This document shows positions 1 to 45,399 of a DNA stretch of 45,399 nucleotides, piece after piece; positions within the stretch are counted from its first letter, which is position 1; each line of letters starts with the position of its first letter. The notes under the pieces are model-generated. The model was given only the letters and a program-made list of their open reading frames with translations, was not told the origin of the DNA and did no database searches. The translations under genes were made by a program, and so were the position numbers. Source of the stretch: a virus; IMG/VR virus record IMGVR_UViG_3300033148_003863, positions 1-45,399 of that record. One strand, 5' to 3'.

Positions 1-10
1 CATCAACAGG
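1..10. repeat. Terminal 10-base direct repeat (left copy; right copy 45390-45399)
   Basis: The first ten bases (CATCAACAGG) are identical to the last ten bases of the window. Joining the two ends through this overlap keeps the last reading frame (start 45204) open and gives it a stop at 34-36. It also supplies the Shine-Dalgarno AGGAG for the gene starting at base 20. This is what a circularised assembly of a circularly permuted or terminally redundant phage genome looks like. It says nothing about where the physical virion ends are. Confidence 0.8.
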
Positions 11-19
11 AGAAAACAA

Positions 20-283
20 ATGCCGACAATAGTTAGATTACCTTCAACACCTTGCCCCATCTGTAAGGAACCGTTAGACTCAGTGACAAGTTTAGAGCAA
101 GCGGTACAACCGAAAGATGGAGATGCCACCGTCTGTATGTATTGTAATTCAGTTTTAGTCTTTACAAACGCGGAAAAGAACACGGTACGGTTAGCCACAA
201 AAGAAGACCTCAAAGGTGTTGATTTTGTAGAGTTAAAACAAAGACAAAACGCTATCACTCGAATACATAAACAGAACTCTTGA
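20..283 (+). CDS. Small zinc-ribbon-like early protein (87 aa)
   Basis: Function not recognised. The protein has two CxxC pairs (CPIC near residues 12-15, CMYC near 39-42) spaced like a zinc ribbon, followed by a charged C-terminal half. Start ATG at 20 follows AGGAG with about eight bases spacing. Through the circular join it overlaps the end of the preceding reading frame (stop at 34-36), so it is probably translationally coupled to it. Its TGA stop at 281-283 lies inside the -35 box of the next promoter. It belongs to a set of small CxxC proteins in the early region that could act as nucleic-acid or protein adaptors; that role is inference. Confidence 0.75.
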   Translation: MPTIVRLPSTPCPICKEPLDSVTSLEQAVQPKDGDATVCMYCNSVLVFTNAEKNTVRLATKEDLKGVDFVELKQRQNAITRIHKQNS

Positions 284-308
284 CTTCAAACCCATTTTCC
301 GGTAATAT
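280..308 (+). promoter_or_regulatory. Putative sigma70-type promoter
   Basis: TTGACT (280-285), a 17-base spacer and TAATAT (303-308) lie between the gene ending at 283 and the gene starting at 345. The -35 box overlaps the TGA stop codon of the upstream gene, as also seen at 39906. It is one of five similar rightward promoters in the early half of the genome. Confidence 0.6.
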
Positions 309-344
309 CCCAAACAATACCGACATAATTAAGGATTTAAAACT

Positions 345-566
345 ATGACAGAAGAAACACCAGCAGTCGATCCTGCAGTCCGTATCATTGACCTGCGCAA
401 CCGTGCCCTTCAGGGGGAGGTTTTATCAAAAGAGGAAATTGCGGAAGCCCTGAAAATGTTAGCCCAAAACCGTCGGTCTGCCGTGAATCGTAAGGCAACC
501 GTGAAGAAAAAGAAATCAGGGGAACCGCTGCCGGCTGATCTTGGTGATCTGTTTAAGAAACAGTAA
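345..566 (+). CDS. Small charged early protein (73 aa), function unknown
   Basis: Conserved-looking phage protein without a known function. The N-terminal half is predicted helical (DLRNRALQGE, then KEEIAEALKML), followed by an NRRS segment and a strongly basic stretch of lysines around residues 50-57. The layout suggests a small nucleic-acid-binding or adaptor protein, but this is inference. The start ATG at 345 follows AAGGAT with about nine bases spacing. It is the first gene after the promoter at 280-308. Confidence 0.75.
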   Translation: MTEETPAVDPAVRIIDLRNRALQGEVLSKEEIAEALKMLAQNRRSAVNRKATVKKKKSGEPLPADLGDLFKKQ

Positions 567-580
567 CCGTAACCGTAACC
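564..580 (+). repeat. TAACCG hexamer repeat in early spacer
   Basis: Two and a half direct copies of TAACCG, the first overlapping the TAA stop of the upstream gene. It is one of several GTAAC-containing short repeats found in the spacers just ahead of Shine-Dalgarno sequences in the rightward transcription unit (also near 3809, 38836, 42290 and 42712). Confidence 0.55.
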
Positions 581-594
581 ATGAAGGATAAAAA

Positions 595-1506
595 ATGGAA
601 ATACAAGCAGCTTTCCCTGCCGTTATCGACTCAACAATGCGATCAGCGTTCTTATCCTGTCCGCATAAGTTCTTTCTTGAATTCGTGTTCGGCCTCCGTT
701 CGTCAGCACCTTCAATCCACCTTCACGCGGGAGCAGTATACGCCCGAGGCCTTGAAGTACTCCGAAAGGAATACTACGGAAAGAAAACGCCACTAGCGGA
801 TTGTATTACTGAAGCGTATCAAGCTATGGTAATCGAATGGGGGGATATGCCCGGCTGGGAAGATCATCCGAAGTCTTTCGTGAATGTAGTTAAAGCTATG
901 ATCGCCTATACCGAACACTACCCGTTGGATTCTGATCCACTAAAACCACACATGACAGCAAAAGGCCCGGCAGTTGAGTTCACTTTCGCTATCCCAATAC
1001 CGAATACTGCACATCCCGATACTGGTGAGCCTATACTGTATGCAGGCCGCTTTGACATGCTAGGAGAATACCAAAATGCCCTTTATGTTGTCGATGATAA
1101 AACAACTGGAAGCCTGGGAGCAAGGTGGGCTCGTCAGTGGAGACTCCGAGGTCAGTTTACGGGTTACTGCTGGGCTGCTAGAGAATTTGGATTCCCGATT
1201 GCTGGCGCGATTATCCGAGGATGTGCGTTCAAGAAAAGTGGCATCGACTTCGCTGACGCTATTACTTACCGACCAAACTGGCTCATTAACCAGTGGCTTG
1301 AAACCTTACGGCATGACCTCAACCGAATGGCTCAGACGTACAAAGAAATGACTTTTACTAAGAACTTCGGTGATGCTTGTGCCGCCTACGGTGACTGTGA
1401 CTATGTTGATCTTTGTGATAAAGAAAACTGGGAAAAGTGGCTTGAACCGGGGTTTGTGATCAGTCACTGGAATCCTTTACATAAAGACCCGACAGCAGAA
1501 CCATGA
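595..1506 (+). CDS. PD-(D/E)XK nuclease, Cas4/RecB-like with Fe-S cysteines (303 aa)
   Basis: Predicted DNA exonuclease of the PD-(D/E)XK superfamily (Cas4/AddB/RecB-nuclease type), probably for phage recombination or DNA processing. Visible motifs are a histidine near residue 44 (HAG), D154 in GRFD, the catalytic VVDDKT (about 165-170), and a QxxxY-like QFTGY (187-191). One cysteine near the N-terminus (C22) and three near the C-terminus (C262, C268, C274) match the arrangement that binds a 4Fe-4S cluster in Cas4 and AddB. The start ATG at 595 has AAGGAT nine bases upstream. The gene stop overlaps the next start by four bases (ATGA). It lies upstream of the Sak4-type ATPase and SSB-like genes, which fits a recombination module. 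Confidence 0.85.
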   Translation: MEIQAAFPAVIDSTMRSAFLSCPHKFFLEFVFGLRSSAPSIHLHAGAVYARGLEVLRKEYYGKKTPLADCITEAYQAMVIEWGDMPGWEDHPKSFVNVVKAMIAYTEHYPLDSDPLKPHMTAKGPAVEFTFAIPIPNTAHPDTGEPILYAGRFDMLGEYQNALYVVDDKTTGSLGARWARQWRLRGQFTGYCWAAREFGFPIAGAIIRGCAFKKSGIDFADAITYRPNWLINQWLETLRHDLNRMAQTYKEMTFTKNFGDACAAYGDCDYVDLCDKENWEKWLEPGFVISHWNPLHKDPTAEP

Positions 1507-1901
1507 CAGTAACTGAACATTTTGTACTGGAAGGTGAATATCTTGGGTCACGATTCGTATCTACTGAAGGTACAGGTAGTGCCCGGTATCTGTTAAATGT
1601 TATACTATACTGTCCTAAGTGTGGAAAGGTTTGGGGGAGACACTGGTATGAAACTTTTCCTGAACAAAATGAACTATTTGCTGACAGACCCTGGACAACT
1701 ACAGGTTATTACTGTCTCGACTGTAACGAACATGACGGTGGAGCTTACCTAATGTACTGGTGTGGGGGAAGGGTTAATGAAGATGAATATCATACTTATC
1801 CTCAGGCACTGTTACTACGGGAACTGTATTTAGTGGCACGACGAATTGAAGAAGGTAAATGGGAAGTGTACAAAACCCTCAAAGGAGATAGTGATGAGTG
1901 A
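1503..1901 (+). CDS. Zinc-finger-like protein of unknown function (132 aa)
   Basis: Not recognised. CPKC (about 37-40) and CLDC (about 71-74) suggest one zinc-binding site, set among many aromatic residues. The C-terminus is helical and acidic. The start overlaps the stop of the upstream nuclease gene (ATGA), which implies translational coupling because no good Shine-Dalgarno is present. Confidence 0.75.
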   Translation: MTVTEHFVLEGEYLGSRFVSTEGTGSARYLLNVILYCPKCGKVWGRHWYETFPEQNELFADRPWTTTGYYCLDCNEHDGGAYLMYWCGGRVNEDEYHTYPQALLLRELYLVARRIEEGKWEVYKTLKGDSDE

Positions 1902-2088
1902 GCCAACAATTAAATGCCCTTTTTGTAGCAATGGGTATCAAAGTGCAGGTAAAGGTATTGTCGGTACATGGCCTTGTTCACATTGTAACGGTACAGGGAA
2001 ACAGCCACAGCTTTCAGATGAGGTGATAAAAAAGTTAAGTGAATTGGAACTTGACCCACCCACAGAAGAACGCTTAACAGATGAGTGA
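1894..2088 (+). CDS. Small DnaJ-type zinc-finger-like protein (64 aa)
   Basis: Two motifs, CPFCSNGY and CSHCNGTG, resemble half of a DnaJ cysteine-rich domain (CxxCxGxG), so a structural zinc site is likely. The C-terminal part is acidic. I chose ATG 1894 because AAAGGAG lies six bases upstream; an in-frame GTG at 1891 and a longer frame beginning at 1846 are less likely. It overlaps the preceding gene by eight bases. Function unknown. Confidence 0.7.
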   Translation: MSEPTIKCPFCSNGYQSAGKGIVGTWPCSHCNGTGKQPQLSDEVIKKLSELELDPPTEERLTDE

Positions 2089-2096
2089 GGAGCGTG

Positions 2097-2237
2097 ATGA
2101 AATTTTCAATAAGTAAAAACGGTGAGCCACAAACATGGCTAGAATTGATTGGATCAATAGCAATTACATTACCTATATCTATGATTGCCGCTACTTATTT
2201 ATGGGATTTTTTAGAATTTCTTTTTAGTTGTAAATAA
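2097..2237 (+). CDS. Small single-span membrane protein (46 aa)
   Basis: Short reading frame with a clear Shine-Dalgarno (GAGGAG about five bases upstream of ATG 2097). After a polar N-terminus of about 16 residues it has one hydrophobic segment (about residues 17-36, LIGSIAITLPISMIAATYLW) and a short cysteine-lysine tail. It is predicted to sit in the inner membrane. Such small membrane proteins are common in phage early regions; the function is unknown. Confidence 0.6.
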   Translation: MKFSISKNGEPQTWLELIGSIAITLPISMIAATYLWDFLEFLFSCK

Positions 2238-2264
2238 CATAAACCAACTTCATAGGAGAGGAAG

Positions 2265-2381
2265 ATGAAATGGTGGCAATTATTTAAGTACGACAAGAGC
2301 TGGCAATGCTGGTCGTTTCGCTATAAATGGATGCGGGATTTGCATGACCATTATACTCATAACGTAAGGAATCATACATGA
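2265..2381 (+). CDS. Small tryptophan-rich basic protein (38 aa)
   Basis: Short frame preceded by AGGAGAGGA, a strong Shine-Dalgarno, and ending in an overlap with the start of the next gene (ATGATG). The predicted peptide is rich in tryptophan and basic residues, with a histidine-rich tail. No family recognised. The strong ribosome site and tight packing favour a real gene. Confidence 0.5.
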   Translation: MKWWQLFKYDKSWQCWSFRYKWMRDLHDHYTHNVRNHT

Positions 2382-2755
2382 TGAAAACAATCAACCCACT
2401 AGACTATCAATCCCACAAAAACTGGGAACAGATCAAAGCATATTGCGTTGCGGTGGTGTTGGGGAAAGAGCCAGAGATTACTCCAAACTCTGAATGCCTC
2501 ATAACTGTCGACGGATTAGTGTTCAACCCAAACACCTATCAAGTAATGGGTGAGCTGATGGAGTTGTTAAAGATAGACATTGCATGGCATAGAAATAAGG
2601 AGTGTGCTGCGTTTATAAAAGATCACGAGCCACCTAGTAAACTTAAATACTATAGTGAGAACAAAGACCCCATCCAAGCAGTAATCCTATGTGCTATGGC
2701 TATTAAGGGTAAGGTTGATATGCCGGAGGAATTACTAAAAGCAAACAGTAAATAA
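2378..2755 (+). CDS. Hypothetical protein, possibly DUF2591/NinX-like (125 aa)
   Basis: Not firmly recognised. The final third (ENKDPIQAVILCAMAIKG, about 96-113) recalls the end of DUF2591/NinX phage proteins, where a 'P-x-x-A-x-x-x' segment precedes a similar tail. This is a weak, by-eye similarity. Either ATG 2378 or ATG 2381 could be the start. The start overlaps the stop of the small gene ahead. Confidence 0.6.
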   Translation: MMKTINPLDYQSHKNWEQIKAYCVAVVLGKEPEITPNSECLITVDGLVFNPNTYQVMGELMELLKIDIAWHRNKECAAFIKDHEPPSKLKYYSENKDPIQAVILCAMAIKGKVDMPEELLKANSK

Positions 2756-2768
2756 AAGATTTATCAAC

Positions 2769-2783
2769 AGTGGCACAGCCACT
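2769..2783 (+). other. Short perfect hairpin upstream of the gene at 2803
   Basis: AGTGGC (2769-2774) and GCCACT (2778-2783) form a perfect six-base stem with a three-base loop. There is no T-run after it, so it is not a typical terminator. It may stabilise RNA or mark a processing site. Confidence 0.4.
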
Positions 2784-2802
2784 ATAACAAAGGAGGCCTA
2801 TC

Positions 2803-2976
2803 ATGGCTCATTTAAAAGCAGTAACATATTGGGAAAACAACCGAGGCAGAAAACATGACATTACCTTAACGTCAAATGATTATATCATTAACTGTTTATG
2901 CTTTTTACAGAAACGTCGCGATCAGGCTGGCATTGAAATCGCTCGACACGAAGGCTGTGAAGGAGGGTCATATTAA
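2803..2976 (+). CDS. Small hypothetical protein (57 aa)
   Basis: Clear Shine-Dalgarno AAGGAGG lies about six bases before ATG 2803. The frame ends in TAA at 2974-2976, directly before the ATG at 2977. The peptide has a basic central part (KRRDQAG) and two cysteines. No family recognised. Position and ribosome site suggest it is coupled to the Sak4-type gene that follows. Confidence 0.6.
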   Translation: MAHLKAVTYWENNRGRKHDITLTSNDYIINCLCFLQKRRDQAGIEIARHEGCEGGSY

Positions 2977-3816
2977 ATGAATGAACCCGGCTTTAACACT
3001 ATGTTAGTCGGTGCGACAGGGTCAGGGAAGACCTATTCGCTTCGCACCTTACTCGATGCAGGCCTTGAGGTCTTCATTCTCGCAACCGAACCCGGTATCG
3101 CCAGCACTCTCGGTGACACTGACACTTCAAAAATGCACTGGCATTACGTTGCTCCGGCAGCTCCAGGCCTTCAATCCCTCATGGAATCCGCAAAGAAAGT
3201 GAATACTATGGGAATGGATATGTTGTCGAAACTGAAAGACATCAATAAGTCTAAGTACAGTCAGTTCCTCGATGTCCTTTCCACTCTCGCAAACTTCACC
3301 GACGACCGTACAGGTCAATCCTACGGTTCCGTGGAGGATTGGGGTACTGACCGTGTTATTATAGTCGACTCCCTATCCGGCTTGAACATCATGGCAATGG
3401 ATTTAGTCGTCGGCGCAAAGCCTGTTAAATCTATGAGTGACTGGGGCATTTCAATGGATAATCTCGAACGCCTAATTATGATGCTCTGTACCGGCGTCAG
3501 GGCTTCCTTTGTCCTCACAACCCATCTCGAACGGGAGCAGGATGAAGTATCTGGTGCTATTCAGTTAATGGCTTCAACCCTTGGGAAGAAACTTGCACCA
3601 CGTTTACCACGCTTTTTCGACGATGTTGTACAGGCAAAGCGTACCGGCACGGAGTTCAGCTGGTCAACCGCCACACTGAACGTCGACCTAAAGGCACGCA
3701 ACCTTCCCATTTCCGAAAAACTAACACCATCCTTTAAGCCAATCGTTACGTCTTGGTTATCTAAGGGAGGTGCTATCCAACCAACCACCGTTAAAAAGGA
3801 GGAGCCCAAACCGTAA
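2977..3816 (+). CDS. Sak4-type RecA-like ATPase / ssDNA annealing recombinase (279 aa)
   Basis: RecA-fold ATPase of the phage AAA_24/Sak4 group. The Walker A motif GATGSGKT is at residues 12-19 and the Walker B motif RVIIVDS at about 126-132. The sequence following Walker A (FILATEPG) and the downstream LTTHLE segment fit this group. Sak4 proteins are short Rad51-like recombinases that anneal single-stranded DNA and work with a phage SSB; an SSB-like gene follows immediately, which supports the call. GGAGG upstream (2961-2967) supplies the ribosome site. Confidence 0.8.
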   Translation: MNEPGFNTMLVGATGSGKTYSLRTLLDAGLEVFILATEPGIASTLGDTDTSKMHWHYVAPAAPGLQSLMESAKKVNTMGMDMLSKLKDINKSKYSQFLDVLSTLANFTDDRTGQSYGSVEDWGTDRVIIVDSLSGLNIMAMDLVVGAKPVKSMSDWGISMDNLERLIMMLCTGVRASFVLTTHLEREQDEVSGAIQLMASTLGKKLAPRLPRFFDDVVQAKRTGTEFSWSTATLNVDLKARNLPISEKLTPSFKPIVTSWLSKGGAIQPTTVKKEEPKP

Positions 3817-3831
3817 CATAAACCGTAACAT
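3809..3831 (+). repeat. Direct repeat of AACCGTAACAT in spacer
   Basis: AACCGTAACAT occurs twice in tandem (with a one-base spacer), overlapping the stop of the Sak4-type gene. Further TTTAACCG and GAAACA runs follow before the Shine-Dalgarno of the SSB-like gene. It belongs to the GTAAC spacer-repeat class seen elsewhere in the rightward unit. Confidence 0.5.
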
Positions 3832-3863
3832 TAACTTTAACCGAAACAAAATGAGGTAATACA

Positions 3864-4298
3864 ATGAGTAATTTTGATCCAGATACATTTATGTCACAGA
3901 CAACCGAAGAGTCCTGTGAAACGACTTACAAACCGATACCGGAAGGTGATTACCAAGCAGTTATCACTAAGGTTGAAGGGCGTAACCCGAAAGGAAATGC
4001 AATCCTTGACGTTCACTGGGGAATTGACGACCCATCTCTGGGTGCAGAGTTAGGTATCGAAAATCCAACCGTTCGTCAATCTGTTTTCCTTGACGTAAAT
4101 GATCAAGGCGCGTTAATGACCGGTGCTAACAAGAATGTCCAGCTCGGACGTTTGCGTGATGCAGTGAATCAAAACGCACCGGGACAGCCTTGGGCTCCAT
4201 CCATGCTGGAAGGGCAAGTCGCCCGTATCAGTGTCAAACATCGGATAGATGGTGAAAACATTTACTCCGACGTAAGGGGTGTGGCACGGGTTGCCTAA
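3864..4298 (+). CDS. DUF669-type single-stranded DNA-binding protein (144 aa)
   Basis: The opening 'FDPDTF' followed by 'PIPEGDYQAVITKVE' (about 25-39) and a beta-rich body ending in GQVARISVKHR resembles DUF669 phage proteins, an OB-like SSB family usually next to Sak/Sak4 recombinases. It probably coats ssDNA during replication and recombination. ATGAGGTAAT upstream supplies a Shine-Dalgarno. The pairing with the ATPase at 2977 is the main context support. Confidence 0.75.
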   Translation: MSNFDPDTFMSQTTEESCETTYKPIPEGDYQAVITKVEGRNPKGNAILDVHWGIDDPSLGAELGIENPTVRQSVFLDVNDQGALMTGANKNVQLGRLRDAVNQNAPGQPWAPSMLEGQVARISVKHRIDGENIYSDVRGVARVA

Positions 4299-4300
4299 AG

Positions 4301-4597
4301 ATGTCAGATGAAAAGGATTCGGGGGGCGAAAGCCCTCCTTTCCCTTCAAGCCTAAATGAAATACTGGAAAGTGAATTTAACTATTCTACTTTCAATTGGT
4401 CTCCGTTACCGTCACAGAAAAAGTACTGGATAATTAATACCATTCTGTTTCGCTTACAACGACCGGGACGAGTGATACTAATCGTTCCAACACGAAAGGC
4501 TAAAGAAGAAATCAAACGATTAATTGAAACACGCTTAGGAGCACAACCTATGTTTTTACGCTATCATATTCTTGAGGAGGATATAAATGAAAGTTGA
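4301..4597 (+). CDS. Hypothetical protein (98 aa)
   Basis: Not recognised. It has an acidic, serine/proline-rich N-terminus, then a segment GRVILIVPTRKAKEEIKRLIE (about 56-76) that recalls the strand and helix around motif Ia of helicases ('VPTR'). No Walker A is present and the protein is too short to be a helicase. It overlaps the next start by 11 bases. Confidence 0.6.
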   Translation: MSDEKDSGGESPPFPSSLNEILESEFNYSTFNWSPLPSQKKYWIINTILFRLQRPGRVILIVPTRKAKEEIKRLIETRLGAQPMFLRYHILEEDINES

Positions 4598-5870
4598 AAC
4601 CCTCCCTATTCACACCATTACCATTCCTGAAAACAGACATCGAGGTGAATTTGATGAAAAGAAAATTGAAGAACTTATGGATTCCATTCTTGCTGTTGGT
4701 AACCTTCATCCCCCCGTCCTTCGTAATTCTGAAGACACCCTCCTCGCTGGTGAACGTCGTCTTAGAGCGATCTCCCTTATCAGTGAACGCGGTCTATCTT
4801 ACTTCTGCGCTGGGGTTACCGTCAGTCCAGGCCACGTTGCTATTCTACGAGCAAAAGAACTCTCAGACATTGAACTGCGCGAAGCTGAACTTGAAGAAAA
4901 CCTACGTCGGGTAGACCTATCATGGCAGGAACGGGAACGGGCTATCGCTGACTTACACAACCTTCGAACAGAACAGACAAATGGAAAACAAACCTTTCGT
5001 GACACGGCTACGGAACTTCTTGGCCGTGAGCCTAATCGGGCTGAGCCTACTATCATGGTGCGTAATGCTGGGATTATCGCTCAGCATCTGGATGATCCTG
5101 ATGTACTTAAGGCGAAAAATTCTAAGGAAGCAATGAAGATTATTACGAAGAAAGCAGAACGGAAACTGCGGGAATTGCTAGCGGAACAGTACGGTTCGGA
5201 AAGTGTTAGTGAAAAGCATTGTCTCGAAAACATTGATGCTATTACTGGCATGAAAGCCCTAGACGATGCCTTAATTGATGTCGTATTAAGTGACCCCCCG
5301 TACGGGATCGAGGCACAAAACTTCGGTGACCAAGCTGAGGGCGATCACTTATACGATGATTCATATGAAACCTGGATCGACCTAATGAAAGCCTTCGCCA
5401 ACGAATCTTTCCGTATTACAAAGGATCAGGCACACGCTTACATTTTCTGTGACCCTCGCCGTTTTAATGAACTGAGCGAAATCTTTTACCAAGCCGGATG
5501 GAACGTCTGGAACACCCCTATTATCTGGGACAAGAGCAATGGAATGTTACCACGCCCAGACCATGGTCCTCGGAGGACATATGAAACTATCCTATATGCG
5601 ATTAAGGGGGAGAAAACTACCACTGCGGTTTACAATGACGTTATTCGGTTTGCGGCTGAAAGTGACCGTCAACACGCGGCACAGAAACCAGTGGGATTAT
5701 ACGTCAACTTATTGCGTAGGTCGACAATGCCTGGAGACAAAATTATTGACCCTTTCGCTGGAAGTGGTACGATCTTCCCGGCAGCCTTAGAAGTAAACTG
5801 TTTCGCTTTCGGCTTTGAACTTGACCCAGCATCATATGCTATCGCCCTTGGGAGAATGGAAGATGATTGA
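4587..5870 (+). CDS. ParB-like domain fused to DNA methyltransferase (427 aa)
   Basis: The N-terminal part (about 1-125) has ParB/Srx-fold signatures: HTITIPENRHR, then LLAGERRLRAI (about 52-62) and ENLRRVDLSWQERERAIADL (about 104-123). The C-terminal part is a DNA amino-methyltransferase with DPPYG (236-240) preceding FAGSGT (390-395). That order marks the beta class, which methylates exocyclic amino groups (N6-adenine or N4-cytosine); DPPY favours adenine but does not prove it. Likely role: modifying phage DNA to evade host restriction, with the ParB-like domain giving target choice or nuclease/NTPase activity. GGAGG sits ahead of ATG 4587, and the gene overlaps both neighbours. Confidence 0.85.
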   Translation: MKVETLPIHTITIPENRHRGEFDEKKIEELMDSILAVGNLHPPVLRNSEDTLLAGERRLRAISLISERGLSYFCAGVTVSPGHVAILRAKELSDIELREAELEENLRRVDLSWQERERAIADLHNLRTEQTNGKQTFRDTATELLGREPNRAEPTIMVRNAGIIAQHLDDPDVLKAKNSKEAMKIITKKAERKLRELLAEQYGSESVSEKHCLENIDAITGMKALDDALIDVVLSDPPYGIEAQNFGDQAEGDHLYDDSYETWIDLMKAFANESFRITKDQAHAYIFCDPRRFNELSEIFYQAGWNVWNTPIIWDKSNGMLPRPDHGPRRTYETILYAIKGEKTTTAVYNDVIRFAAESDRQHAAQKPVGLYVNLLRRSTMPGDKIIDPFAGSGTIFPAALEVNCFAFGFELDPASYAIALGRMEDD

Positions 5871-6072
5871 TCCTGAAACGCTTGATATGATAAAAAGTGT
5901 ACACAAAAGTAATAAAGCTTTAATAGCTGCGGATAAAGCTTTACTTGACGTAGTAAAAAACCTCAACGCCCGCATCACCTACCTCGAAGCCACAAACCCA
6001 AACGCACTAGGAGGCCTTCATGCCCAAGAGAATACAGTACCTAATAACCGATCCAAACAATCGCGGAACTGA
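5863..6072 (+). CDS. Small coiled-coil protein (69 aa)
   Basis: No family recognised. The first 50 residues are strongly helical with regular hydrophobic spacing (LDMIKSVHKSNKALIAADKA), consistent with a coiled coil. The tail is polar. I place the start at ATG 5863, with GGGAG about eight bases upstream; this overlaps the stop of the methyltransferase gene. Its 3' end overlaps the next gene by about 53 bases. Confidence 0.6.
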   Translation: MIDPETLDMIKSVHKSNKALIAADKALLDVVKNLNARITYLEATNPNALGGLHAQENTVPNNRSKQSRN

Positions 6073-6562
6073 AGAATGGATAGATTGGTGGAACCAAGAA
6101 CTTACAATCGACGGTTGGCTCCGTCACGTTCAGCGTTACTGGTGGCCAGGAGAACCTGTTCATTTCGTTTTCCCTAACGGAGGAGAAGATATATACGCTA
6201 TCCGCTGGCCAAACGGAACAGTGTGGCACTACCACAGAGGGCTTCACGATTACCTTATTGGAACTGTTAGCCTTTACGATTACTTTCATTCACCACGAGA
6301 AGGGAAATTAAAGTATAATTTAGCCACACCGGATGAACCTAAACCGATAGGCCAACCTCGTCACCACTCACTGCTTGAAGTAAACCTTAACATTGCCTCT
6401 GGTTTTGTTGTGTCCTGGCTTCTTTGGGTATACATTGTTAGTCCGTGGTACGGTATCCAGGTGAATCATTTACAGAATCTGGAAATTGTGGGATTATTTA
6501 CTATCAGTGCCATTATCCGTGGATACTTTTGGCGTCGCCTTTTTAATAGGAAACTGAAATGA
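6020..6562 (+). CDS. Protein with soluble N-terminus and two C-terminal membrane helices (180 aa)
   Basis: The first 115 residues are rich in tryptophan, tyrosine and histidine and look soluble. The last 60 contain two predicted membrane segments (about 125-141 and 153-170), entered by a 'SLLEVNLNIASGF' stretch like that of small two-helix phage membrane proteins. This may be a fusion of a soluble domain to such a membrane unit. AGGAGG lies just before ATG 6020. Function unknown. Confidence 0.65.
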   Translation: MPKRIQYLITDPNNRGTEEWIDWWNQELTIDGWLRHVQRYWWPGEPVHFVFPNGGEDIYAIRWPNGTVWHYHRGLHDYLIGTVSLYDYFHSPREGKLKYNLATPDEPKPIGQPRHHSLLEVNLNIASGFVVSWLLWVYIVSPWYGIQVNHLQNLEIVGLFTISAIIRGYFWRRLFNRKLK

Positions 6563-6876
6563 AAATAAAAAGGATTAAGAAATTAAGAGTTAATTGTTAT
6601 ATTTTTAAAGTAGTTTGGGATTCAGAATTAAACGGTGCAAGTTTTAATTATATTGAAAAGATTATTATAATAGGTACAAAACAAAATAACATGATACTAT
6701 CTAATATTTTACATGAACTTATGGAAATAGTAACAATTGAAATGGGTGTTCGTTTAAGTAGACCTGACTGTGATTGTGATCACATCTTTGTATACGATCA
6801 TAGACAACACACTACAATGATGGAAATGTTATCAGGATTACTGCTTCAGTTTACTAATGAGGAAACTGAAGCATGA
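6559..6876 (+). CDS. Hypothetical protein with HELMEI motif (105 aa)
   Basis: The segment ILHELMEIVTIEMG (about 46-59) looks like a zinc-binding helix of the HExxE type, and a later HTTMMEML helix could complete a small metal site. It resembles short phage 'HELxE' proteins of unknown function rather than true HExxH peptidases, so enzymatic activity is uncertain. Codon use is more AT-rich than the neighbours. It overlaps both neighbouring genes by four bases (ATGA). Confidence 0.6.
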   Translation: MKIKRIKKLRVNCYIFKVVWDSELNGASFNYIEKIIIIGTKQNNMILSNILHELMEIVTIEMGVRLSRPDCDCDHIFVYDHRQHTTMMEMLSGLLLQFTNEETEA

Positions 6877-8612
6877 AAGGTAAAGGCCCGATCAACGCAA
6901 AGATAATGATAATAGGCGAGCAACCCTCCATCCGTGACCTTCGTTCCGGTGAGCCTTTCGGTGGCGGTTCAGGTCAAGAATTCCACCGTATGCTTCATGA
7001 CGCTGATATCCTCGCTACCGAATGTTACATGACCTATTTCGTAAAGGATCGCAGTGCCGGTACTGTTGACAAAATGTTTGCCCGGACTAAAACGGAAAGC
7101 AAAACACTTGGCCTATCAGTGTTTAATAAAAAGTACCCGAAACCGGAGGTGTTAGTACACCTCAAAACCCTGTGGGAGGAAATCGCTTCCATCAAACCAA
7201 ACCTCATCATTACCCTCGGAGAGCATGCACTATGGGCGGTGACTGGAAACAGTGGCATAACAAAATGGCGGGGATCAATACTGGCCGGTATTCCTTTTGG
7301 TATCCCAGGTCCGTTTACTGTAAAGGTTATACCTACATATGCTCCCGGAAAGGTACAGGCAAAGTGGGACTGGCGCTGGATTGCAGTACAAGATCTTCGC
7401 CGGGCTAAACGAGAATCTCTATTCCCCGGTATCGACTACCCGGACTATCAATTCATTGTTCGGCCTAGTTTTAATGCTGTAATGAATTGGATTAATTGTC
7501 GGTTACAAATCATGCAGACACGCCCGGAGATGCGTTCTGACGGGGCATCTCCCGTTCGGGGATGGTGTAATGACGGGTACAAACTGTCCGTCGACATCGA
7601 AACGAGATGCGGTCATATTGCATGTATCGGCTTCGCTGACTCACACTTAGAAGCATTATGTGTTCCTTTAATGTGTACGGAGAATGAAAATGGATACTGG
7701 ACTATTGAGGAAGAAATCGCTATCGTTATCGCTATCCGAGAACTGCTTACCCACCCAAATACCTGCGTATTTGGTCAGAACTTCTTATATGATTGCCAAT
7801 ACATTGCGAAATCCTGGGGATTTATACCTAATGTCAAGCACGATACAATGTATGAACACCACGTTGCTTTTGCAGGACTGCAGAAAGGGCTTGATTTCCT
7901 TTCCTCTATTTACTGCGACTTCCACCAGTACTGGAAAGACGAAGGAAAGGAATGGAACCCTCTGATACCGGAAGATCAGTACTGGGTGTATAACTGTAAA
8001 GACGCTGTTACCACATATGAGTGTAATGATGCAATTCAAGCTACTATCGAAGCTCTCGGACTGGAACAGCCTCGCCGTATGCAGATGCGCCTCTTTCTCC
8101 CGGTGCTTCGAATGATGCTTCGTGGAATTCGTATTGATGAAAAGATTAAGGCCGCCTTCGGGATGGAATTATTAGAGGCTCGTGCTGAACGGGAACAGTG
8201 GCTATGGGATGTTGGTGAAGGTATTGTACCTATACCGAAATCGAAGACAGCTAAGTCTTGGTTTAACAGTCCGAAACAACTCGGCACCTTTCTGTATGAT
8301 GTTCTTGGTCTCCCGGAACAAATGAAGCATAAAAAGGGACAGAAATCTTCCCGGACTACTGAGGATGCAGCCTTACAAAAACTGCGCAAACGGGAACCTG
8401 CACTTCGTCAATTTTTCGACACGATCGCTGAACTCCGTTCCATTGGGGTATTCTTCAGCACATTCGTAAATGCACGACTTGATCACGACAAACACATACG
8501 TTGTTCTTTTAACATAGCAGGTACCGAAACCTTCCGTTTCAGTAGTTCATCTGACGCTTTTGGTTACGGGACAAACCTACAAAACATACCTAAGGGGAAT
8601 GAAGATGAGTAG
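6873..8612 (+). CDS. UDG-like domain + 3'-5' exonuclease + N-terminal part of DNA polymerase A (579 aa)
   Basis: Residues about 1-175 match the family 4/5/6 uracil-DNA-glycosylase fold: IIGEQPS (13-19) and EPFGGGSG (27-34), LIITLGEHALWAVTG, and RGSI. In the final UDG motif, TYAP replaces the usual 'HPS', so activity is doubtful. A DnaQ-like proofreading exonuclease follows: VDIET (about 239-243), NFLYD (about 303-307) and YNCKDAV (about 371-377). The polymerase palm begins with ETFRFSSSSD and NLQNIPKG (about 550-574), then the frame stops. Motifs A, B and C are absent here and are encoded at 9457-10248. Overlaps of 4 and 8 bases with its neighbours make it part of one operon. The true polymerase is therefore probably a two-chain enzyme. 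Confidence 0.85.
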   Translation: MKGKGPINAKIMIIGEQPSIRDLRSGEPFGGGSGQEFHRMLHDADILATECYMTYFVKDRSAGTVDKMFARTKTESKTLGLSVFNKKYPKPEVLVHLKTLWEEIASIKPNLIITLGEHALWAVTGNSGITKWRGSILAGIPFGIPGPFTVKVIPTYAPGKVQAKWDWRWIAVQDLRRAKRESLFPGIDYPDYQFIVRPSFNAVMNWINCRLQIMQTRPEMRSDGASPVRGWCNDGYKLSVDIETRCGHIACIGFADSHLEALCVPLMCTENENGYWTIEEEIAIVIAIRELLTHPNTCVFGQNFLYDCQYIAKSWGFIPNVKHDTMYEHHVAFAGLQKGLDFLSSIYCDFHQYWKDEGKEWNPLIPEDQYWVYNCKDAVTTYECNDAIQATIEALGLEQPRRMQMRLFLPVLRMMLRGIRIDEKIKAAFGMELLEARAEREQWLWDVGEGIVPIPKSKTAKSWFNSPKQLGTFLYDVLGLPEQMKHKKGQKSSRTTEDAALQKLRKREPALRQFFDTIAELRSIGVFFSTFVNARLDHDKHIRCSFNIAGTETFRFSSSSDAFGYGTNLQNIPKGNEDE

Positions 8613-8874
8613 TATGCTTCCAATAAAGATAGTAGAAGGTAGTTTAGCTCCACGATATGAAGAGACTGTAACCGAATTAAAAAACATTAAAGCAGTAATA
8701 ACCCGACACGGCATGGCAAGCGGTTTACCTTTAGTCGATCTTCAATTTACTGATGAAGAAGGAAAAGAATATTTCACTATGATTAGTAGCAATTTAATTA
8801 GTATGCTTGCCGGTGCTGTTGCTGGTGTTATACAACGTTCGAATGATGAGGAAAATAATAATGGCACACACTGA
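8605..8874 (+). CDS. Small phage protein inserted in the polymerase locus (89 aa)
   Basis: Conserved-looking small protein whose middle (GLPLVDLQFTDEEGKEYF, about 38-55) forms a strand pair, followed by a hydrophobic helix (SMLAGAVAGVIQ). Function unknown. I choose ATG 8605 because AAGGGG lies seven bases upstream; that Shine-Dalgarno overlaps the last codons of the upstream polymerase fragment. The coding frame overlaps the fragment's stop by eight bases and the methyltransferase start by 14. It is the first of two genes that separate the two parts of the polymerase. Confidence 0.65.
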   Translation: MSSMLPIKIVEGSLAPRYEETVTELKNIKAVITRHGMASGLPLVDLQFTDEEGKEYFTMISSNLISMLAGAVAGVIQRSNDEENNNGTH

Positions 8875-9457
8875 ACTATTAATCGGCTGCGGAAGTAACC
8901 GTGCGAAGCGTATTAAAACCTATGACAGCGAAGAATGGTCAGCTGTTGTTACACTTGATTCTAATCCCGATCATAATCCTCATATTGTACACGATCTGCG
9001 TAACCATCCTCTACCGTTTCAAGATAATACTTTCAGTGAAATTCATGCATACGAAGTTCTCGAACACCTCGCGGTACAGGGCGATTATGAATTTCTTTTT
9101 GCTGAGTTTACTGAATACCACCGACTGCTAAAGCCTAACGGTTTATTCATTGCAACCGTACCAGCTCCTACTAGTGAATGGGCTTGGGGTGATCCTAGCC
9201 ATACCCGTGTTTTTCATCCGAACTGGCTTGGTTTTCTATCGCAAGAAAACTATAAACGAGAGGTAGGGAAGACGACAATGTCTGATTTCCGTTACTTATA
9301 TAAGGCCAATTTTGAGGTCGAATATGCAGCTATTGAGGAAGATGTTTTTCTATTCGTACTGAAAGCGGTTAAAGAAAAGAATATAAAAGATAAATCGTCA
9401 GTTTCAGTACTTGATGATATTAATGATAATGCAGAACATGGATCGACACTCCGGTAA
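8861..9457 (+). CDS. Class I SAM-dependent methyltransferase inside the polymerase locus (198 aa)
   Basis: Rossmann-type methyltransferase. The SAM-binding loop is LLIGCGSN (about 5-12), the acidic strand end is VTLDSNP (about 29-35), motif LPFQDNTFSEIHAYEVLEHL (about 50-69) is typical of the Methyltransf_11 group, and LLKPNGLFIATVP (about 88-100) is the next strand. GDPSHTRVFHP recalls methyltransferases that occur in phages. The substrate is unknown (sugar, protein or small molecule). The start ATG at 8861 has GAGGAAA about six bases upstream. Its TAA stop shares a base with the ATG of the polymerase C-terminal part (TAATG). Confidence 0.8.
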   Translation: MAHTELLIGCGSNRAKRIKTYDSEEWSAVVTLDSNPDHNPHIVHDLRNHPLPFQDNTFSEIHAYEVLEHLAVQGDYEFLFAEFTEYHRLLKPNGLFIATVPAPTSEWAWGDPSHTRVFHPNWLGFLSQENYKREVGKTTMSDFRYLYKANFEVEYAAIEEDVFLFVLKAVKEKNIKDKSSVSVLDDINDNAEHGSTLR

Positions 9458-10248
9458 TGGTAGCTAAAACTATGTCCTTACCTAACGTAAGGAAACTGTT
9501 TGTACCTGATCCTGGTTACGTTATGTGTGACGTTGACCTTGACCGTGCCGATCTTCAGGTGGTAGTATGGGAGGCCGATGATGCCGACCTAAAGCGGCAA
9601 CTCCATCTCGGTGTCGATCTTCACATTATGAACGGGATACTACTAGAACAACAAGAGCCACCACCTGAAGATGAACTAGTCGAGTCCCACCCGAACTACC
9701 CGGAGCATAAGGTACGATACAAAAAAGCAAGGGTATTCGCCAAGGCTTTTGTTCACGGTACTAACTATGGCGGCAAAGCTCGCACCATGTCTATCGCCGC
9801 TGGTACTACAGTAAGACAAATGGAAATTATGCAACACCGCTGGTTTCAAATCCATCCCGGTATCCGTGAGTGGCACACCCGAACCCAACACCAACTGGAG
9901 ACACGCCGCTATGTTGAAAACGCCTTCGGCTACCGCCGATTCTACTTCGACCGAATTGAACACTTACTTCCAGAAGCGCTTGCTTGGATACCTCAATCAA
10001 CAGTGGCCGTTATTATCAACCAAGGACTGGCTAACCTTGATGAGAATATACCGGAGGTTGAGCTTCTAATCCAAGTCCATGACAGCCTCGTATTCCAATT
10101 TCAGAAACGTTACTACCCTTACCTCCTCCCGAAAATCCGTGACCAACTCCTAATCCCTGTACCATATGAAGATGAACTGATAATTCCTGTCGGTGCTCAA
10201 ATGAGCGAAAAATCCTGGGGTGACTGTAAACCAGTACCCTGGGAATAA
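9457..10248 (+). CDS. DNA polymerase A, C-terminal catalytic part (263 aa)
   Basis: Carries the three catalytic motifs of family A polymerases: motif A DVDLDRADLQ (about 25-34), motif B RVFAKAFVHGTNYGG (about 92-106) and motif C IQVHDSLVF (about 205-213). In motif C the second acidic residue of HDE is serine, a form I recall from other phage polymerases. The product starts just ahead of 'SLPNVRKLFVPDPGY', so together with 6873-8612 it makes a complete polymerase of about 840 residues. ATG 9457 overlaps the methyltransferase stop (TAATG) and has no good Shine-Dalgarno, so translation is probably coupled. The in-frame sequence upstream back to 9430 could be leftover polymerase code. Confidence 0.85.
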   Translation: MVAKTMSLPNVRKLFVPDPGYVMCDVDLDRADLQVVVWEADDADLKRQLHLGVDLHIMNGILLEQQEPPPEDELVESHPNYPEHKVRYKKARVFAKAFVHGTNYGGKARTMSIAAGTTVRQMEIMQHRWFQIHPGIREWHTRTQHQLETRRYVENAFGYRRFYFDRIEHLLPEALAWIPQSTVAVIINQGLANLDENIPEVELLIQVHDSLVFQFQKRYYPYLLPKIRDQLLIPVPYEDELIIPVGAQMSEKSWGDCKPVPWE

Positions 10249-10249
10249 T

Positions 10250-10278
10250 CCGACCGTTCTATTATTAATTGACCGCCC
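10250..10278. repeat. 29-bp quasi-palindromic element, copy B
   Basis: Lies between the polymerase stop and the next gene. It matches copies at 24478-24506 (23 of 29), 40617-40645 (21 of 29) and, inverted, 38044-38072 (22 of 29). Core CTATT and AATTG form an imperfect inverted repeat, flanked by CCG on the left and GCCC on the right. Confidence 0.65.
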
Positions 10279-10296
10279 ACACAATTAGGAGCCTTT

Positions 10297-10503
10297 ATGC
10301 AATGCCCAGAATGTTTTAGTGCAAAGACCTTTGTATACGACTCACGAAAGAGTGGTGTAACCATACGAAGACGAAGACAGTGTGGAGTCTGCTCCCACCG
10401 TTTCAGTACAATAGAAGTCCTCATTCCCTTGGGAAAAGATATGCGAGAAAAACGAAAACAGAGAACACTAGAAAAAATACAGACATTACTTAACGAATTA
10501 TAA
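10297..10503 (+). CDS. NrdR-like zinc-ribbon protein (68 aa)
   Basis: CPEC (3-6) and CGVC (about 29-32) with an intervening arginine run (RRRRQ) and HRFSTIEV closely follow the zinc-ribbon N-terminus of NrdR transcriptional regulators. The NrdR ATP-cone domain is missing and the rest is a short charged helix. It probably binds DNA. GGAGCC precedes ATG 10297. Its target is unknown. Confidence 0.7.
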
Positions 10504-10514
10504 TAAGGATAACC

Positions 10515-11738
10515 ATGCGTAAACATAAAGATTGGATACAAGCCTACATGGAGTATTCAAAGCACAGTGAAGCTCCCGATAAATTTCATTTCTGGACAGC
10601 CGCTTCCGTTGTAGCCGGAGCCCTCCGTCGCCGTGTCTGGATCGACCAGGGGTATTTCCAGTGGACACCTAATATGTACATTGTCTTTGTAGCTCCTCCC
10701 GGCATCGTTAGTAAAAGTACTACTGCCAGTATCGGAATGAATCTGTTACGGAAACTTCCCGATATACACTTCGGGCCTGATGCTGTAACATGGCAGGCGT
10801 TAGCACAAGCCCTCGCTAACAGTACGGAAGAAGTTCCAATTATAGGCCTTAACGGTGAGGAAGAGTTCCACCCAATGTCCGCCCTCACTATCGTCAGTTC
10901 AGAGTTCGGCACTTTCCTTAACCCTAACGACAGGGAAATGGTAGACGTTCTCGTATCCCTTTGGGATGGGCAAAAAGGTTCATGGAAGAAAGCTACAAAA
11001 ACCTGCGGAGACGACATCATTGTCAACCCTTGGATCAACATCCTTGCTTGCACCACCCCTGCTTGGATCGCTGGCAATTTCCCTCAATACATGATAGGCG
11101 GCGGTTTCACTTCCCGTTGCGTTTTCGTATATAGTGAACAGAAACGACAATTGATAGCGTATCCTGCCGATCACATTTCCACTAGTTTCGCCCAACAGGA
11201 ACTTGATTTAGTCCATGATCTGGAAATCATATCCCAAATGAAAGGAGCATATCACCTCAGTCTCGAAGCCAGAAAGTGGGGTGTACAATGGTATGAGGAA
11301 CACTATCACAATCGACCAAAACATCTGTCCGATGCTCAGTTCGGCGGTTACATAGCCCGCAAACAGACACACATACATAAACTGGCTATGGTTCTTTCAG
11401 CTGCCTGTTCCGACACTTTAGTGATACAAAAGGATTTTCTAGAAGCCGCTAATCTTATGGTTACCGCTCTCGAATATGACATGCCTAAAGTGTTTCAACA
11501 GGTGGGGGCAAACGACGCTGGTCGTATCACCGGTCTATTACACGAATTCCTCCGCACTCACCGACGAATGAAGAAACAGGAAGTGTACCGTCATTTCCTA
11601 TCAAAAGTAAGCGGTCAGGACATTGATATTGCTGTTGCGGGATTAGTCACCGCTGGCATCATTAAAGTACAACAGTTAGGTGAAGACATCCTTTTCATCT
11701 TTCAGGAATTGCAAGAGGATACAAATAATGGCTTATAA
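10515..11738 (+). CDS. DUF3987-type P-loop ATPase, probable replicative helicase/primase partner (407 aa)
   Basis: The opening HFWTAASVVAGALRRRVWI (about 25-43), the P-loop APPGIVSKST (about 60-69) and TIVSSEFGTFL followed by LWDGQKGSWKK match DUF3987-like phage ATPases, found next to DNA polymerases and thought to drive replication. The Walker A is odd: the second glycine of GxxxxGK(S/T) is replaced, giving G-I-V-S-K-S-T. Whether it hydrolyses ATP is open. No primase zinc finger or Toprim motif is seen. AAGGAT precedes ATG 10515. It follows the polymerase operon and overlaps the next gene by 11 bases. Confidence 0.7.
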   Translation: MRKHKDWIQAYMEYSKHSEAPDKFHFWTAASVVAGALRRRVWIDQGYFQWTPNMYIVFVAPPGIVSKSTTASIGMNLLRKLPDIHFGPDAVTWQALAQALANSTEEVPIIGLNGEEEFHPMSALTIVSSEFGTFLNPNDREMVDVLVSLWDGQKGSWKKATKTCGDDIIVNPWINILACTTPAWIAGNFPQYMIGGGFTSRCVFVYSEQKRQLIAYPADHISTSFAQQELDLVHDLEIISQMKGAYHLSLEARKWGVQWYEEHYHNRPKHLSDAQFGGYIARKQTHIHKLAMVLSAACSDTLVIQKDFLEAANLMVTALEYDMPKVFQQVGANDAGRITGLLHEFLRTHRRMKKQEVYRHFLSKVSGQDIDIAVAGLVTAGIIKVQQLGEDILFIFQELQEDTNNGL

Positions 11739-11964
11739 ACTATTCGAATCTTTAGTTAAACACGAAGGATTTTGTTGCAACTACGGATACATTTACTCCC
11801 ACCGTTTATGGAACACCGCCCGGTTAGCAAAGCATCTCGGCATATCCGATCGAGGCCTTCGCTACTGGAAACGGAAGGTGAAACTGGGAAAATGCACTTG
11901 TAGGAACAAAACCCATTGCCCGAAACAGAACTGCGCCAAGCTAATGGAACCTGTCCCGAAGTAA
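11728..11964 (+). CDS. Small HTH/cysteine-rich protein, last gene of the rightward unit (78 aa)
   Basis: Contains a helix-turn-helix-like stretch (TARLAKHLGISDRGLRYWKR, about 26-45), then CTC, HCPKQNC cysteines that could bind metal. It is a probable DNA-binding protein of unknown role. I choose ATG 11728 (AAGAGGA about eight bases upstream) over the longer frame from 11680. Its TAA ends at 11964, and the stop codon of the opposing leftward gene begins at 11965, leaving no spacer. Confidence 0.65.
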   Translation: MAYKLFESLVKHEGFCCNYGYIYSHRLWNTARLAKHLGISDRGLRYWKRKVKLGKCTCRNKTHCPKQNCAKLMEPVPK

Positions 11965-14900
11965 TCATTCATTCAGTTCCCTAATCTCTTCATACAGTTG
12001 CCCATACCGTCTCTGTTTCGGTAGTCGTGCTTCTTCCTTCGCTCTCGCTTTCACTCTCGCTTTCCGTGACCGTACCATATCCTTTCCAGTAATACCACCA
12101 ATAATTTTCGGTACCTGACTATTAAACTTCATCCAGGCTTTCCGTGCCGCCTTCACTGAATCTTTATCTCCATGCGCTACTGACCAATCATAATTCTGCA
12201 TAATCAGTCTCCGTCTTGTTTCCCAGTATTGTGCAGCTTGTTTCTGATTCCAACGAATATCTTTTTCCATTGACAGTCTCGTCGGAGTAAACCCCATTGA
12301 TTGCCCGATCAGTTCTGCTCGGTGCATAGTATTATTAACATCAAATTTTACCGGTACAGCCCCTGTCCGTGACACATCACCCTCCTGTTGCGCATACCGA
12401 TAGGCCTTCGCCGCATTTCGCACAGCAATCGGTAGTGCTCGTTCCCACCGCTTAAATCCGTCAGGATGATTATCCGCAGAGGCCTGCATCAGTGACAGTG
12501 GGATAGAGATAAACGCTCCACCCCAGTCAGTACTGATAGATTGAAAGGCTTGCTGAAAGTCTTGTGTAGCTCCATATGTTGCTAACCCTTCAGTACCTGG
12601 AATCAGTCGCCCCATTGACAGTGACCCTGACAGGTCAAAGCCTTGCCAAGCTGCTGGGTCTTTTGCCGCTGTCAGTTGAGGTATAGCAAAAGTATTCCGT
12701 GATAGGCCGTGCATGATCAGGTCTGGGTTAACATTTAGATCTTTCACAAACCCTTTCATATGCGTCCGTACATCCGCTGTCGGATTATTCCAACCTGCAA
12801 GATGTCCCCACTTACGAAGGGCGAAGTTAGCCAGATTCATCAGATCCTCTGCAAACGGAAGTCCAGATAAACCCCCCAATACAAGCATCATTAACATAAA
12901 TCTCCACCAACCAGGATCACCCCCGAAGGCAAAGAATGCTGTATTCTGCATATACTGCCAGAACAGAAAGACAACAGATTTCTTACCCCGCATAAACTCA
13001 GCACGGTTCCAGATAGCGTATTCATATTGTGTAGATTCAACAGCATCTCGCGCTTTCAGATACGCTGCATTAGGCGACATTCCCTGTTTCCGTGCCAGAC
13101 GAAAGGCGGCAATAGCTACAATTCTTCGATTAACTTTCTCCGCGGTCTGAAACAGATATGCTGCATAAAAACTACTCTGCCGTACAGCACTCGCTCCCTT
13201 TGCACTACCTAGTACTGTCCCCGCCACATACCGTTGCAGTGTCGATCCTTCACTAACTGCTGCAAGTTCAGTAGCTGCTGACTGATCAATAATACCATCA
13301 ACCGTTAGGCGTGACAGTGCTTCCTGCAATTCCGGTTCCAGTATCTCCGGATGTCGAAACATTTGATACGTTCCTTTCATCGCCTTCGTTAGTTCTGCTA
13401 CAGCTGCCGCATCCCCAAACTGTGCCGCCAGATGCGGATAGGCTACAAGCGGTACCTGTGTCAGATTAACTGCTGCACTCTTAACGGAAAAGCCAAGGTA
13501 AAAAATAAACCCAATTGCACGAAGGTTAGCAAATTCATTTCCTGGGTTCATTATATACTCGTAATGCCGAGCAAGATGTTCCTGTATCTGTGTTCGTTTT
13601 GTAGAATCACCCCCTTCATTCTGTATCTGTTGTGCATCTTCCCGTATAGAATCAACAGTATCCTGCATCTGCTCTGCATGTTCTACTCTTGCAATATGAC
13701 CAGAGAAACGCGAGAAATACATAGCATATCCCCGCATAGCATCCATACTGAATCCAGCTGTACCCTTACGGTTCAGTAAGTTCTTAGCGAAACTACGAGA
13801 CGGACTGATCTTATACAGTAACTGATCAAATTGACTAACCGCTGTAGGGTCTTCCCCCAGTACCTGTTTCACCATTCTTACTAACTGTGGAGGCATACCA
13901 TTGAAAGACATATTATCTTCTGTAACCTTTCCTGTCGCTACTGTATAGTGTTTCCCCCACTTTTTCTTTATTTCTTTCCAAGCTTTCTTTGCTTCCTTTG
14001 ATGTTTCAAAAGTTTCAAAGTGGAAAACTTCTCCGGCCTTAATCTGTTTCCCATCAATCTGTGTAGCTTTATCAGCCCTAACCGTTACCGTATACTCACC
14101 GAAACGAGATAATGGAAAATAATCACGATTCTTTAGTTCTTCATATTCCGTAAGTACCCTCTGTTTCTGTGCCTCAAGGGCAACCGGATTATCCGCATAA
14201 GTTTCTTCCACCTTCCGTAACGCCAATCGTTCCATAGCTTCCAGTGACGCCAACATATCAGTTTCAATCTGATCCACTAAAGTAACCATATCATCTGTCA
14301 GTTTAAACTTTTCAGCTAGTTCCAGAAACTCATCCGTTGTCAGTTTCCGTTCCAGTGTGTCCGATTGTGTAGTTCGTTCCAGCAAAAATTGTGACAGTAA
14401 TTCCGCTTCTTTCGCTGACAGTTGCTGCCACTGTTTCAGTGTTTCATCAGCCCGTAGTGTCCAAGCGTTTTTTGTATTAAACCACTGGCGTACCTGTTCC
14501 ACATACTGTTGCAGTTTCTGAATATGCGGGTTCAGTTTCGCCAGCTGTGTCAGTGTCAGACCGATACGTACACCTTTATTATAAGTATCTACTGTTTCCT
14601 TAATTTTCTTATCCGAAGGCATACCATCTTCTGAATCTTCAACCCCTTCCGTAGGCGGTACTGGTGGTGCACCTGTCGCCTCCTTTACCGCAGCAGCAAT
14701 AGCTTTTTTTGTATTTACAGCAAATTCTCGTTGTACTTCCGCATCCGCAACACTAAGTGATTGTGCGGCCTGTTCCCGTATTGTCGAAAGCTCTTTCTGT
14801 CCTGCTGCCTGTTCCACAAACATATCAATCGTTTCAGCAGTCTGCGCTGGCTTAACCCAGTCATTGTACAGTGCCTCAAAAGCTTCCGCAACCTTAGCCC

Positions 14901-17145
14901 AAAAACCTTCAGCCACCGTTTGCTTTTTCAGTGGTGCTTTTTGCTGTATACTTGTAGCAATCCTTTCTGCTGCATACTCATCAAAATTCTGAACATAACT
15001 AGAACTATCAGACCAGCCATCAACAAATTGTTGAACTGTCCTACCTTGTGCCCTAGGTAATTCTTTTTGCTGATGTATTGGACTACGCCAAACTTTAATG
15101 AAATCAGTTGCAGACATATCAGCTCTACCAACATCCATCAGATACCGTTCATACTCTCCATATACAGCTTCTTGTACATGTAATGGAGCATTATGTAACA
15201 TCATCCGAACAAGATCATGACCCAGTTCGTGAGCTGCCGTATTCAGTAATTGTTGACGGGTAAGGGCCATTTTTTCCGGCATTACCCACCCCACTTCATA
15301 ACCCTCAATAAAGGTAGGAAAATTAATATCAATAACATAAGTTTTAGCTCCTAATTGATAAGTTCGTCCCCATTCACCTGCCCATTCTGACCCCCTCTGA
15401 TTGAAAGCATTAATAGGACTTCCATCCCCCAGGATTACTCGTGTCCCCTTCGGTACAAAACGGTTTATCCAAGGTTTCAAAGCCTTTATAGTTTGTGCTT
15501 GTGCTGCTCGTATTGCAGGGATTCTTTCTGCTGCCCGTTTCCGAATCATTTTTCTTGTAGCCGGTCTATCAATTTTTCCATCTTCATCCCTAATATATTC
15601 ATCTATATCAATTTCTTCCGCTGTCATTAGATAGAGTTCATTAGTAATCAACTCTTCATCCGTTTGAAAATAATGAAAAAAGTTTCGTGTCGGGTCAGCT
15701 TTAAAATCAATTGTCCTTCCTTTTTCCCGCCCAAGGTTTAATTTTGCTTGAGCATGATCGTCAGAATATCCTGCATTTTGAACAATACTACGACGGCCTG
15801 AAGCCGGTAGTGGCATTTTAAAATTATCCCTCTGTACCGCTAAAGGTTTATGTACTGACTGTGGTGGATACTGTTTTGCAAGTTCTCTAAACCGTTCATT
15901 GATAGCGTTAATCCGTTCTTGTACTTCAAAGTATTCAGACGGAACCGGTGTATATACTCCTTCCAGTGTAGGCCCGACGAACCCCATTTCCTTTTCAGTC
16001 CGTACTATCTCCTCCCCTTCAGGAACAATTCCCGGTTTCACTCGTTGTTTAATTTCATCTTCCGCAGCATACTCTTCCTGTAATCGTCCGAGTTCCTTTT
16101 TAATTTTAGCGTCTAGTGTCAGTCCCAGTTTATCCCCTACCTTCTGTCCCAGTTTAACTGTTCCTGCTGTCAAACCGAGAGTAAAAGGGAGTTGCACTAA
16201 CATCTGCCCAAAGCGATTAGTGAAGGTTTCAAGGTCTAACGTTTCATCTGTAGCTAAAACATCTAGTGCATACTGCAAGGATTCCGTTATTGATTCCTGT
16301 CCTACTTCCCGTAGCGCAAACTGTCCCAGTTCTTTAACCCACTTATCTCCCCATTTACCGTACAGTATCTTCATCGGAGTTTTTTCGCCAACAACTTCCG
16401 CTAATCCATATAGTGAACCGAGACTGAGTGCAGCCGGTTTTGAATACCCTTCTTCCTCCCGCATCCTTCGAGCTTCCTGTCCACCTACCGTAATTGCCAT
16501 TGTTCCTAGTACTCCCGGAACACCAGCAATAGGATGGGTAGCTAAGGCCGGTAACATATACCCAAAACTTTCTGCACCACCAACCATAGCCCGCAGCGGA
16601 TTAAACGGTGAAAGCTCTTTCAATTCATCTGGAAGTTCCGTTAGTTCCTCTCCCGTTTCCGTCACCGTTTCTGCCGCTGTTCCGAGAGCTGTTTCTCTTT
16701 TTTCGTAAGCACTATAGTCCCCGAAACCGAGGGCGATAAAGTCAAGTGTTTGATCCAGATAATCTAGACCGGCACCTGCAGCTTTAATTGCACCACCAGG
16801 GATTCCCTTTACCGTCGCCTTTAAACTTGCTCCCAGGTTCTCTGGAGTTATCGTGGCTCCTGCTTCCGCCAGTCCTGTAAGGTGAAGGGCAGTACCCGTT
16901 ACCATCTTTAAAAATTCTGTTGTATGCTTTTCCGTTAGTGTCGGTTCATCCGTATCATCTTCCGGGGGAAGTTCTTGTAACTGAAAACTTTCAGTACCGA
17001 GTGTCGGCTGCGGAATTTCTTCCTGTTTCACCGTTAGACCGGTGGCTTCAGGTAATTCCTGAAAACCAAAACTGTCAGGTGCAACAGCCTGTATTGCCGG
17101 TACAACTTCTTCTTCCTCATCCAGTTCAATAAAACCTAGTGCCAT
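11965..17145 (-). CDS. Giant ejection/internal virion protein with zincin and PLxRFG motifs (1726 aa)
   Basis: The last and largest leftward gene. The N-terminus is acidic and disordered. A hydrophobic, glycine/alanine-rich stretch follows at about 185-225. AAHELGHDLVRMM at about 638-650 is a zinc-peptidase-like HExxH. DYFPLSRFGEYTV at about 1006-1018 is the PLxRFG motif of very large phage virion proteins. A second hydrophobic stretch (WWRFMLMMLVLGGLSGLPF, about 1408-1426) could insert into a membrane. Position and size fit the role of T7 gp16-like ejection proteins that enter the host envelope with the DNA; the zincin might open peptidoglycan or cut a host protein (inference). GAAGGGG precedes the start. 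Confidence 0.75.
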   Translation of the reverse strand: MALGFIELDEEEEVVPAIQAVAPDSFGFQELPEATGLTVKQEEIPQPTLGTESFQLQELPPEDDTDEPTLTEKHTTEFLKMVTGTALHLTGLAEAGATITPENLGASLKATVKGIPGGAIKAAGAGLDYLDQTLDFIALGFGDYSAYEKRETALGTAAETVTETGEELTELPDELKELSPFNPLRAMVGGAESFGYMLPALATHPIAGVPGVLGTMAITVGGQEARRMREEEGYSKPAALSLGSLYGLAEVVGEKTPMKILYGKWGDKWVKELGQFALREVGQESITESLQYALDVLATDETLDLETFTNRFGQMLVQLPFTLGLTAGTVKLGQKVGDKLGLTLDAKIKKELGRLQEEYAAEDEIKQRVKPGIVPEGEEIVRTEKEMGFVGPTLEGVYTPVPSEYFEVQERINAINERFRELAKQYPPQSVHKPLAVQRDNFKMPLPASGRRSIVQNAGYSDDHAQAKLNLGREKGRTIDFKADPTRNFFHYFQTDEELITNELYLMTAEEIDIDEYIRDEDGKIDRPATRKMIRKRAAERIPAIRAAQAQTIKALKPWINRFVPKGTRVILGDGSPINAFNQRGSEWAGEWGRTYQLGAKTYVIDINFPTFIEGYEVGWVMPEKMALTRQQLLNTAAHELGHDLVRMMLHNAPLHVQEAVYGEYERYLMDVGRADMSATDFIKVWRSPIHQQKELPRAQGRTVQQFVDGWSDSSSYVQNFDEYAAERIATSIQQKAPLKKQTVAEGFWAKVAEAFEALYNDWVKPAQTAETIDMFVEQAAGQKELSTIREQAAQSLSVADAEVQREFAVNTKKAIAAAVKEATGAPPVPPTEGVEDSEDGMPSDKKIKETVDTYNKGVRIGLTLTQLAKLNPHIQKLQQYVEQVRQWFNTKNAWTLRADETLKQWQQLSAKEAELLSQFLLERTTQSDTLERKLTTDEFLELAEKFKLTDDMVTLVDQIETDMLASLEAMERLALRKVEETYADNPVALEAQKQRVLTEYEELKNRDYFPLSRFGEYTVTVRADKATQIDGKQIKAGEVFHFETFETSKEAKKAWKEIKKKWGKHYTVATGKVTEDNMSFNGMPPQLVRMVKQVLGEDPTAVSQFDQLLYKISPSRSFAKNLLNRKGTAGFSMDAMRGYAMYFSRFSGHIARVEHAEQMQDTVDSIREDAQQIQNEGGDSTKRTQIQEHLARHYEYIMNPGNEFANLRAIGFIFYLGFSVKSAAVNLTQVPLVAYPHLAAQFGDAAAVAELTKAMKGTYQMFRHPEILEPELQEALSRLTVDGIIDQSAATELAAVSEGSTLQRYVAGTVLGSAKGASAVRQSSFYAAYLFQTAEKVNRRIVAIAAFRLARKQGMSPNAAYLKARDAVESTQYEYAIWNRAEFMRGKKSVVFLFWQYMQNTAFFAFGGDPGWWRFMLMMLVLGGLSGLPFAEDLMNLANFALRKWGHLAGWNNPTADVRTHMKGFVKDLNVNPDLIMHGLSRNTFAIPQLTAAKDPAAWQGFDLSGSLSMGRLIPGTEGLATYGATQDFQQAFQSISTDWGGAFISIPLSLMQASADNHPDGFKRWERALPIAVRNAAKAYRYAQQEGDVSRTGAVPVKFDVNNTMHRAELIGQSMGFTPTRLSMEKDIRWNQKQAAQYWETRRRLIMQNYDWSVAHGDKDSVKAARKAWMKFNSQVPKIIGGITGKDMVRSRKARVKARAKEEARLPKQRRYGQLYEEIRELNE

Positions 17146-17147
17146 TA

Positions 17148-18266
17148 TTAAACCCCTTCACGCGTCCAACGACCGCCTACATACTTAAACACAGCATCAG
17201 ATTCAGGGTCTTTTATTCGAGCACCTTCCGTTACCGGATTACCAGCTGTTGCCCGTGACTGCTCATACTGTTGCAATTTCTGCATCATCTGTGCATCTTC
17301 CCCAGTCGTAGTCGGTGCTTCCGTTTTAAACAACGTATCAGCAGATTTCTGTACTCCCGTAATAAGTTCATTACGTTCTGTTTCACTAAGACCTTTACCA
17401 AGTGCGGCAACGTTTTCCAGTTGTTTCGCCACCGCATTAGCTACCCACGCTTCCCGTGTTTCCTGCGCTTTCGGTTCAGGTAAGTTACGGGCAAAAAGGA
17501 ACGCTTCGGCTTTACCTTCTTCCGTATCAGGAAACTGTCCTGTTGTAATTAAATGTTCAGCTACCGTCTGATGTAACTGCTGTTTCGCCCCAGGTTTAGC
17601 CGTCTTAGCTGTCTTATAATATTTCACTTTAGCTGCAGTCAATTCCCGTTCACCTTTAGCTGCTGCTGCTTCCCGCCCACCTTTTTCCGTTTTCAGTCGT
17701 AACAATTCCTTCCGTTCTTTTGCTGCAGTTGTCCGTGCTTGCCCAGCTTTATAAGCTTCCATCGTGCCCGTTAAGGCTTGCCCTAATTGTCCTGCGGTAG
17801 TTTGTCCTGGCTGTTTCGGTTGCAGCATCTGTGCCCCAAAACGCAGTAGCATCTCCGTTCCTTCTGGCGTATTCAACTGTTCTAAAACAGAAGCCCAACC
17901 GGTAGTACGTTCACCCAGTTCTTCCGGTGTTTTCGGAGGCCCTTGCACTACTTCAGGTTCTGCTTCCGCTGCTGGTTTCTGCTCCTGTCCCGGTACTTGT
18001 AACTGTAAACCGGGCATATTAGCTAATTTATCAATCCACTCTTGCCCCGGATTCCCCATCATTTGTGCTAACTGTGCAGCCATAGCATTTCGTTGCTGTG
18101 GGTCAGCTAATTTCTGCTGCACTCGTGTTGGGTCAAGATTACCTATTGGTAACTCTTGCGCTAATGGATCAACTGTACCCGGCATAAAGGTTTGTGCTGT
18201 AAAGGGAGGAATTTGTACCTCTGGTTCAGGTAACTCAAAAGGTACTCCCGGTATATATTGTGGCAT
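17148..18266 (-). CDS. Probable internal virion protein (372 aa)
   Basis: The N-terminal 90 residues are rich in proline and glutamine. A long alanine/lysine-rich helical region (about 165-225) is predicted coiled coil, and the C-terminus is compact (FKYVGGRWTREGV). No enzyme motif. It lies between two other large Q/A-rich proteins just before the giant protein, the place where T7-like phages encode gp14/gp15-type internal proteins. Role inferred from position and composition. Confidence 0.6.
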   Translation of the reverse strand: MPQYIPGVPFELPEPEVQIPPFTAQTFMPGTVDPLAQELPIGNLDPTRVQQKLADPQQRNAMAAQLAQMMGNPGQEWIDKLANMPGLQLQVPGQEQKPAAEAEPEVVQGPPKTPEELGERTTGWASVLEQLNTPEGTEMLLRFGAQMLQPKQPGQTTAGQLGQALTGTMEAYKAGQARTTAAKERKELLRLKTEKGGREAAAAKGERELTAAKVKYYKTAKTAKPGAKQQLHQTVAEHLITTGQFPDTEEGKAEAFLFARNLPEPKAQETREAWVANAVAKQLENVAALGKGLSETERNELITGVQKSADTLFKTEAPTTTGEDAQMMQKLQQYEQSRATAGNPVTEGARIKDPESDAVFKYVGGRWTREGV

Positions 18267-18279
18267 AATTATCTCCTCA

Positions 18280-19254
18280 TTAACTCATTAATAGACCAAG
18301 AATACCGCCAGCAATTGCGCCAACAGGACCTGCAACTGCACCTTGAGTCATGCCGGCAAGTGCGTAACCTGTAGCTGCTCCACCAACAGCACTACTAATA
18401 GGACTAGTACCTCCGGTTGCTTGTGTAGTCATTCCGGTAGATGTTTGCCCAAGACCTGGAATAATACCACTAAGTATTCCTGCATACTGTTCTAGCCCGG
18501 CACCCGGTGCAGCTTGTTCTGCTTGGTACCGTGCTACAAGATCTTGTATCGTTTCCTGTTGATAACCTCTCTGCGTTTGCCCTACCTGACTCAATAACTG
18601 TGAAGGTATCAATTGCTGTCGCTGTACAAGTGGTGATAATTCTGCTCCTGTTTGTAGTGCTCCTGTACCTTGTTGCCACAACTGTCCCGCTAACTGTCCC
18701 GTTTGCGCTAATACATTTGCTTCATAATCGGAAAGTGCCCCACGTTCCAGTACTCCCTGTCGCGCTCCACCAAACTGGCCAGCACTGACTGCACCACGAC
18801 TGATCTGTGGCAGTATCTGTGACGTTAACTGTGACGTAAGCGGATCAATAATCCCTTGCATCATCTGTTCAAAATAAGGGTTAGCTGTTGGGTCAGCTCG
18901 AGCAAACAGATCCCGCTGTGCCTGTGCTGTCTGTTGCGCTGTCTGTTGCGCCTGCGGGATAACACCGGTCTCAATTTGTTGCAGAGCCTGTGTCTGTTGT
19001 GGTGTAACTGGCGCTAGTGTCTGTCCTGGATACGGTTGAGCAGGGCCGGCCTGAAACTGTCTCTGAGCCTCACCCAGTACCTGTTGCATATAAGGAACAG
19101 CAAATTGAGGCGGTTGCACGGTCGTTGTCGTTGCTGTCGGACTTCCGCCATTACCACCACCCGCCTTACTTACTTCCCCTTCATACTCATACCAATCATC
19201 TTCCAGTACATCACCAGTCATAAAATCATAAACTGTACGTGTATGTATTTTCAT
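18280..19254 (-). CDS. Q/A/G-rich internal virion protein with hydrophobic C-terminus (324 aa)
   Basis: After 50 polar residues the protein is rich in glutamine and alanine (many QAQ and TAQQ segments, about 65-125). It contains 'GQFGGARQGVLERGAL', seen in podophage internal proteins, and ends in a glycine-rich hydrophobic tail (about 295-324) that could span a membrane. This matches the gp14-type ejection protein that forms a pore in the outer membrane; the assignment rests on composition and order. Confidence 0.6.
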   Translation of the reverse strand: MKIHTRTVYDFMTGDVLEDDWYEYEGEVSKAGGGNGGSPTATTTTVQPPQFAVPYMQQVLGEAQRQFQAGPAQPYPGQTLAPVTPQQTQALQQIETGVIPQAQQTAQQTAQAQRDLFARADPTANPYFEQMMQGIIDPLTSQLTSQILPQISRGAVSAGQFGGARQGVLERGALSDYEANVLAQTGQLAGQLWQQGTGALQTGAELSPLVQRQQLIPSQLLSQVGQTQRGYQQETIQDLVARYQAEQAAPGAGLEQYAGILSGIIPGLGQTSTGMTTQATGGTSPISSAVGGAATGYALAGMTQGAVAGPVGAIAGGILGLLMS

Positions 19255-19262
19255 ATTATCCT

Positions 19263-19700
19263 CTAATGGATCTCATTAACGGGAATTCGTAAAGGTTTAC
19301 TATAGATTTGATAAGTAAAATCATAGCCATGCGCTATTGCTCTTGTAGTAAACCCAGGACGTGCATAAGCTCTAACGAGATCAGCACCTTCTTCATACAT
19401 CCACTTTTCAATAAGATCAAAAACATGATCCCAGTTATCCAAATTTTCTCCCGCAATCAGCACCATATGCCCTACAGTTTTCTGTGGAAAAGTAATAAAT
19501 TCAGTCACAACAATCCCTTGTAAATCTGTATCTGCAGCTATCCATAATTGCATTTTACCGTACATTAACAGTTTATGAATATCTTGAACGAGGTACTCTC
19601 CTTCAGCGTATTCCAAAGCTTGTTCAATAAGCGGAGCTACCTGTTCCCACAGTAAAGGAATGTTAGCAATCTCAACACCAGATATATCATATTTTTCCAT
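19263..19700 (-). CDS. GNAT-like acetyltransferase fold protein (145 aa)
   Basis: Pattern of strands and helices resembling the GNAT-like proteins encoded between tail and internal virion genes in many podophages: QLWIAADTDLQGIVVTEFI (about 50-68) followed by a strand and the helix GADLVRAYARPGFTTRAI (about 110-127). The canonical acetyl-CoA loop (Q/RxxGxG/A) is not clear, so catalysis is uncertain. It shares its start region with the stop of the upstream gene. Confidence 0.55.
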   Translation of the reverse strand: MEKYDISGVEIANIPLLWEQVAPLIEQALEYAEGEYLVQDIHKLLMYGKMQLWIAADTDLQGIVVTEFITFPQKTVGHMVLIAGENLDNWDHVFDLIEKWMYEEGADLVRAYARPGFTTRAIAHGYDFTYQIYSKPLRIPVNEIH

Positions 19701-20437
19701 TAATGATGATGCACCTCTAGATAACCCTGATCTAAATACATTAGATTACCAGCATTAGCTGTATCCCATTGGGCTGTTACCTCTAGCACTAAAGTTCCGG
19801 TTGTGTCTACAGTGTGAACAGTAGTATCCGCTGACCCATAAATAACACCATTATCTTGTATAAAAATATAATCTATAACAGTTCCTGTAGCCCCTTCAGA
19901 ACGTGTTGTCATAGTCATTTCAGCCATCCACGCTTCATCAGTGGCCGCTTTAGCCGCTTTTACAATTGTATGTAAAGTTGAACCCCCAAGCTTAAAACGT
20001 AGTGTCCAGTATCGGGAAGCACTAGCAGCTGAATATACTCCCGATAGAAAAAACTTAGTAATGTCTCCTGTATGAAGAAAATTAGCTGGTAATGTATGAC
20101 TGTATATTGTAACTTCATTAGTGGTTCCATCAGCAGCTGCACTATTCCTTGCGACAACAACACCAGCAGTTATATCAAACAAAGGGTGCCATTCATCATC
20201 AGTTTCCTTATAAATATAAGGTCCGGAACCGTGACCAGGATCCCACTCAGTTCCATCAGCTACAACAATCATTCCTTCTACAAGCCTTTCCGGTTCTGCT
20301 GTTCGTACTTCCCGATTCCCTTCAATGATAGCATCAGTTGCTGCTTGCACTTTCCGGAATTCATCTTCCAGTGCCCGAACAAGATCAGGAATCTCTGTCG
20401 GTAACGGTGACGGGCTAAAGCGGCTAGTAGAAGCCAT
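19700..20437 (-). CDS. Virion structural protein, probably tail-associated (245 aa)
   Basis: A helical N-terminus (PDLVRALEDEFRKVQAATDAI, about 17-37) resembles small virion-attachment helices. It is followed by 'LVEGMIVVADGTEWDPGHGSGPYIY' and a beta-rich jelly-roll-like body ending LEVHHH. Probably a tail fibre, tail-tip or decoration protein. One-base overlaps on both sides place it in the same operon as the tail nozzle. Confidence 0.6.
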   Translation of the reverse strand: MASTSRFSPSPLPTEIPDLVRALEDEFRKVQAATDAIIEGNREVRTAEPERLVEGMIVVADGTEWDPGHGSGPYIYKETDDEWHPLFDITAGVVVARNSAAADGTTNEVTIYSHTLPANFLHTGDITKFFLSGVYSAASASRYWTLRFKLGGSTLHTIVKAAKAATDEAWMAEMTMTTRSEGATGTVIDYIFIQDNGVIYGSADTTVHTVDTTGTLVLEVTAQWDTANAGNLMYLDQGYLEVHHH

Positions 20438-22377
20438 TAGAATTTACCTACCACATCAAGATCAAGATCATAACTCTGTATCTCCCACATTTTATTTTCT
20501 GTAGACTCAAAACGAACACAAACAAAACGGGTTGTAACAGCACAATCAATTTTAAGGTCAGTACTCGGATCAAAAGAGTAAGGACTTCCCCAAGCAATAC
20601 TTCCATTAATTTCCATTTGACTTCCAATATATACTGTCAGTGTTGTTCCAGTATCTGCTGTTACCTTCGGATAAAGGGCACGAATAAACTTTACTTTTCC
20701 AAGGTCAACTATAGGTTTTCCGAAACGATCTACACCCGCTACCGGAAGTCCAATACGTTCAGCATAAGCTCGATAATTAACCCCATCATATTGGTTCCCA
20801 GTATTCATTTCATAAAAAGTTTTTGATCCTCCAGGCATACCGCCAACGAGACTATCACTTGCTGGCTGATAAGTTCGAGTATCGAAAGCACCAGAGTCAC
20901 TATCGAAAGATACTTTTATTGAACAGTGAACATTATCAATATCACCATCGAAAGCACTAGAAGCTGCAAAATATAAATCAGTACTTCCTGAACAAGTTAT
21001 TGTTTCTTGATACGTTCCATCAGCAGATCGTGCTGTACCGGTTCCACCAGAACCTATGTACGGAGTAATTGTTCCAGCAACATAATTCACTACATCAAAG
21101 ATGATAGTATACTCTATCGCTAACGTTAGTGGAGCAACACTTGCCGTTAAATTTGAAGCTGTTCCCGCCGCATGTGTCGCAACCCCTGAACCAATAGTCC
21201 AACCTGTACCCTTACCCCAATTACTGTCTGCATCAAAAGTTCCGTTTATAGTAATATTTGTATTCTGTCCATCAAATGTTGTTGTTTCAGTAACTGATGG
21301 AATATTACCATTAGCGATATAAGCTATCCCCGGCAGTACCCGTTCTGTCCAAGTATTACTTTTCCAATTCCAAATCAAGGCGCGTGTCGGTAGTCCATCC
21401 GTTGATCCTGATTCTGTATAACAAATCCACATTTCATCACGAGCATAAAAAGGAACAACAAAAGTATTATCAATATAATCTGTATCCATTGTATTAAACA
21501 GCCGATCCCTATACCGATCAGTAATAACAGATTCAAACTGTTGTGTATTATGTACAATAACATCACCACGAGTTACTACAAAATGTTTACGCTGAAAAGA
21601 AGCAACACAACGGGCTGTTAGGATACCGAAACTATCAAACAGTTTACTAAAGGCCATAACAAACTCACCACCAACAAAACGCATAGCCCAGACGCTGTCT
21701 TCCTTATACAGTATATTATATTCCGCCAGCACTGCCTGATCAATTACGAAAGCTGTCGTTTCACTAAGAGAACTACTTCCGGCACTATTATTGGCAGCAG
21801 GAATCCAAGCTGCCGGTACTGCTCCTGGATCAGCCGCATCACTCCACCGAACTCGGGTAGGATAACGAACCCCATCTTCTTGCATATCAATAGCAACAAG
21901 AAAATTCTTATAGACTCCAACATTATTAGCATACCAACTAGGACTACTTGTAGGCCAATTTGTTAGGTTTTCAAAATCAGTTCCATCAAAATACTGAGGT
22001 ACATCAGTTAAATTGTAATGATTCAGTATCGGTACACCGCCCAAGACTCCCCCGTGCCAGAGAGGATACGTATCAGCACTGTAAGCACCACCTGTAGTTC
22101 TTGTTACATCAGTTGAAGCTAACCCTGTTGAACGATAGATAGCTGTTGCGTTAGCATAAAACCAAACTAGGTTAACAGCATCATCATAAGGCATAAGGAA
22201 ATAAGGGTCAATGGTGGGCGTGTCCATAACAGAAGTTTGCCCTTTCCCCCGTTCAAGAGCTTCATTACGGAAACGAACATTTTCACCAGAACTAAACGCA
22301 TTTAGTGGGAGTGCGTGGGCTGGTATATCCCGAATGATACCGCCGCGGCCTAGGTCTGTGATCGGAATAATTGGCAT
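20437..22377 (-). CDS. Tail nozzle-like / tail tubular protein B-type protein (646 aa)
   Basis: The start 'GGIIRDIPAHALPLNAFSSG' and 'ENVRFRNEALERGKG' is a signature of the large beta-rich tail proteins of podophages that close the short tail (gp12/TTPB-like or nozzle). The body repeats beta-propeller-like units (EYNILYKEDSVWAMRFVGG). A glycine/threonine-rich insert at about 355-440 (ITINGTFD...) looks like an added carbohydrate-binding module. It follows the adaptor protein, as expected for tail assembly. Confidence 0.7.
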   Translation of the reverse strand: MPIIPITDLGRGGIIRDIPAHALPLNAFSSGENVRFRNEALERGKGQTSVMDTPTIDPYFLMPYDDAVNLVWFYANATAIYRSTGLASTDVTRTTGGAYSADTYPLWHGGVLGGVPILNHYNLTDVPQYFDGTDFENLTNWPTSSPSWYANNVGVYKNFLVAIDMQEDGVRYPTRVRWSDAADPGAVPAAWIPAANNSAGSSSLSETTAFVIDQAVLAEYNILYKEDSVWAMRFVGGEFVMAFSKLFDSFGILTARCVASFQRKHFVVTRGDVIVHNTQQFESVITDRYRDRLFNTMDTDYIDNTFVVPFYARDEMWICYTESGSTDGLPTRALIWNWKSNTWTERVLPGIAYIANGNIPSVTETTTFDGQNTNITINGTFDADSNWGKGTGWTIGSGVATHAAGTASNLTASVAPLTLAIEYTIIFDVVNYVAGTITPYIGSGGTGTARSADGTYQETITCSGSTDLYFAASSAFDGDIDNVHCSIKVSFDSDSGAFDTRTYQPASDSLVGGMPGGSKTFYEMNTGNQYDGVNYRAYAERIGLPVAGVDRFGKPIVDLGKVKFIRALYPKVTADTGTTLTVYIGSQMEINGSIAWGSPYSFDPSTDLKIDCAVTTRFVCVRFESTENKMWEIQSYDLDLDVVGKF

Positions 22378-22658
22378 TACAGAAACCTTTGTAAATCCAC
22401 TAGGGTTAACGTATCATCAGCCATCATTGTTTGCGCTTCTGCTCTTGCCTTATTAGTAACACGGGTACGAAGAGCTTGAAAAACAATATTAGTAAACTTT
22501 CTACTATTATTATATTTTGCGTGTTCCACTAACTGTGTTCTGATCGCGGGAGTAAATGTACTCACAACCTGCGTAATATCAGACCAAGTAAGTTCTTCAT
22601 ACTGACGAGCTACAAGTCGCCGCTCAATTTGTTGTATAACTTCTGCTCTAGTTGCCAT
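22377..22658 (-). CDS. Small hypothetical protein between tail genes (93 aa)
   Basis: No family recognised. Predicted all-helical with charged segments (EVIQQIERRLVARQYEEL at the N-terminus). AGGAT lies about seven bases before the start. Its stop overlaps the start of the nozzle gene. Position suggests a tail-assembly or chaperone role. Confidence 0.6.
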   Translation of the reverse strand: MATRAEVIQQIERRLVARQYEELTWSDITQVVSTFTPAIRTQLVEHAKYNNSRKFTNIVFQALRTRVTNKARAEAQTMMADDTLTLVDLQRFL

Positions 22659-22669
22659 AATTTATCCTA

Positions 22670-22975
22670 TCACCAAGTAGCGATTGCTACCCGTTTCCAA
22701 GTATTAGTTGCAGTACAAACGTAAAAATAATCTGTATCATAGGCTATTTCTCCTGCCGTTCCTGAGGCTGAAGCACTAGCTGGAGCTGAAACAAGTATTG
22801 CTGCCGCATTCAATTCAGTATCCGTAAGGGTTATTGCTCCACTAATGTTAGGAAGAGTAGTCAGCAATACGTGTTTTAGTAATCGTAGATGATCATCACT
22901 TGTACTCCTATCTTCTGTCCCTGCAGGATACGCCTCATTTAACTCATCAATATAATCCGCTGCTTCAATTGCCAT
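22670..22975 (-). CDS. Short paralogue of the adjacent fibre-like protein (101 aa)
   Basis: The first 50 residues closely repeat those of the protein at 22986-23828: 'YIDELN', 'P-G-T-x-D-R-S', 'D-x-H-R-L', 'PNISGA-x-T' and 'DTELN' occur in the same order. The rest is alanine/serine-rich, ending in TNTWKRVAIATW, which looks like the C-terminal strand of a tail fibre or collar protein. Probably a duplicated virion-attachment domain carrying a minimal tip. Confidence 0.65.
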   Translation of the reverse strand: MAIEAADYIDELNEAYPAGTEDRSTSDDHLRLLKHVLLTTLPNISGAITLTDTELNAAAILVSAPASASASGTAGEIAYDTDYFYVCTATNTWKRVAIATW

Positions 22976-22985
22976 AATTTATACC

Positions 22986-23828
22986 TTACGTAAAGTAACC
23001 CGTTACACCCTGTACATATGCTGTTCCTGACCCACCTGTTCTAGCCGATTGTAGATTAACCATTACCCATGACCCAGCTGAACCTGATACGGTTAGTGTA
23101 CCTCCAGAAGCAATTGCATAGGAAGACCCTGTTGTACCTGATATAGTTGTTCCGTTAGCTGGCCCGGTTAATCTACAATCTGGTACAGCTGTTCCACCAT
23201 CTCCCTTTTGTATTGCTGCATAATTAAACGTACTAGCGTTTACTGGAATATATAAAGGAACAGAAACTCGAGTAGTCATTACATTTGATGTTGTAGAAAA
23301 TTCTACATTATTCATTTGGGTTTGTGCGACCCCAAGAAGACTCGACCAATCTAAGTCAGTTTCATCTATTTGACTTTGAACCGCAAGTGAACCTAAACCT
23401 AATGTGCTTCGCATTGCTGCTTCAGATGCATCAGCTATTAACGTTCGAGCAAGCGATGTGATCGCGTTTTCTGCCCAAGTATCAGTTCCTGTTGTATATA
23501 ATATTCTATCCCCAACAGTACCTAATGAGGCAATAGAAGCAAGTGTTGCATCATAAGCGTTAAAATCTGTTCCTACTTCAAGATCAAGTAAGGCTCGTAT
23601 TGCTGCATAATTTGCTGCTGCTAATATAGATACAACATTTGCAGTTACTCCATCAAGAGAATTTAATTCAGTATCACTTGCAGTCATTGCTCCACTGATA
23701 TTAGGGAACGATGCTAACAGTACCGCTTTAATTAAACGGTGGTGATTATCGGATTCCGACCGATCCGCCGTACCTTCCGGGTTTGCCTGATTCAGTTCAT
23801 CAATATATGTTGCACTTTCAATAGTCAT
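22986..23828 (-). CDS. Tail fibre/appendage-like structural protein (280 aa)
   Basis: The N-terminal domain (about 1-55) is shared with the gene just downstream, followed by a helical section with repeats (about 60-150: 'ILAAANYAAIRALLDLE', 'FNAYDATLASIASLG', 'TSLARTLIADASEAAMRSTLGLGSLA') typical of phage fibre shafts. A beta-rich end (GTTISGTTGSSYAIASGG) follows. A likely trimeric fibre or tail collar. The start overlaps the stop of the upstream gene, with GGGGAG as ribosome site. Confidence 0.65.
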   Translation of the reverse strand: MTIESATYIDELNQANPEGTADRSESDNHHRLIKAVLLASFPNISGAMTASDTELNSLDGVTANVVSILAAANYAAIRALLDLEVGTDFNAYDATLASIASLGTVGDRILYTTGTDTWAENAITSLARTLIADASEAAMRSTLGLGSLAVQSQIDETDLDWSSLLGVAQTQMNNVEFSTTSNVMTTRVSVPLYIPVNASTFNYAAIQKGDGGTAVPDCRLTGPANGTTISGTTGSSYAIASGGTLTVSGSAGSWVMVNLQSARTGGSGTAYVQGVTGYFT

Positions 23829-24469
23829 TAACTACTCCCCATCCGGCGTAGACGGCCAGCTTCTTCTCTTGCCGTAGTCTCATCGTCCATCCGTTTCCGT
23901 GCTCTTGCAACATCAACAGCATGCTTTGGTTTATTCATCTGTAAGTCGGTAGCAAGGGCTAAAATTGTTTCGGCCATAATAAGATCTGGTGCATATTGCC
24001 CCCAAAGGGTTTCACTACTGTCATTAGCAAAAGCACTAACAGAAGCAAGATAAGGGAACACAAGGGTATACACTGCATCCGGGATAGGCCGGAAGTACAT
24101 GGTTGTTCCCCGTATCGCATACCCTACTGGGAGATCATTACTTTCACTATCAAAGCGACGAATCAGTTCATCATATCCCGCACGAGCCACTTTCTGCCTT
24201 TCACCGTCCGAATCTGTAATCCAAATTGTACCTTCATCACTATCCGCTGAGGCCGCTCTAAGATAATCTGTAGGAAGCGCGATAGTTTCCGTACCGGCTA
24301 CAGTAACAAGCGGTGTACCCGGATCGGCCTTAAACAAAAACCAAGGTAACGCCGGAGCTAGTTCCAACAATTCCTGTTGAAAATTTATTTCCGTCAGTAT
24401 ATTTGTATCCTGATCCGTTCGGTTACCAAGACGTCTTTTAATCGTTGAAATTATGTCTTCACTGTTCAT
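23828..24469 (-). CDS. Head-tail adaptor (tail tubular A-like) protein (213 aa)
   Basis: The N-terminus 'IISTIKRRLGNRTD' and 'INFQQELLELAPALPWFLF', with 'TIALPTDYLRA', and the helical end 'LATDLQMNKPKHAVDVARARKRMDDE', match the pattern of the phage gp11-like adaptor family that links the portal to the tail. The size is right for this family. The copy A repeat element lies just upstream of the start. Confidence 0.65.
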   Translation of the reverse strand: MNSEDIISTIKRRLGNRTDQDTNILTEINFQQELLELAPALPWFLFKADPGTPLVTVAGTETIALPTDYLRAASADSDEGTIWITDSDGERQKVARAGYDELIRRFDSESNDLPVGYAIRGTTMYFRPIPDAVYTLVFPYLASVSAFANDSSETLWGQYAPDLIMAETILALATDLQMNKPKHAVDVARARKRMDDETTAREEAGRLRRMGSS

Positions 24470-24477
24470 GTATTTCT

Positions 24478-24506
24478 CCGGTCGTTCTATTGTTAATAGT
24501 CTGCCC
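24478..24506. repeat. 29-bp quasi-palindromic element, copy A
   Basis: Intergenic between the DUF1353 gene and the adaptor gene, in the leftward unit. Core CTATT-GTT-AATAG is a perfect five-base inverted repeat with a three-base loop, flanked by CCGG and GCCC. It matches copy B at 23 of 29 positions. Confidence 0.65.
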
Positions 24507-24512
24507 GATTAA

Positions 24513-24926
24513 TTAACTATTAAACCAGTCGATACCATTTTCTGGCTCTATCACTTCTAATTCATTCCCATCCATATCCCACTTAGGCCCGAATATAGCA
24601 ACTGCTAGATACATTTTCTCAGCCAGTATAGGAGCAGTTCCATCTTCAAGCATTGCTTCATAAAACATCTGATGTACCATTTCATGTGGTTCACTTTTTA
24701 GCATACAATAAACATCATGTAAAACACTCGCACGTCTGAAAAAACCTATAAAAGGAGAACCAATAATCGACCAGAAGACAGAAGGAATGTTAGCACCATT
24801 AATCTGATTACCGATACCGGCTGTCCAATCTTTACCGTTTTTATCAGTAAAAGTTACGGACTCAGTTAATCGCATTAACCTTTCTTCCCCCTCTGGCCAT
24901 TCTACTTTTACAGTATTATCAAACAT
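24513..24926 (-). CDS. DUF1353-family protein (137 aa)
   Basis: GANIPSVFWSIIGSPFIGFFRRASVLHDVYC (about 44-74) followed by a VHQMFYEAML helix is the signature of DUF1353, a family of phage proteins with an 'H-D' motif usually near lysis genes. The function of the family is not established. The ATG shares one base with the stop of the upstream membrane protein (TAATG), so translation is coupled. Confidence 0.75.
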   Translation of the reverse strand: MFDNTVKVEWPEGEERLMRLTESVTFTDKNGKDWTAGIGNQINGANIPSVFWSIIGSPFIGFFRRASVLHDVYCMLKSEPHEMVHQMFYEAMLEDGTAPILAEKMYLAVAIFGPKWDMDGNELEVIEPENGIDWFNS

Positions 24927-25084
24927 TATGCGCCAGTAGATACTCCATGGCGAACTGTACCGATGCCAAGCAGTACTACTACTTGATTAATAGCTTGTGC
25001 TACATCAATCTGCCCTTGAAAATAAGAACCAGCCACTATAGCTAGTCCCGCTAGTATTACTGTATACGTTTTTTTACCGTTCAT
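24926..25084 (-). CDS. Small phage membrane protein of the lysis region (52 aa)
   Basis: A short frame of 53 codons. The N-terminus is MNGKKTYTVI followed by a hydrophobic segment (LAGLAIVAGSYF), then a second weaker hydrophobic helix (VVVLLGIGTVRHGV). Proteins of this pattern occur widely beside DUF1353 and lysis genes in phages. It could be a holin accessory. Its TAA overlaps the next start by one base. Confidence 0.65.
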   Translation of the reverse strand: MNGKKTYTVILAGLAIVAGSYFQGQIDVAQAINQVVVLLGIGTVRHGVSTGA

Positions 25085-25087
25085 ATC

Positions 25088-25321
25088 TTAGTCCTCTTTA
25101 GTTGGTGAAAATCCACCGTTACAAAAGTTTTCATAATCATGTTTTCGTTCTTCACTATTTCCATATCGCTTTTTCTTTTTTTTTTTTGTAATCTTTTCAC
25201 AGAGTATAGTTTCATTTAAGATGATAAGATCATCCATAGCATTTTCTGCTCTGGCATTAACAATACCGAGACCTTCGCACCCTTGAAGCAATAGTACAAA
25301 AATTAATAGCCATTTTATCAT
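25088..25321 (-). CDS. Putative lipoprotein, candidate outer-membrane spanin (77 aa)
   Basis: A hydrophobic N-terminus and the lipobox LLQGC (cysteine at residue 15) mark a secreted lipoprotein; its size and place in the lysis cassette suit an o-spanin (Rz1-like), although the usual proline-rich region is absent. I choose the ATG at 25321 because GGAGG lies eight bases upstream; an ATG at 25327 is only two bases away from it. The middle encodes a run of six lysines through twelve consecutive A residues, a place where polymerase slippage could change the frame. Confidence 0.55.
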   Translation of the reverse strand: MIKWLLIFVLLLQGCEGLGIVNARAENAMDDLIILNETILCEKITKKKKKKRYGNSEERKHDYENFCNGGFSPTKED

Positions 25322-25367
25322 CTGCATATCCTCCAATATAATATTATTAACAGCATCAACAATCCTA

Positions 25368-25778
25368 TTATTCCAGTTGCGTAGGTGGGCGTGGAGCTAG
25401 GTACGGTGCAATTCCCCCCACTACAATAAAATTTGTTTCATTAGAATACCCCGACTCTGGTATCGGTAGTGAATTTACTATAGTAGTAATCCTACAATGC
25501 CATTGCCCATCTGCAAAAGTACCGGCGTAGGGAAAGCTAGAAGCATCTCCAGGCATATCAAAAGTTAAAGTGGTATTCGCCGCATTAACTCCAGGCGTAT
25601 TACTGCAATAAGCAACATTCCTATCTATAAGTGGTAAAGGGTTGCCATGAGTATCCGTTGTGGGCGGCACCCAGCTCAAACCATCACGATCGACTCTCAG
25701 AGAATCGTAATCCTCTGGGGCGGCATAAACATTAATAAATACTACAGATAATAGCAAAAACATAAATAAATTCTTCAT
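25368..25778 (-). CDS. Secreted protein of the lysis region (136 aa)
   Basis: Has a signal peptide (MKNLFMFLLLSVVFINVYA, cleavage likely before APED). The mature part is about 115 residues and beta-rich, with two cysteine positions (AYCSNT and WHCRIT, about residues 59 and 94) that could form a disulfide and with an FnIII-like spacing. It is not a known lysis protein. ATG 25778 shares a base with the stop of the upstream coiled-coil gene (TGATG), and GGAG lies about ten bases upstream. Confidence 0.65.
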   Translation of the reverse strand: MKNLFMFLLLSVVFINVYAAPEDYDSLRVDRDGLSWVPPTTDTHGNPLPLIDRNVAYCSNTPGVNAANTTLTFDMPGDASSFPYAGTFADGQWHCRITTIVNSLPIPESGYSNETNFIVVGGIAPYLAPRPPTQLE

Positions 25779-26053
25779 CACTTTTCTCCTATCTTTTTCA
25801 ATAATTCCTCACGTTCACGAAGTCTGCGTTTCAGTTTACCTCGTTCACGATCAGTTAATTTAACTATCGGTACAGATTCAAGATCATCAAGATCATCATT
25901 TATAACTTGTAATCGTTGTTGAATAACATAACTATTCATAGATGCATCAGTAACATATCTCTGATCTGCTGCCCACACACTAACACTAACAACGATAGCT
26001 AATGCAACATAAATAGTTCTTCCTTGTTCAATGGTTTCAATTACTTTATTCAT
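25778..26053 (-). CDS. Membrane-anchored coiled-coil protein, candidate inner spanin (91 aa)
   Basis: One N-terminal membrane segment (TIYVALAIVVSVSVWAA, about 13-29) is followed by a charged helical region to the C-terminus (LQVINDDLDDLE, then RERGKLKRRLREREELLKK). This is the layout of an i-spanin (Rz). It follows the endolysin directly; the two share a base (TGATG). The secreted protein at 25368 separates it from the candidate lipoprotein partner. Alternative: a membrane scaffold unrelated to lysis. Confidence 0.5.
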   Translation of the reverse strand: MNKVIETIEQGRTIYVALAIVVSVSVWAADQRYVTDASMNSYVIQQRLQVINDDLDDLESVPIVKLTDRERGKLKRRLREREELLKKIGEK

Positions 26054-26433
26054 CACATTAATTCCCAATGTGCCCCATCAAAAAAGGATTTAAATCTTCC
26101 TCCCCACCGAACTTTAATCCCCATTACTGCTGCTATCCCTTCTACAAAATTAGCAAATTCAATTAACCCTTGTGTATCGTCCCACCGAATGTGAGGTTCA
26201 TCAGGATGATAAGGCATCACATCTGTTGCATTACTTGGTAAATCATTATGTTCACTATCAGGCCATTTAGCTTTACTATATCCATTTTCGAAAGCACGAT
26301 TCTGATCCTCTTCTCCTCGATGCCCCCAGATTACTGTACAATCTCTATGTTTAATCACTTCATTAAACAGTTGCTGTAACCGTTCATCACAGGTAGATAA
26401 TTTCAATTGACTTCTTTTTGAATACTTAAACAT
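26053..26433 (-). CDS. Endolysin, M15/VanY-like peptidase (126 aa)
   Basis: Peptidoglycan L-alanyl-D-glutamate or D-Ala-D-Ala type peptidase. WGHRGEEDQNRAF (about 36-48), SEHN (60-63, zinc ligand H62), NATDVMPY (68-75, zinc ligand D71) and GAHWEL (120-125, zinc ligand H122) match the M15 pattern. The short size, without a binding domain or signal peptide, fits an endolysin released by a holin. It overlaps both neighbours by one base. Confidence 0.85.
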   Translation of the reverse strand: MFKYSKRSQLKLSTCDERLQQLFNEVIKHRDCTVIWGHRGEEDQNRAFENGYSKAKWPDSEHNDLPSNATDVMPYHPDEPHIRWDDTQGLIEFANFVEGIAAVMGIKVRWGGRFKSFFDGAHWELM

Positions 26434-26834
26434 TATAGTGCTTCATGTATTTTAGTTTTAAATACCCACTGTATTAATGCAACCCCAATAAGAGTAATAA
26501 TACTAACAAGTGCACCAACTTTAACCGCCATAACTCGCATATCTCCTTTAAGATTTATAACCTGATCTGATGTTGCAAGTGTTTCTACTTTCGCTTTTAG
26601 TTTAACAAACTCTGGCTGTTTCACAAAATCCCTATCAATTTCAGCCCTGATCTCATTCCTACACCTATCTAAATGCCCATGAAAAGCATTAATAATACCT
26701 TCCAGTTTAGAATAACTACCAGCTACAGTTTTCATCATTTCTAAATGCTCTTCATGATGCTGTTTCGCTAAACCTTCTAAAACCTTTATCCGATGATCAG
26801 CAACTGCGCATTTTGCTGGAACTTCTTGTGTCAT
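26433..26834 (-). CDS. Coiled-coil protein with C-terminal membrane helix, candidate holin (133 aa)
   Basis: The first 90 residues are helical and charged; a hydrophobic segment of about 20 residues (VKVGALVSIITLIGVALIQWV, about 105-125) precedes a short basic tail. This fits an XhlA-like or class III holin topology and it is immediately upstream of the endolysin. Only one membrane segment is seen and the family is not firmly recognised. The ribosome site (AAGGT) is weak. Confidence 0.5.
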   Translation of the reverse strand: MTQEVPAKCAVADHRIKVLEGLAKQHHEEHLEMMKTVAGSYSKLEGIINAFHGHLDRCRNEIRAEIDRDFVKQPEFVKLKAKVETLATSDQVINLKGDMRVMAVKVGALVSIITLIGVALIQWVFKTKIHEAL

Positions 26835-26858
26835 GGTTAATATACCTTAGTCGTTTAT

Positions 26859-28379
26859 TTATACTGATTTTGTAGTTACATTGCCCGGTAGGTTTCCACT
26901 CTGCCCATCTTCCCACTGACCTTGCCACAGGACTTCATGGTTAGTTCGCACTAATTTCTGAATCACTCGTTTAGTTGATCTTGTTCCATCTACTTCAATC
27001 AAACCTAAAGTATTAATACGGGTATTACTAGCATAGTCCTGAGATACATAATCCATAGTCGTATCACTAAAGCTAGCGCCGGGAACCAATGAAATATCTA
27101 CGGAATGATTTTGATTACCGAAACTTGTCCCCGCTGTTATGGATACATAAGATTCAGTAACATCAAAATTACCTGCCGCTGCCTTTTCATGCCGTAACGC
27201 TTGTCCGTTATGATGGTCACAAGTCCACACGCTCCATGTCCATGCGCCCGCTGCATCGTTATAGCGTTCTTGCATACCGTCCTGACCACTAATATCAGCA
27301 TCATCAGTAACAAGTCGCTGGTACTCCACTGGTCGTTCATTGTATAAAGGCTCATTTGCACCAGACGCCCCATCTTCATCACCATCTAAATAACGAATAC
27401 AACTACCAAGTACCATGACTTTATGAAACTCACTTCCAGCATTAAGATACGTTAACCCCTCATCTATCTGAGTATCACCATAAGAAACAAGACCTGCCGA
27501 ACCGTCTGCTACTGTTGTTCTATCGCCGACGAAAATTCTAATATCACCTAATGAAATACCCCAGTGCATAGCTTCTGTATGATCTGTAAAGTCTGATTCA
27601 CCACTTAATCTTGGTGGCATTACCGAACCATAAAGAGCGTCCCATACTGCAATACCCGGTGCCCACTGAGCTGTGCTTTGAGCTACATTTGTCCATCCGA
27701 TATTATCAGTGAATGGATGATCACCCATCATAAACAAGTGAGGGATATTTCTAAGACACCACTTCCTATCGGGGTCATGCCCATCTCTTATCGCATCATC
27801 AGATGGATCACCCAATAACCCAAGTTGAGCGACATAAGCCAGCGCATAATCGTATTCTTTTAAGGTGGTATTTGCCGCACCTGTAGATTGATGCCCGGAA
27901 AAAGAAGAATCATCTACTTGTGTTAAATCAGCATATACAGGATCATCAGTTTTCAACATAAACGGAACTGTCACACCGCTATCATAAAGTGAACGTATAT
28001 AACTATATCCAGCACTACCTATCGCTGTAGCCTCCCCACCATCATCACAAGCTGTAACGGGAAGTGTATAATTCTGTCCCGCTTGTGGAAATGCAGGAAT
28101 TGTTCCTGATATTGAATTAGAACCCTGCGTCGCGGTATGTCCAGTTATCCCCGATGCCGTTACACTAAACCATGTTGCAAAACATGCTTGTGCTGGGCCA
28201 GAATCATCACCACCATTACCCGGCGCATCTGGATGATCTGTACCAACTGCCACCGGTGTCTGAGTTACTCCGTTAACGGTCATATCGCCACCCGTTAAAG
28301 ATACAGCCAATACTTTACAGGTTGCCGCGTCTCTAGCACCGAGTACTGCTGCAAGTTGTTCTTGCCCCCAAGTTTCCAT
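26859..28379 (-). CDS. Appendage protein with PhoD-like metallophosphoesterase signature (506 aa)
   Basis: Resembles PhoD-type phosphodiesterases: VTACDDGG (about 108-115), KTDDPVYADL (about 143-152), 'FMMGDHPFTDN' (about 216-226), 'ISLGDIRIFVGDRT' (about 275-288), then VMVLGS and WTCDHHNG (about 385-392). These align with the metal-binding blocks of PhoD proteins, in which 'D-x-x-Y', 'D-H-x-x-x-D-N' and a late histidine occur. The N-terminal 70 and C-terminal 100 residues are beta-rich. Its place among receptor-side virion genes suggests that it acts on phosphorylated surface polymers or lipids. I choose the second ATG because GGAG is eight bases upstream of it. Confidence 0.65.
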   Translation of the reverse strand: METWGQEQLAAVLGARDAATCKVLAVSLTGGDMTVNGVTQTPVAVGTDHPDAPGNGGDDSGPAQACFATWFSVTASGITGHTATQGSNSISGTIPAFPQAGQNYTLPVTACDDGGEATAIGSAGYSYIRSLYDSGVTVPFMLKTDDPVYADLTQVDDSSFSGHQSTGAANTTLKEYDYALAYVAQLGLLGDPSDDAIRDGHDPDRKWCLRNIPHLFMMGDHPFTDNIGWTNVAQSTAQWAPGIAVWDALYGSVMPPRLSGESDFTDHTEAMHWGISLGDIRIFVGDRTTVADGSAGLVSYGDTQIDEGLTYLNAGSEFHKVMVLGSCIRYLDGDEDGASGANEPLYNERPVEYQRLVTDDADISGQDGMQERYNDAAGAWTWSVWTCDHHNGQALRHEKAAAGNFDVTESYVSITAGTSFGNQNHSVDISLVPGASFSDTTMDYVSQDYASNTRINTLGLIEVDGTRSTKRVIQKLVRTNHEVLWQGQWEDGQSGNLPGNVTTKSV

Positions 28380-29173
28380 TACCATTTCTCCGCGATTGGT
28401 GGTGGTTTATTTCCGAGATATAATCCGCGCATAACTGGCTCTGCATATTGCCAAGGACTATTCAAGGTTGTTAAATCGGCTGCAAATACTTCCTTAATTC
28501 CGCCTACCCAAGGATTTTCAGGATTGGGTGTGAGTGTGGTGCTGAAATTCCTGCACAGAAGCATAAGAATTTCTGGTGTTAAGGTAATATCATTAACAAA
28601 GGAAATAAAATCATCATAATCTGTAGCATTATAAGATTGAATACCATTTAACCATGAGATGGCAGACCCATTCTTACCATCAAACATGTGGCAGATATGC
28701 GATTCGCCTGATGTTGGTACGGCAGTAGACTGGAGTATTTTCTCAGGAGTCTCTGCCTCAGGCCCATTCACAAGCATCTGTAAATCATCGCCCGTACCAC
28801 CGAGTAAAATTTGATAGCCTGTACTGGAAGAATGGCGTGATCCTAATTGAAAAATCACTCCATCATCTGCCGCCCCATTTACTTTATAAGACAGAAACAA
28901 TATTCTACCACCAACACTTTCAGTCGCCCCAGTTAGAAAGTTAAAAAGGTCTGTCACATCAGTATTAGTGGTGTAAATGTAATTATGAGGGGCTCCCGCA
29001 CTACCTGTAAAAAATCCCGGCGTGTCCGTCCAAGCAGTACCACTCGTATTTACCGCTGTCCAGCTTGCTCCTGTATTACCATAATCTACAGGCGCAAGCC
29101 CTTCTGCATCATTTAGCGGTAGCCAGATGTAGGGAACATTAATGTCAGGTAATGCTAGTTTATTGGCGCTCAT
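28379..29173 (-). CDS. LamG/concanavalin-like lectin-fold structural protein (264 aa)
   Basis: Beta-rich sequence with the LamG-like strand pattern: 'IWLPLNDAEG' at the start, 'GGRILFLSYKVNG', 'GVIFQLGSRHSS', 'TGYQILLGG', 'HICHMFDGKNGSAISWLNGIQ' and 'LCRNFSTTL'. Such domains bind carbohydrate, so it is probably a receptor-binding or virion decoration protein. It overlaps the start of the phosphoesterase gene by one base (TAATG). Confidence 0.65.
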   Translation of the reverse strand: MSANKLALPDINVPYIWLPLNDAEGLAPVDYGNTGASWTAVNTSGTAWTDTPGFFTGSAGAPHNYIYTTNTDVTDLFNFLTGATESVGGRILFLSYKVNGAADDGVIFQLGSRHSSSTGYQILLGGTGDDLQMLVNGPEAETPEKILQSTAVPTSGESHICHMFDGKNGSAISWLNGIQSYNATDYDDFISFVNDITLTPEILMLLCRNFSTTLTPNPENPWVGGIKEVFAADLTTLNSPWQYAEPVMRGLYLGNKPPPIAEKW

Positions 29174-29733
29174 GGTCTAAATTCCAATTGACAGTACCCA
29201 TCTGATACTGCTGCGGTAGCGCCTGCTGTTATAGGAGAGATATATACATCTGCTATAGGAGTATCAAATTTAAACTCCACTACTCCGTTTAAAGGTACGA
29301 AATAAGTATCATAACTTATATCACCATCTACAGACGCGGCTAGTGCTTCACCCACACCGTCTGCATCTACTCCTGTTTTACATGCGTTATTGATTAAAGT
29401 AGCAGCAGCAGTTGGATTAGAAACATTTATTACAAATAACCAGCCCATCATCCCATCAACCACCGGCATTCCGGAGGAAATTGCTCTAATACGTTTTGGT
29501 AAGTTAGTGAAAGAATTCCATTCAACTAATTCATCTCCATCTATAGCAGTAGGTGTAGTTTCTCCCAATAATATTGCAGAAGTCGTAGCCCCTATTTCAG
29601 CAAATATTCTTCGGATTTCTGTAGTTACAGGGTCTTGAAGTTCTGGATTATATATGTACGCTGCACCATTTATACCTTTCAACCATTCAGCAACTCCCGT
29701 TACCGCGTTCGTTAACCTTATTCTAAGACTCAT
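29170..29733 (-). CDS. Structural protein of unknown type (187 aa)
   Basis: No family recognised. Predicted beta-rich with alanine- and threonine-rich loops (TSAILLGETTPTAIDGDELVEW) and ending in a strand (YCQLEFRP). It overlaps the LamG-like gene by four bases (ATGA). Context suggests a capsid decoration or tail-spike base protein. Confidence 0.55.
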   Translation of the reverse strand: MSLRIRLTNAVTGVAEWLKGINGAAYIYNPELQDPVTTEIRRIFAEIGATTSAILLGETTPTAIDGDELVEWNSFTNLPKRIRAISSGMPVVDGMMGWLFVINVSNPTAAATLINNACKTGVDADGVGEALAASVDGDISYDTYFVPLNGVVEFKFDTPIADVYISPITAGATAAVSDGYCQLEFRP

Positions 29734-29735
29734 AA

Positions 29736-30437
29736 TTAATTCTCCTGTATTTGCTTATACTCATTTTGAGTAACAATTTCAGTTTCTTCCACATCAGCGA
29801 AAGTATATGTTTTCGTACCAATGTGACCTATTTCATTCGACAGATTATGATCGACCCAAAGGTCAACCCCCACCTCTTCCATCTTCATCGAAAAGTAAAC
29901 GTCTTCACCACAATATCCTCCGGTATCGGGTATCCAATCCATCAGAAATAGTGGCGGACGCAGTTTTTTAATACAATCAGTGTTAATGAGACAGACACCG
30001 AAGCCAGCATGCTGTATCTTTTCAATCCCCGTCTTTCCTTTTGAATTAACCTTATCTCCGTTTGCGTAACTACCGACAGGAAAACAATTCGCAGATCGTG
30101 TAGTATAGGCGGCGCAGATGAAATCTTTTTCCCGCGCCAGTAACTGATGCAGTGTAGTCATAGGAAAGTTCATATCAGAATCAAGAAACAGAACATGAGT
30201 CGCCCCTTTCTGTAACGAAGTCATTACCAGTTTCTCTCGACTTGCACAGAGCATACTACTTTCCACGGTCAACAGTGTAAGTGTATGCCCCGCATACCCC
30301 GGAAAAGGGAAACGACTAGCATAACTAAACATTAAAGCGAGACTTTTTCCGAACCCCGATTTCCAGGTATCCCCGCTCGGTACGCACACAAAGACTCTTG
30401 CTCTCGGTAGATTTACAACCTTTTCTTTCTTACTCAT
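29736..30437 (-). CDS. GT-A-type glycosyltransferase (233 aa)
   Basis: A nucleotide-sugar transferase fold: RVFVCVPSGD at the start, the metal-binding DxD as HVLFLDSDMNFP (about 81-92), AAYTTR, GFGVCLINTDCI (about 145-156), and GGYCGEDVYFSMKMEEVG (about 173-190) with the catalytic E-D. Could decorate a virion protein or DNA base, or modify host surface sugars. It lies in the head gene cluster, so glycosylation of the capsid or a fibre is a reasonable guess. It overlaps the upstream gene by four bases. Confidence 0.75.
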   Translation of the reverse strand: MSKKEKVVNLPRARVFVCVPSGDTWKSGFGKSLALMFSYASRFPFPGYAGHTLTLLTVESSMLCASREKLVMTSLQKGATHVLFLDSDMNFPMTTLHQLLAREKDFICAAYTTRSANCFPVGSYANGDKVNSKGKTGIEKIQHAGFGVCLINTDCIKKLRPPLFLMDWIPDTGGYCGEDVYFSMKMEEVGVDLWVDHNLSNEIGHIGTKTYTFADVEETEIVTQNEYKQIQEN

Positions 30438-30655
30438 CCTTTCAACCCCCTCATATCAATACCATGTTTCTGAATACGGAGTATGAAATCCCGTACAAGT
30501 TTTTGAGGTATCGCTATCCCATACGGACGATAGGAAGTATACTTCCCATTATCCATTTCCATTGTCGTTTGCTGAATCAGTCCGCCGTCAATATCCTCAC
30601 AATAAGTGCCCCGTTTAAAGTATTCATTTTCCCGTACTACTACATAAACCGGCAT
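30434..30655 (-). CDS. Small hypothetical protein (73 aa)
   Basis: No family recognised. Begins MPVYVVVRENEYFKRGTYCED and ends LRIQKHGIDMRGLKG; mixed alpha and beta. One-base overlap with the upstream gene and four-base overlap with the glycosyltransferase gene place it firmly in the head operon. Confidence 0.55.
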   Translation of the reverse strand: MPVYVVVRENEYFKRGTYCEDIDGGLIQQTTMEMDNGKYTSYRPYGIAIPQKLVRDFILRIQKHGIDMRGLKG

Positions 30656-30951
30656 TAATCATCCTCCGCCAGTTTCGTAAATTCATTAGTTTCTTCGGTT
30701 TCTACTGACGTAATTTCAAGATTAACTTCAGCTCTATTCTTACCTTTCTCTACATCTCGACTTTCAAGTCCTTTCACTTTTCCGATCAGTACAATCTCTA
30801 CTGTTTCCCCAACCGTCATAGCTTCAATCATTTCTTTAGTTATAGGGATACGAACTGATCGATCATACTCATCAGGATATACCATTGCGGGGACATCAAT
30901 ACCTTTCGGTTCCTTCTTTTTTGGTAGTGCTGGTAAATTATATTTTGCCAT
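30655..30951 (-). CDS. Small head-region protein (98 aa)
   Basis: No family firmly recognised. The basic proline-rich N-terminus (ALPKKKEPKG) is followed by a beta-strand domain (SVRIPITKEMIEAM, GETVEIVLIGKVKGLES, RAEVNLEITSVETEE). It sits directly downstream of the major capsid gene, a place often used for capsid cement or auxiliary proteins. Confidence 0.55.
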   Translation of the reverse strand: MAKYNLPALPKKKEPKGIDVPAMVYPDEYDRSVRIPITKEMIEAMTVGETVEIVLIGKVKGLESRDVEKGKNRAEVNLEITSVETEETNEFTKLAEDD

Positions 30952-30966
30952 AATTGATCAGACTTT

Positions 30967-30984
30967 GGGGAGCTTTCACTCCCC
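30967..30984 (-). other. Strong hairpin directly after the capsid gene
   Basis: GGGGAG and CTCCCC pair over a six-base loop (loop 30973-30978) in the 48-base spacer between the capsid gene and the next gene. No U-run follows in the leftward direction, so it is more likely an RNA stabiliser or partial terminator that raises capsid mRNA over downstream messages than a full terminator. Confidence 0.55.
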
Positions 30985-30999
30985 GCTGTCCTATCCTCC

Positions 31000-32217
31000 T
31001 TATGCGAAGTTTACATAACGCATGGAACGAAGATGCTGGAATTCCACCCCGGCTTCCGTCAACCACTGACCCTTAGTCTGGTCAGCGTCATTTGCCTGAA
31101 TGTTATCCTGCATAGATGTGTCACGTCCCGCAAGCGGACGATAACGAATCCCTGGAGGATTAATCATGAAGCACCCATTAGTGAACAGTGAATTCGTGTT
31201 CATCAATGGATGAGTCTTCATGAAAATCGAACCCTGAGGGAACGACCATTCGTGAAGTTTCATGCCAAAGGCTGTAATCACACCATTGTAATTGATACGA
31301 GTTTTAGCGTCCGCAGCCACAATCTTATTCAAACGGTTGAGGAAACCATTACCACACAGGGCCAAACGCTGATCACCTGATTCAGGAACATTGTAATCCC
31401 ACATACCTGTACAAGCATCCAACAAATCTTCTTCCGTTGCAGTCGTTGCCACTAACTGTTTGATGGTCGGAGAGTTCGTTGCATCATACGCATCCACAAG
31501 AAACTGATACAGACCACCAGTTGTACGCTTCGTGCCTGTTTCACTCTTATACCCAAACAACCAAGCCTGTTCCAACGCCACAGCATGATCAAAAGCCTTA
31601 CGTTTCTTATCATTCTTCTGCGGATCACCAGTACGGAAGCGGGTTGCCTTCGTGGTGTTAGTCAACTGATACGCAGTTTTAAAGATCTGCGTGTAGTTGT
31701 TCTTCTTCACCGGATTGCGACTTGCCGCATCTGGACTGGTTGTACCTTCATCGAAGGATGAACCGATCTTTAACAAATACGAATTTGTCACCAGACTAAT
31801 TGCAGTTGTTCCAGCTGCTCCACGAGTGATCGCCACCGTACCGATTGTAGTTGGAGTACTGGTTACTTCCACAATTTCAAAACCGAAAGTTGTAGTTTCA
31901 GCTACTTCCGCCAGAAGTAAATCACCCGCTACAAGATCAAGTGCAGTTGCGTCTTCAGTAGTAACCAATGCTACTGTCGTGATCGTAGTAGTGATTGTCG
32001 CACTAACCTTTATACGAATCGCCTTCTGTTCTTCTTCCCACCAAGCAAACTCCGGATCGTCCGTAGTTTCTTTTTTCATCTTACTCATCAGCGCCGTTAA
32101 AGGAGCTGAACCGTTTGGGTCACGCCAAAGTATTAACTCACGAAAATTCTTTGGACGCTCATCTGTACTGAAATCACCAGTACCACGCATACCTGCTACA
32201 CTATCTGCTAAAGCCAT
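31000..32217 (-). CDS. Major capsid protein, HK97-fold-like (405 aa)
   Basis: The opening 'FSTDERPKNFRELILWRDPNGSAPLTALM' with 'FAWWEEE' and the closing 'QHLRSMRYVNFA' are typical of phage major capsid proteins of the HK97-fold group. A threonine/alanine-rich beta insert at about 70-165 could be a surface domain. It follows the acidic scaffold gene, and GAGGT lies just ahead of the start. Downstream is a strong hairpin. Confidence 0.75.
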   Translation of the reverse strand: MALADSVAGMRGTGDFSTDERPKNFRELILWRDPNGSAPLTALMSKMKKETTDDPEFAWWEEEQKAIRIKVSATITTTITTVALVTTEDATALDLVAGDLLLAEVAETTTFGFEIVEVTSTPTTIGTVAITRGAAGTTAISLVTNSYLLKIGSSFDEGTTSPDAASRNPVKKNNYTQIFKTAYQLTNTTKATRFRTGDPQKNDKKRKAFDHAVALEQAWLFGYKSETGTKRTTGGLYQFLVDAYDATNSPTIKQLVATTATEEDLLDACTGMWDYNVPESGDQRLALCGNGFLNRLNKIVAADAKTRINYNGVITAFGMKLHEWSFPQGSIFMKTHPLMNTNSLFTNGCFMINPPGIRYRPLAGRDTSMQDNIQANDADQTKGQWLTEAGVEFQHLRSMRYVNFA

Positions 32218-32234
32218 TTCTATTACCTCTCAAA

Positions 32235-33188
32235 TTAGTTTTGATCTTCATCCAGAAATTCTTCCGACAGTGACTCAAACTGATTCATCTTTCGCGGGGT
32301 AGTGGGTGGTGTAATTGCTGCAGGTGTCGCCGGTGTTACAGGAGGTATTACATCTCCCGCCGGTGCATCAACAATATCTTGAAAAGGGATACCAAGCGCC
32401 ATTAACACTTGCGCTCCCACTTCCGCAATATATTGATCCTTTGTAGCATTCGGGTTAACTTGACGGTATACAGCTCCAACACGATCAACCATTGCTTTAT
32501 GATCGTTATTGCCTGCATCAAGTTTACCATTCCACTTCCCATAAAAAGCATTATCAGCTTGGCGAACAGCTTCCTGTGACAGAATCGTTTGCTGGATCAT
32601 TCCAGGTATGGCGCCCATAATACCTTGCGTCACATTTTCAAACACATCCATATACAGTCGACTAGCCATTTTCGGTAGAACTTTTTCTGGTTCGGTTGTC
32701 ATAAGTTGAACATCTTCTTCAGACAGGGCGTACCTTTCCTGAATTTCTGTTGCAGCATCTGCACGCATTTTAGCGTAATCAACGGGCTCAGCCGGCGTTT
32801 CCGCTGGCGACTCCTCGGGTTGCTGTACAGCAGTAGGCGGTTCTTCTACTGGTGGCGTCTGTTCGGGTGTAGCAGGTTCAGCTGGTGTTTCCGTTTCTGC
32901 GGTAGGGGTCTCCACGGCAGGAGTTTCTGTTGGCGCTGTGGCCGGAGTCTCCTGGGGTGTTTCCTCTGCTGTAGTTTCAGTCTCACTAACTGGTGTTTTT
33001 TCCTCGACAGTATCACCTAGATCAGTATCACCAGATTCATCCGTTTCATCGAACAATTCCTGATCAACATCACCAAAGTCTGTTGAATCATCAGAAGAAT
33101 CGGTAGTAACCGACTCCTCAATGACAGGCTTAGTTTCTTCTACTTCTCCCTCAGTATCAAGGGGCGTTTCTGTTGCTGTTTGATTCAT
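32235..33188 (-). CDS. Scaffolding protein (317 aa)
   Basis: A highly acidic N-terminus (about 1-70) and a long Pro/Glu/Thr-rich stretch (about 65-150) precede a helical C-terminal half (YAKMRADAATEIQERYAL onward). This composition, the size and the place between portal and major capsid genes are those of a phage scaffolding protein. It overlaps the preceding gene by 32 bases. The low-complexity part may vary between relatives. Confidence 0.75.
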   Translation of the reverse strand: MNQTATETPLDTEGEVEETKPVIEESVTTDSSDDSTDFGDVDQELFDETDESGDTDLGDTVEEKTPVSETETTAEETPQETPATAPTETPAVETPTAETETPAEPATPEQTPPVEEPPTAVQQPEESPAETPAEPVDYAKMRADAATEIQERYALSEEDVQLMTTEPEKVLPKMASRLYMDVFENVTQGIMGAIPGMIQQTILSQEAVRQADNAFYGKWNGKLDAGNNDHKAMVDRVGAVYRQVNPNATKDQYIAEVGAQVLMALGIPFQDIVDAPAGDVIPPVTPATPAAITPPTTPRKMNQFESLSEEFLDEDQN

Positions 33189-33507
33189 TATCTTTTACCT
33201 CATTATCATCAGATTTCGCCGCTTTCTGCTGTCGCTGCTCTTTCACAATATCATTACTTAGTGCATCAATAGCATTTTGTGGCATATTTTGAAAGAGTTT
33301 AATACCGGCAATTTCACCTTTACTAAACTCCTGTTCATAGATCGCTGCAGTTTCGTGCAAAGGCCTTAATATGATACTATTAGTCCTAGTACCAATCTGC
33401 CCCTCAGCGATCCCCATTAACACTTGCCAACCACGACCTTCAAGCATGGTCTGAAGTGCATTCCGATCATTTACTGCCCGATCAAGGCTTATCTTTTCGT
33501 CTTCCAT
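33157..33507 (-). CDS. Small structural-region protein (116 aa)
   Basis: Helical: 'ISLDRAVNDRNALQTMLEGRGWQVLMGIAE' (about 6-34) and a polar, asparagine-rich tail. It overlaps the scaffold start by 32 bases and shares a base with the portal stop. Possibly a head-assembly accessory protein. Function unknown. Confidence 0.6.
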   Translation of the reverse strand: MEDEKISLDRAVNDRNALQTMLEGRGWQVLMGIAEGQIGTRTNSIILRPLHETAAIYEQEFSKGEIAGIKLFQNMPQNAIDALSNDIVKEQRQQKAAKSDDNEVKDNESNSNRNAP

Positions 33508-35414
33508 TAGCCCGTACTACTCACATTTGGTATCTGTGCTGGAGCAGAACCCCCAGGTTGGTTTGCCGGTACAAGGTTACCAGATGCCGCACCCGCTGCA
33601 ATCTGTTCCGGACTCTGCGCTTGTATCTTAAATTGATCAAAATTCTTAGCCCCTGCAAGTTTCGCAACATAAGAGAAAACCCGTCCCATATCAAAGGTGG
33701 CCTGGATATTCGGAAAACGCTGTAAATCAGCAAATATTTGCCGCCACAGATTCGCCTGCGCAAAACGGTCAACAGGTAATGTCCCATCCACCGGGATAAA
33801 ATCGTAAAAGCCTGCAATTGTCTCCGGAGTCACTTCCACGAAAGGATTACCACTCCCAGACAAATCTCCAACAATCCGGTACTGCTGTTCTTGATCATAA
33901 TACTGCTGTGTATTCTGTAACATCATTTGACTAAGATCAGTGAAGCCCATAGCAGAATAGTATTCACTCGAAGTCTTCAAACGGTTCGCGCCAAAAGAAG
34001 AAGACTGTCGTACTTCCGTAGCAGTCTTTCTCCCCCCAGCGTTTACCATTCCCATCAGATTATCATTAACACCAGTAACCTGCTGAATCATACGTTCCAT
34101 TAATTGCATATCTTTCATATGATTTCCAGTCACATCCGCTACAGGCATCTGATGAATCATTGTCTGAGGGTCTTGTCCGTACCCTTGCGGTTTTACACGA
34201 GCAATAAAGCCTGGATCAGGATCATTCAGATCATTCATCGAAATCCGGCTTGGATCAGCAATAAACTGATTGTTCATCGTCTGTCTAACATTATACATAT
34301 GGCTGTTCACTAACCAAGTCATAACATCATTAACAGGCTTCGCAATCTCTAACAGTGACCGATTCGTTAGTGCGTACGCTTCTGGCTCATATTCCAAGAT
34401 CGCAAACGGAAATTGATCATGCACTGCACCAAAGGGGCGAGCACCAATTATTACCTTTTCATTTGCTACTGTAAATATCCATTTTTCCGGGTACTCCGAA
34501 GTTCCCAGTTCCCAATCTTTTGGTATCAGTTCAATAGTTATTTCCAAAAGATCTTGTTTACTAACATCTGTCACATCATGGGTAGTAGATGTTTCAGTTA
34601 AATCAGGCCAATTAATCTGACCGGAACCTAGTTGCTCATCCCGATTCTGTGCAAGTTCATTCAGTTTCTTAACAACATCAACATTGAAATATGACCCGTC
34701 CTGTTGCCGTTTAACAATAGTATTCCAACCTACAGGTGTTGTACGCCCACAGAATTCGCCCGATTGAAACTGTGATAGTGGCACTGACGTATCTGGAAAA
34801 AAGTTTCGCGGACTAACATTGTATATTTTATTCCCTTGATACCCAGGTATCCGACGAACTTCTTTCACTTTCCGTGTTTTGCCTGCAATTGCAAAGCCAG
34901 CAAACGTAATAGGCTTCTCAATGATTTCTGAAATCGTCCGTACTTCTTCTTCCCAGTAATTTCCCACGACACCAAAGCCATATTTACCTGGATCAAGAAG
35001 CCAAGCAAACATTGGCACTAACATCTTACCAAGACCTACCTGATAATCAATAAGAGCCTCAACGGCCTGAACCCGATTCTGAGGTTCACCGTGTCGTCCT
35101 TGATATTGATAAACAGGATTCCGTGACAGAAATACTGATACCCAATAAGTATGTGCAGTCATTAACTGTGCATAAGCATATGGGACTACTATAGTCGTAT
35201 AATGAGGAACACCATCCTGTTCCCTTTCATTCCGTCGTAGACGGTCAATTTCCCTTTCCGGCATATAAGCTAAAAATTCATCTTCCCGCTTCCTGAAATC
35301 ATCATATTTCTCTTCCATAACACTACGAGACTTATGAAAACGGGCTAAGATTGCCTCCAACACTTTCGTATGTTTTGCTGTACCGTATCTAATCTTAAAA
35401 GCTAAACCGGGCAT
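33507..35414 (-). CDS. Portal protein (635 aa)
   Basis: Long helical N-terminal arm (KYDDFRKREDEFLAYMPEREIDRLRR), then 'IVVPYAYAQLMTAHTYWVSVFL' and 'VEALIDYQVGLGKMLVPMFAWLLDPGKYG', characteristic of podophage portals. 'GGRKTATEVRQSSSFGANRLKTSS' (about 465-490) is the crown/stem-side segment common to such portals. It lies between terL and the scaffold, as expected. Its length suits a dodecameric portal. Confidence 0.8.
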   Translation of the reverse strand: MPGLAFKIRYGTAKHTKVLEAILARFHKSRSVMEEKYDDFRKREDEFLAYMPEREIDRLRRNEREQDGVPHYTTIVVPYAYAQLMTAHTYWVSVFLSRNPVYQYQGRHGEPQNRVQAVEALIDYQVGLGKMLVPMFAWLLDPGKYGFGVVGNYWEEEVRTISEIIEKPITFAGFAIAGKTRKVKEVRRIPGYQGNKIYNVSPRNFFPDTSVPLSQFQSGEFCGRTTPVGWNTIVKRQQDGSYFNVDVVKKLNELAQNRDEQLGSGQINWPDLTETSTTHDVTDVSKQDLLEITIELIPKDWELGTSEYPEKWIFTVANEKVIIGARPFGAVHDQFPFAILEYEPEAYALTNRSLLEIAKPVNDVMTWLVNSHMYNVRQTMNNQFIADPSRISMNDLNDPDPGFIARVKPQGYGQDPQTMIHQMPVADVTGNHMKDMQLMERMIQQVTGVNDNLMGMVNAGGRKTATEVRQSSSFGANRLKTSSEYYSAMGFTDLSQMMLQNTQQYYDQEQQYRIVGDLSGSGNPFVEVTPETIAGFYDFIPVDGTLPVDRFAQANLWRQIFADLQRFPNIQATFDMGRVFSYVAKLAGAKNFDQFKIQAQSPEQIAAGAASGNLVPANQPGGSAPAQIPNVSSTG

Positions 35415-36916
35415 TAAGGTGCTCCTCTACTTTGGGTTAATGCTGGAAGATCGTCTACAATCTCTTCAAACTCAACATCACCAATAAAACCAATATCGTC
35501 TAACAGTTTATTTGCAATAGCTCCACAATCCAGTTCATCATCATGATTTATGTCAGGGTAAGCATCCCACTGTTCAATGAAAGGGGAGGCAGTAGCCGGA
35601 ACTGATACAGCATGATTTGAACCAAGGTCACTAAAGGCCTGTTCAATCCGTACTCGTTTATTCCGCCTGTCATCCACTGGAAGTATAGTAAAATAAGTTT
35701 TCCTTTCCCGTTGTGCTTTTTCAAGTATCCACAATAATGTTCGCTGATAGGCAACGGCCTCGACACCGATCTTAAAGGGTCGCCATTTAAGACCAAGGCG
35801 AAATACCTCTGCAATAGTCCACTCAGGGTCGTGTCCCCGATTTGCTGTCCTTTCACAAAGGTACCTCATCGCCTTCCCACCAACTACAATATGCTTCCAG
35901 ACCTGGATCACCTCCCAATCTTTGTCGACTAAACCTTTTCTTAGTGACGCTTCCGACGGAGGAGGAACAGGATCAATAGCCATAACATTTATCCCCCCTT
36001 TAGGTATCATAACCTCATCATGGTATTCTAACCACTCGTGTCGAAAGGATGCAGTTTCATCACTTACAATCAAACACTCCATTTCCCTTAACCATAGGGA
36101 AGTCTGATTGCGAGCTATATGTGCTTTTTTATCTTCCATCAGTTGTTCTGTTGTCCAGCGTTCAGGCCAGCGAGATTCTCCTTCGTGGTCGAAACAGCCG
36201 AAACGCAAACTAACCCACTGGGGGTCACGCAAACAGGATTCCACCAGATCCTCACTATTCAATGGAGTCTGTAACAGTACCATTTTTGCGTCAGGACATT
36301 CACTAATTGGAGCCAATGACTTTGCGAGCGCGCCAAAGAACAGATCGGAAATCTTTTTTCTTTGTTCCGGTGTACCAGTATTCTGTTCATCACAGGGATC
36401 ATCAACCACAATAAGATCGGGACGATAGTCCTCAATGTTAATACCACGAGTCTGACCAGTAATACCGAGGGCAATGATGCGTATCTTAGACCCGTCAGCT
36501 TCATTAATTATCTCAAGTTCTTCTGCGCTTTCCTTTGCCCCGATCTTAAGTCCGAACACAGTACTCCAAGTCGGGTTAGTCATGATTGCCCGCTTGACCC
36601 ACTCAACAGAACGAACCGCATGACCTTGAGTAGCACTAACAAAAAGAATGGTTCGTGACATACCATAAGCTATGCGTCGGCTGGTAAACGCTCTCAGTAA
36701 TGTGGTCTTAGCACCCCCACGGAAGACTTCGATAGCCACGAACCTGTTATCACGATCATTTAAAGCTGTCCAAATATCTACATGAAACTCAGGTGAAACC
36801 TGACGGAAAGCACGCGGGAAGAAGAAACGAGTGTAAAAGCGAGGATCGACAGCACCAAGCTGCACTGCCTCATTCGCCCGAAGTTCTTGTCCTACCGCTT
36901 CCGATACACTATTCAT
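35414..36916 (-). CDS. terL: Terminase large subunit (500 aa)
   Basis: DNA-packaging motor. The ATPase domain has the deviant Walker A FRGGAKTT (about 65-72), Walker B DLIVVDDP (about 167-174) and coupling motif LLQTPLN (about 214-220). The RNase H-like nuclease has VMAIDPVPP (D315), VEAVAY (E386) and DDELDCGA (D460/D463). The lengths and order are normal. It shares a base with portal and with the nuclease gene ahead. It cuts and packages concatemeric DNA into the prohead through the portal. Confidence 0.9.
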   Translation of the reverse strand: MNSVSEAVGQELRANEAVQLGAVDPRFYTRFFFPRAFRQVSPEFHVDIWTALNDRDNRFVAIEVFRGGAKTTLLRAFTSRRIAYGMSRTILFVSATQGHAVRSVEWVKRAIMTNPTWSTVFGLKIGAKESAEELEIINEADGSKIRIIALGITGQTRGINIEDYRPDLIVVDDPCDEQNTGTPEQRKKISDLFFGALAKSLAPISECPDAKMVLLQTPLNSEDLVESCLRDPQWVSLRFGCFDHEGESRWPERWTTEQLMEDKKAHIARNQTSLWLREMECLIVSDETASFRHEWLEYHDEVMIPKGGINVMAIDPVPPPSEASLRKGLVDKDWEVIQVWKHIVVGGKAMRYLCERTANRGHDPEWTIAEVFRLGLKWRPFKIGVEAVAYQRTLLWILEKAQRERKTYFTILPVDDRRNKRVRIEQAFSDLGSNHAVSVPATASPFIEQWDAYPDINHDDELDCGAIANKLLDDIGFIGDVEFEEIVDDLPALTQSRGAP

Positions 36917-37404
36917 CAGGGTTTCCAGATATGCACATGAAGTACGCCGGCCTTACTCCGCGACAGTTCTGAAAGGAGCTGAACTGTTTCCGGGAATTGG
37001 ATAGCGCAATCATACCACTTAACCACCTCACATAACGAGTACGACCATCCTTCACCAAAGACCTCACGGACAACAGACAGGTATCGCTGTAATTGATACC
37101 AAGCATCAATGGTGTGCTGGTATTTGATCTCGATGATAGTAATTCGTCCCGTATCGAAGTCAATAAATAATGCGTCGGGTTGACACCAGCGCATCTTACC
37201 TTCGCTGTGTTCAACGTATTGAAACCAAGGGGAGCAGAGATAGGCTTCCCGATACAAGGCACTGAAATGTTCATGAACTTTCTTTTCGTATTTCAGCCCC
37301 ATTGCCCTGCGACCGCGTCGGCGAGGTGAGTTCGCGGCGAAGGCTGGTGACGTGTTTGCTAATCGTGCCCATTTTAGGTCTTCAATCAGTTTCCGTTTCT
37401 GCAT
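36916..37404 (-). CDS. PD-(D/E)XK nuclease (VRR/holliday-junction-like) between terS and terL (162 aa)
   Basis: Basic N-terminus (RRRGRRAMG), then KYEKKVHEHF, CQPDALFIDFDTGRITIIEIKYQH (about 74-97) with D77 and E92-x-K94, the core of the PD-(D/E)XK fold. It resembles phage-encoded junction resolvase or VRR-type nucleases. Its place between terminase subunits suggests resolving DNA branches or assisting cleavage during packaging. It overlaps terS by 23 bases and ends one base into terL. Confidence 0.75.
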   Translation of the reverse strand: MQKRKLIEDLKWARLANTSPAFAANSPRRRGRRAMGLKYEKKVHEHFSALYREAYLCSPWFQYVEHSEGKMRWCQPDALFIDFDTGRITIIEIKYQHTIDAWYQLQRYLSVVREVFGEGWSYSLCEVVKWYDCAIQFPETVQLLSELSRSKAGVLHVHIWKP

Positions 37405-37942
37405 CTAATATTTCCGACACAGGTTCACTATCACTATTAGTATCAGTATTCTCCCCAAGGGGTACAACGAGGGCGTCTAGGGCAGGAGGAGCATTCATCA
37501 TCTCCCGTGCTGCCGCTAGTGTACCCGCGTCCGTTTGATGAAAGTGATTAATCTGTGTATTATTAACGGGAGAAGCTGCTGTTTTACCTTCATTCCGCGA
37601 GGGAGCATATCCGAGACGATGCAAAACCTTGTCTGCTACGTCAAGTACAAACTTACCATCAGTGGCATACGGTAACTGTTCCGATAGTTTTTCCACGGCC
37701 TGATCTGCTACGGCCACCATTTTCTGTCGCAATGTTAGGGCGGTGGCATTAAAGCACTCATCCTGCCTTTCCGCTAAGCGTAACTGAAACACATCACTAT
37801 TAATGATAGTGGATAGCCAGGGAATGGTCATATCAAAGTGCATTGAAAGTTCCCGTAGCCGCATCGTCGGGTTCGCTATCATATAGTCCAACAGTAAATC
37901 ATGCCGGTGACTGATCTTTGCGATTTGAGCTGATTGTGCCAT
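37382..37942 (-). CDS. terS: Terminase small subunit (186 aa)
   Basis: The N-terminus contains a helix-turn-helix (MRLRELSMHFDMTIPWLSTIINSDVF, about 27-52), followed by a coiled-coil region (about 60-105) and a disordered acidic tail (TDTNSDSEPVSE), the normal layout of TerS. It recognises the packaging site. No Shine-Dalgarno is visible before ATG 37942, and a possible promoter ends only about ten bases upstream, so the mRNA could be leaderless. First gene of the leftward unit. Confidence 0.8.
   Translation of the reverse strand: MAQSAQIAKISHRHDLLLDYMIANPTMRLRELSMHFDMTIPWLSTIINSDVFQLRLAERQDECFNATALTLRQKMVAVADQAVEKLSEQLPYATDGKFVLDVADKVLHRLGYAPSRNEGKTAASPVNNTQINHFHQTDAGTLAAAREMMNAPPALDALVVPLGENTDTNSDSEPVSEILDAETETD
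37796..37810. repeat. 15-bp inverted repeat copy inside terS
   Basis: ACTAT-TAATG-ATAGT is a five-base inverted repeat that occurs here in the terS coding region and again, identical, at 38050-38064 within the copy E element. The sites are 254 bases apart. Confidence 0.55.
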
Positions 37943-37953
37943 ATTGGGAAGGG

Positions 37954-37982
37954 ACTATAAAGGAAAGGGGTACGGGATGCAA
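37954..37982 (-). promoter_or_regulatory. Possible leftward promoter for terS
   Basis: Read on the minus strand: TTGCAT (37982-37977), a 17-base spacer, then TATAGT (37959-37954). The -35 box is poor, the -10 box good. The start site would be about five bases before the terS ATG, which fits the absence of a Shine-Dalgarno. Low confidence. Confidence 0.35.
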
Positions 37983-38018
37983 CGGGGGGCGGCGGAAACA
38001 TCCTGAAACGGCGGCAGT

Positions 38019-38046
38019 GGGTGAGGCGGGTTACGGGGTGTCTGGG
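38019..38046 (+). other. Potential G-quadruplex motif
   Basis: Four G runs on the plus strand (38019-38021, 38028-38030, 38035-38038, 38044-38046) are separated by loops of six, four and five bases, which meets the usual G3+N1-7 rule. Further G runs lie at 37967-37989. The 29-bp element copy E starts in the last G run. Confidence 0.55.
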
Positions 38047-38072
38047 CGTACTATTAATGATAGTCCGATCGG
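38044..38072. repeat. 29-bp quasi-palindromic element, copy E (inverted orientation)
   Basis: Begins GGGCG and ends CGG; read on the plus strand it equals the reverse complement of copies A, B and C at 22 of 29 positions each. Its centre is the inverted repeat ACTAT-TAATG-ATAGT. Confidence 0.65.
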
Positions 38073-38257
38073 ATAATTCAAAAACCGGCCTACTTATCCA
38101 GGTTGACACTGAGACGGAGACGCTCAAGGTGGCGGGGGGGTCGGCCACTACGGTTTCGGTTTTCGTGCCGGGGTTTCGTTTGCGTAGCGTGCAGGTGGCG
38201 TTCCGTTCCGGTTAACAAATAAACCTAGGAATCATTTACATTTAATGCAATTCGGAC

Positions 38258-38285
38258 TTGACATTTCCCGCCGGTTGTGTATAAT
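38258..38285 (+). promoter_or_regulatory. Strong sigma70-type promoter for the first early gene
   Basis: TTGACA (38258-38263), a 16-base spacer and TATAAT (38280-38285): both boxes are perfect. The spacer contains CGGTTGTG, very similar to the promoter at 40688. It drives the gene at 38353. Confidence 0.8.
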
Positions 38286-38338
38286 TAAATCAGGTATTCG
38301 GATTGGCCGATTACCATTATTAATATGAGGAAACCATC

Positions 38339-38356
38339 ATGGTTAAGATTCAATGA
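38339..38356 (+). other. Five-codon leader ORF ahead of the gene at 38353
   Basis: ATG 38339 has the best ribosome site (GAGGAAA about seven bases upstream), but this frame ends after five codons at TGA 38354-38356, which overlaps the ATG 38353 of the next gene. The following protein lacks the first 35 residues of its paralogue at 40000. This is a translation-coupling leader or the remnant of a deletion with restart. Confidence 0.55.
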
Positions 38357-38739
38357 TACGTCGGCTGGCATTACATGGCCTATCGCAAAAGGCCGGTGAT
38401 TCATACGCCAGCGCGAATGATAAAGGCTGGACAATTGACGATTGCCGGGATAATGTCGCAGATGTTTTCGACCACCTCCGGAACGGTATCTGGTCGACTG
38501 GCGGGGATCGCAGCGGTAATGCGATTATTGTTGAAGCGTTATCCCGATTAACTGGGAACGATACCGAGGCCTGTCGTGAAGTGTATCAGACCATGACAGA
38601 AGATGAACAGAAGGACTTGGCGAAGCGTCCGGATGTGAAGGCAATGGTCGCACAGATTAAGGCTGAAAGGGCACAGGCGCGGGCAGATGGTATGACCGGC
38701 AGTGACGATAGCAGTGATCTGATGGGGTTATTCGGATAG
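38353..38739 (+). CDS. Conserved phage protein, N-terminally truncated paralogue (128 aa)
   Basis: Begins 'IRRLALHGLSQKAGDSYA', identical in pattern to residues 36-53 of the protein at 40000-40488, and shares the later 'EALSRLTGND', 'EDEQKDLAKRPDVKAMVAQIKAER' blocks. The first 35 residues of the family, beta-rich in the paralogue, are missing here. It is a common phage family whose function I do not know; lysine/alanine-rich ends suggest binding to nucleic acid or protein. It is driven by the best promoter in the window and followed by a terminator, so it is probably made in high amounts early. Confidence 0.75.
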   Translation: MIRRLALHGLSQKAGDSYASANDKGWTIDDCRDNVADVFDHLRNGIWSTGGDRSGNAIIVEALSRLTGNDTEACREVYQTMTEDEQKDLAKRPDVKAMVAQIKAERAQARADGMTGSDDSSDLMGLFG

Positions 38740-38771
38740 GATGTATGACGGGCAAGGATGCCCATTTACTG

Positions 38772-38798
38772 TCCCGGTCGTAATGGCCGGGATTTTTT
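38772..38798 (+). terminator. Rho-independent terminator after the first early gene
   Basis: TCCCGG (38772-38777) pairs with CCGGGA (38787-38792) over a nine-base loop, followed directly by TTTTTT (38793-38798). Confidence 0.75.
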
Positions 38799-38800
38799 AC

Positions 38801-38827
38801 AACCACTATCAGTAATCACAACCGCCC
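38801..38827. repeat. Diverged copy D of the 29-bp element
   Basis: On the minus strand it reads GGGCGG, then ATTACTGATAGT, matching copy E except for two extra bases in the left part. Like copy C it lies just after a terminator that follows one of the paralogous genes. Confidence 0.4.
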
Positions 38828-38908
38828 AGGTTTCCATAACAGTAACTGTAAGCGAAACGGTTATGATAGGTGGAACAACCGACGGAAATTGAGTAGCGAG
38901 TATTATCC

Positions 38909-38926
38909 CTCATTATTCTCATTATT
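38909..38926 (+). repeat. Tandem 9-bp direct repeat CTCATTATT
   Basis: Two contiguous identical copies of CTCATTATT inside the left outer-to-inner arm interval, AT-rich. Confidence 0.6.
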
Positions 38927-38978
38927 GTAATTTGTTAGTTCGCGTTTTGACACACCCCCATGCTTCCCTTCGTAAGCG

Positions 38979-39004
38979 TTTTTTTTTTTTTTTTTTTTTT
39001 TTTT
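38979..39004 (+). repeat. 26-base T homopolymer
   Basis: An unbroken run of 26 T (26 A on the minus strand) in an otherwise mixed sequence, between the inner arms of the inverted repeat. The length is unusual for a phage of this size. The count may be imprecise in the assembly. Confidence 0.7.
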
Positions 39005-39147
39005 ACTAAGGTATAAGCTGGACACTCACCGGGGATGGAAGGGTCATTCCGCAAATTAACAAACTACAAATACTAGACAAATCAGGGCATATACGGGATT
39101 ATCCGGGGCAATACGTCATATCCGGTAATATACTCGCTACCCCCCTC

Positions 39148-39176
39148 TTGACTTCACGTTCGGTCTATGTTACCGT
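39148..39176 (+). promoter_or_regulatory. Putative sigma70-type promoter
   Basis: TTGACT (39148-39153), 17-base spacer ending TATGT, then TACCGT (39171-39176). The -10 box is weak, but the spacer keeps the CGGT and TRTGT words of the promoters at 38258 and 40688. Confidence 0.5.
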
Positions 39177-39209
39177 GTCCGTTATCGTTTCACTAATAGG
39201 AGATATTAC

Positions 39210-39440
39210 ATGAAAATATTAGAAACACTTTGGTTTACAGAATTTGGATCAAAAGCACCGATAGGTATTATCCTTGGAAAAGACTCAGTAACGGGAGAAC
39301 CAAAGGCTTATATTGGAACAGGTCTAGGCCACGATCTAGATGCAGATGAACAACTTATTCTCGGACACGGAGCAAAACTTTATCCTGATGCGGTTCACGC
39401 AATCGCTACCTGTTTTGGACTTACCGATGCCACTCAGTAA
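39210..39440 (+). CDS. Small hypothetical early protein (76 aa)
   Basis: No family recognised. A short beta/alpha protein ('WFTEFGSKAPIGIILGKD' followed by 'AYIGTGLGHDLDADEQLI'). AGGAGA lies about nine bases ahead of ATG 39210, just after the promoter at 39148. It overlaps the next gene by 14 bases. Confidence 0.6.
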   Translation: MKILETLWFTEFGSKAPIGIILGKDSVTGEPKAYIGTGLGHDLDADEQLILGHGAKLYPDAVHAIATCFGLTDATQ

Positions 39441-39909
39441 AAGTATCGCTTCATATCCCTATTCATTCTTTGAACTCACCGATACGCTTAGTGAATTACG
39501 TGAGTCGATCTCGCTCACCTTTGTGACACCACTTGAGGCGCGTCAATTTCGGCAGCAATTATACGGTTTCGCTGGGGCACTGGAGAAACTGGGACAGGAA
39601 GGAGATGATACCATGATGGGGAAGGCTCGCGTTATCCGTTCCGTTGAGGTTCGTATGTCAGGATCAGTGCTCACCTTCGTATCCCGTTTCGATTCAGTGT
39701 ACGCGAAGGCAGCTACACGATTAGCGCAGATGATCCGGAATTCAAACTCCGACACAGACACCGATACCGTGACCGATACCGTGCCCGTTACCGATACTAA
39801 AGCGGACACAAACCCTCCGGATGAAATGCAATCCGTATTGGATCAGTTAGGCTACACCACCAGTCCCGTTACCGTCACTGTTGATGATGATACTGAAAAA
39901 AAGAATTGA
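39427..39909 (+). CDS. Hypothetical early protein with Asp/Thr repeat (160 aa)
   Basis: The first 100 residues look folded, with two helices (TDTLSELRES, EARQFRQQLYGFAGALEKL) and strands. The tail contains a repeated S/T-D-T-D-T pattern (about 104-124) encoded by a tandem repeat, then an acidic end. The start ATG 39427 overlaps the previous gene by 14 bases and has a weak ribosome site, so coupling is likely; longer upstream starts in this frame overlap even more and are less likely. Function unknown. Confidence 0.6.
   Translation: MPLSKSIASYPYSFFELTDTLSELRESISLTFVTPLEARQFRQQLYGFAGALEKLGQEGDDTMMGKARVIRSVEVRMSGSVLTFVSRFDSVYAKAATRLAQMIRNSNSDTDTDTVTDTVPVTDTKADTNPPDEMQSVLDQLGYTTSPVTVTVDDDTEKKN
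39760..39783 (+). repeat. Tandem 12-bp coding repeat
   Basis: Two exact copies of ACCGATACCGTG in tandem, encoding a T-D-T-V repeat in the gene at 39427. A third, diverged copy follows. Confidence 0.7.
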
Positions 39910-39934
39910 CAACTCACATTCATTGTGTTTAAAT
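39906..39934 (+). promoter_or_regulatory. Sigma70-type promoter with extended -10
   Basis: TTGACA (39906-39911, overlapping the TGA stop at 39907-39909), 17-base spacer ending TTGTGT, TTAAAT (39929-39934). A TG dinucleotide sits one base ahead of the -10 box. Confidence 0.65.
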
Positions 39935-39999
39935 GTGTTTGAATATTTCACAAACACTTACTGTTACCATTCCGGTAACGCAAATAGAGGAAAATTATT

Positions 40000-40488
40000 A
40001 TGGCGAAGAAAGCTACGAAAAAGGTAACAGAAACCGGGGTTTCAATTGACTTTGAAAACGGTGAAGCACTTGTTGTTGAACTGGAGCAATTGTCCGAAGA
40101 CATTATACGCCGACTTGCCCTTCACGGTATGAGTCAGAAACTTGGTGATTCTTATGCGGGGGCAGAAGCAGATGAAGCTTTCGGCCTCGCAAATGGTGTA
40201 GCGGAACGGCTTGTCGCAGGCGATTGGGCAGCAGTCCGTGCCTCCGGCGGTGGTGTTACTCGCGTTTCCGCCTTAGTGGAAGCCCTGGCCACCGTTACCG
40301 GACAGGAAATTGAAGCCGCCTTAGGCGTCGTGAAAGAAATGTCTGATGATCAGAAAAAGGATTTGAAAAAGCATCCTGCCATTGCTGCAGAGCTTGCCCG
40401 TATCAGTGCTGAAAAGGCAGCCGCGAAAGCAGCTAAGGCCGCGACCGCAGCTGAAGGCGCAGACCTTTCCGCAATCCCAGGCCTCTGA
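40000..40488 (+). CDS. Conserved phage protein, full-length paralogue (162 aa)
   Basis: Paralogue of the gene at 38353 with the additional beta-rich N-terminus (VSIDFENGEALVVELEQL). Shared core 'DIIRRLALHGMSQKLGDSYAG' (about 34-54), 'EALATVTGQ', 'MSDDQKKDLKKHPAIAAELARI', and an alanine/lysine-rich C-terminal helix. Family widespread in phages, function not known. AGAGGAAAA precedes ATG 40000. A terminator follows, so the gene is likely monocistronic and well expressed, as for its paralogue. Confidence 0.75.
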   Translation: MAKKATKKVTETGVSIDFENGEALVVELEQLSEDIIRRLALHGMSQKLGDSYAGAEADEAFGLANGVAERLVAGDWAAVRASGGGVTRVSALVEALATVTGQEIEAALGVVKEMSDDQKKDLKKHPAIAAELARISAEKAAAKAAKAATAAEGADLSAIPGL

Positions 40489-40581
40489 TCCGTTACACTT
40501 ACCGTAACAGAATCCTCGTAGGCGTGTAAAGGTAGTGACGCTCGTATTGGTGTAAAGCCTTGTGTTATGATTAGTGCCATT

Positions 40582-40611
40582 CCTCCCCCTATCCTTTGGG
40601 GGAGGCTTTTT
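40582..40611 (+). terminator. Strong rho-independent terminator
   Basis: CCTCCCCC (40582-40589) and GGGGGAGG (40598-40605) form a perfect eight-base stem with an eight-base loop, followed by CTTTTT. Confidence 0.9.
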
Positions 40612-40616
40612 ATTAA

Positions 40617-40645
40617 CCGGTTGGACTATTACCAATAGACCGCCC
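40617..40645. repeat. 29-bp quasi-palindromic element, copy C
   Basis: CTATT-ACC-AATAG is a perfect five-base inverted repeat, extended by GG and CC arms outside one mismatch; it is flanked by CCGG and GCCC. It matches copies A and B at 21 of 29 positions. Confidence 0.65.
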
Positions 40646-40687
40646 GGACATCACCCACCAGCCTTCCCAAATACTTTCCGTTTACTC

Positions 40688-40716
40688 TTGACATATCCGG
40701 TCGGTTATGTCATAAT
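40688..40716 (+). promoter_or_regulatory. Sigma70-type promoter for the AAA+ gene
   Basis: TTGACA (40688-40693), 17-base spacer with CGGTTATGT, CATAAT (40711-40716) with an upstream TG at the extended -10 position. The spacer closely matches that of the promoter at 38258. Confidence 0.75.
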
Positions 40717-40769
40717 GCCCCGTTACCCTTAAATATACCAATTCATTTTCATTCAGGGGATAACACACC

Positions 40770-40788
40770 GAGGTGATTGTTACACCTC
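40770..40788 (+). promoter_or_regulatory. Leader hairpin upstream of the AAA+ gene
   Basis: GAGGTG (40770-40775) and CACCTC (40783-40788) form a six-base stem with a seven-base loop, 36 bases before ATG 40824 and within the transcript from 40688. The left arm looks like a Shine-Dalgarno. It may regulate mRNA stability or translation. Confidence 0.5.
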
Positions 40789-40823
40789 TTATTCAATAAT
40801 TGTTTTATAATAAGGAACTAATT

Positions 40824-42239
40824 ATGACAGATAATGATCGCAGTATCTGGGATCACACAGACGTTACTATTAAGCGAAAGGGTACATCCATCACCCTTCC
40901 GGCACTTCCCGAAGAGATGCCAATCCCAGTCGCAATTGATGCACTTCACCGAAAACAAGCAGATGAAAGCCAAAAGATCAACTGCATTGAATATGTTAAT
41001 GCTTTCCCTCTTGACGGTGCAGTCGCCTTCATGCGAGCTATGCAGGAGATGTTCGGTTGGGCTTCACCAATACCAACACCAGGTTTTTTTGGTGATACAC
41101 CTCCAAATATGGTAGGAGTTAATGTTAGCCCTACCGAAACCGTTCAGGTTGCCTTCGGTCGCTTTAACCTCCCCGGATTATCCGGCTGGGTTCACACTCA
41201 CGCTGACGAAACACATTTCGTTATTCAGGGTGAAGTGGAAAAGCGTCACGCTCACATCATTGAAAAGTTAGCGGAACACACCCGAAAGCTTGTGGCGAAA
41301 CACAGCATCTACAAAGGTAAAGCACTGAGTTTCACCACCAACAAACAGGGTAAGTTACAATCTTCCGTCCCTCCTCAGTTCATCGAAACCGATTCCATCG
41401 ACTTAGACGAATTGATCCTGAACACTGACGTTTTGGAAATGGTTACTACCTCCGTGTTCACCCCAGTCCGTTACACCGAAAAGTGCCGTGTCGCTAAACT
41501 ACCACTGAACCGTGGTGTTTTGCTGGAAGGCCATTACGGTGTAGGTAAGACAATGATAGCCCGTTGTGCCGCAAAGGTTTGTGAGCAAAACAACTGGACA
41601 TTCATCTTACTGGACAAGGCACAGGCACTGAAAGAAGGCCTATTGTTCGCCCAGCGTTATGCTCCTGCAATGGTATTCTGTGAGGACATTGACCGCATCA
41701 CTAATGAACGTGATGATAAGGCTAACGATCTTTTGAATACTATCGACGGTATCCTCACGAAAAACAGTGAAGTTATTGCGGTTATGACCACTAACCACGT
41801 GGAAAAGATTAACCCCGCTATGCTACGTCCAGGACGTCTGGATTCAGTCATCACTATCGCACTTCCTGACAAGGATGCGGTACAGCAACTGATCCGGGTC
41901 TATGCTCGTGACATGCTTGCTGCAGATGAACCATTAACAGCAGTCGGTACAGAACTCGCGGGGCAGATTCCTGCCACCATCCGTGAAGCTGTGGAGCGTT
42001 CCAAACTCCGTGCCATTCCTAAGATCAATGGGTCAGGCCTCGTTATCACCGAGGATGATCTATTGGCGGCAGCAAAGGAAATGAAGGTACATCTCGCTTT
42101 ACTGAAACAGAAGGCAGATCCTACCGGGTTTGAACTGATCATGATGGGTCTGAATGATATTCTGAACGATACGGACACTCATGACACTGTTGATCAAATC
42201 CTTTCCCTTGCGGAAGACATCAATAGTACGGTTAACTAA
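40824..42239 (+). CDS. AAA+ ATPase, FtsH/Cdc48/Bcs1-like (471 aa)
   Basis: A typical AAA+ module: Walker A GHYGVGKT (236-243), Walker B MVFCEDIDRI (283-292), sensor 1 MTTNH (321-325), arginine finger region AMLRPGRLD (332-340). The N-terminal 220 residues are a phage-specific domain of unknown role with 'GVNVSPTETVQVAFGRFNLPG'. No protease domain is present, so it is probably an unfoldase or remodeller of a host or replication complex. The start is at ATG 40824, with AAGGAA about seven bases upstream. It is the first gene of a long early transcript. Confidence 0.8.
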   Translation: MTDNDRSIWDHTDVTIKRKGTSITLPALPEEMPIPVAIDALHRKQADESQKINCIEYVNAFPLDGAVAFMRAMQEMFGWASPIPTPGFFGDTPPNMVGVNVSPTETVQVAFGRFNLPGLSGWVHTHADETHFVIQGEVEKRHAHIIEKLAEHTRKLVAKHSIYKGKALSFTTNKQGKLQSSVPPQFIETDSIDLDELILNTDVLEMVTTSVFTPVRYTEKCRVAKLPLNRGVLLEGHYGVGKTMIARCAAKVCEQNNWTFILLDKAQALKEGLLFAQRYAPAMVFCEDIDRITNERDDKANDLLNTIDGILTKNSEVIAVMTTNHVEKINPAMLRPGRLDSVITIALPDKDAVQQLIRVYARDMLAADEPLTAVGTELAGQIPATIREAVERSKLRAIPKINGSGLVITEDDLLAAAKEMKVHLALLKQKADPTGFELIMMGLNDILNDTDTHDTVDQILSLAEDINSTVN

Positions 42240-42321
42240 CACTCGTTAGTAACTGTAACGGCCAGGGACGGCATTATTAACCCTTTACCACAACAGTAAC
42301 AGTAACAGAGAGGAAATTACA

Positions 42322-42714
42322 ATGGCTAAAGATACACAACGCACAGAAGCTAAGATTTTAGCAAAAATCCTTATAAAGATAAGAGAAACGGAAGAAGATT
42401 CTCCGACACTCCAGATGAAAATGGAGATGTTGCTCAATGAAGCCTGTTTTGCCTGTTTTGCCCACACGGATGAAACCCTTAGTGAAATACTTGGAAAGGA
42501 AGCTGAAGGTAATATGTATGTTTTTGAAGACCGCAGTTCCATCTTCCTTCACCGAAACGGAATAGGTTTACCTAGTCGTATTTCCGAAGAAGAAATGGAC
42601 GATCTCCGAAAAGCCCTCACTGAAAGTCGCGCATACCGGAAAGAACATCCAGAAGATCTTGAAGGTAAAAACTATCTAGACGAAGATAGTCCGACACACG
42701 ATTCCATTCACTAA
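42322..42714 (+). CDS. Hypothetical early protein, paralogue 1 (130 aa)
   Basis: Helical N-terminus, then a strand-rich middle 'EGNMYVFEDRSSIFLHRNG' and a helical end, finishing in -SIH. The protein at 42755 has the same length and a similar middle ('EGLIYFFDDGSCLFYHP') and also ends in -SIH, so the two are diverged duplicates. Function unknown. GAGAGGAAA precedes the start. Confidence 0.6.
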   Translation: MAKDTQRTEAKILAKILIKIRETEEDSPTLQMKMEMLLNEACFACFAHTDETLSEILGKEAEGNMYVFEDRSSIFLHRNGIGLPSRISEEEMDDLRKALTESRAYRKEHPEDLEGKNYLDEDSPTHDSIH

Positions 42715-42754
42715 CACTAACACTAATCGTAACACTGATAAAGAGGAAAGGCTA

Positions 42755-43147
42755 ATGAATAAAGCAGAACAGATAACGAAACAGATACACCTAATGCAAC
42801 CTATACTTTCACTGTTAGGTAAACCACAAATACTATGGGATATGATGAATGAAGCAGCTATTTACATCCGCCGTGTTAGGCAGGAAGAAGAGGAAGGTTT
42901 AATTTACTTCTTCGACGATGGTAGTTGTTTATTTTATCACCCTAAATACACTAAAAGAGGATTTACACTTCCAGATCATATCGTACGTCAGTTAAAGGCT
43001 GAACTTGCCAGCGGTAGTACTACGAAAAACGGAGAAGATAAACCGGATTCCGTTGTCCTTGAGGAATACGCTAAAGAACGGAACCTTGATTTCGATACAC
43101 CAGCATTACAGTTACCTAATATAGATGATACTGCATCTATACACTAG
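42755..43147 (+). CDS. Hypothetical early protein, paralogue 2 (130 aa)
   Basis: Same length and layout as the preceding gene: a helical start, a shared central 'E-x-x-Y-x-F-x-D-x-S-x-x-F-x-H' block near residues 45-66, and the -SIH end. Identity outside this block is low. AAGAGGAAA precedes ATG 42755. Function unknown. Confidence 0.6.
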   Translation: MNKAEQITKQIHLMQPILSLLGKPQILWDMMNEAAIYIRRVRQEEEEGLIYFFDDGSCLFYHPKYTKRGFTLPDHIVRQLKAELASGSTTKNGEDKPDSVVLEEYAKERNLDFDTPALQLPNIDDTASIH

Positions 43148-43191
43148 TCTTTAGCCAGACAGGGACGTCACCTTTTCTAAGGAAAATTATA

Positions 43192-43647
43192 ATGACAGCT
43201 AATCGTGACATTGTTAACCTTGACATCAACAAACTGTTCGGCGAACTATCGAAAATCGCCGAAGGGAATCGAAAGGCTAAGGCCGGGAACAAAAAGGTGA
43301 AGGGTAAAATTGACATTCATAAAAAGGTTGAACCCCGCAAACCGCTCGTCCTCCGTACCCTCTGGAAAAACGAAGCCGTTATACTTATAGTAACCCGCCT
43401 CACTTGCGCTTGTTGTGGCACGGAGTATTTAGTACCGAATCCTGAACTTCTCGTCCGTCGCACCAGCAAGGCGGTCGGTACACACTGTGTAGTAATTAAA
43501 CCGGAAGAGGATTACCGAGACCTTCCGCGACTTATTGAACACTGGGAACGAGCAATCCCTTCGTGCCAGTTATGCCATACCATTGAGGAAGCTGTTTTCG
43601 AGATGGGAAACAGTCCTTGTCAACTATCATTACTGGAGGAAAAATAA
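43192..43647 (+). CDS. Zinc-ribbon protein with basic N-terminus (151 aa)
   Basis: A basic, lysine-rich region (about 20-48) is followed by TCACCG (about 72-77) and a second cysteine pair CQLC (about 125-128), with a lone cysteine near 95. A metal-binding or DNA-binding role is likely but unproven. AAGGAAAA precedes the start. The stop TAA overlaps the next ATG (TAATG). Confidence 0.65.
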   Translation: MTANRDIVNLDINKLFGELSKIAEGNRKAKAGNKKVKGKIDIHKKVEPRKPLVLRTLWKNEAVILIVTRLTCACCGTEYLVPNPELLVRRTSKAVGTHCVVIKPEEDYRDLPRLIEHWERAIPSCQLCHTIEEAVFEMGNSPCQLSLLEEK

Positions 43648-43949
43648 TGCGAATCACTCGCACATCCATATTGTCAGGTAAAACCAGTACTCGAGACGTT
43701 AACGCAACGATGAAAGAGTTGCAGTTATACTACAAAGGAAATACACTACTACAAAACGCTTTCCCTAACACTTCCCCCGACGACCGGGAGTTCATTAAAA
43801 CCGGGATTACCCCGGAGGAATGGGATGAGACTTTCCTTGGGATTGACAGTAACGCTACCGGAAAAGACATCGACCCTATCCGTGATCCTGAGCGTGATCC
43901 CGACCTACCAAAAGGAACACTTGACGAACTGATCACCGACGGTGAGTAA
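43647..43949 (+). CDS. Conserved phage hypothetical protein (100 aa)
   Basis: Resembles a small phage family with 'SILSGKTSTRDVNATMKELQ' and 'LLQNAFPNTSPDDREFIKTGITPEEWDETF' (about 36-65). The 'FPN...REF...GITPEEWD' spacing is the recognisable part. Function unknown. The start ATG 43647 shares a base with the previous stop, and GGAGG lies six bases upstream. Confidence 0.7.
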   Translation: MRITRTSILSGKTSTRDVNATMKELQLYYKGNTLLQNAFPNTSPDDREFIKTGITPEEWDETFLGIDSNATGKDIDPIRDPERDPDLPKGTLDELITDGE

Positions 43950-44262
43950 ACGGGTCGGCGCAGTGTATACAATAACCGCTGTGACCTCCGAAGTATGGGA
44001 GGATCAGTTAGACCAACTGATAGGGTACAAGGGGAAACTGGTAGCAAACTGTTCCAGTACAACCTTCACACTGAAAATGAGGTCAGGCCCGATGTCACCG
44101 AGAACCATTACAATTGTAGGCTGTCGCCTAAAACTGGCACCGACACAGGACGAACCCTGTCACTGTCAGGCATACCCATTTCCCCACCGACTCGGGGGTG
44201 GCAAATGCTTAACCAATCCACTTAACGAAACAGAGGAGAAAGATGATGAACCCTTGGGATAA
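43942..44262 (+). CDS. Hypothetical protein with GTG start and cysteine pair (106 aa)
   Basis: A beta-rich N-terminal half and a C-terminal 'CHCQAYPFPHRLGGGKC' (about 74-90) that looks like a small metal site. The start is GTG 43942, with an eight-base overlap with the previous gene and no strong Shine-Dalgarno. The end overlaps the next gene by 20 bases. Function unknown. Confidence 0.55.
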   Translation: MSKRVGAVYTITAVTSEVWEDQLDQLIGYKGKLVANCSSTTFTLKMRSGPMSPRTITIVGCRLKLAPTQDEPCHCQAYPFPHRLGGGKCLTNPLNETEEKDDEPLG

Positions 44263-44749
44263 AGAACCAGATGAACTTAACGGAAGCTATAGTGGTTTAC
44301 TTTTACATATGCGCCGAGGCACTTTTGGTGCTTGGTGCGGCTATGTTGGTATACCGAAAGAACATCCTTGGTTTGGTAAACAGTATAGTGACAAAGTTGA
44401 AGTACCAGACAGTATCCGAAACCGGAAAATTGATACAGATCAGGTAGGAATACTAAACCTACTCTGCGCTGCCTTTTCCGAAACTGAAACCGACGAAACA
44501 CTTAGTATTGTTTTAGCTCTCGACGTTCACGGAGGCTTAACCTATGCTGAAGACCATAAACCACACCAGAAACCAGACGGCCTTTGGTGGTTTGGCTTTG
44601 ACTGTGCCCACCTAGGCGATTTTATGCCAGCATATGATGATCAGTATGGAATTCCAGAAGGCACCTACCGTACTGCAGAATACGTTAAAAAAGAATGTGA
44701 AAAACTTGCAGAACAGTTAGCAGCTTTCATGCCGGAGAAAGTATCATGA
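44243..44749 (+). CDS. Conserved phage hypothetical protein (168 aa)
   Basis: 'GAWCGYVGIPKEHPWFGKQY' (about 29-48), 'LDVHGGLTYAED' (about 93-104), 'LWWFGFDCAHLGDFMP' (about 113-128) and 'YVKKECEKLAEQL' (about 147-159) form the pattern of a widespread phage family of unknown function. Histidines, aspartates and cysteines around the motif suggest a metal site. GAGGAG lies ahead of two adjacent ATG codons (44243 and 44246); either could be the start. Confidence 0.7.
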   Translation: MMNPWDKEPDELNGSYSGLLLHMRRGTFGAWCGYVGIPKEHPWFGKQYSDKVEVPDSIRNRKIDTDQVGILNLLCAAFSETETDETLSIVLALDVHGGLTYAEDHKPHQKPDGLWWFGFDCAHLGDFMPAYDDQYGIPEGTYRTAEYVKKECEKLAEQLAAFMPEKVS

Positions 44750-44985
44750 GCAAAGCTAAATGGTGTCCTCAAGTACGCTTCCATGAAGTTAACGGAAAGG
44801 TTTTCCATAATAAACCCCCAATAAATGATACAGATTTAGGCGAGGCAAGACAGGATTCAGCTCTTTGTATCACAACCGATTGTGCCTTATGGGAACCGGG
44901 AGAGTTTAAACTTGTTACAGATAATGAAGGGCAAAGGAAAAACATAATGGTAGGCGGTCACTGCGGCCTGAGGAATAAAACATGA
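44746..44985 (+). CDS. Small cysteine-containing protein (79 aa)
   Basis: Four cysteines (WCPQ near residue 7, LCITTDC near 41-46, HCGL near 73) might bind one metal. No family recognised. The start overlaps the previous stop by four bases (ATGA). Confidence 0.6.
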   Translation: MSKAKWCPQVRFHEVNGKVFHNKPPINDTDLGEARQDSALCITTDCALWEPGEFKLVTDNEGQRKNIMVGGHCGLRNKT

Positions 44986-45200
44986 CCGAAAACAGTAAAA
45001 ACATTCTCGCCTCCATCGACACACAGACACTGGTGAAACGGCTTATCGAATATGAAATTCGACTGCAACAGCATGTCACTCACGAGCAGTTGTATACCGC
45101 TGATGGGGAATTAAACCTTCGCAACCCGTACGGAGCAATACTGTACCATGCAAGAAATCTCCGCTCCGTACTCAGTAACTTTGACTTTAAAGGAGTATGA
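44982..45200 (+). CDS. Small helical hypothetical protein (72 aa)
   Basis: Predicted helices 'TQTLVKRLIEYEIRLQQHV' and 'NPYGAILYHARNLRSVLS'. No family recognised. It overlaps the previous gene by four bases (ATGA) and ends four bases before the next start. Confidence 0.55.
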   Translation: MTENSKNILASIDTQTLVKRLIEYEIRLQQHVTHEQLYTADGELNLRNPYGAILYHARNLRSVLSNFDFKGV

Positions 45201-45203
45201 TAA

Positions 45204-45399
45204 ATGACCCGAGGCCGTAAACCACACGCTGATCCACCTACCGAGTGGAAAAATAGCATCCCGTCGTCAGTAGCACTGGAAGTAGAACTGTTACTAACCG
45301 ATCCACTGACAGGAAAACCACGACACGGTGCGCGGGGTCGACTCCTCACCAAACTGTTACGTCAGTGGTTAACCGACCAGAAACAGGAACATCAACAGG
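45204..45399 (+). CDS. Small basic protein running across the circular join (partial in window, 73 aa when joined)
   Basis: ATG 45204 has AAAGGAG about seven bases upstream. The frame runs off the end at 45399 without a stop. If the two identical ten-base ends are merged, it continues through bases 11-36 of the window and ends at TAG 34-36, overlapping the gene at 20. The product is basic (RGRKPHADPPTEW, 'HGARGRLLTKLLRQWL') with a likely helix at the end; it may bind DNA. Function unknown. Confidence 0.6.
   Translation, partial: MTRGRKPHADPPTEWKNSIPSSVALEVELLLTDPLTGKPRHGARGRLLTKLLRQWLTDQKQEHQQ
45390..45399. repeat. Terminal 10-base direct repeat (right copy)
   Basis: Identical to bases 1-10. 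See the entry at 1-10. Confidence 0.8.

Follow-up and report, generated by a model that had tools for sequence, protein, structure and literature searches.

Genome-specific, evenly spaced palindromes in podovirus-like phages, candidate sites for a ParB/methyltransferase fusion protein

Related systems

The conserved inverted repeats of phiC31 and the stoperators of L5 are repressor sites, present in many intergenic places across the phage genome. The L5 stoperators are asymmetric and oriented. KorB of RK2 is a ParB-family CTPase clamp; it loads at dispersed OB sites and reaches distant promoters by sliding (PMC11790492). Phages and prophages often encode fusions of the ParB-CTPase fold with N6_N4 methyltransferases, and the roles of these fusions are only guessed in the available part of the paper describing them (PMC12704722). 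The relative Shea is maintained as an episome and shows superinfection resistance, with no known repressor gene (PMC13348215).

The palindromes described here share features with each of these systems. As with KorB and OB, putative operators are dispersed over a small replicon and a ParB-family protein would act at a distance (PMC11790492), the binder here being a candidate. OB measures 16 bp, whereas the dyads of the group studied here measure 21-31 bp and are genome-specific, and the candidate binder, unlike KorB, carries a methyltransferase. The parS sites of ParB and the sites of Noc are likewise multi-copy palindromes, and the candidate has a ParB N-terminal part and a Noc-like DNA-binding region. 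Unlike in those systems, ParA was not found among the proteins scanned, and the sites span the whole genome. Canonical parS, NBS and OB sequences gave no matches in the window, by which we mean the whole stretch of 45,399 bp that was analysed. The domain combination of the candidate equals that of the phage fusions in PMC12704722; the available part of that paper reports no DNA target, whereas a candidate target set is proposed here. Unlike in phiC31 and L5, no repressor or integrase was recognised in the proteins scanned, and the dyads, in contrast to the L5 stoperators, occur in both orientations.

The phage and its closest relatives

The window is a virus record that was read over its complete length. 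It encodes a terminase, a portal, a major head protein, a DNA polymerase split over two ORFs, a primase, an exonuclease, a Sak4-like protein and a late protein of 1,726 residues. It is a 45-kb podovirus-like phage related to the Fredfastierviridae, under which 119X is classified. At the protein level the closest named phages are Microcystis phage Mel-JY34, Vibrio phage VS-ABTNL-3 and MW202489, and more distant named kin are Desulfofustis phage LS06-2018-MD01 and the 119X group. Searches with TerL, exact proteins and phage nucleotide sequences found no close relatives.

Among the window proteins scanned, none matched repressor or integrase families, although divergent repressors could escape detection. 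Likewise none matched the ParA family, so the parA beside parB that is typical of ParABS was not found. We found no plasmid relatives, and a bacterial-genome search gave only two MAG contigs, one of them of phage-genome size. With no integrase recognised, no plasmid relatives and so few MAG contigs, a classical integrated prophage lifestyle is unlikely.

Four copies of a dyad in the window

The original prediction described a 29-bp quasi-palindrome at 10250-10278 (+), 24478-24506 (+), 38044-38072 (-) and 40617-40645 (+). These coordinates proved exact, and both the pairwise identity of 21-23 out of 29 positions and the 16 invariant positions were reproduced. The dyad symmetry reaches 31 bp, two beyond the length first described, and the most symmetric copy is 40617-40647 (CCGGTTGGACTATTACCAATAGACCGCCCGG). 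The full and partial copies are:

10250-10280, plus strand: dyad copy 1, between the C-terminal polA ORF (end 10248) and a small zinc-ribbon gene (10297)
24478-24508, plus strand: dyad copy 2, inside the late operon, 9 bp upstream of the start of the minus-strand gene 23828-24469
38042-38072, minus strand: dyad copy 3, in the divergent gap between terS (minus strand) and 38353 (plus strand)
40617-40647, plus strand: dyad copy 4, with the terminator 40582-40605 before it and the promoter 40688 after it
37796-37810, no strand assigned: core-only partial copy inside terS, an exact 15-mer of copy 3 with the arms missing

A leave-one-out matrix built from three copies scored the fourth at 29.9-32.6 bits, whereas the single best match of the 29-bp matrix in 50 simulated genomes was 20.3 bits. 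In the window, nothing outranks the left-out copy except the other three. No fifth full copy was found there, the next-best score of a 31-bp matrix being 8 against 34.6-39.4 for the four copies. Chance origin of the four repeats is excluded.

The remaining observations of the original prediction stood in part. The core in terS is identical to the 15-mer ACTATTAATGATAGT (38050-38064), and its core score was matched by 0 of 200 shuffles, indicating that it is non-random, but the GC arms are missing and the 31-bp score is -11.4. A diverged copy claimed at 38801-38827 found no support, as the best score nearby is -7.3. The copies were also said to lie next to promoters, after terminators or between operon parts. 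A terminator and promoter context holds for copy 4, which follows its terminator and lies 40 bp ahead of its promoter, but is weak for the other two plus-strand copies: neither a promoter nor a terminator match lies near 24478, and the copy at 10250 has a single marginal promoter match, ending at 10249.

Element families in relatives

Through primase alignment 80 IMG/VR loci were recruited, and 32 contigs were read whole or largely. Elements of relatives were sought de novo in intergenic DNA, without using the sequence of the window. The original prediction proposed a look for the same motif in relatives; the sequence itself is not conserved, but the feature, dispersed dyads, is present there with other sequences. 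About 20 of the 34 relatives have a dyad family of their own, of 21-31 bp and 4-9 copies that are mostly intergenic. The dyad sequence is private to each genome, and the spelling of the element differs between relatives. In 13 relatives the family reached z>6 over the genome's own shuffled intergenic DNA (ten shuffles each).

The element of OP947158, CTATGTCCCAANTTGGGACATAG, has nine strong copies, that of G010, TACCATTAACTNNNAGTTAATGGTA, has six, and that of G012 has seven. Genomes G029 and G033 have eight copies of TGTGTAGGTTAT-N6-ATAACCTACACA, and G034 has seven of CGGACGCGTTAT-N6-ATAACGCGTCCG. A neighbour-seeded search added families in G018, G019, G031, MW202489 and G024, which are backed by intergenic enrichment, a criterion outside the search itself. 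The elements of this clade consist of a 12-bp arm, GC-rich outside and AT-rich inside, six variable bases and the mirrored arm. A 'family' of EBPR3 from the seeded search was rejected as an artefact, its members including start-codon contexts.

The motif of the window matched five loci in IMG/VR, once each, which is unlike a dispersed family. In the partial contig L006, the closest primase relative, the intergenic gap separating pol from primase has a plausible copy at 1241 (CCGGTCGGATTTCTCCGGAATATCCGCCC), and another copy lies at 12142 within a structural gene; two copies in total are suggestive. The element was not detected in 119X, Tiera and EBPR podovirus 3, nor in several genomes that bear the fusion described below (PP438425, G002, G030, G035, G037 and G040).

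Outside the group, the human-gut phage NatCom_18656 encodes a similar fusion and has TGTGTCCTA-N4-TAGGACACA-type dyads in four intergenic places. This is a single case, and its dyads could be ordinary repressor operators.

Position and spacing

Across relatives the elements recur in the same gaps with different sequences: the one separating pol from primase, the one that follows the major capsid gene and the one upstream of terS. They also recur near the early gene family of 40000. Since convergent, divergent and co-directional gaps are all occupied, the elements are not specifically promoters. A reading as T7-type promoters was rejected in view of the convergent gaps and of dyads in both orientations. 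XerCD dif-like sites, which have similar arms of 11-12 bp around 6 bp, were rejected by reasoning, as the centre of the element varies among copies within one genome.

Where a genome has five or more copies, the elements are more evenly spaced than uniform random positions (12 genomes pooled; CV p=4e-6, largest gap p=5e-7) and than random intergenic gaps (p about 1e-10), these p values being optimistic because related genomes are not independent. In OP947158, successive gaps between elements are 7.8, 7.6, 6.9 and 7.1 kb. The even spacing suggests a whole-genome job rather than control of a few promoters. The actual finding of this work is this wider form of the repeat, a phage group with palindromes that are genome-specific and evenly spaced.

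The ParB/methyltransferase fusion

The binder is likely phage-encoded. Homologues of six window proteins occur in every one of the 21 element-bearing genomes examined: the two polymerase ORFs, the primase, the exonuclease, the Sak4-like protein and a ParB/methyltransferase fusion. The fusion stands out among these six in two ways: it alone carries a recognised site-binding domain, and it alone is missing from 119X, Tiera and EBPR podovirus 3, where the element went undetected. Apart from the fusion, the recognised sequence-specific regulators of the window come down to a bare NrdR zinc ribbon. The features of the fusion are:

4587-5870, plus strand: ParB-CTPase/HTH/N6-N4 methyltransferase fusion, candidate binder, from PF02195, PF01555, structure-profile matches and an AF2 model
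4908-5189, plus strand: putative helical DNA-binding domain, residues 108-201 of the fusion, from the Noc alignment, conservation and the AF2 model

In brief, Pfam matches PF02195 (E=8.9e-8) and PF01555 were found, and a profile of the fusion matches structures of Spo0J (1vz0, E=1.6e-19), ParB, Noc with its DNA-binding region included (7ng0, profile positions 4-191, E=2.1e-15) and CcrM. A structure search returned the methyltransferase half only, among the matches listed. The ParB N-terminal domain has the P-motif GxRR and ENxxR; the motifs GERR and ENxxR vary little or not at all, with G55, R58, E104, N105 and R108 invariant in 30 homologues. As in ParB and Noc, there is a central HTH domain, putatively DNA-binding. 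The AF2 model (pLDDT 89) places helices at 113-130, 137-145, 152-165 and 179-201, and the HTH helices are at about 137-145 and 152-165 in the helical middle domain. The family PF17762 (HTH_ParB) gave a value of 0.04, in one homologue only. Residues 141-160 are the least conserved stretch, the N-terminus aside. The fusion gene lies near the primase in 69 of 81 contigs, the other 12 ending before they cover that region, and has no element beside it.

Gene-content correlation gives little contrast, because the fusion is nearly universal; the fusion-negative genomes available for comparison are three (119X, Tiera and EBPR podovirus 3). Across the full set of genomes, the similarity of each core protein correlates with that of the element (primase rho 0.64, fusion rho 0.62). 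Within the ten-genome clade, partial correlations with element similarity were 0.50 for the fusion (p=0.007), 0.51 for TerS and 0.46 for polC, and 0.25 (p=0.06) for the DNA-binding domain of the fusion alone. Element similarity tracks general phage relatedness, and the Mantel and co-variation tests do not single out the fusion as binder. The ParB-like protein at 4587, named originally as one of several candidates for EMSA, is the best one left. Its binding is our best single guess, unproven and built on circumstantial evidence, and we put it at a little under one half.

Alternative explanations

The main rival to the fusion is a different, unrecognised phage regulator of the phiC31/L5 kind, for which the elements would be operators that shut down transcription genome-wide while the phage is dormant or at an early stage. 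Operators of this kind classically take the form of dispersed intergenic dyads. The early proteins 345, 38353, 40000 and 43192 and TerS, which lack an assigned function or may bind DNA, occur in 20 of the 21 element-bearing genomes. The superinfection-resistant episome of Shea, for which no repressor gene is known, also speaks for this rival (PMC13348215). Against this, repressor and integrase families were not found in the proteins scanned, plasmid relatives are missing, the MAG contigs are only two (one of phage-genome size), and promoter control needs neither even spacing nor positions in convergent gaps. We consider such a regulator possible, with a probability well below even.

That the elements serve a replication or packaging protein (primase, polymerase or TerS), for instance as multiple priming sites or as pac-like sites, is unlikely. 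Primase and polymerase are present in all element-bearing genomes and element similarity follows both, terS contains the core copy and has copy 3 upstream, and TerS correlates with element similarity within the clade. However, these proteins are present in 119X, Tiera or EBPR podovirus 3, where the element was undetected, and 4-9 evenly spaced sites are ill-suited to a single pac site.

Still less probable are sites for a host DNA-binding protein, with element differences reflecting host differences. The hosts of named relatives vary widely (Microcystis, Vibrio), as do the elements, but element similarity follows phage phylogeny, and the canonical sites of ParB (parS), Noc and KorB are absent from the window.

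An RNA stem tolerates G-U and does not tolerate A-C. At co-directional sites, in the sense of transcription, the dyad mismatches comprise 51 G-U and 63 A-C, with no G-U excess and no sign of pairing kept by compensatory changes. On folding, two of the window copies beat shuffles (z -3.2 and -2.5) and two do not (z +0.4 and +0.8), and Rfam gave no match for the element. From the missing G-U bias and the two copies that fold no better than shuffles, the element is, close to certainly, a protein-binding DNA site and not an RNA hairpin. Of the roles offered by the original prediction, the RNA-processing hairpin thus falls away, while binding by a phage protein that recognises DNA is supported. Hairpins for processing, stability or termination, and chance repeats, the latter excluded by the leave-one-out scan against simulated genomes, are already largely refuted and very improbable.

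Proposed mechanism and implications

The observations comprise the repeats, their nature as DNA dyads rather than RNA hairpins, the recurrence of the feature under other sequences in relatives, the even spacing, the preference for intergenic places and the domain architecture of the fusion. From these we infer binding by the fusion, clamp formation and the function of the fusion. The copies would be double-stranded DNA sites for a dimeric phage-encoded protein, most likely the fusion, whose sequence preference would drift between phages so that all copies within a genome change together. Each palindrome would act as a loading site of the parS or OB kind, at which the ParB portion would close as a clamp, slide away and cover several kilobases. 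We hold this whole explanation to be almost as probable as its opposite, falling somewhat short of it.

The sliding clamp may carry the methyltransferase along the phage genome, or silence it in the manner of KorB. Delivery of methylation to the whole genome would suit the even spacing, and genome-wide silencing would suit the episomal carrier state of Shea. More tentatively, we speculate on a phage sliding-clamp methyltransferase, doubtful as it is, in which fusion dimers would load at private palindromes and mark replicating DNA or silence it. The mark would serve against restriction or as a state mark, and coevolution of the palindromes with the recognition helix would leave every phage with sites of its own.

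Evenly spaced, fast-diverging palindromes are maintained in a large group of environmental podovirus-like phages and escape any search for a single conserved sequence. ParB-CTPase/methyltransferase fusions are frequent in phages, and their binding target and job are not known as far as the available part of the literature source goes. About 20 phage genomes now offer candidate target sequences, each with its own matched protein, and these make binding, clamp loading and methylation directly testable.

Polymerase and zinc-ribbon genes

DNA polymerase is encoded by two ORFs, with a methyltransferase-like ORF between them, and is divided in a manner similar to that of Vibrio phage VS-ABTNL-3. A Pfam scan of the small 10297-10503 protein gave no domain besides an NrdR zinc ribbon.

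6873-8612 and 9457-10248 (together 6873-10248), DNA polymerase
8807-9457, methyltransferase-like ORF
10297-10503, NrdR N-terminal zinc ribbon, 68 residues (PF22811, 2.8e-14)

Early region

The early proteins encoded at 38353-38739 and 40000-40488 have similar C-terminal halves and are probably paralogues. Their family was found in 20 of the 21 element-bearing relatives, the related phage genomes that carry their own dyad families. A run of approximately 27 T is located at 38978-39005, in an early intergenic region, bracketed by an imperfect inverted repeat (38925 and 39041).

The window also harbors a second dispersed motif, runs in which GTAAC units lie approximately 6 nt apart, frequently immediately 5' of start codons. 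In the dyad search this motif exceeded shuffles (z 6.6).

552-583, 3815-3853, 38831-38866, 39954-39985, 40490-40520, 42285-42320 and 42707-42750, gaps of early (+) genes, GTAAC runs

Dyads in other phages

In relatives G020 (loci L142/L143) and G018 (L171/L172), the outer CCGG arms of certain elements are shared with a neighbouring dyad 24 bp off, which yields tandem pairs. Dyads resembling TGTGTCCTA-N4-TAGGACACA are found at four intergenic sites in the unrelated human-gut phage NatCom_18656, which likewise encodes a ParB/methyltransferase-like protein.

G020 18858/18882 and G018 5341/5365, examples of tandem dyad pairs
NatCom_18656 (L178) 855, 35207, 42999 and 46352, intergenic, TGTGTCCTA-N4-TAGGACACA-like dyads
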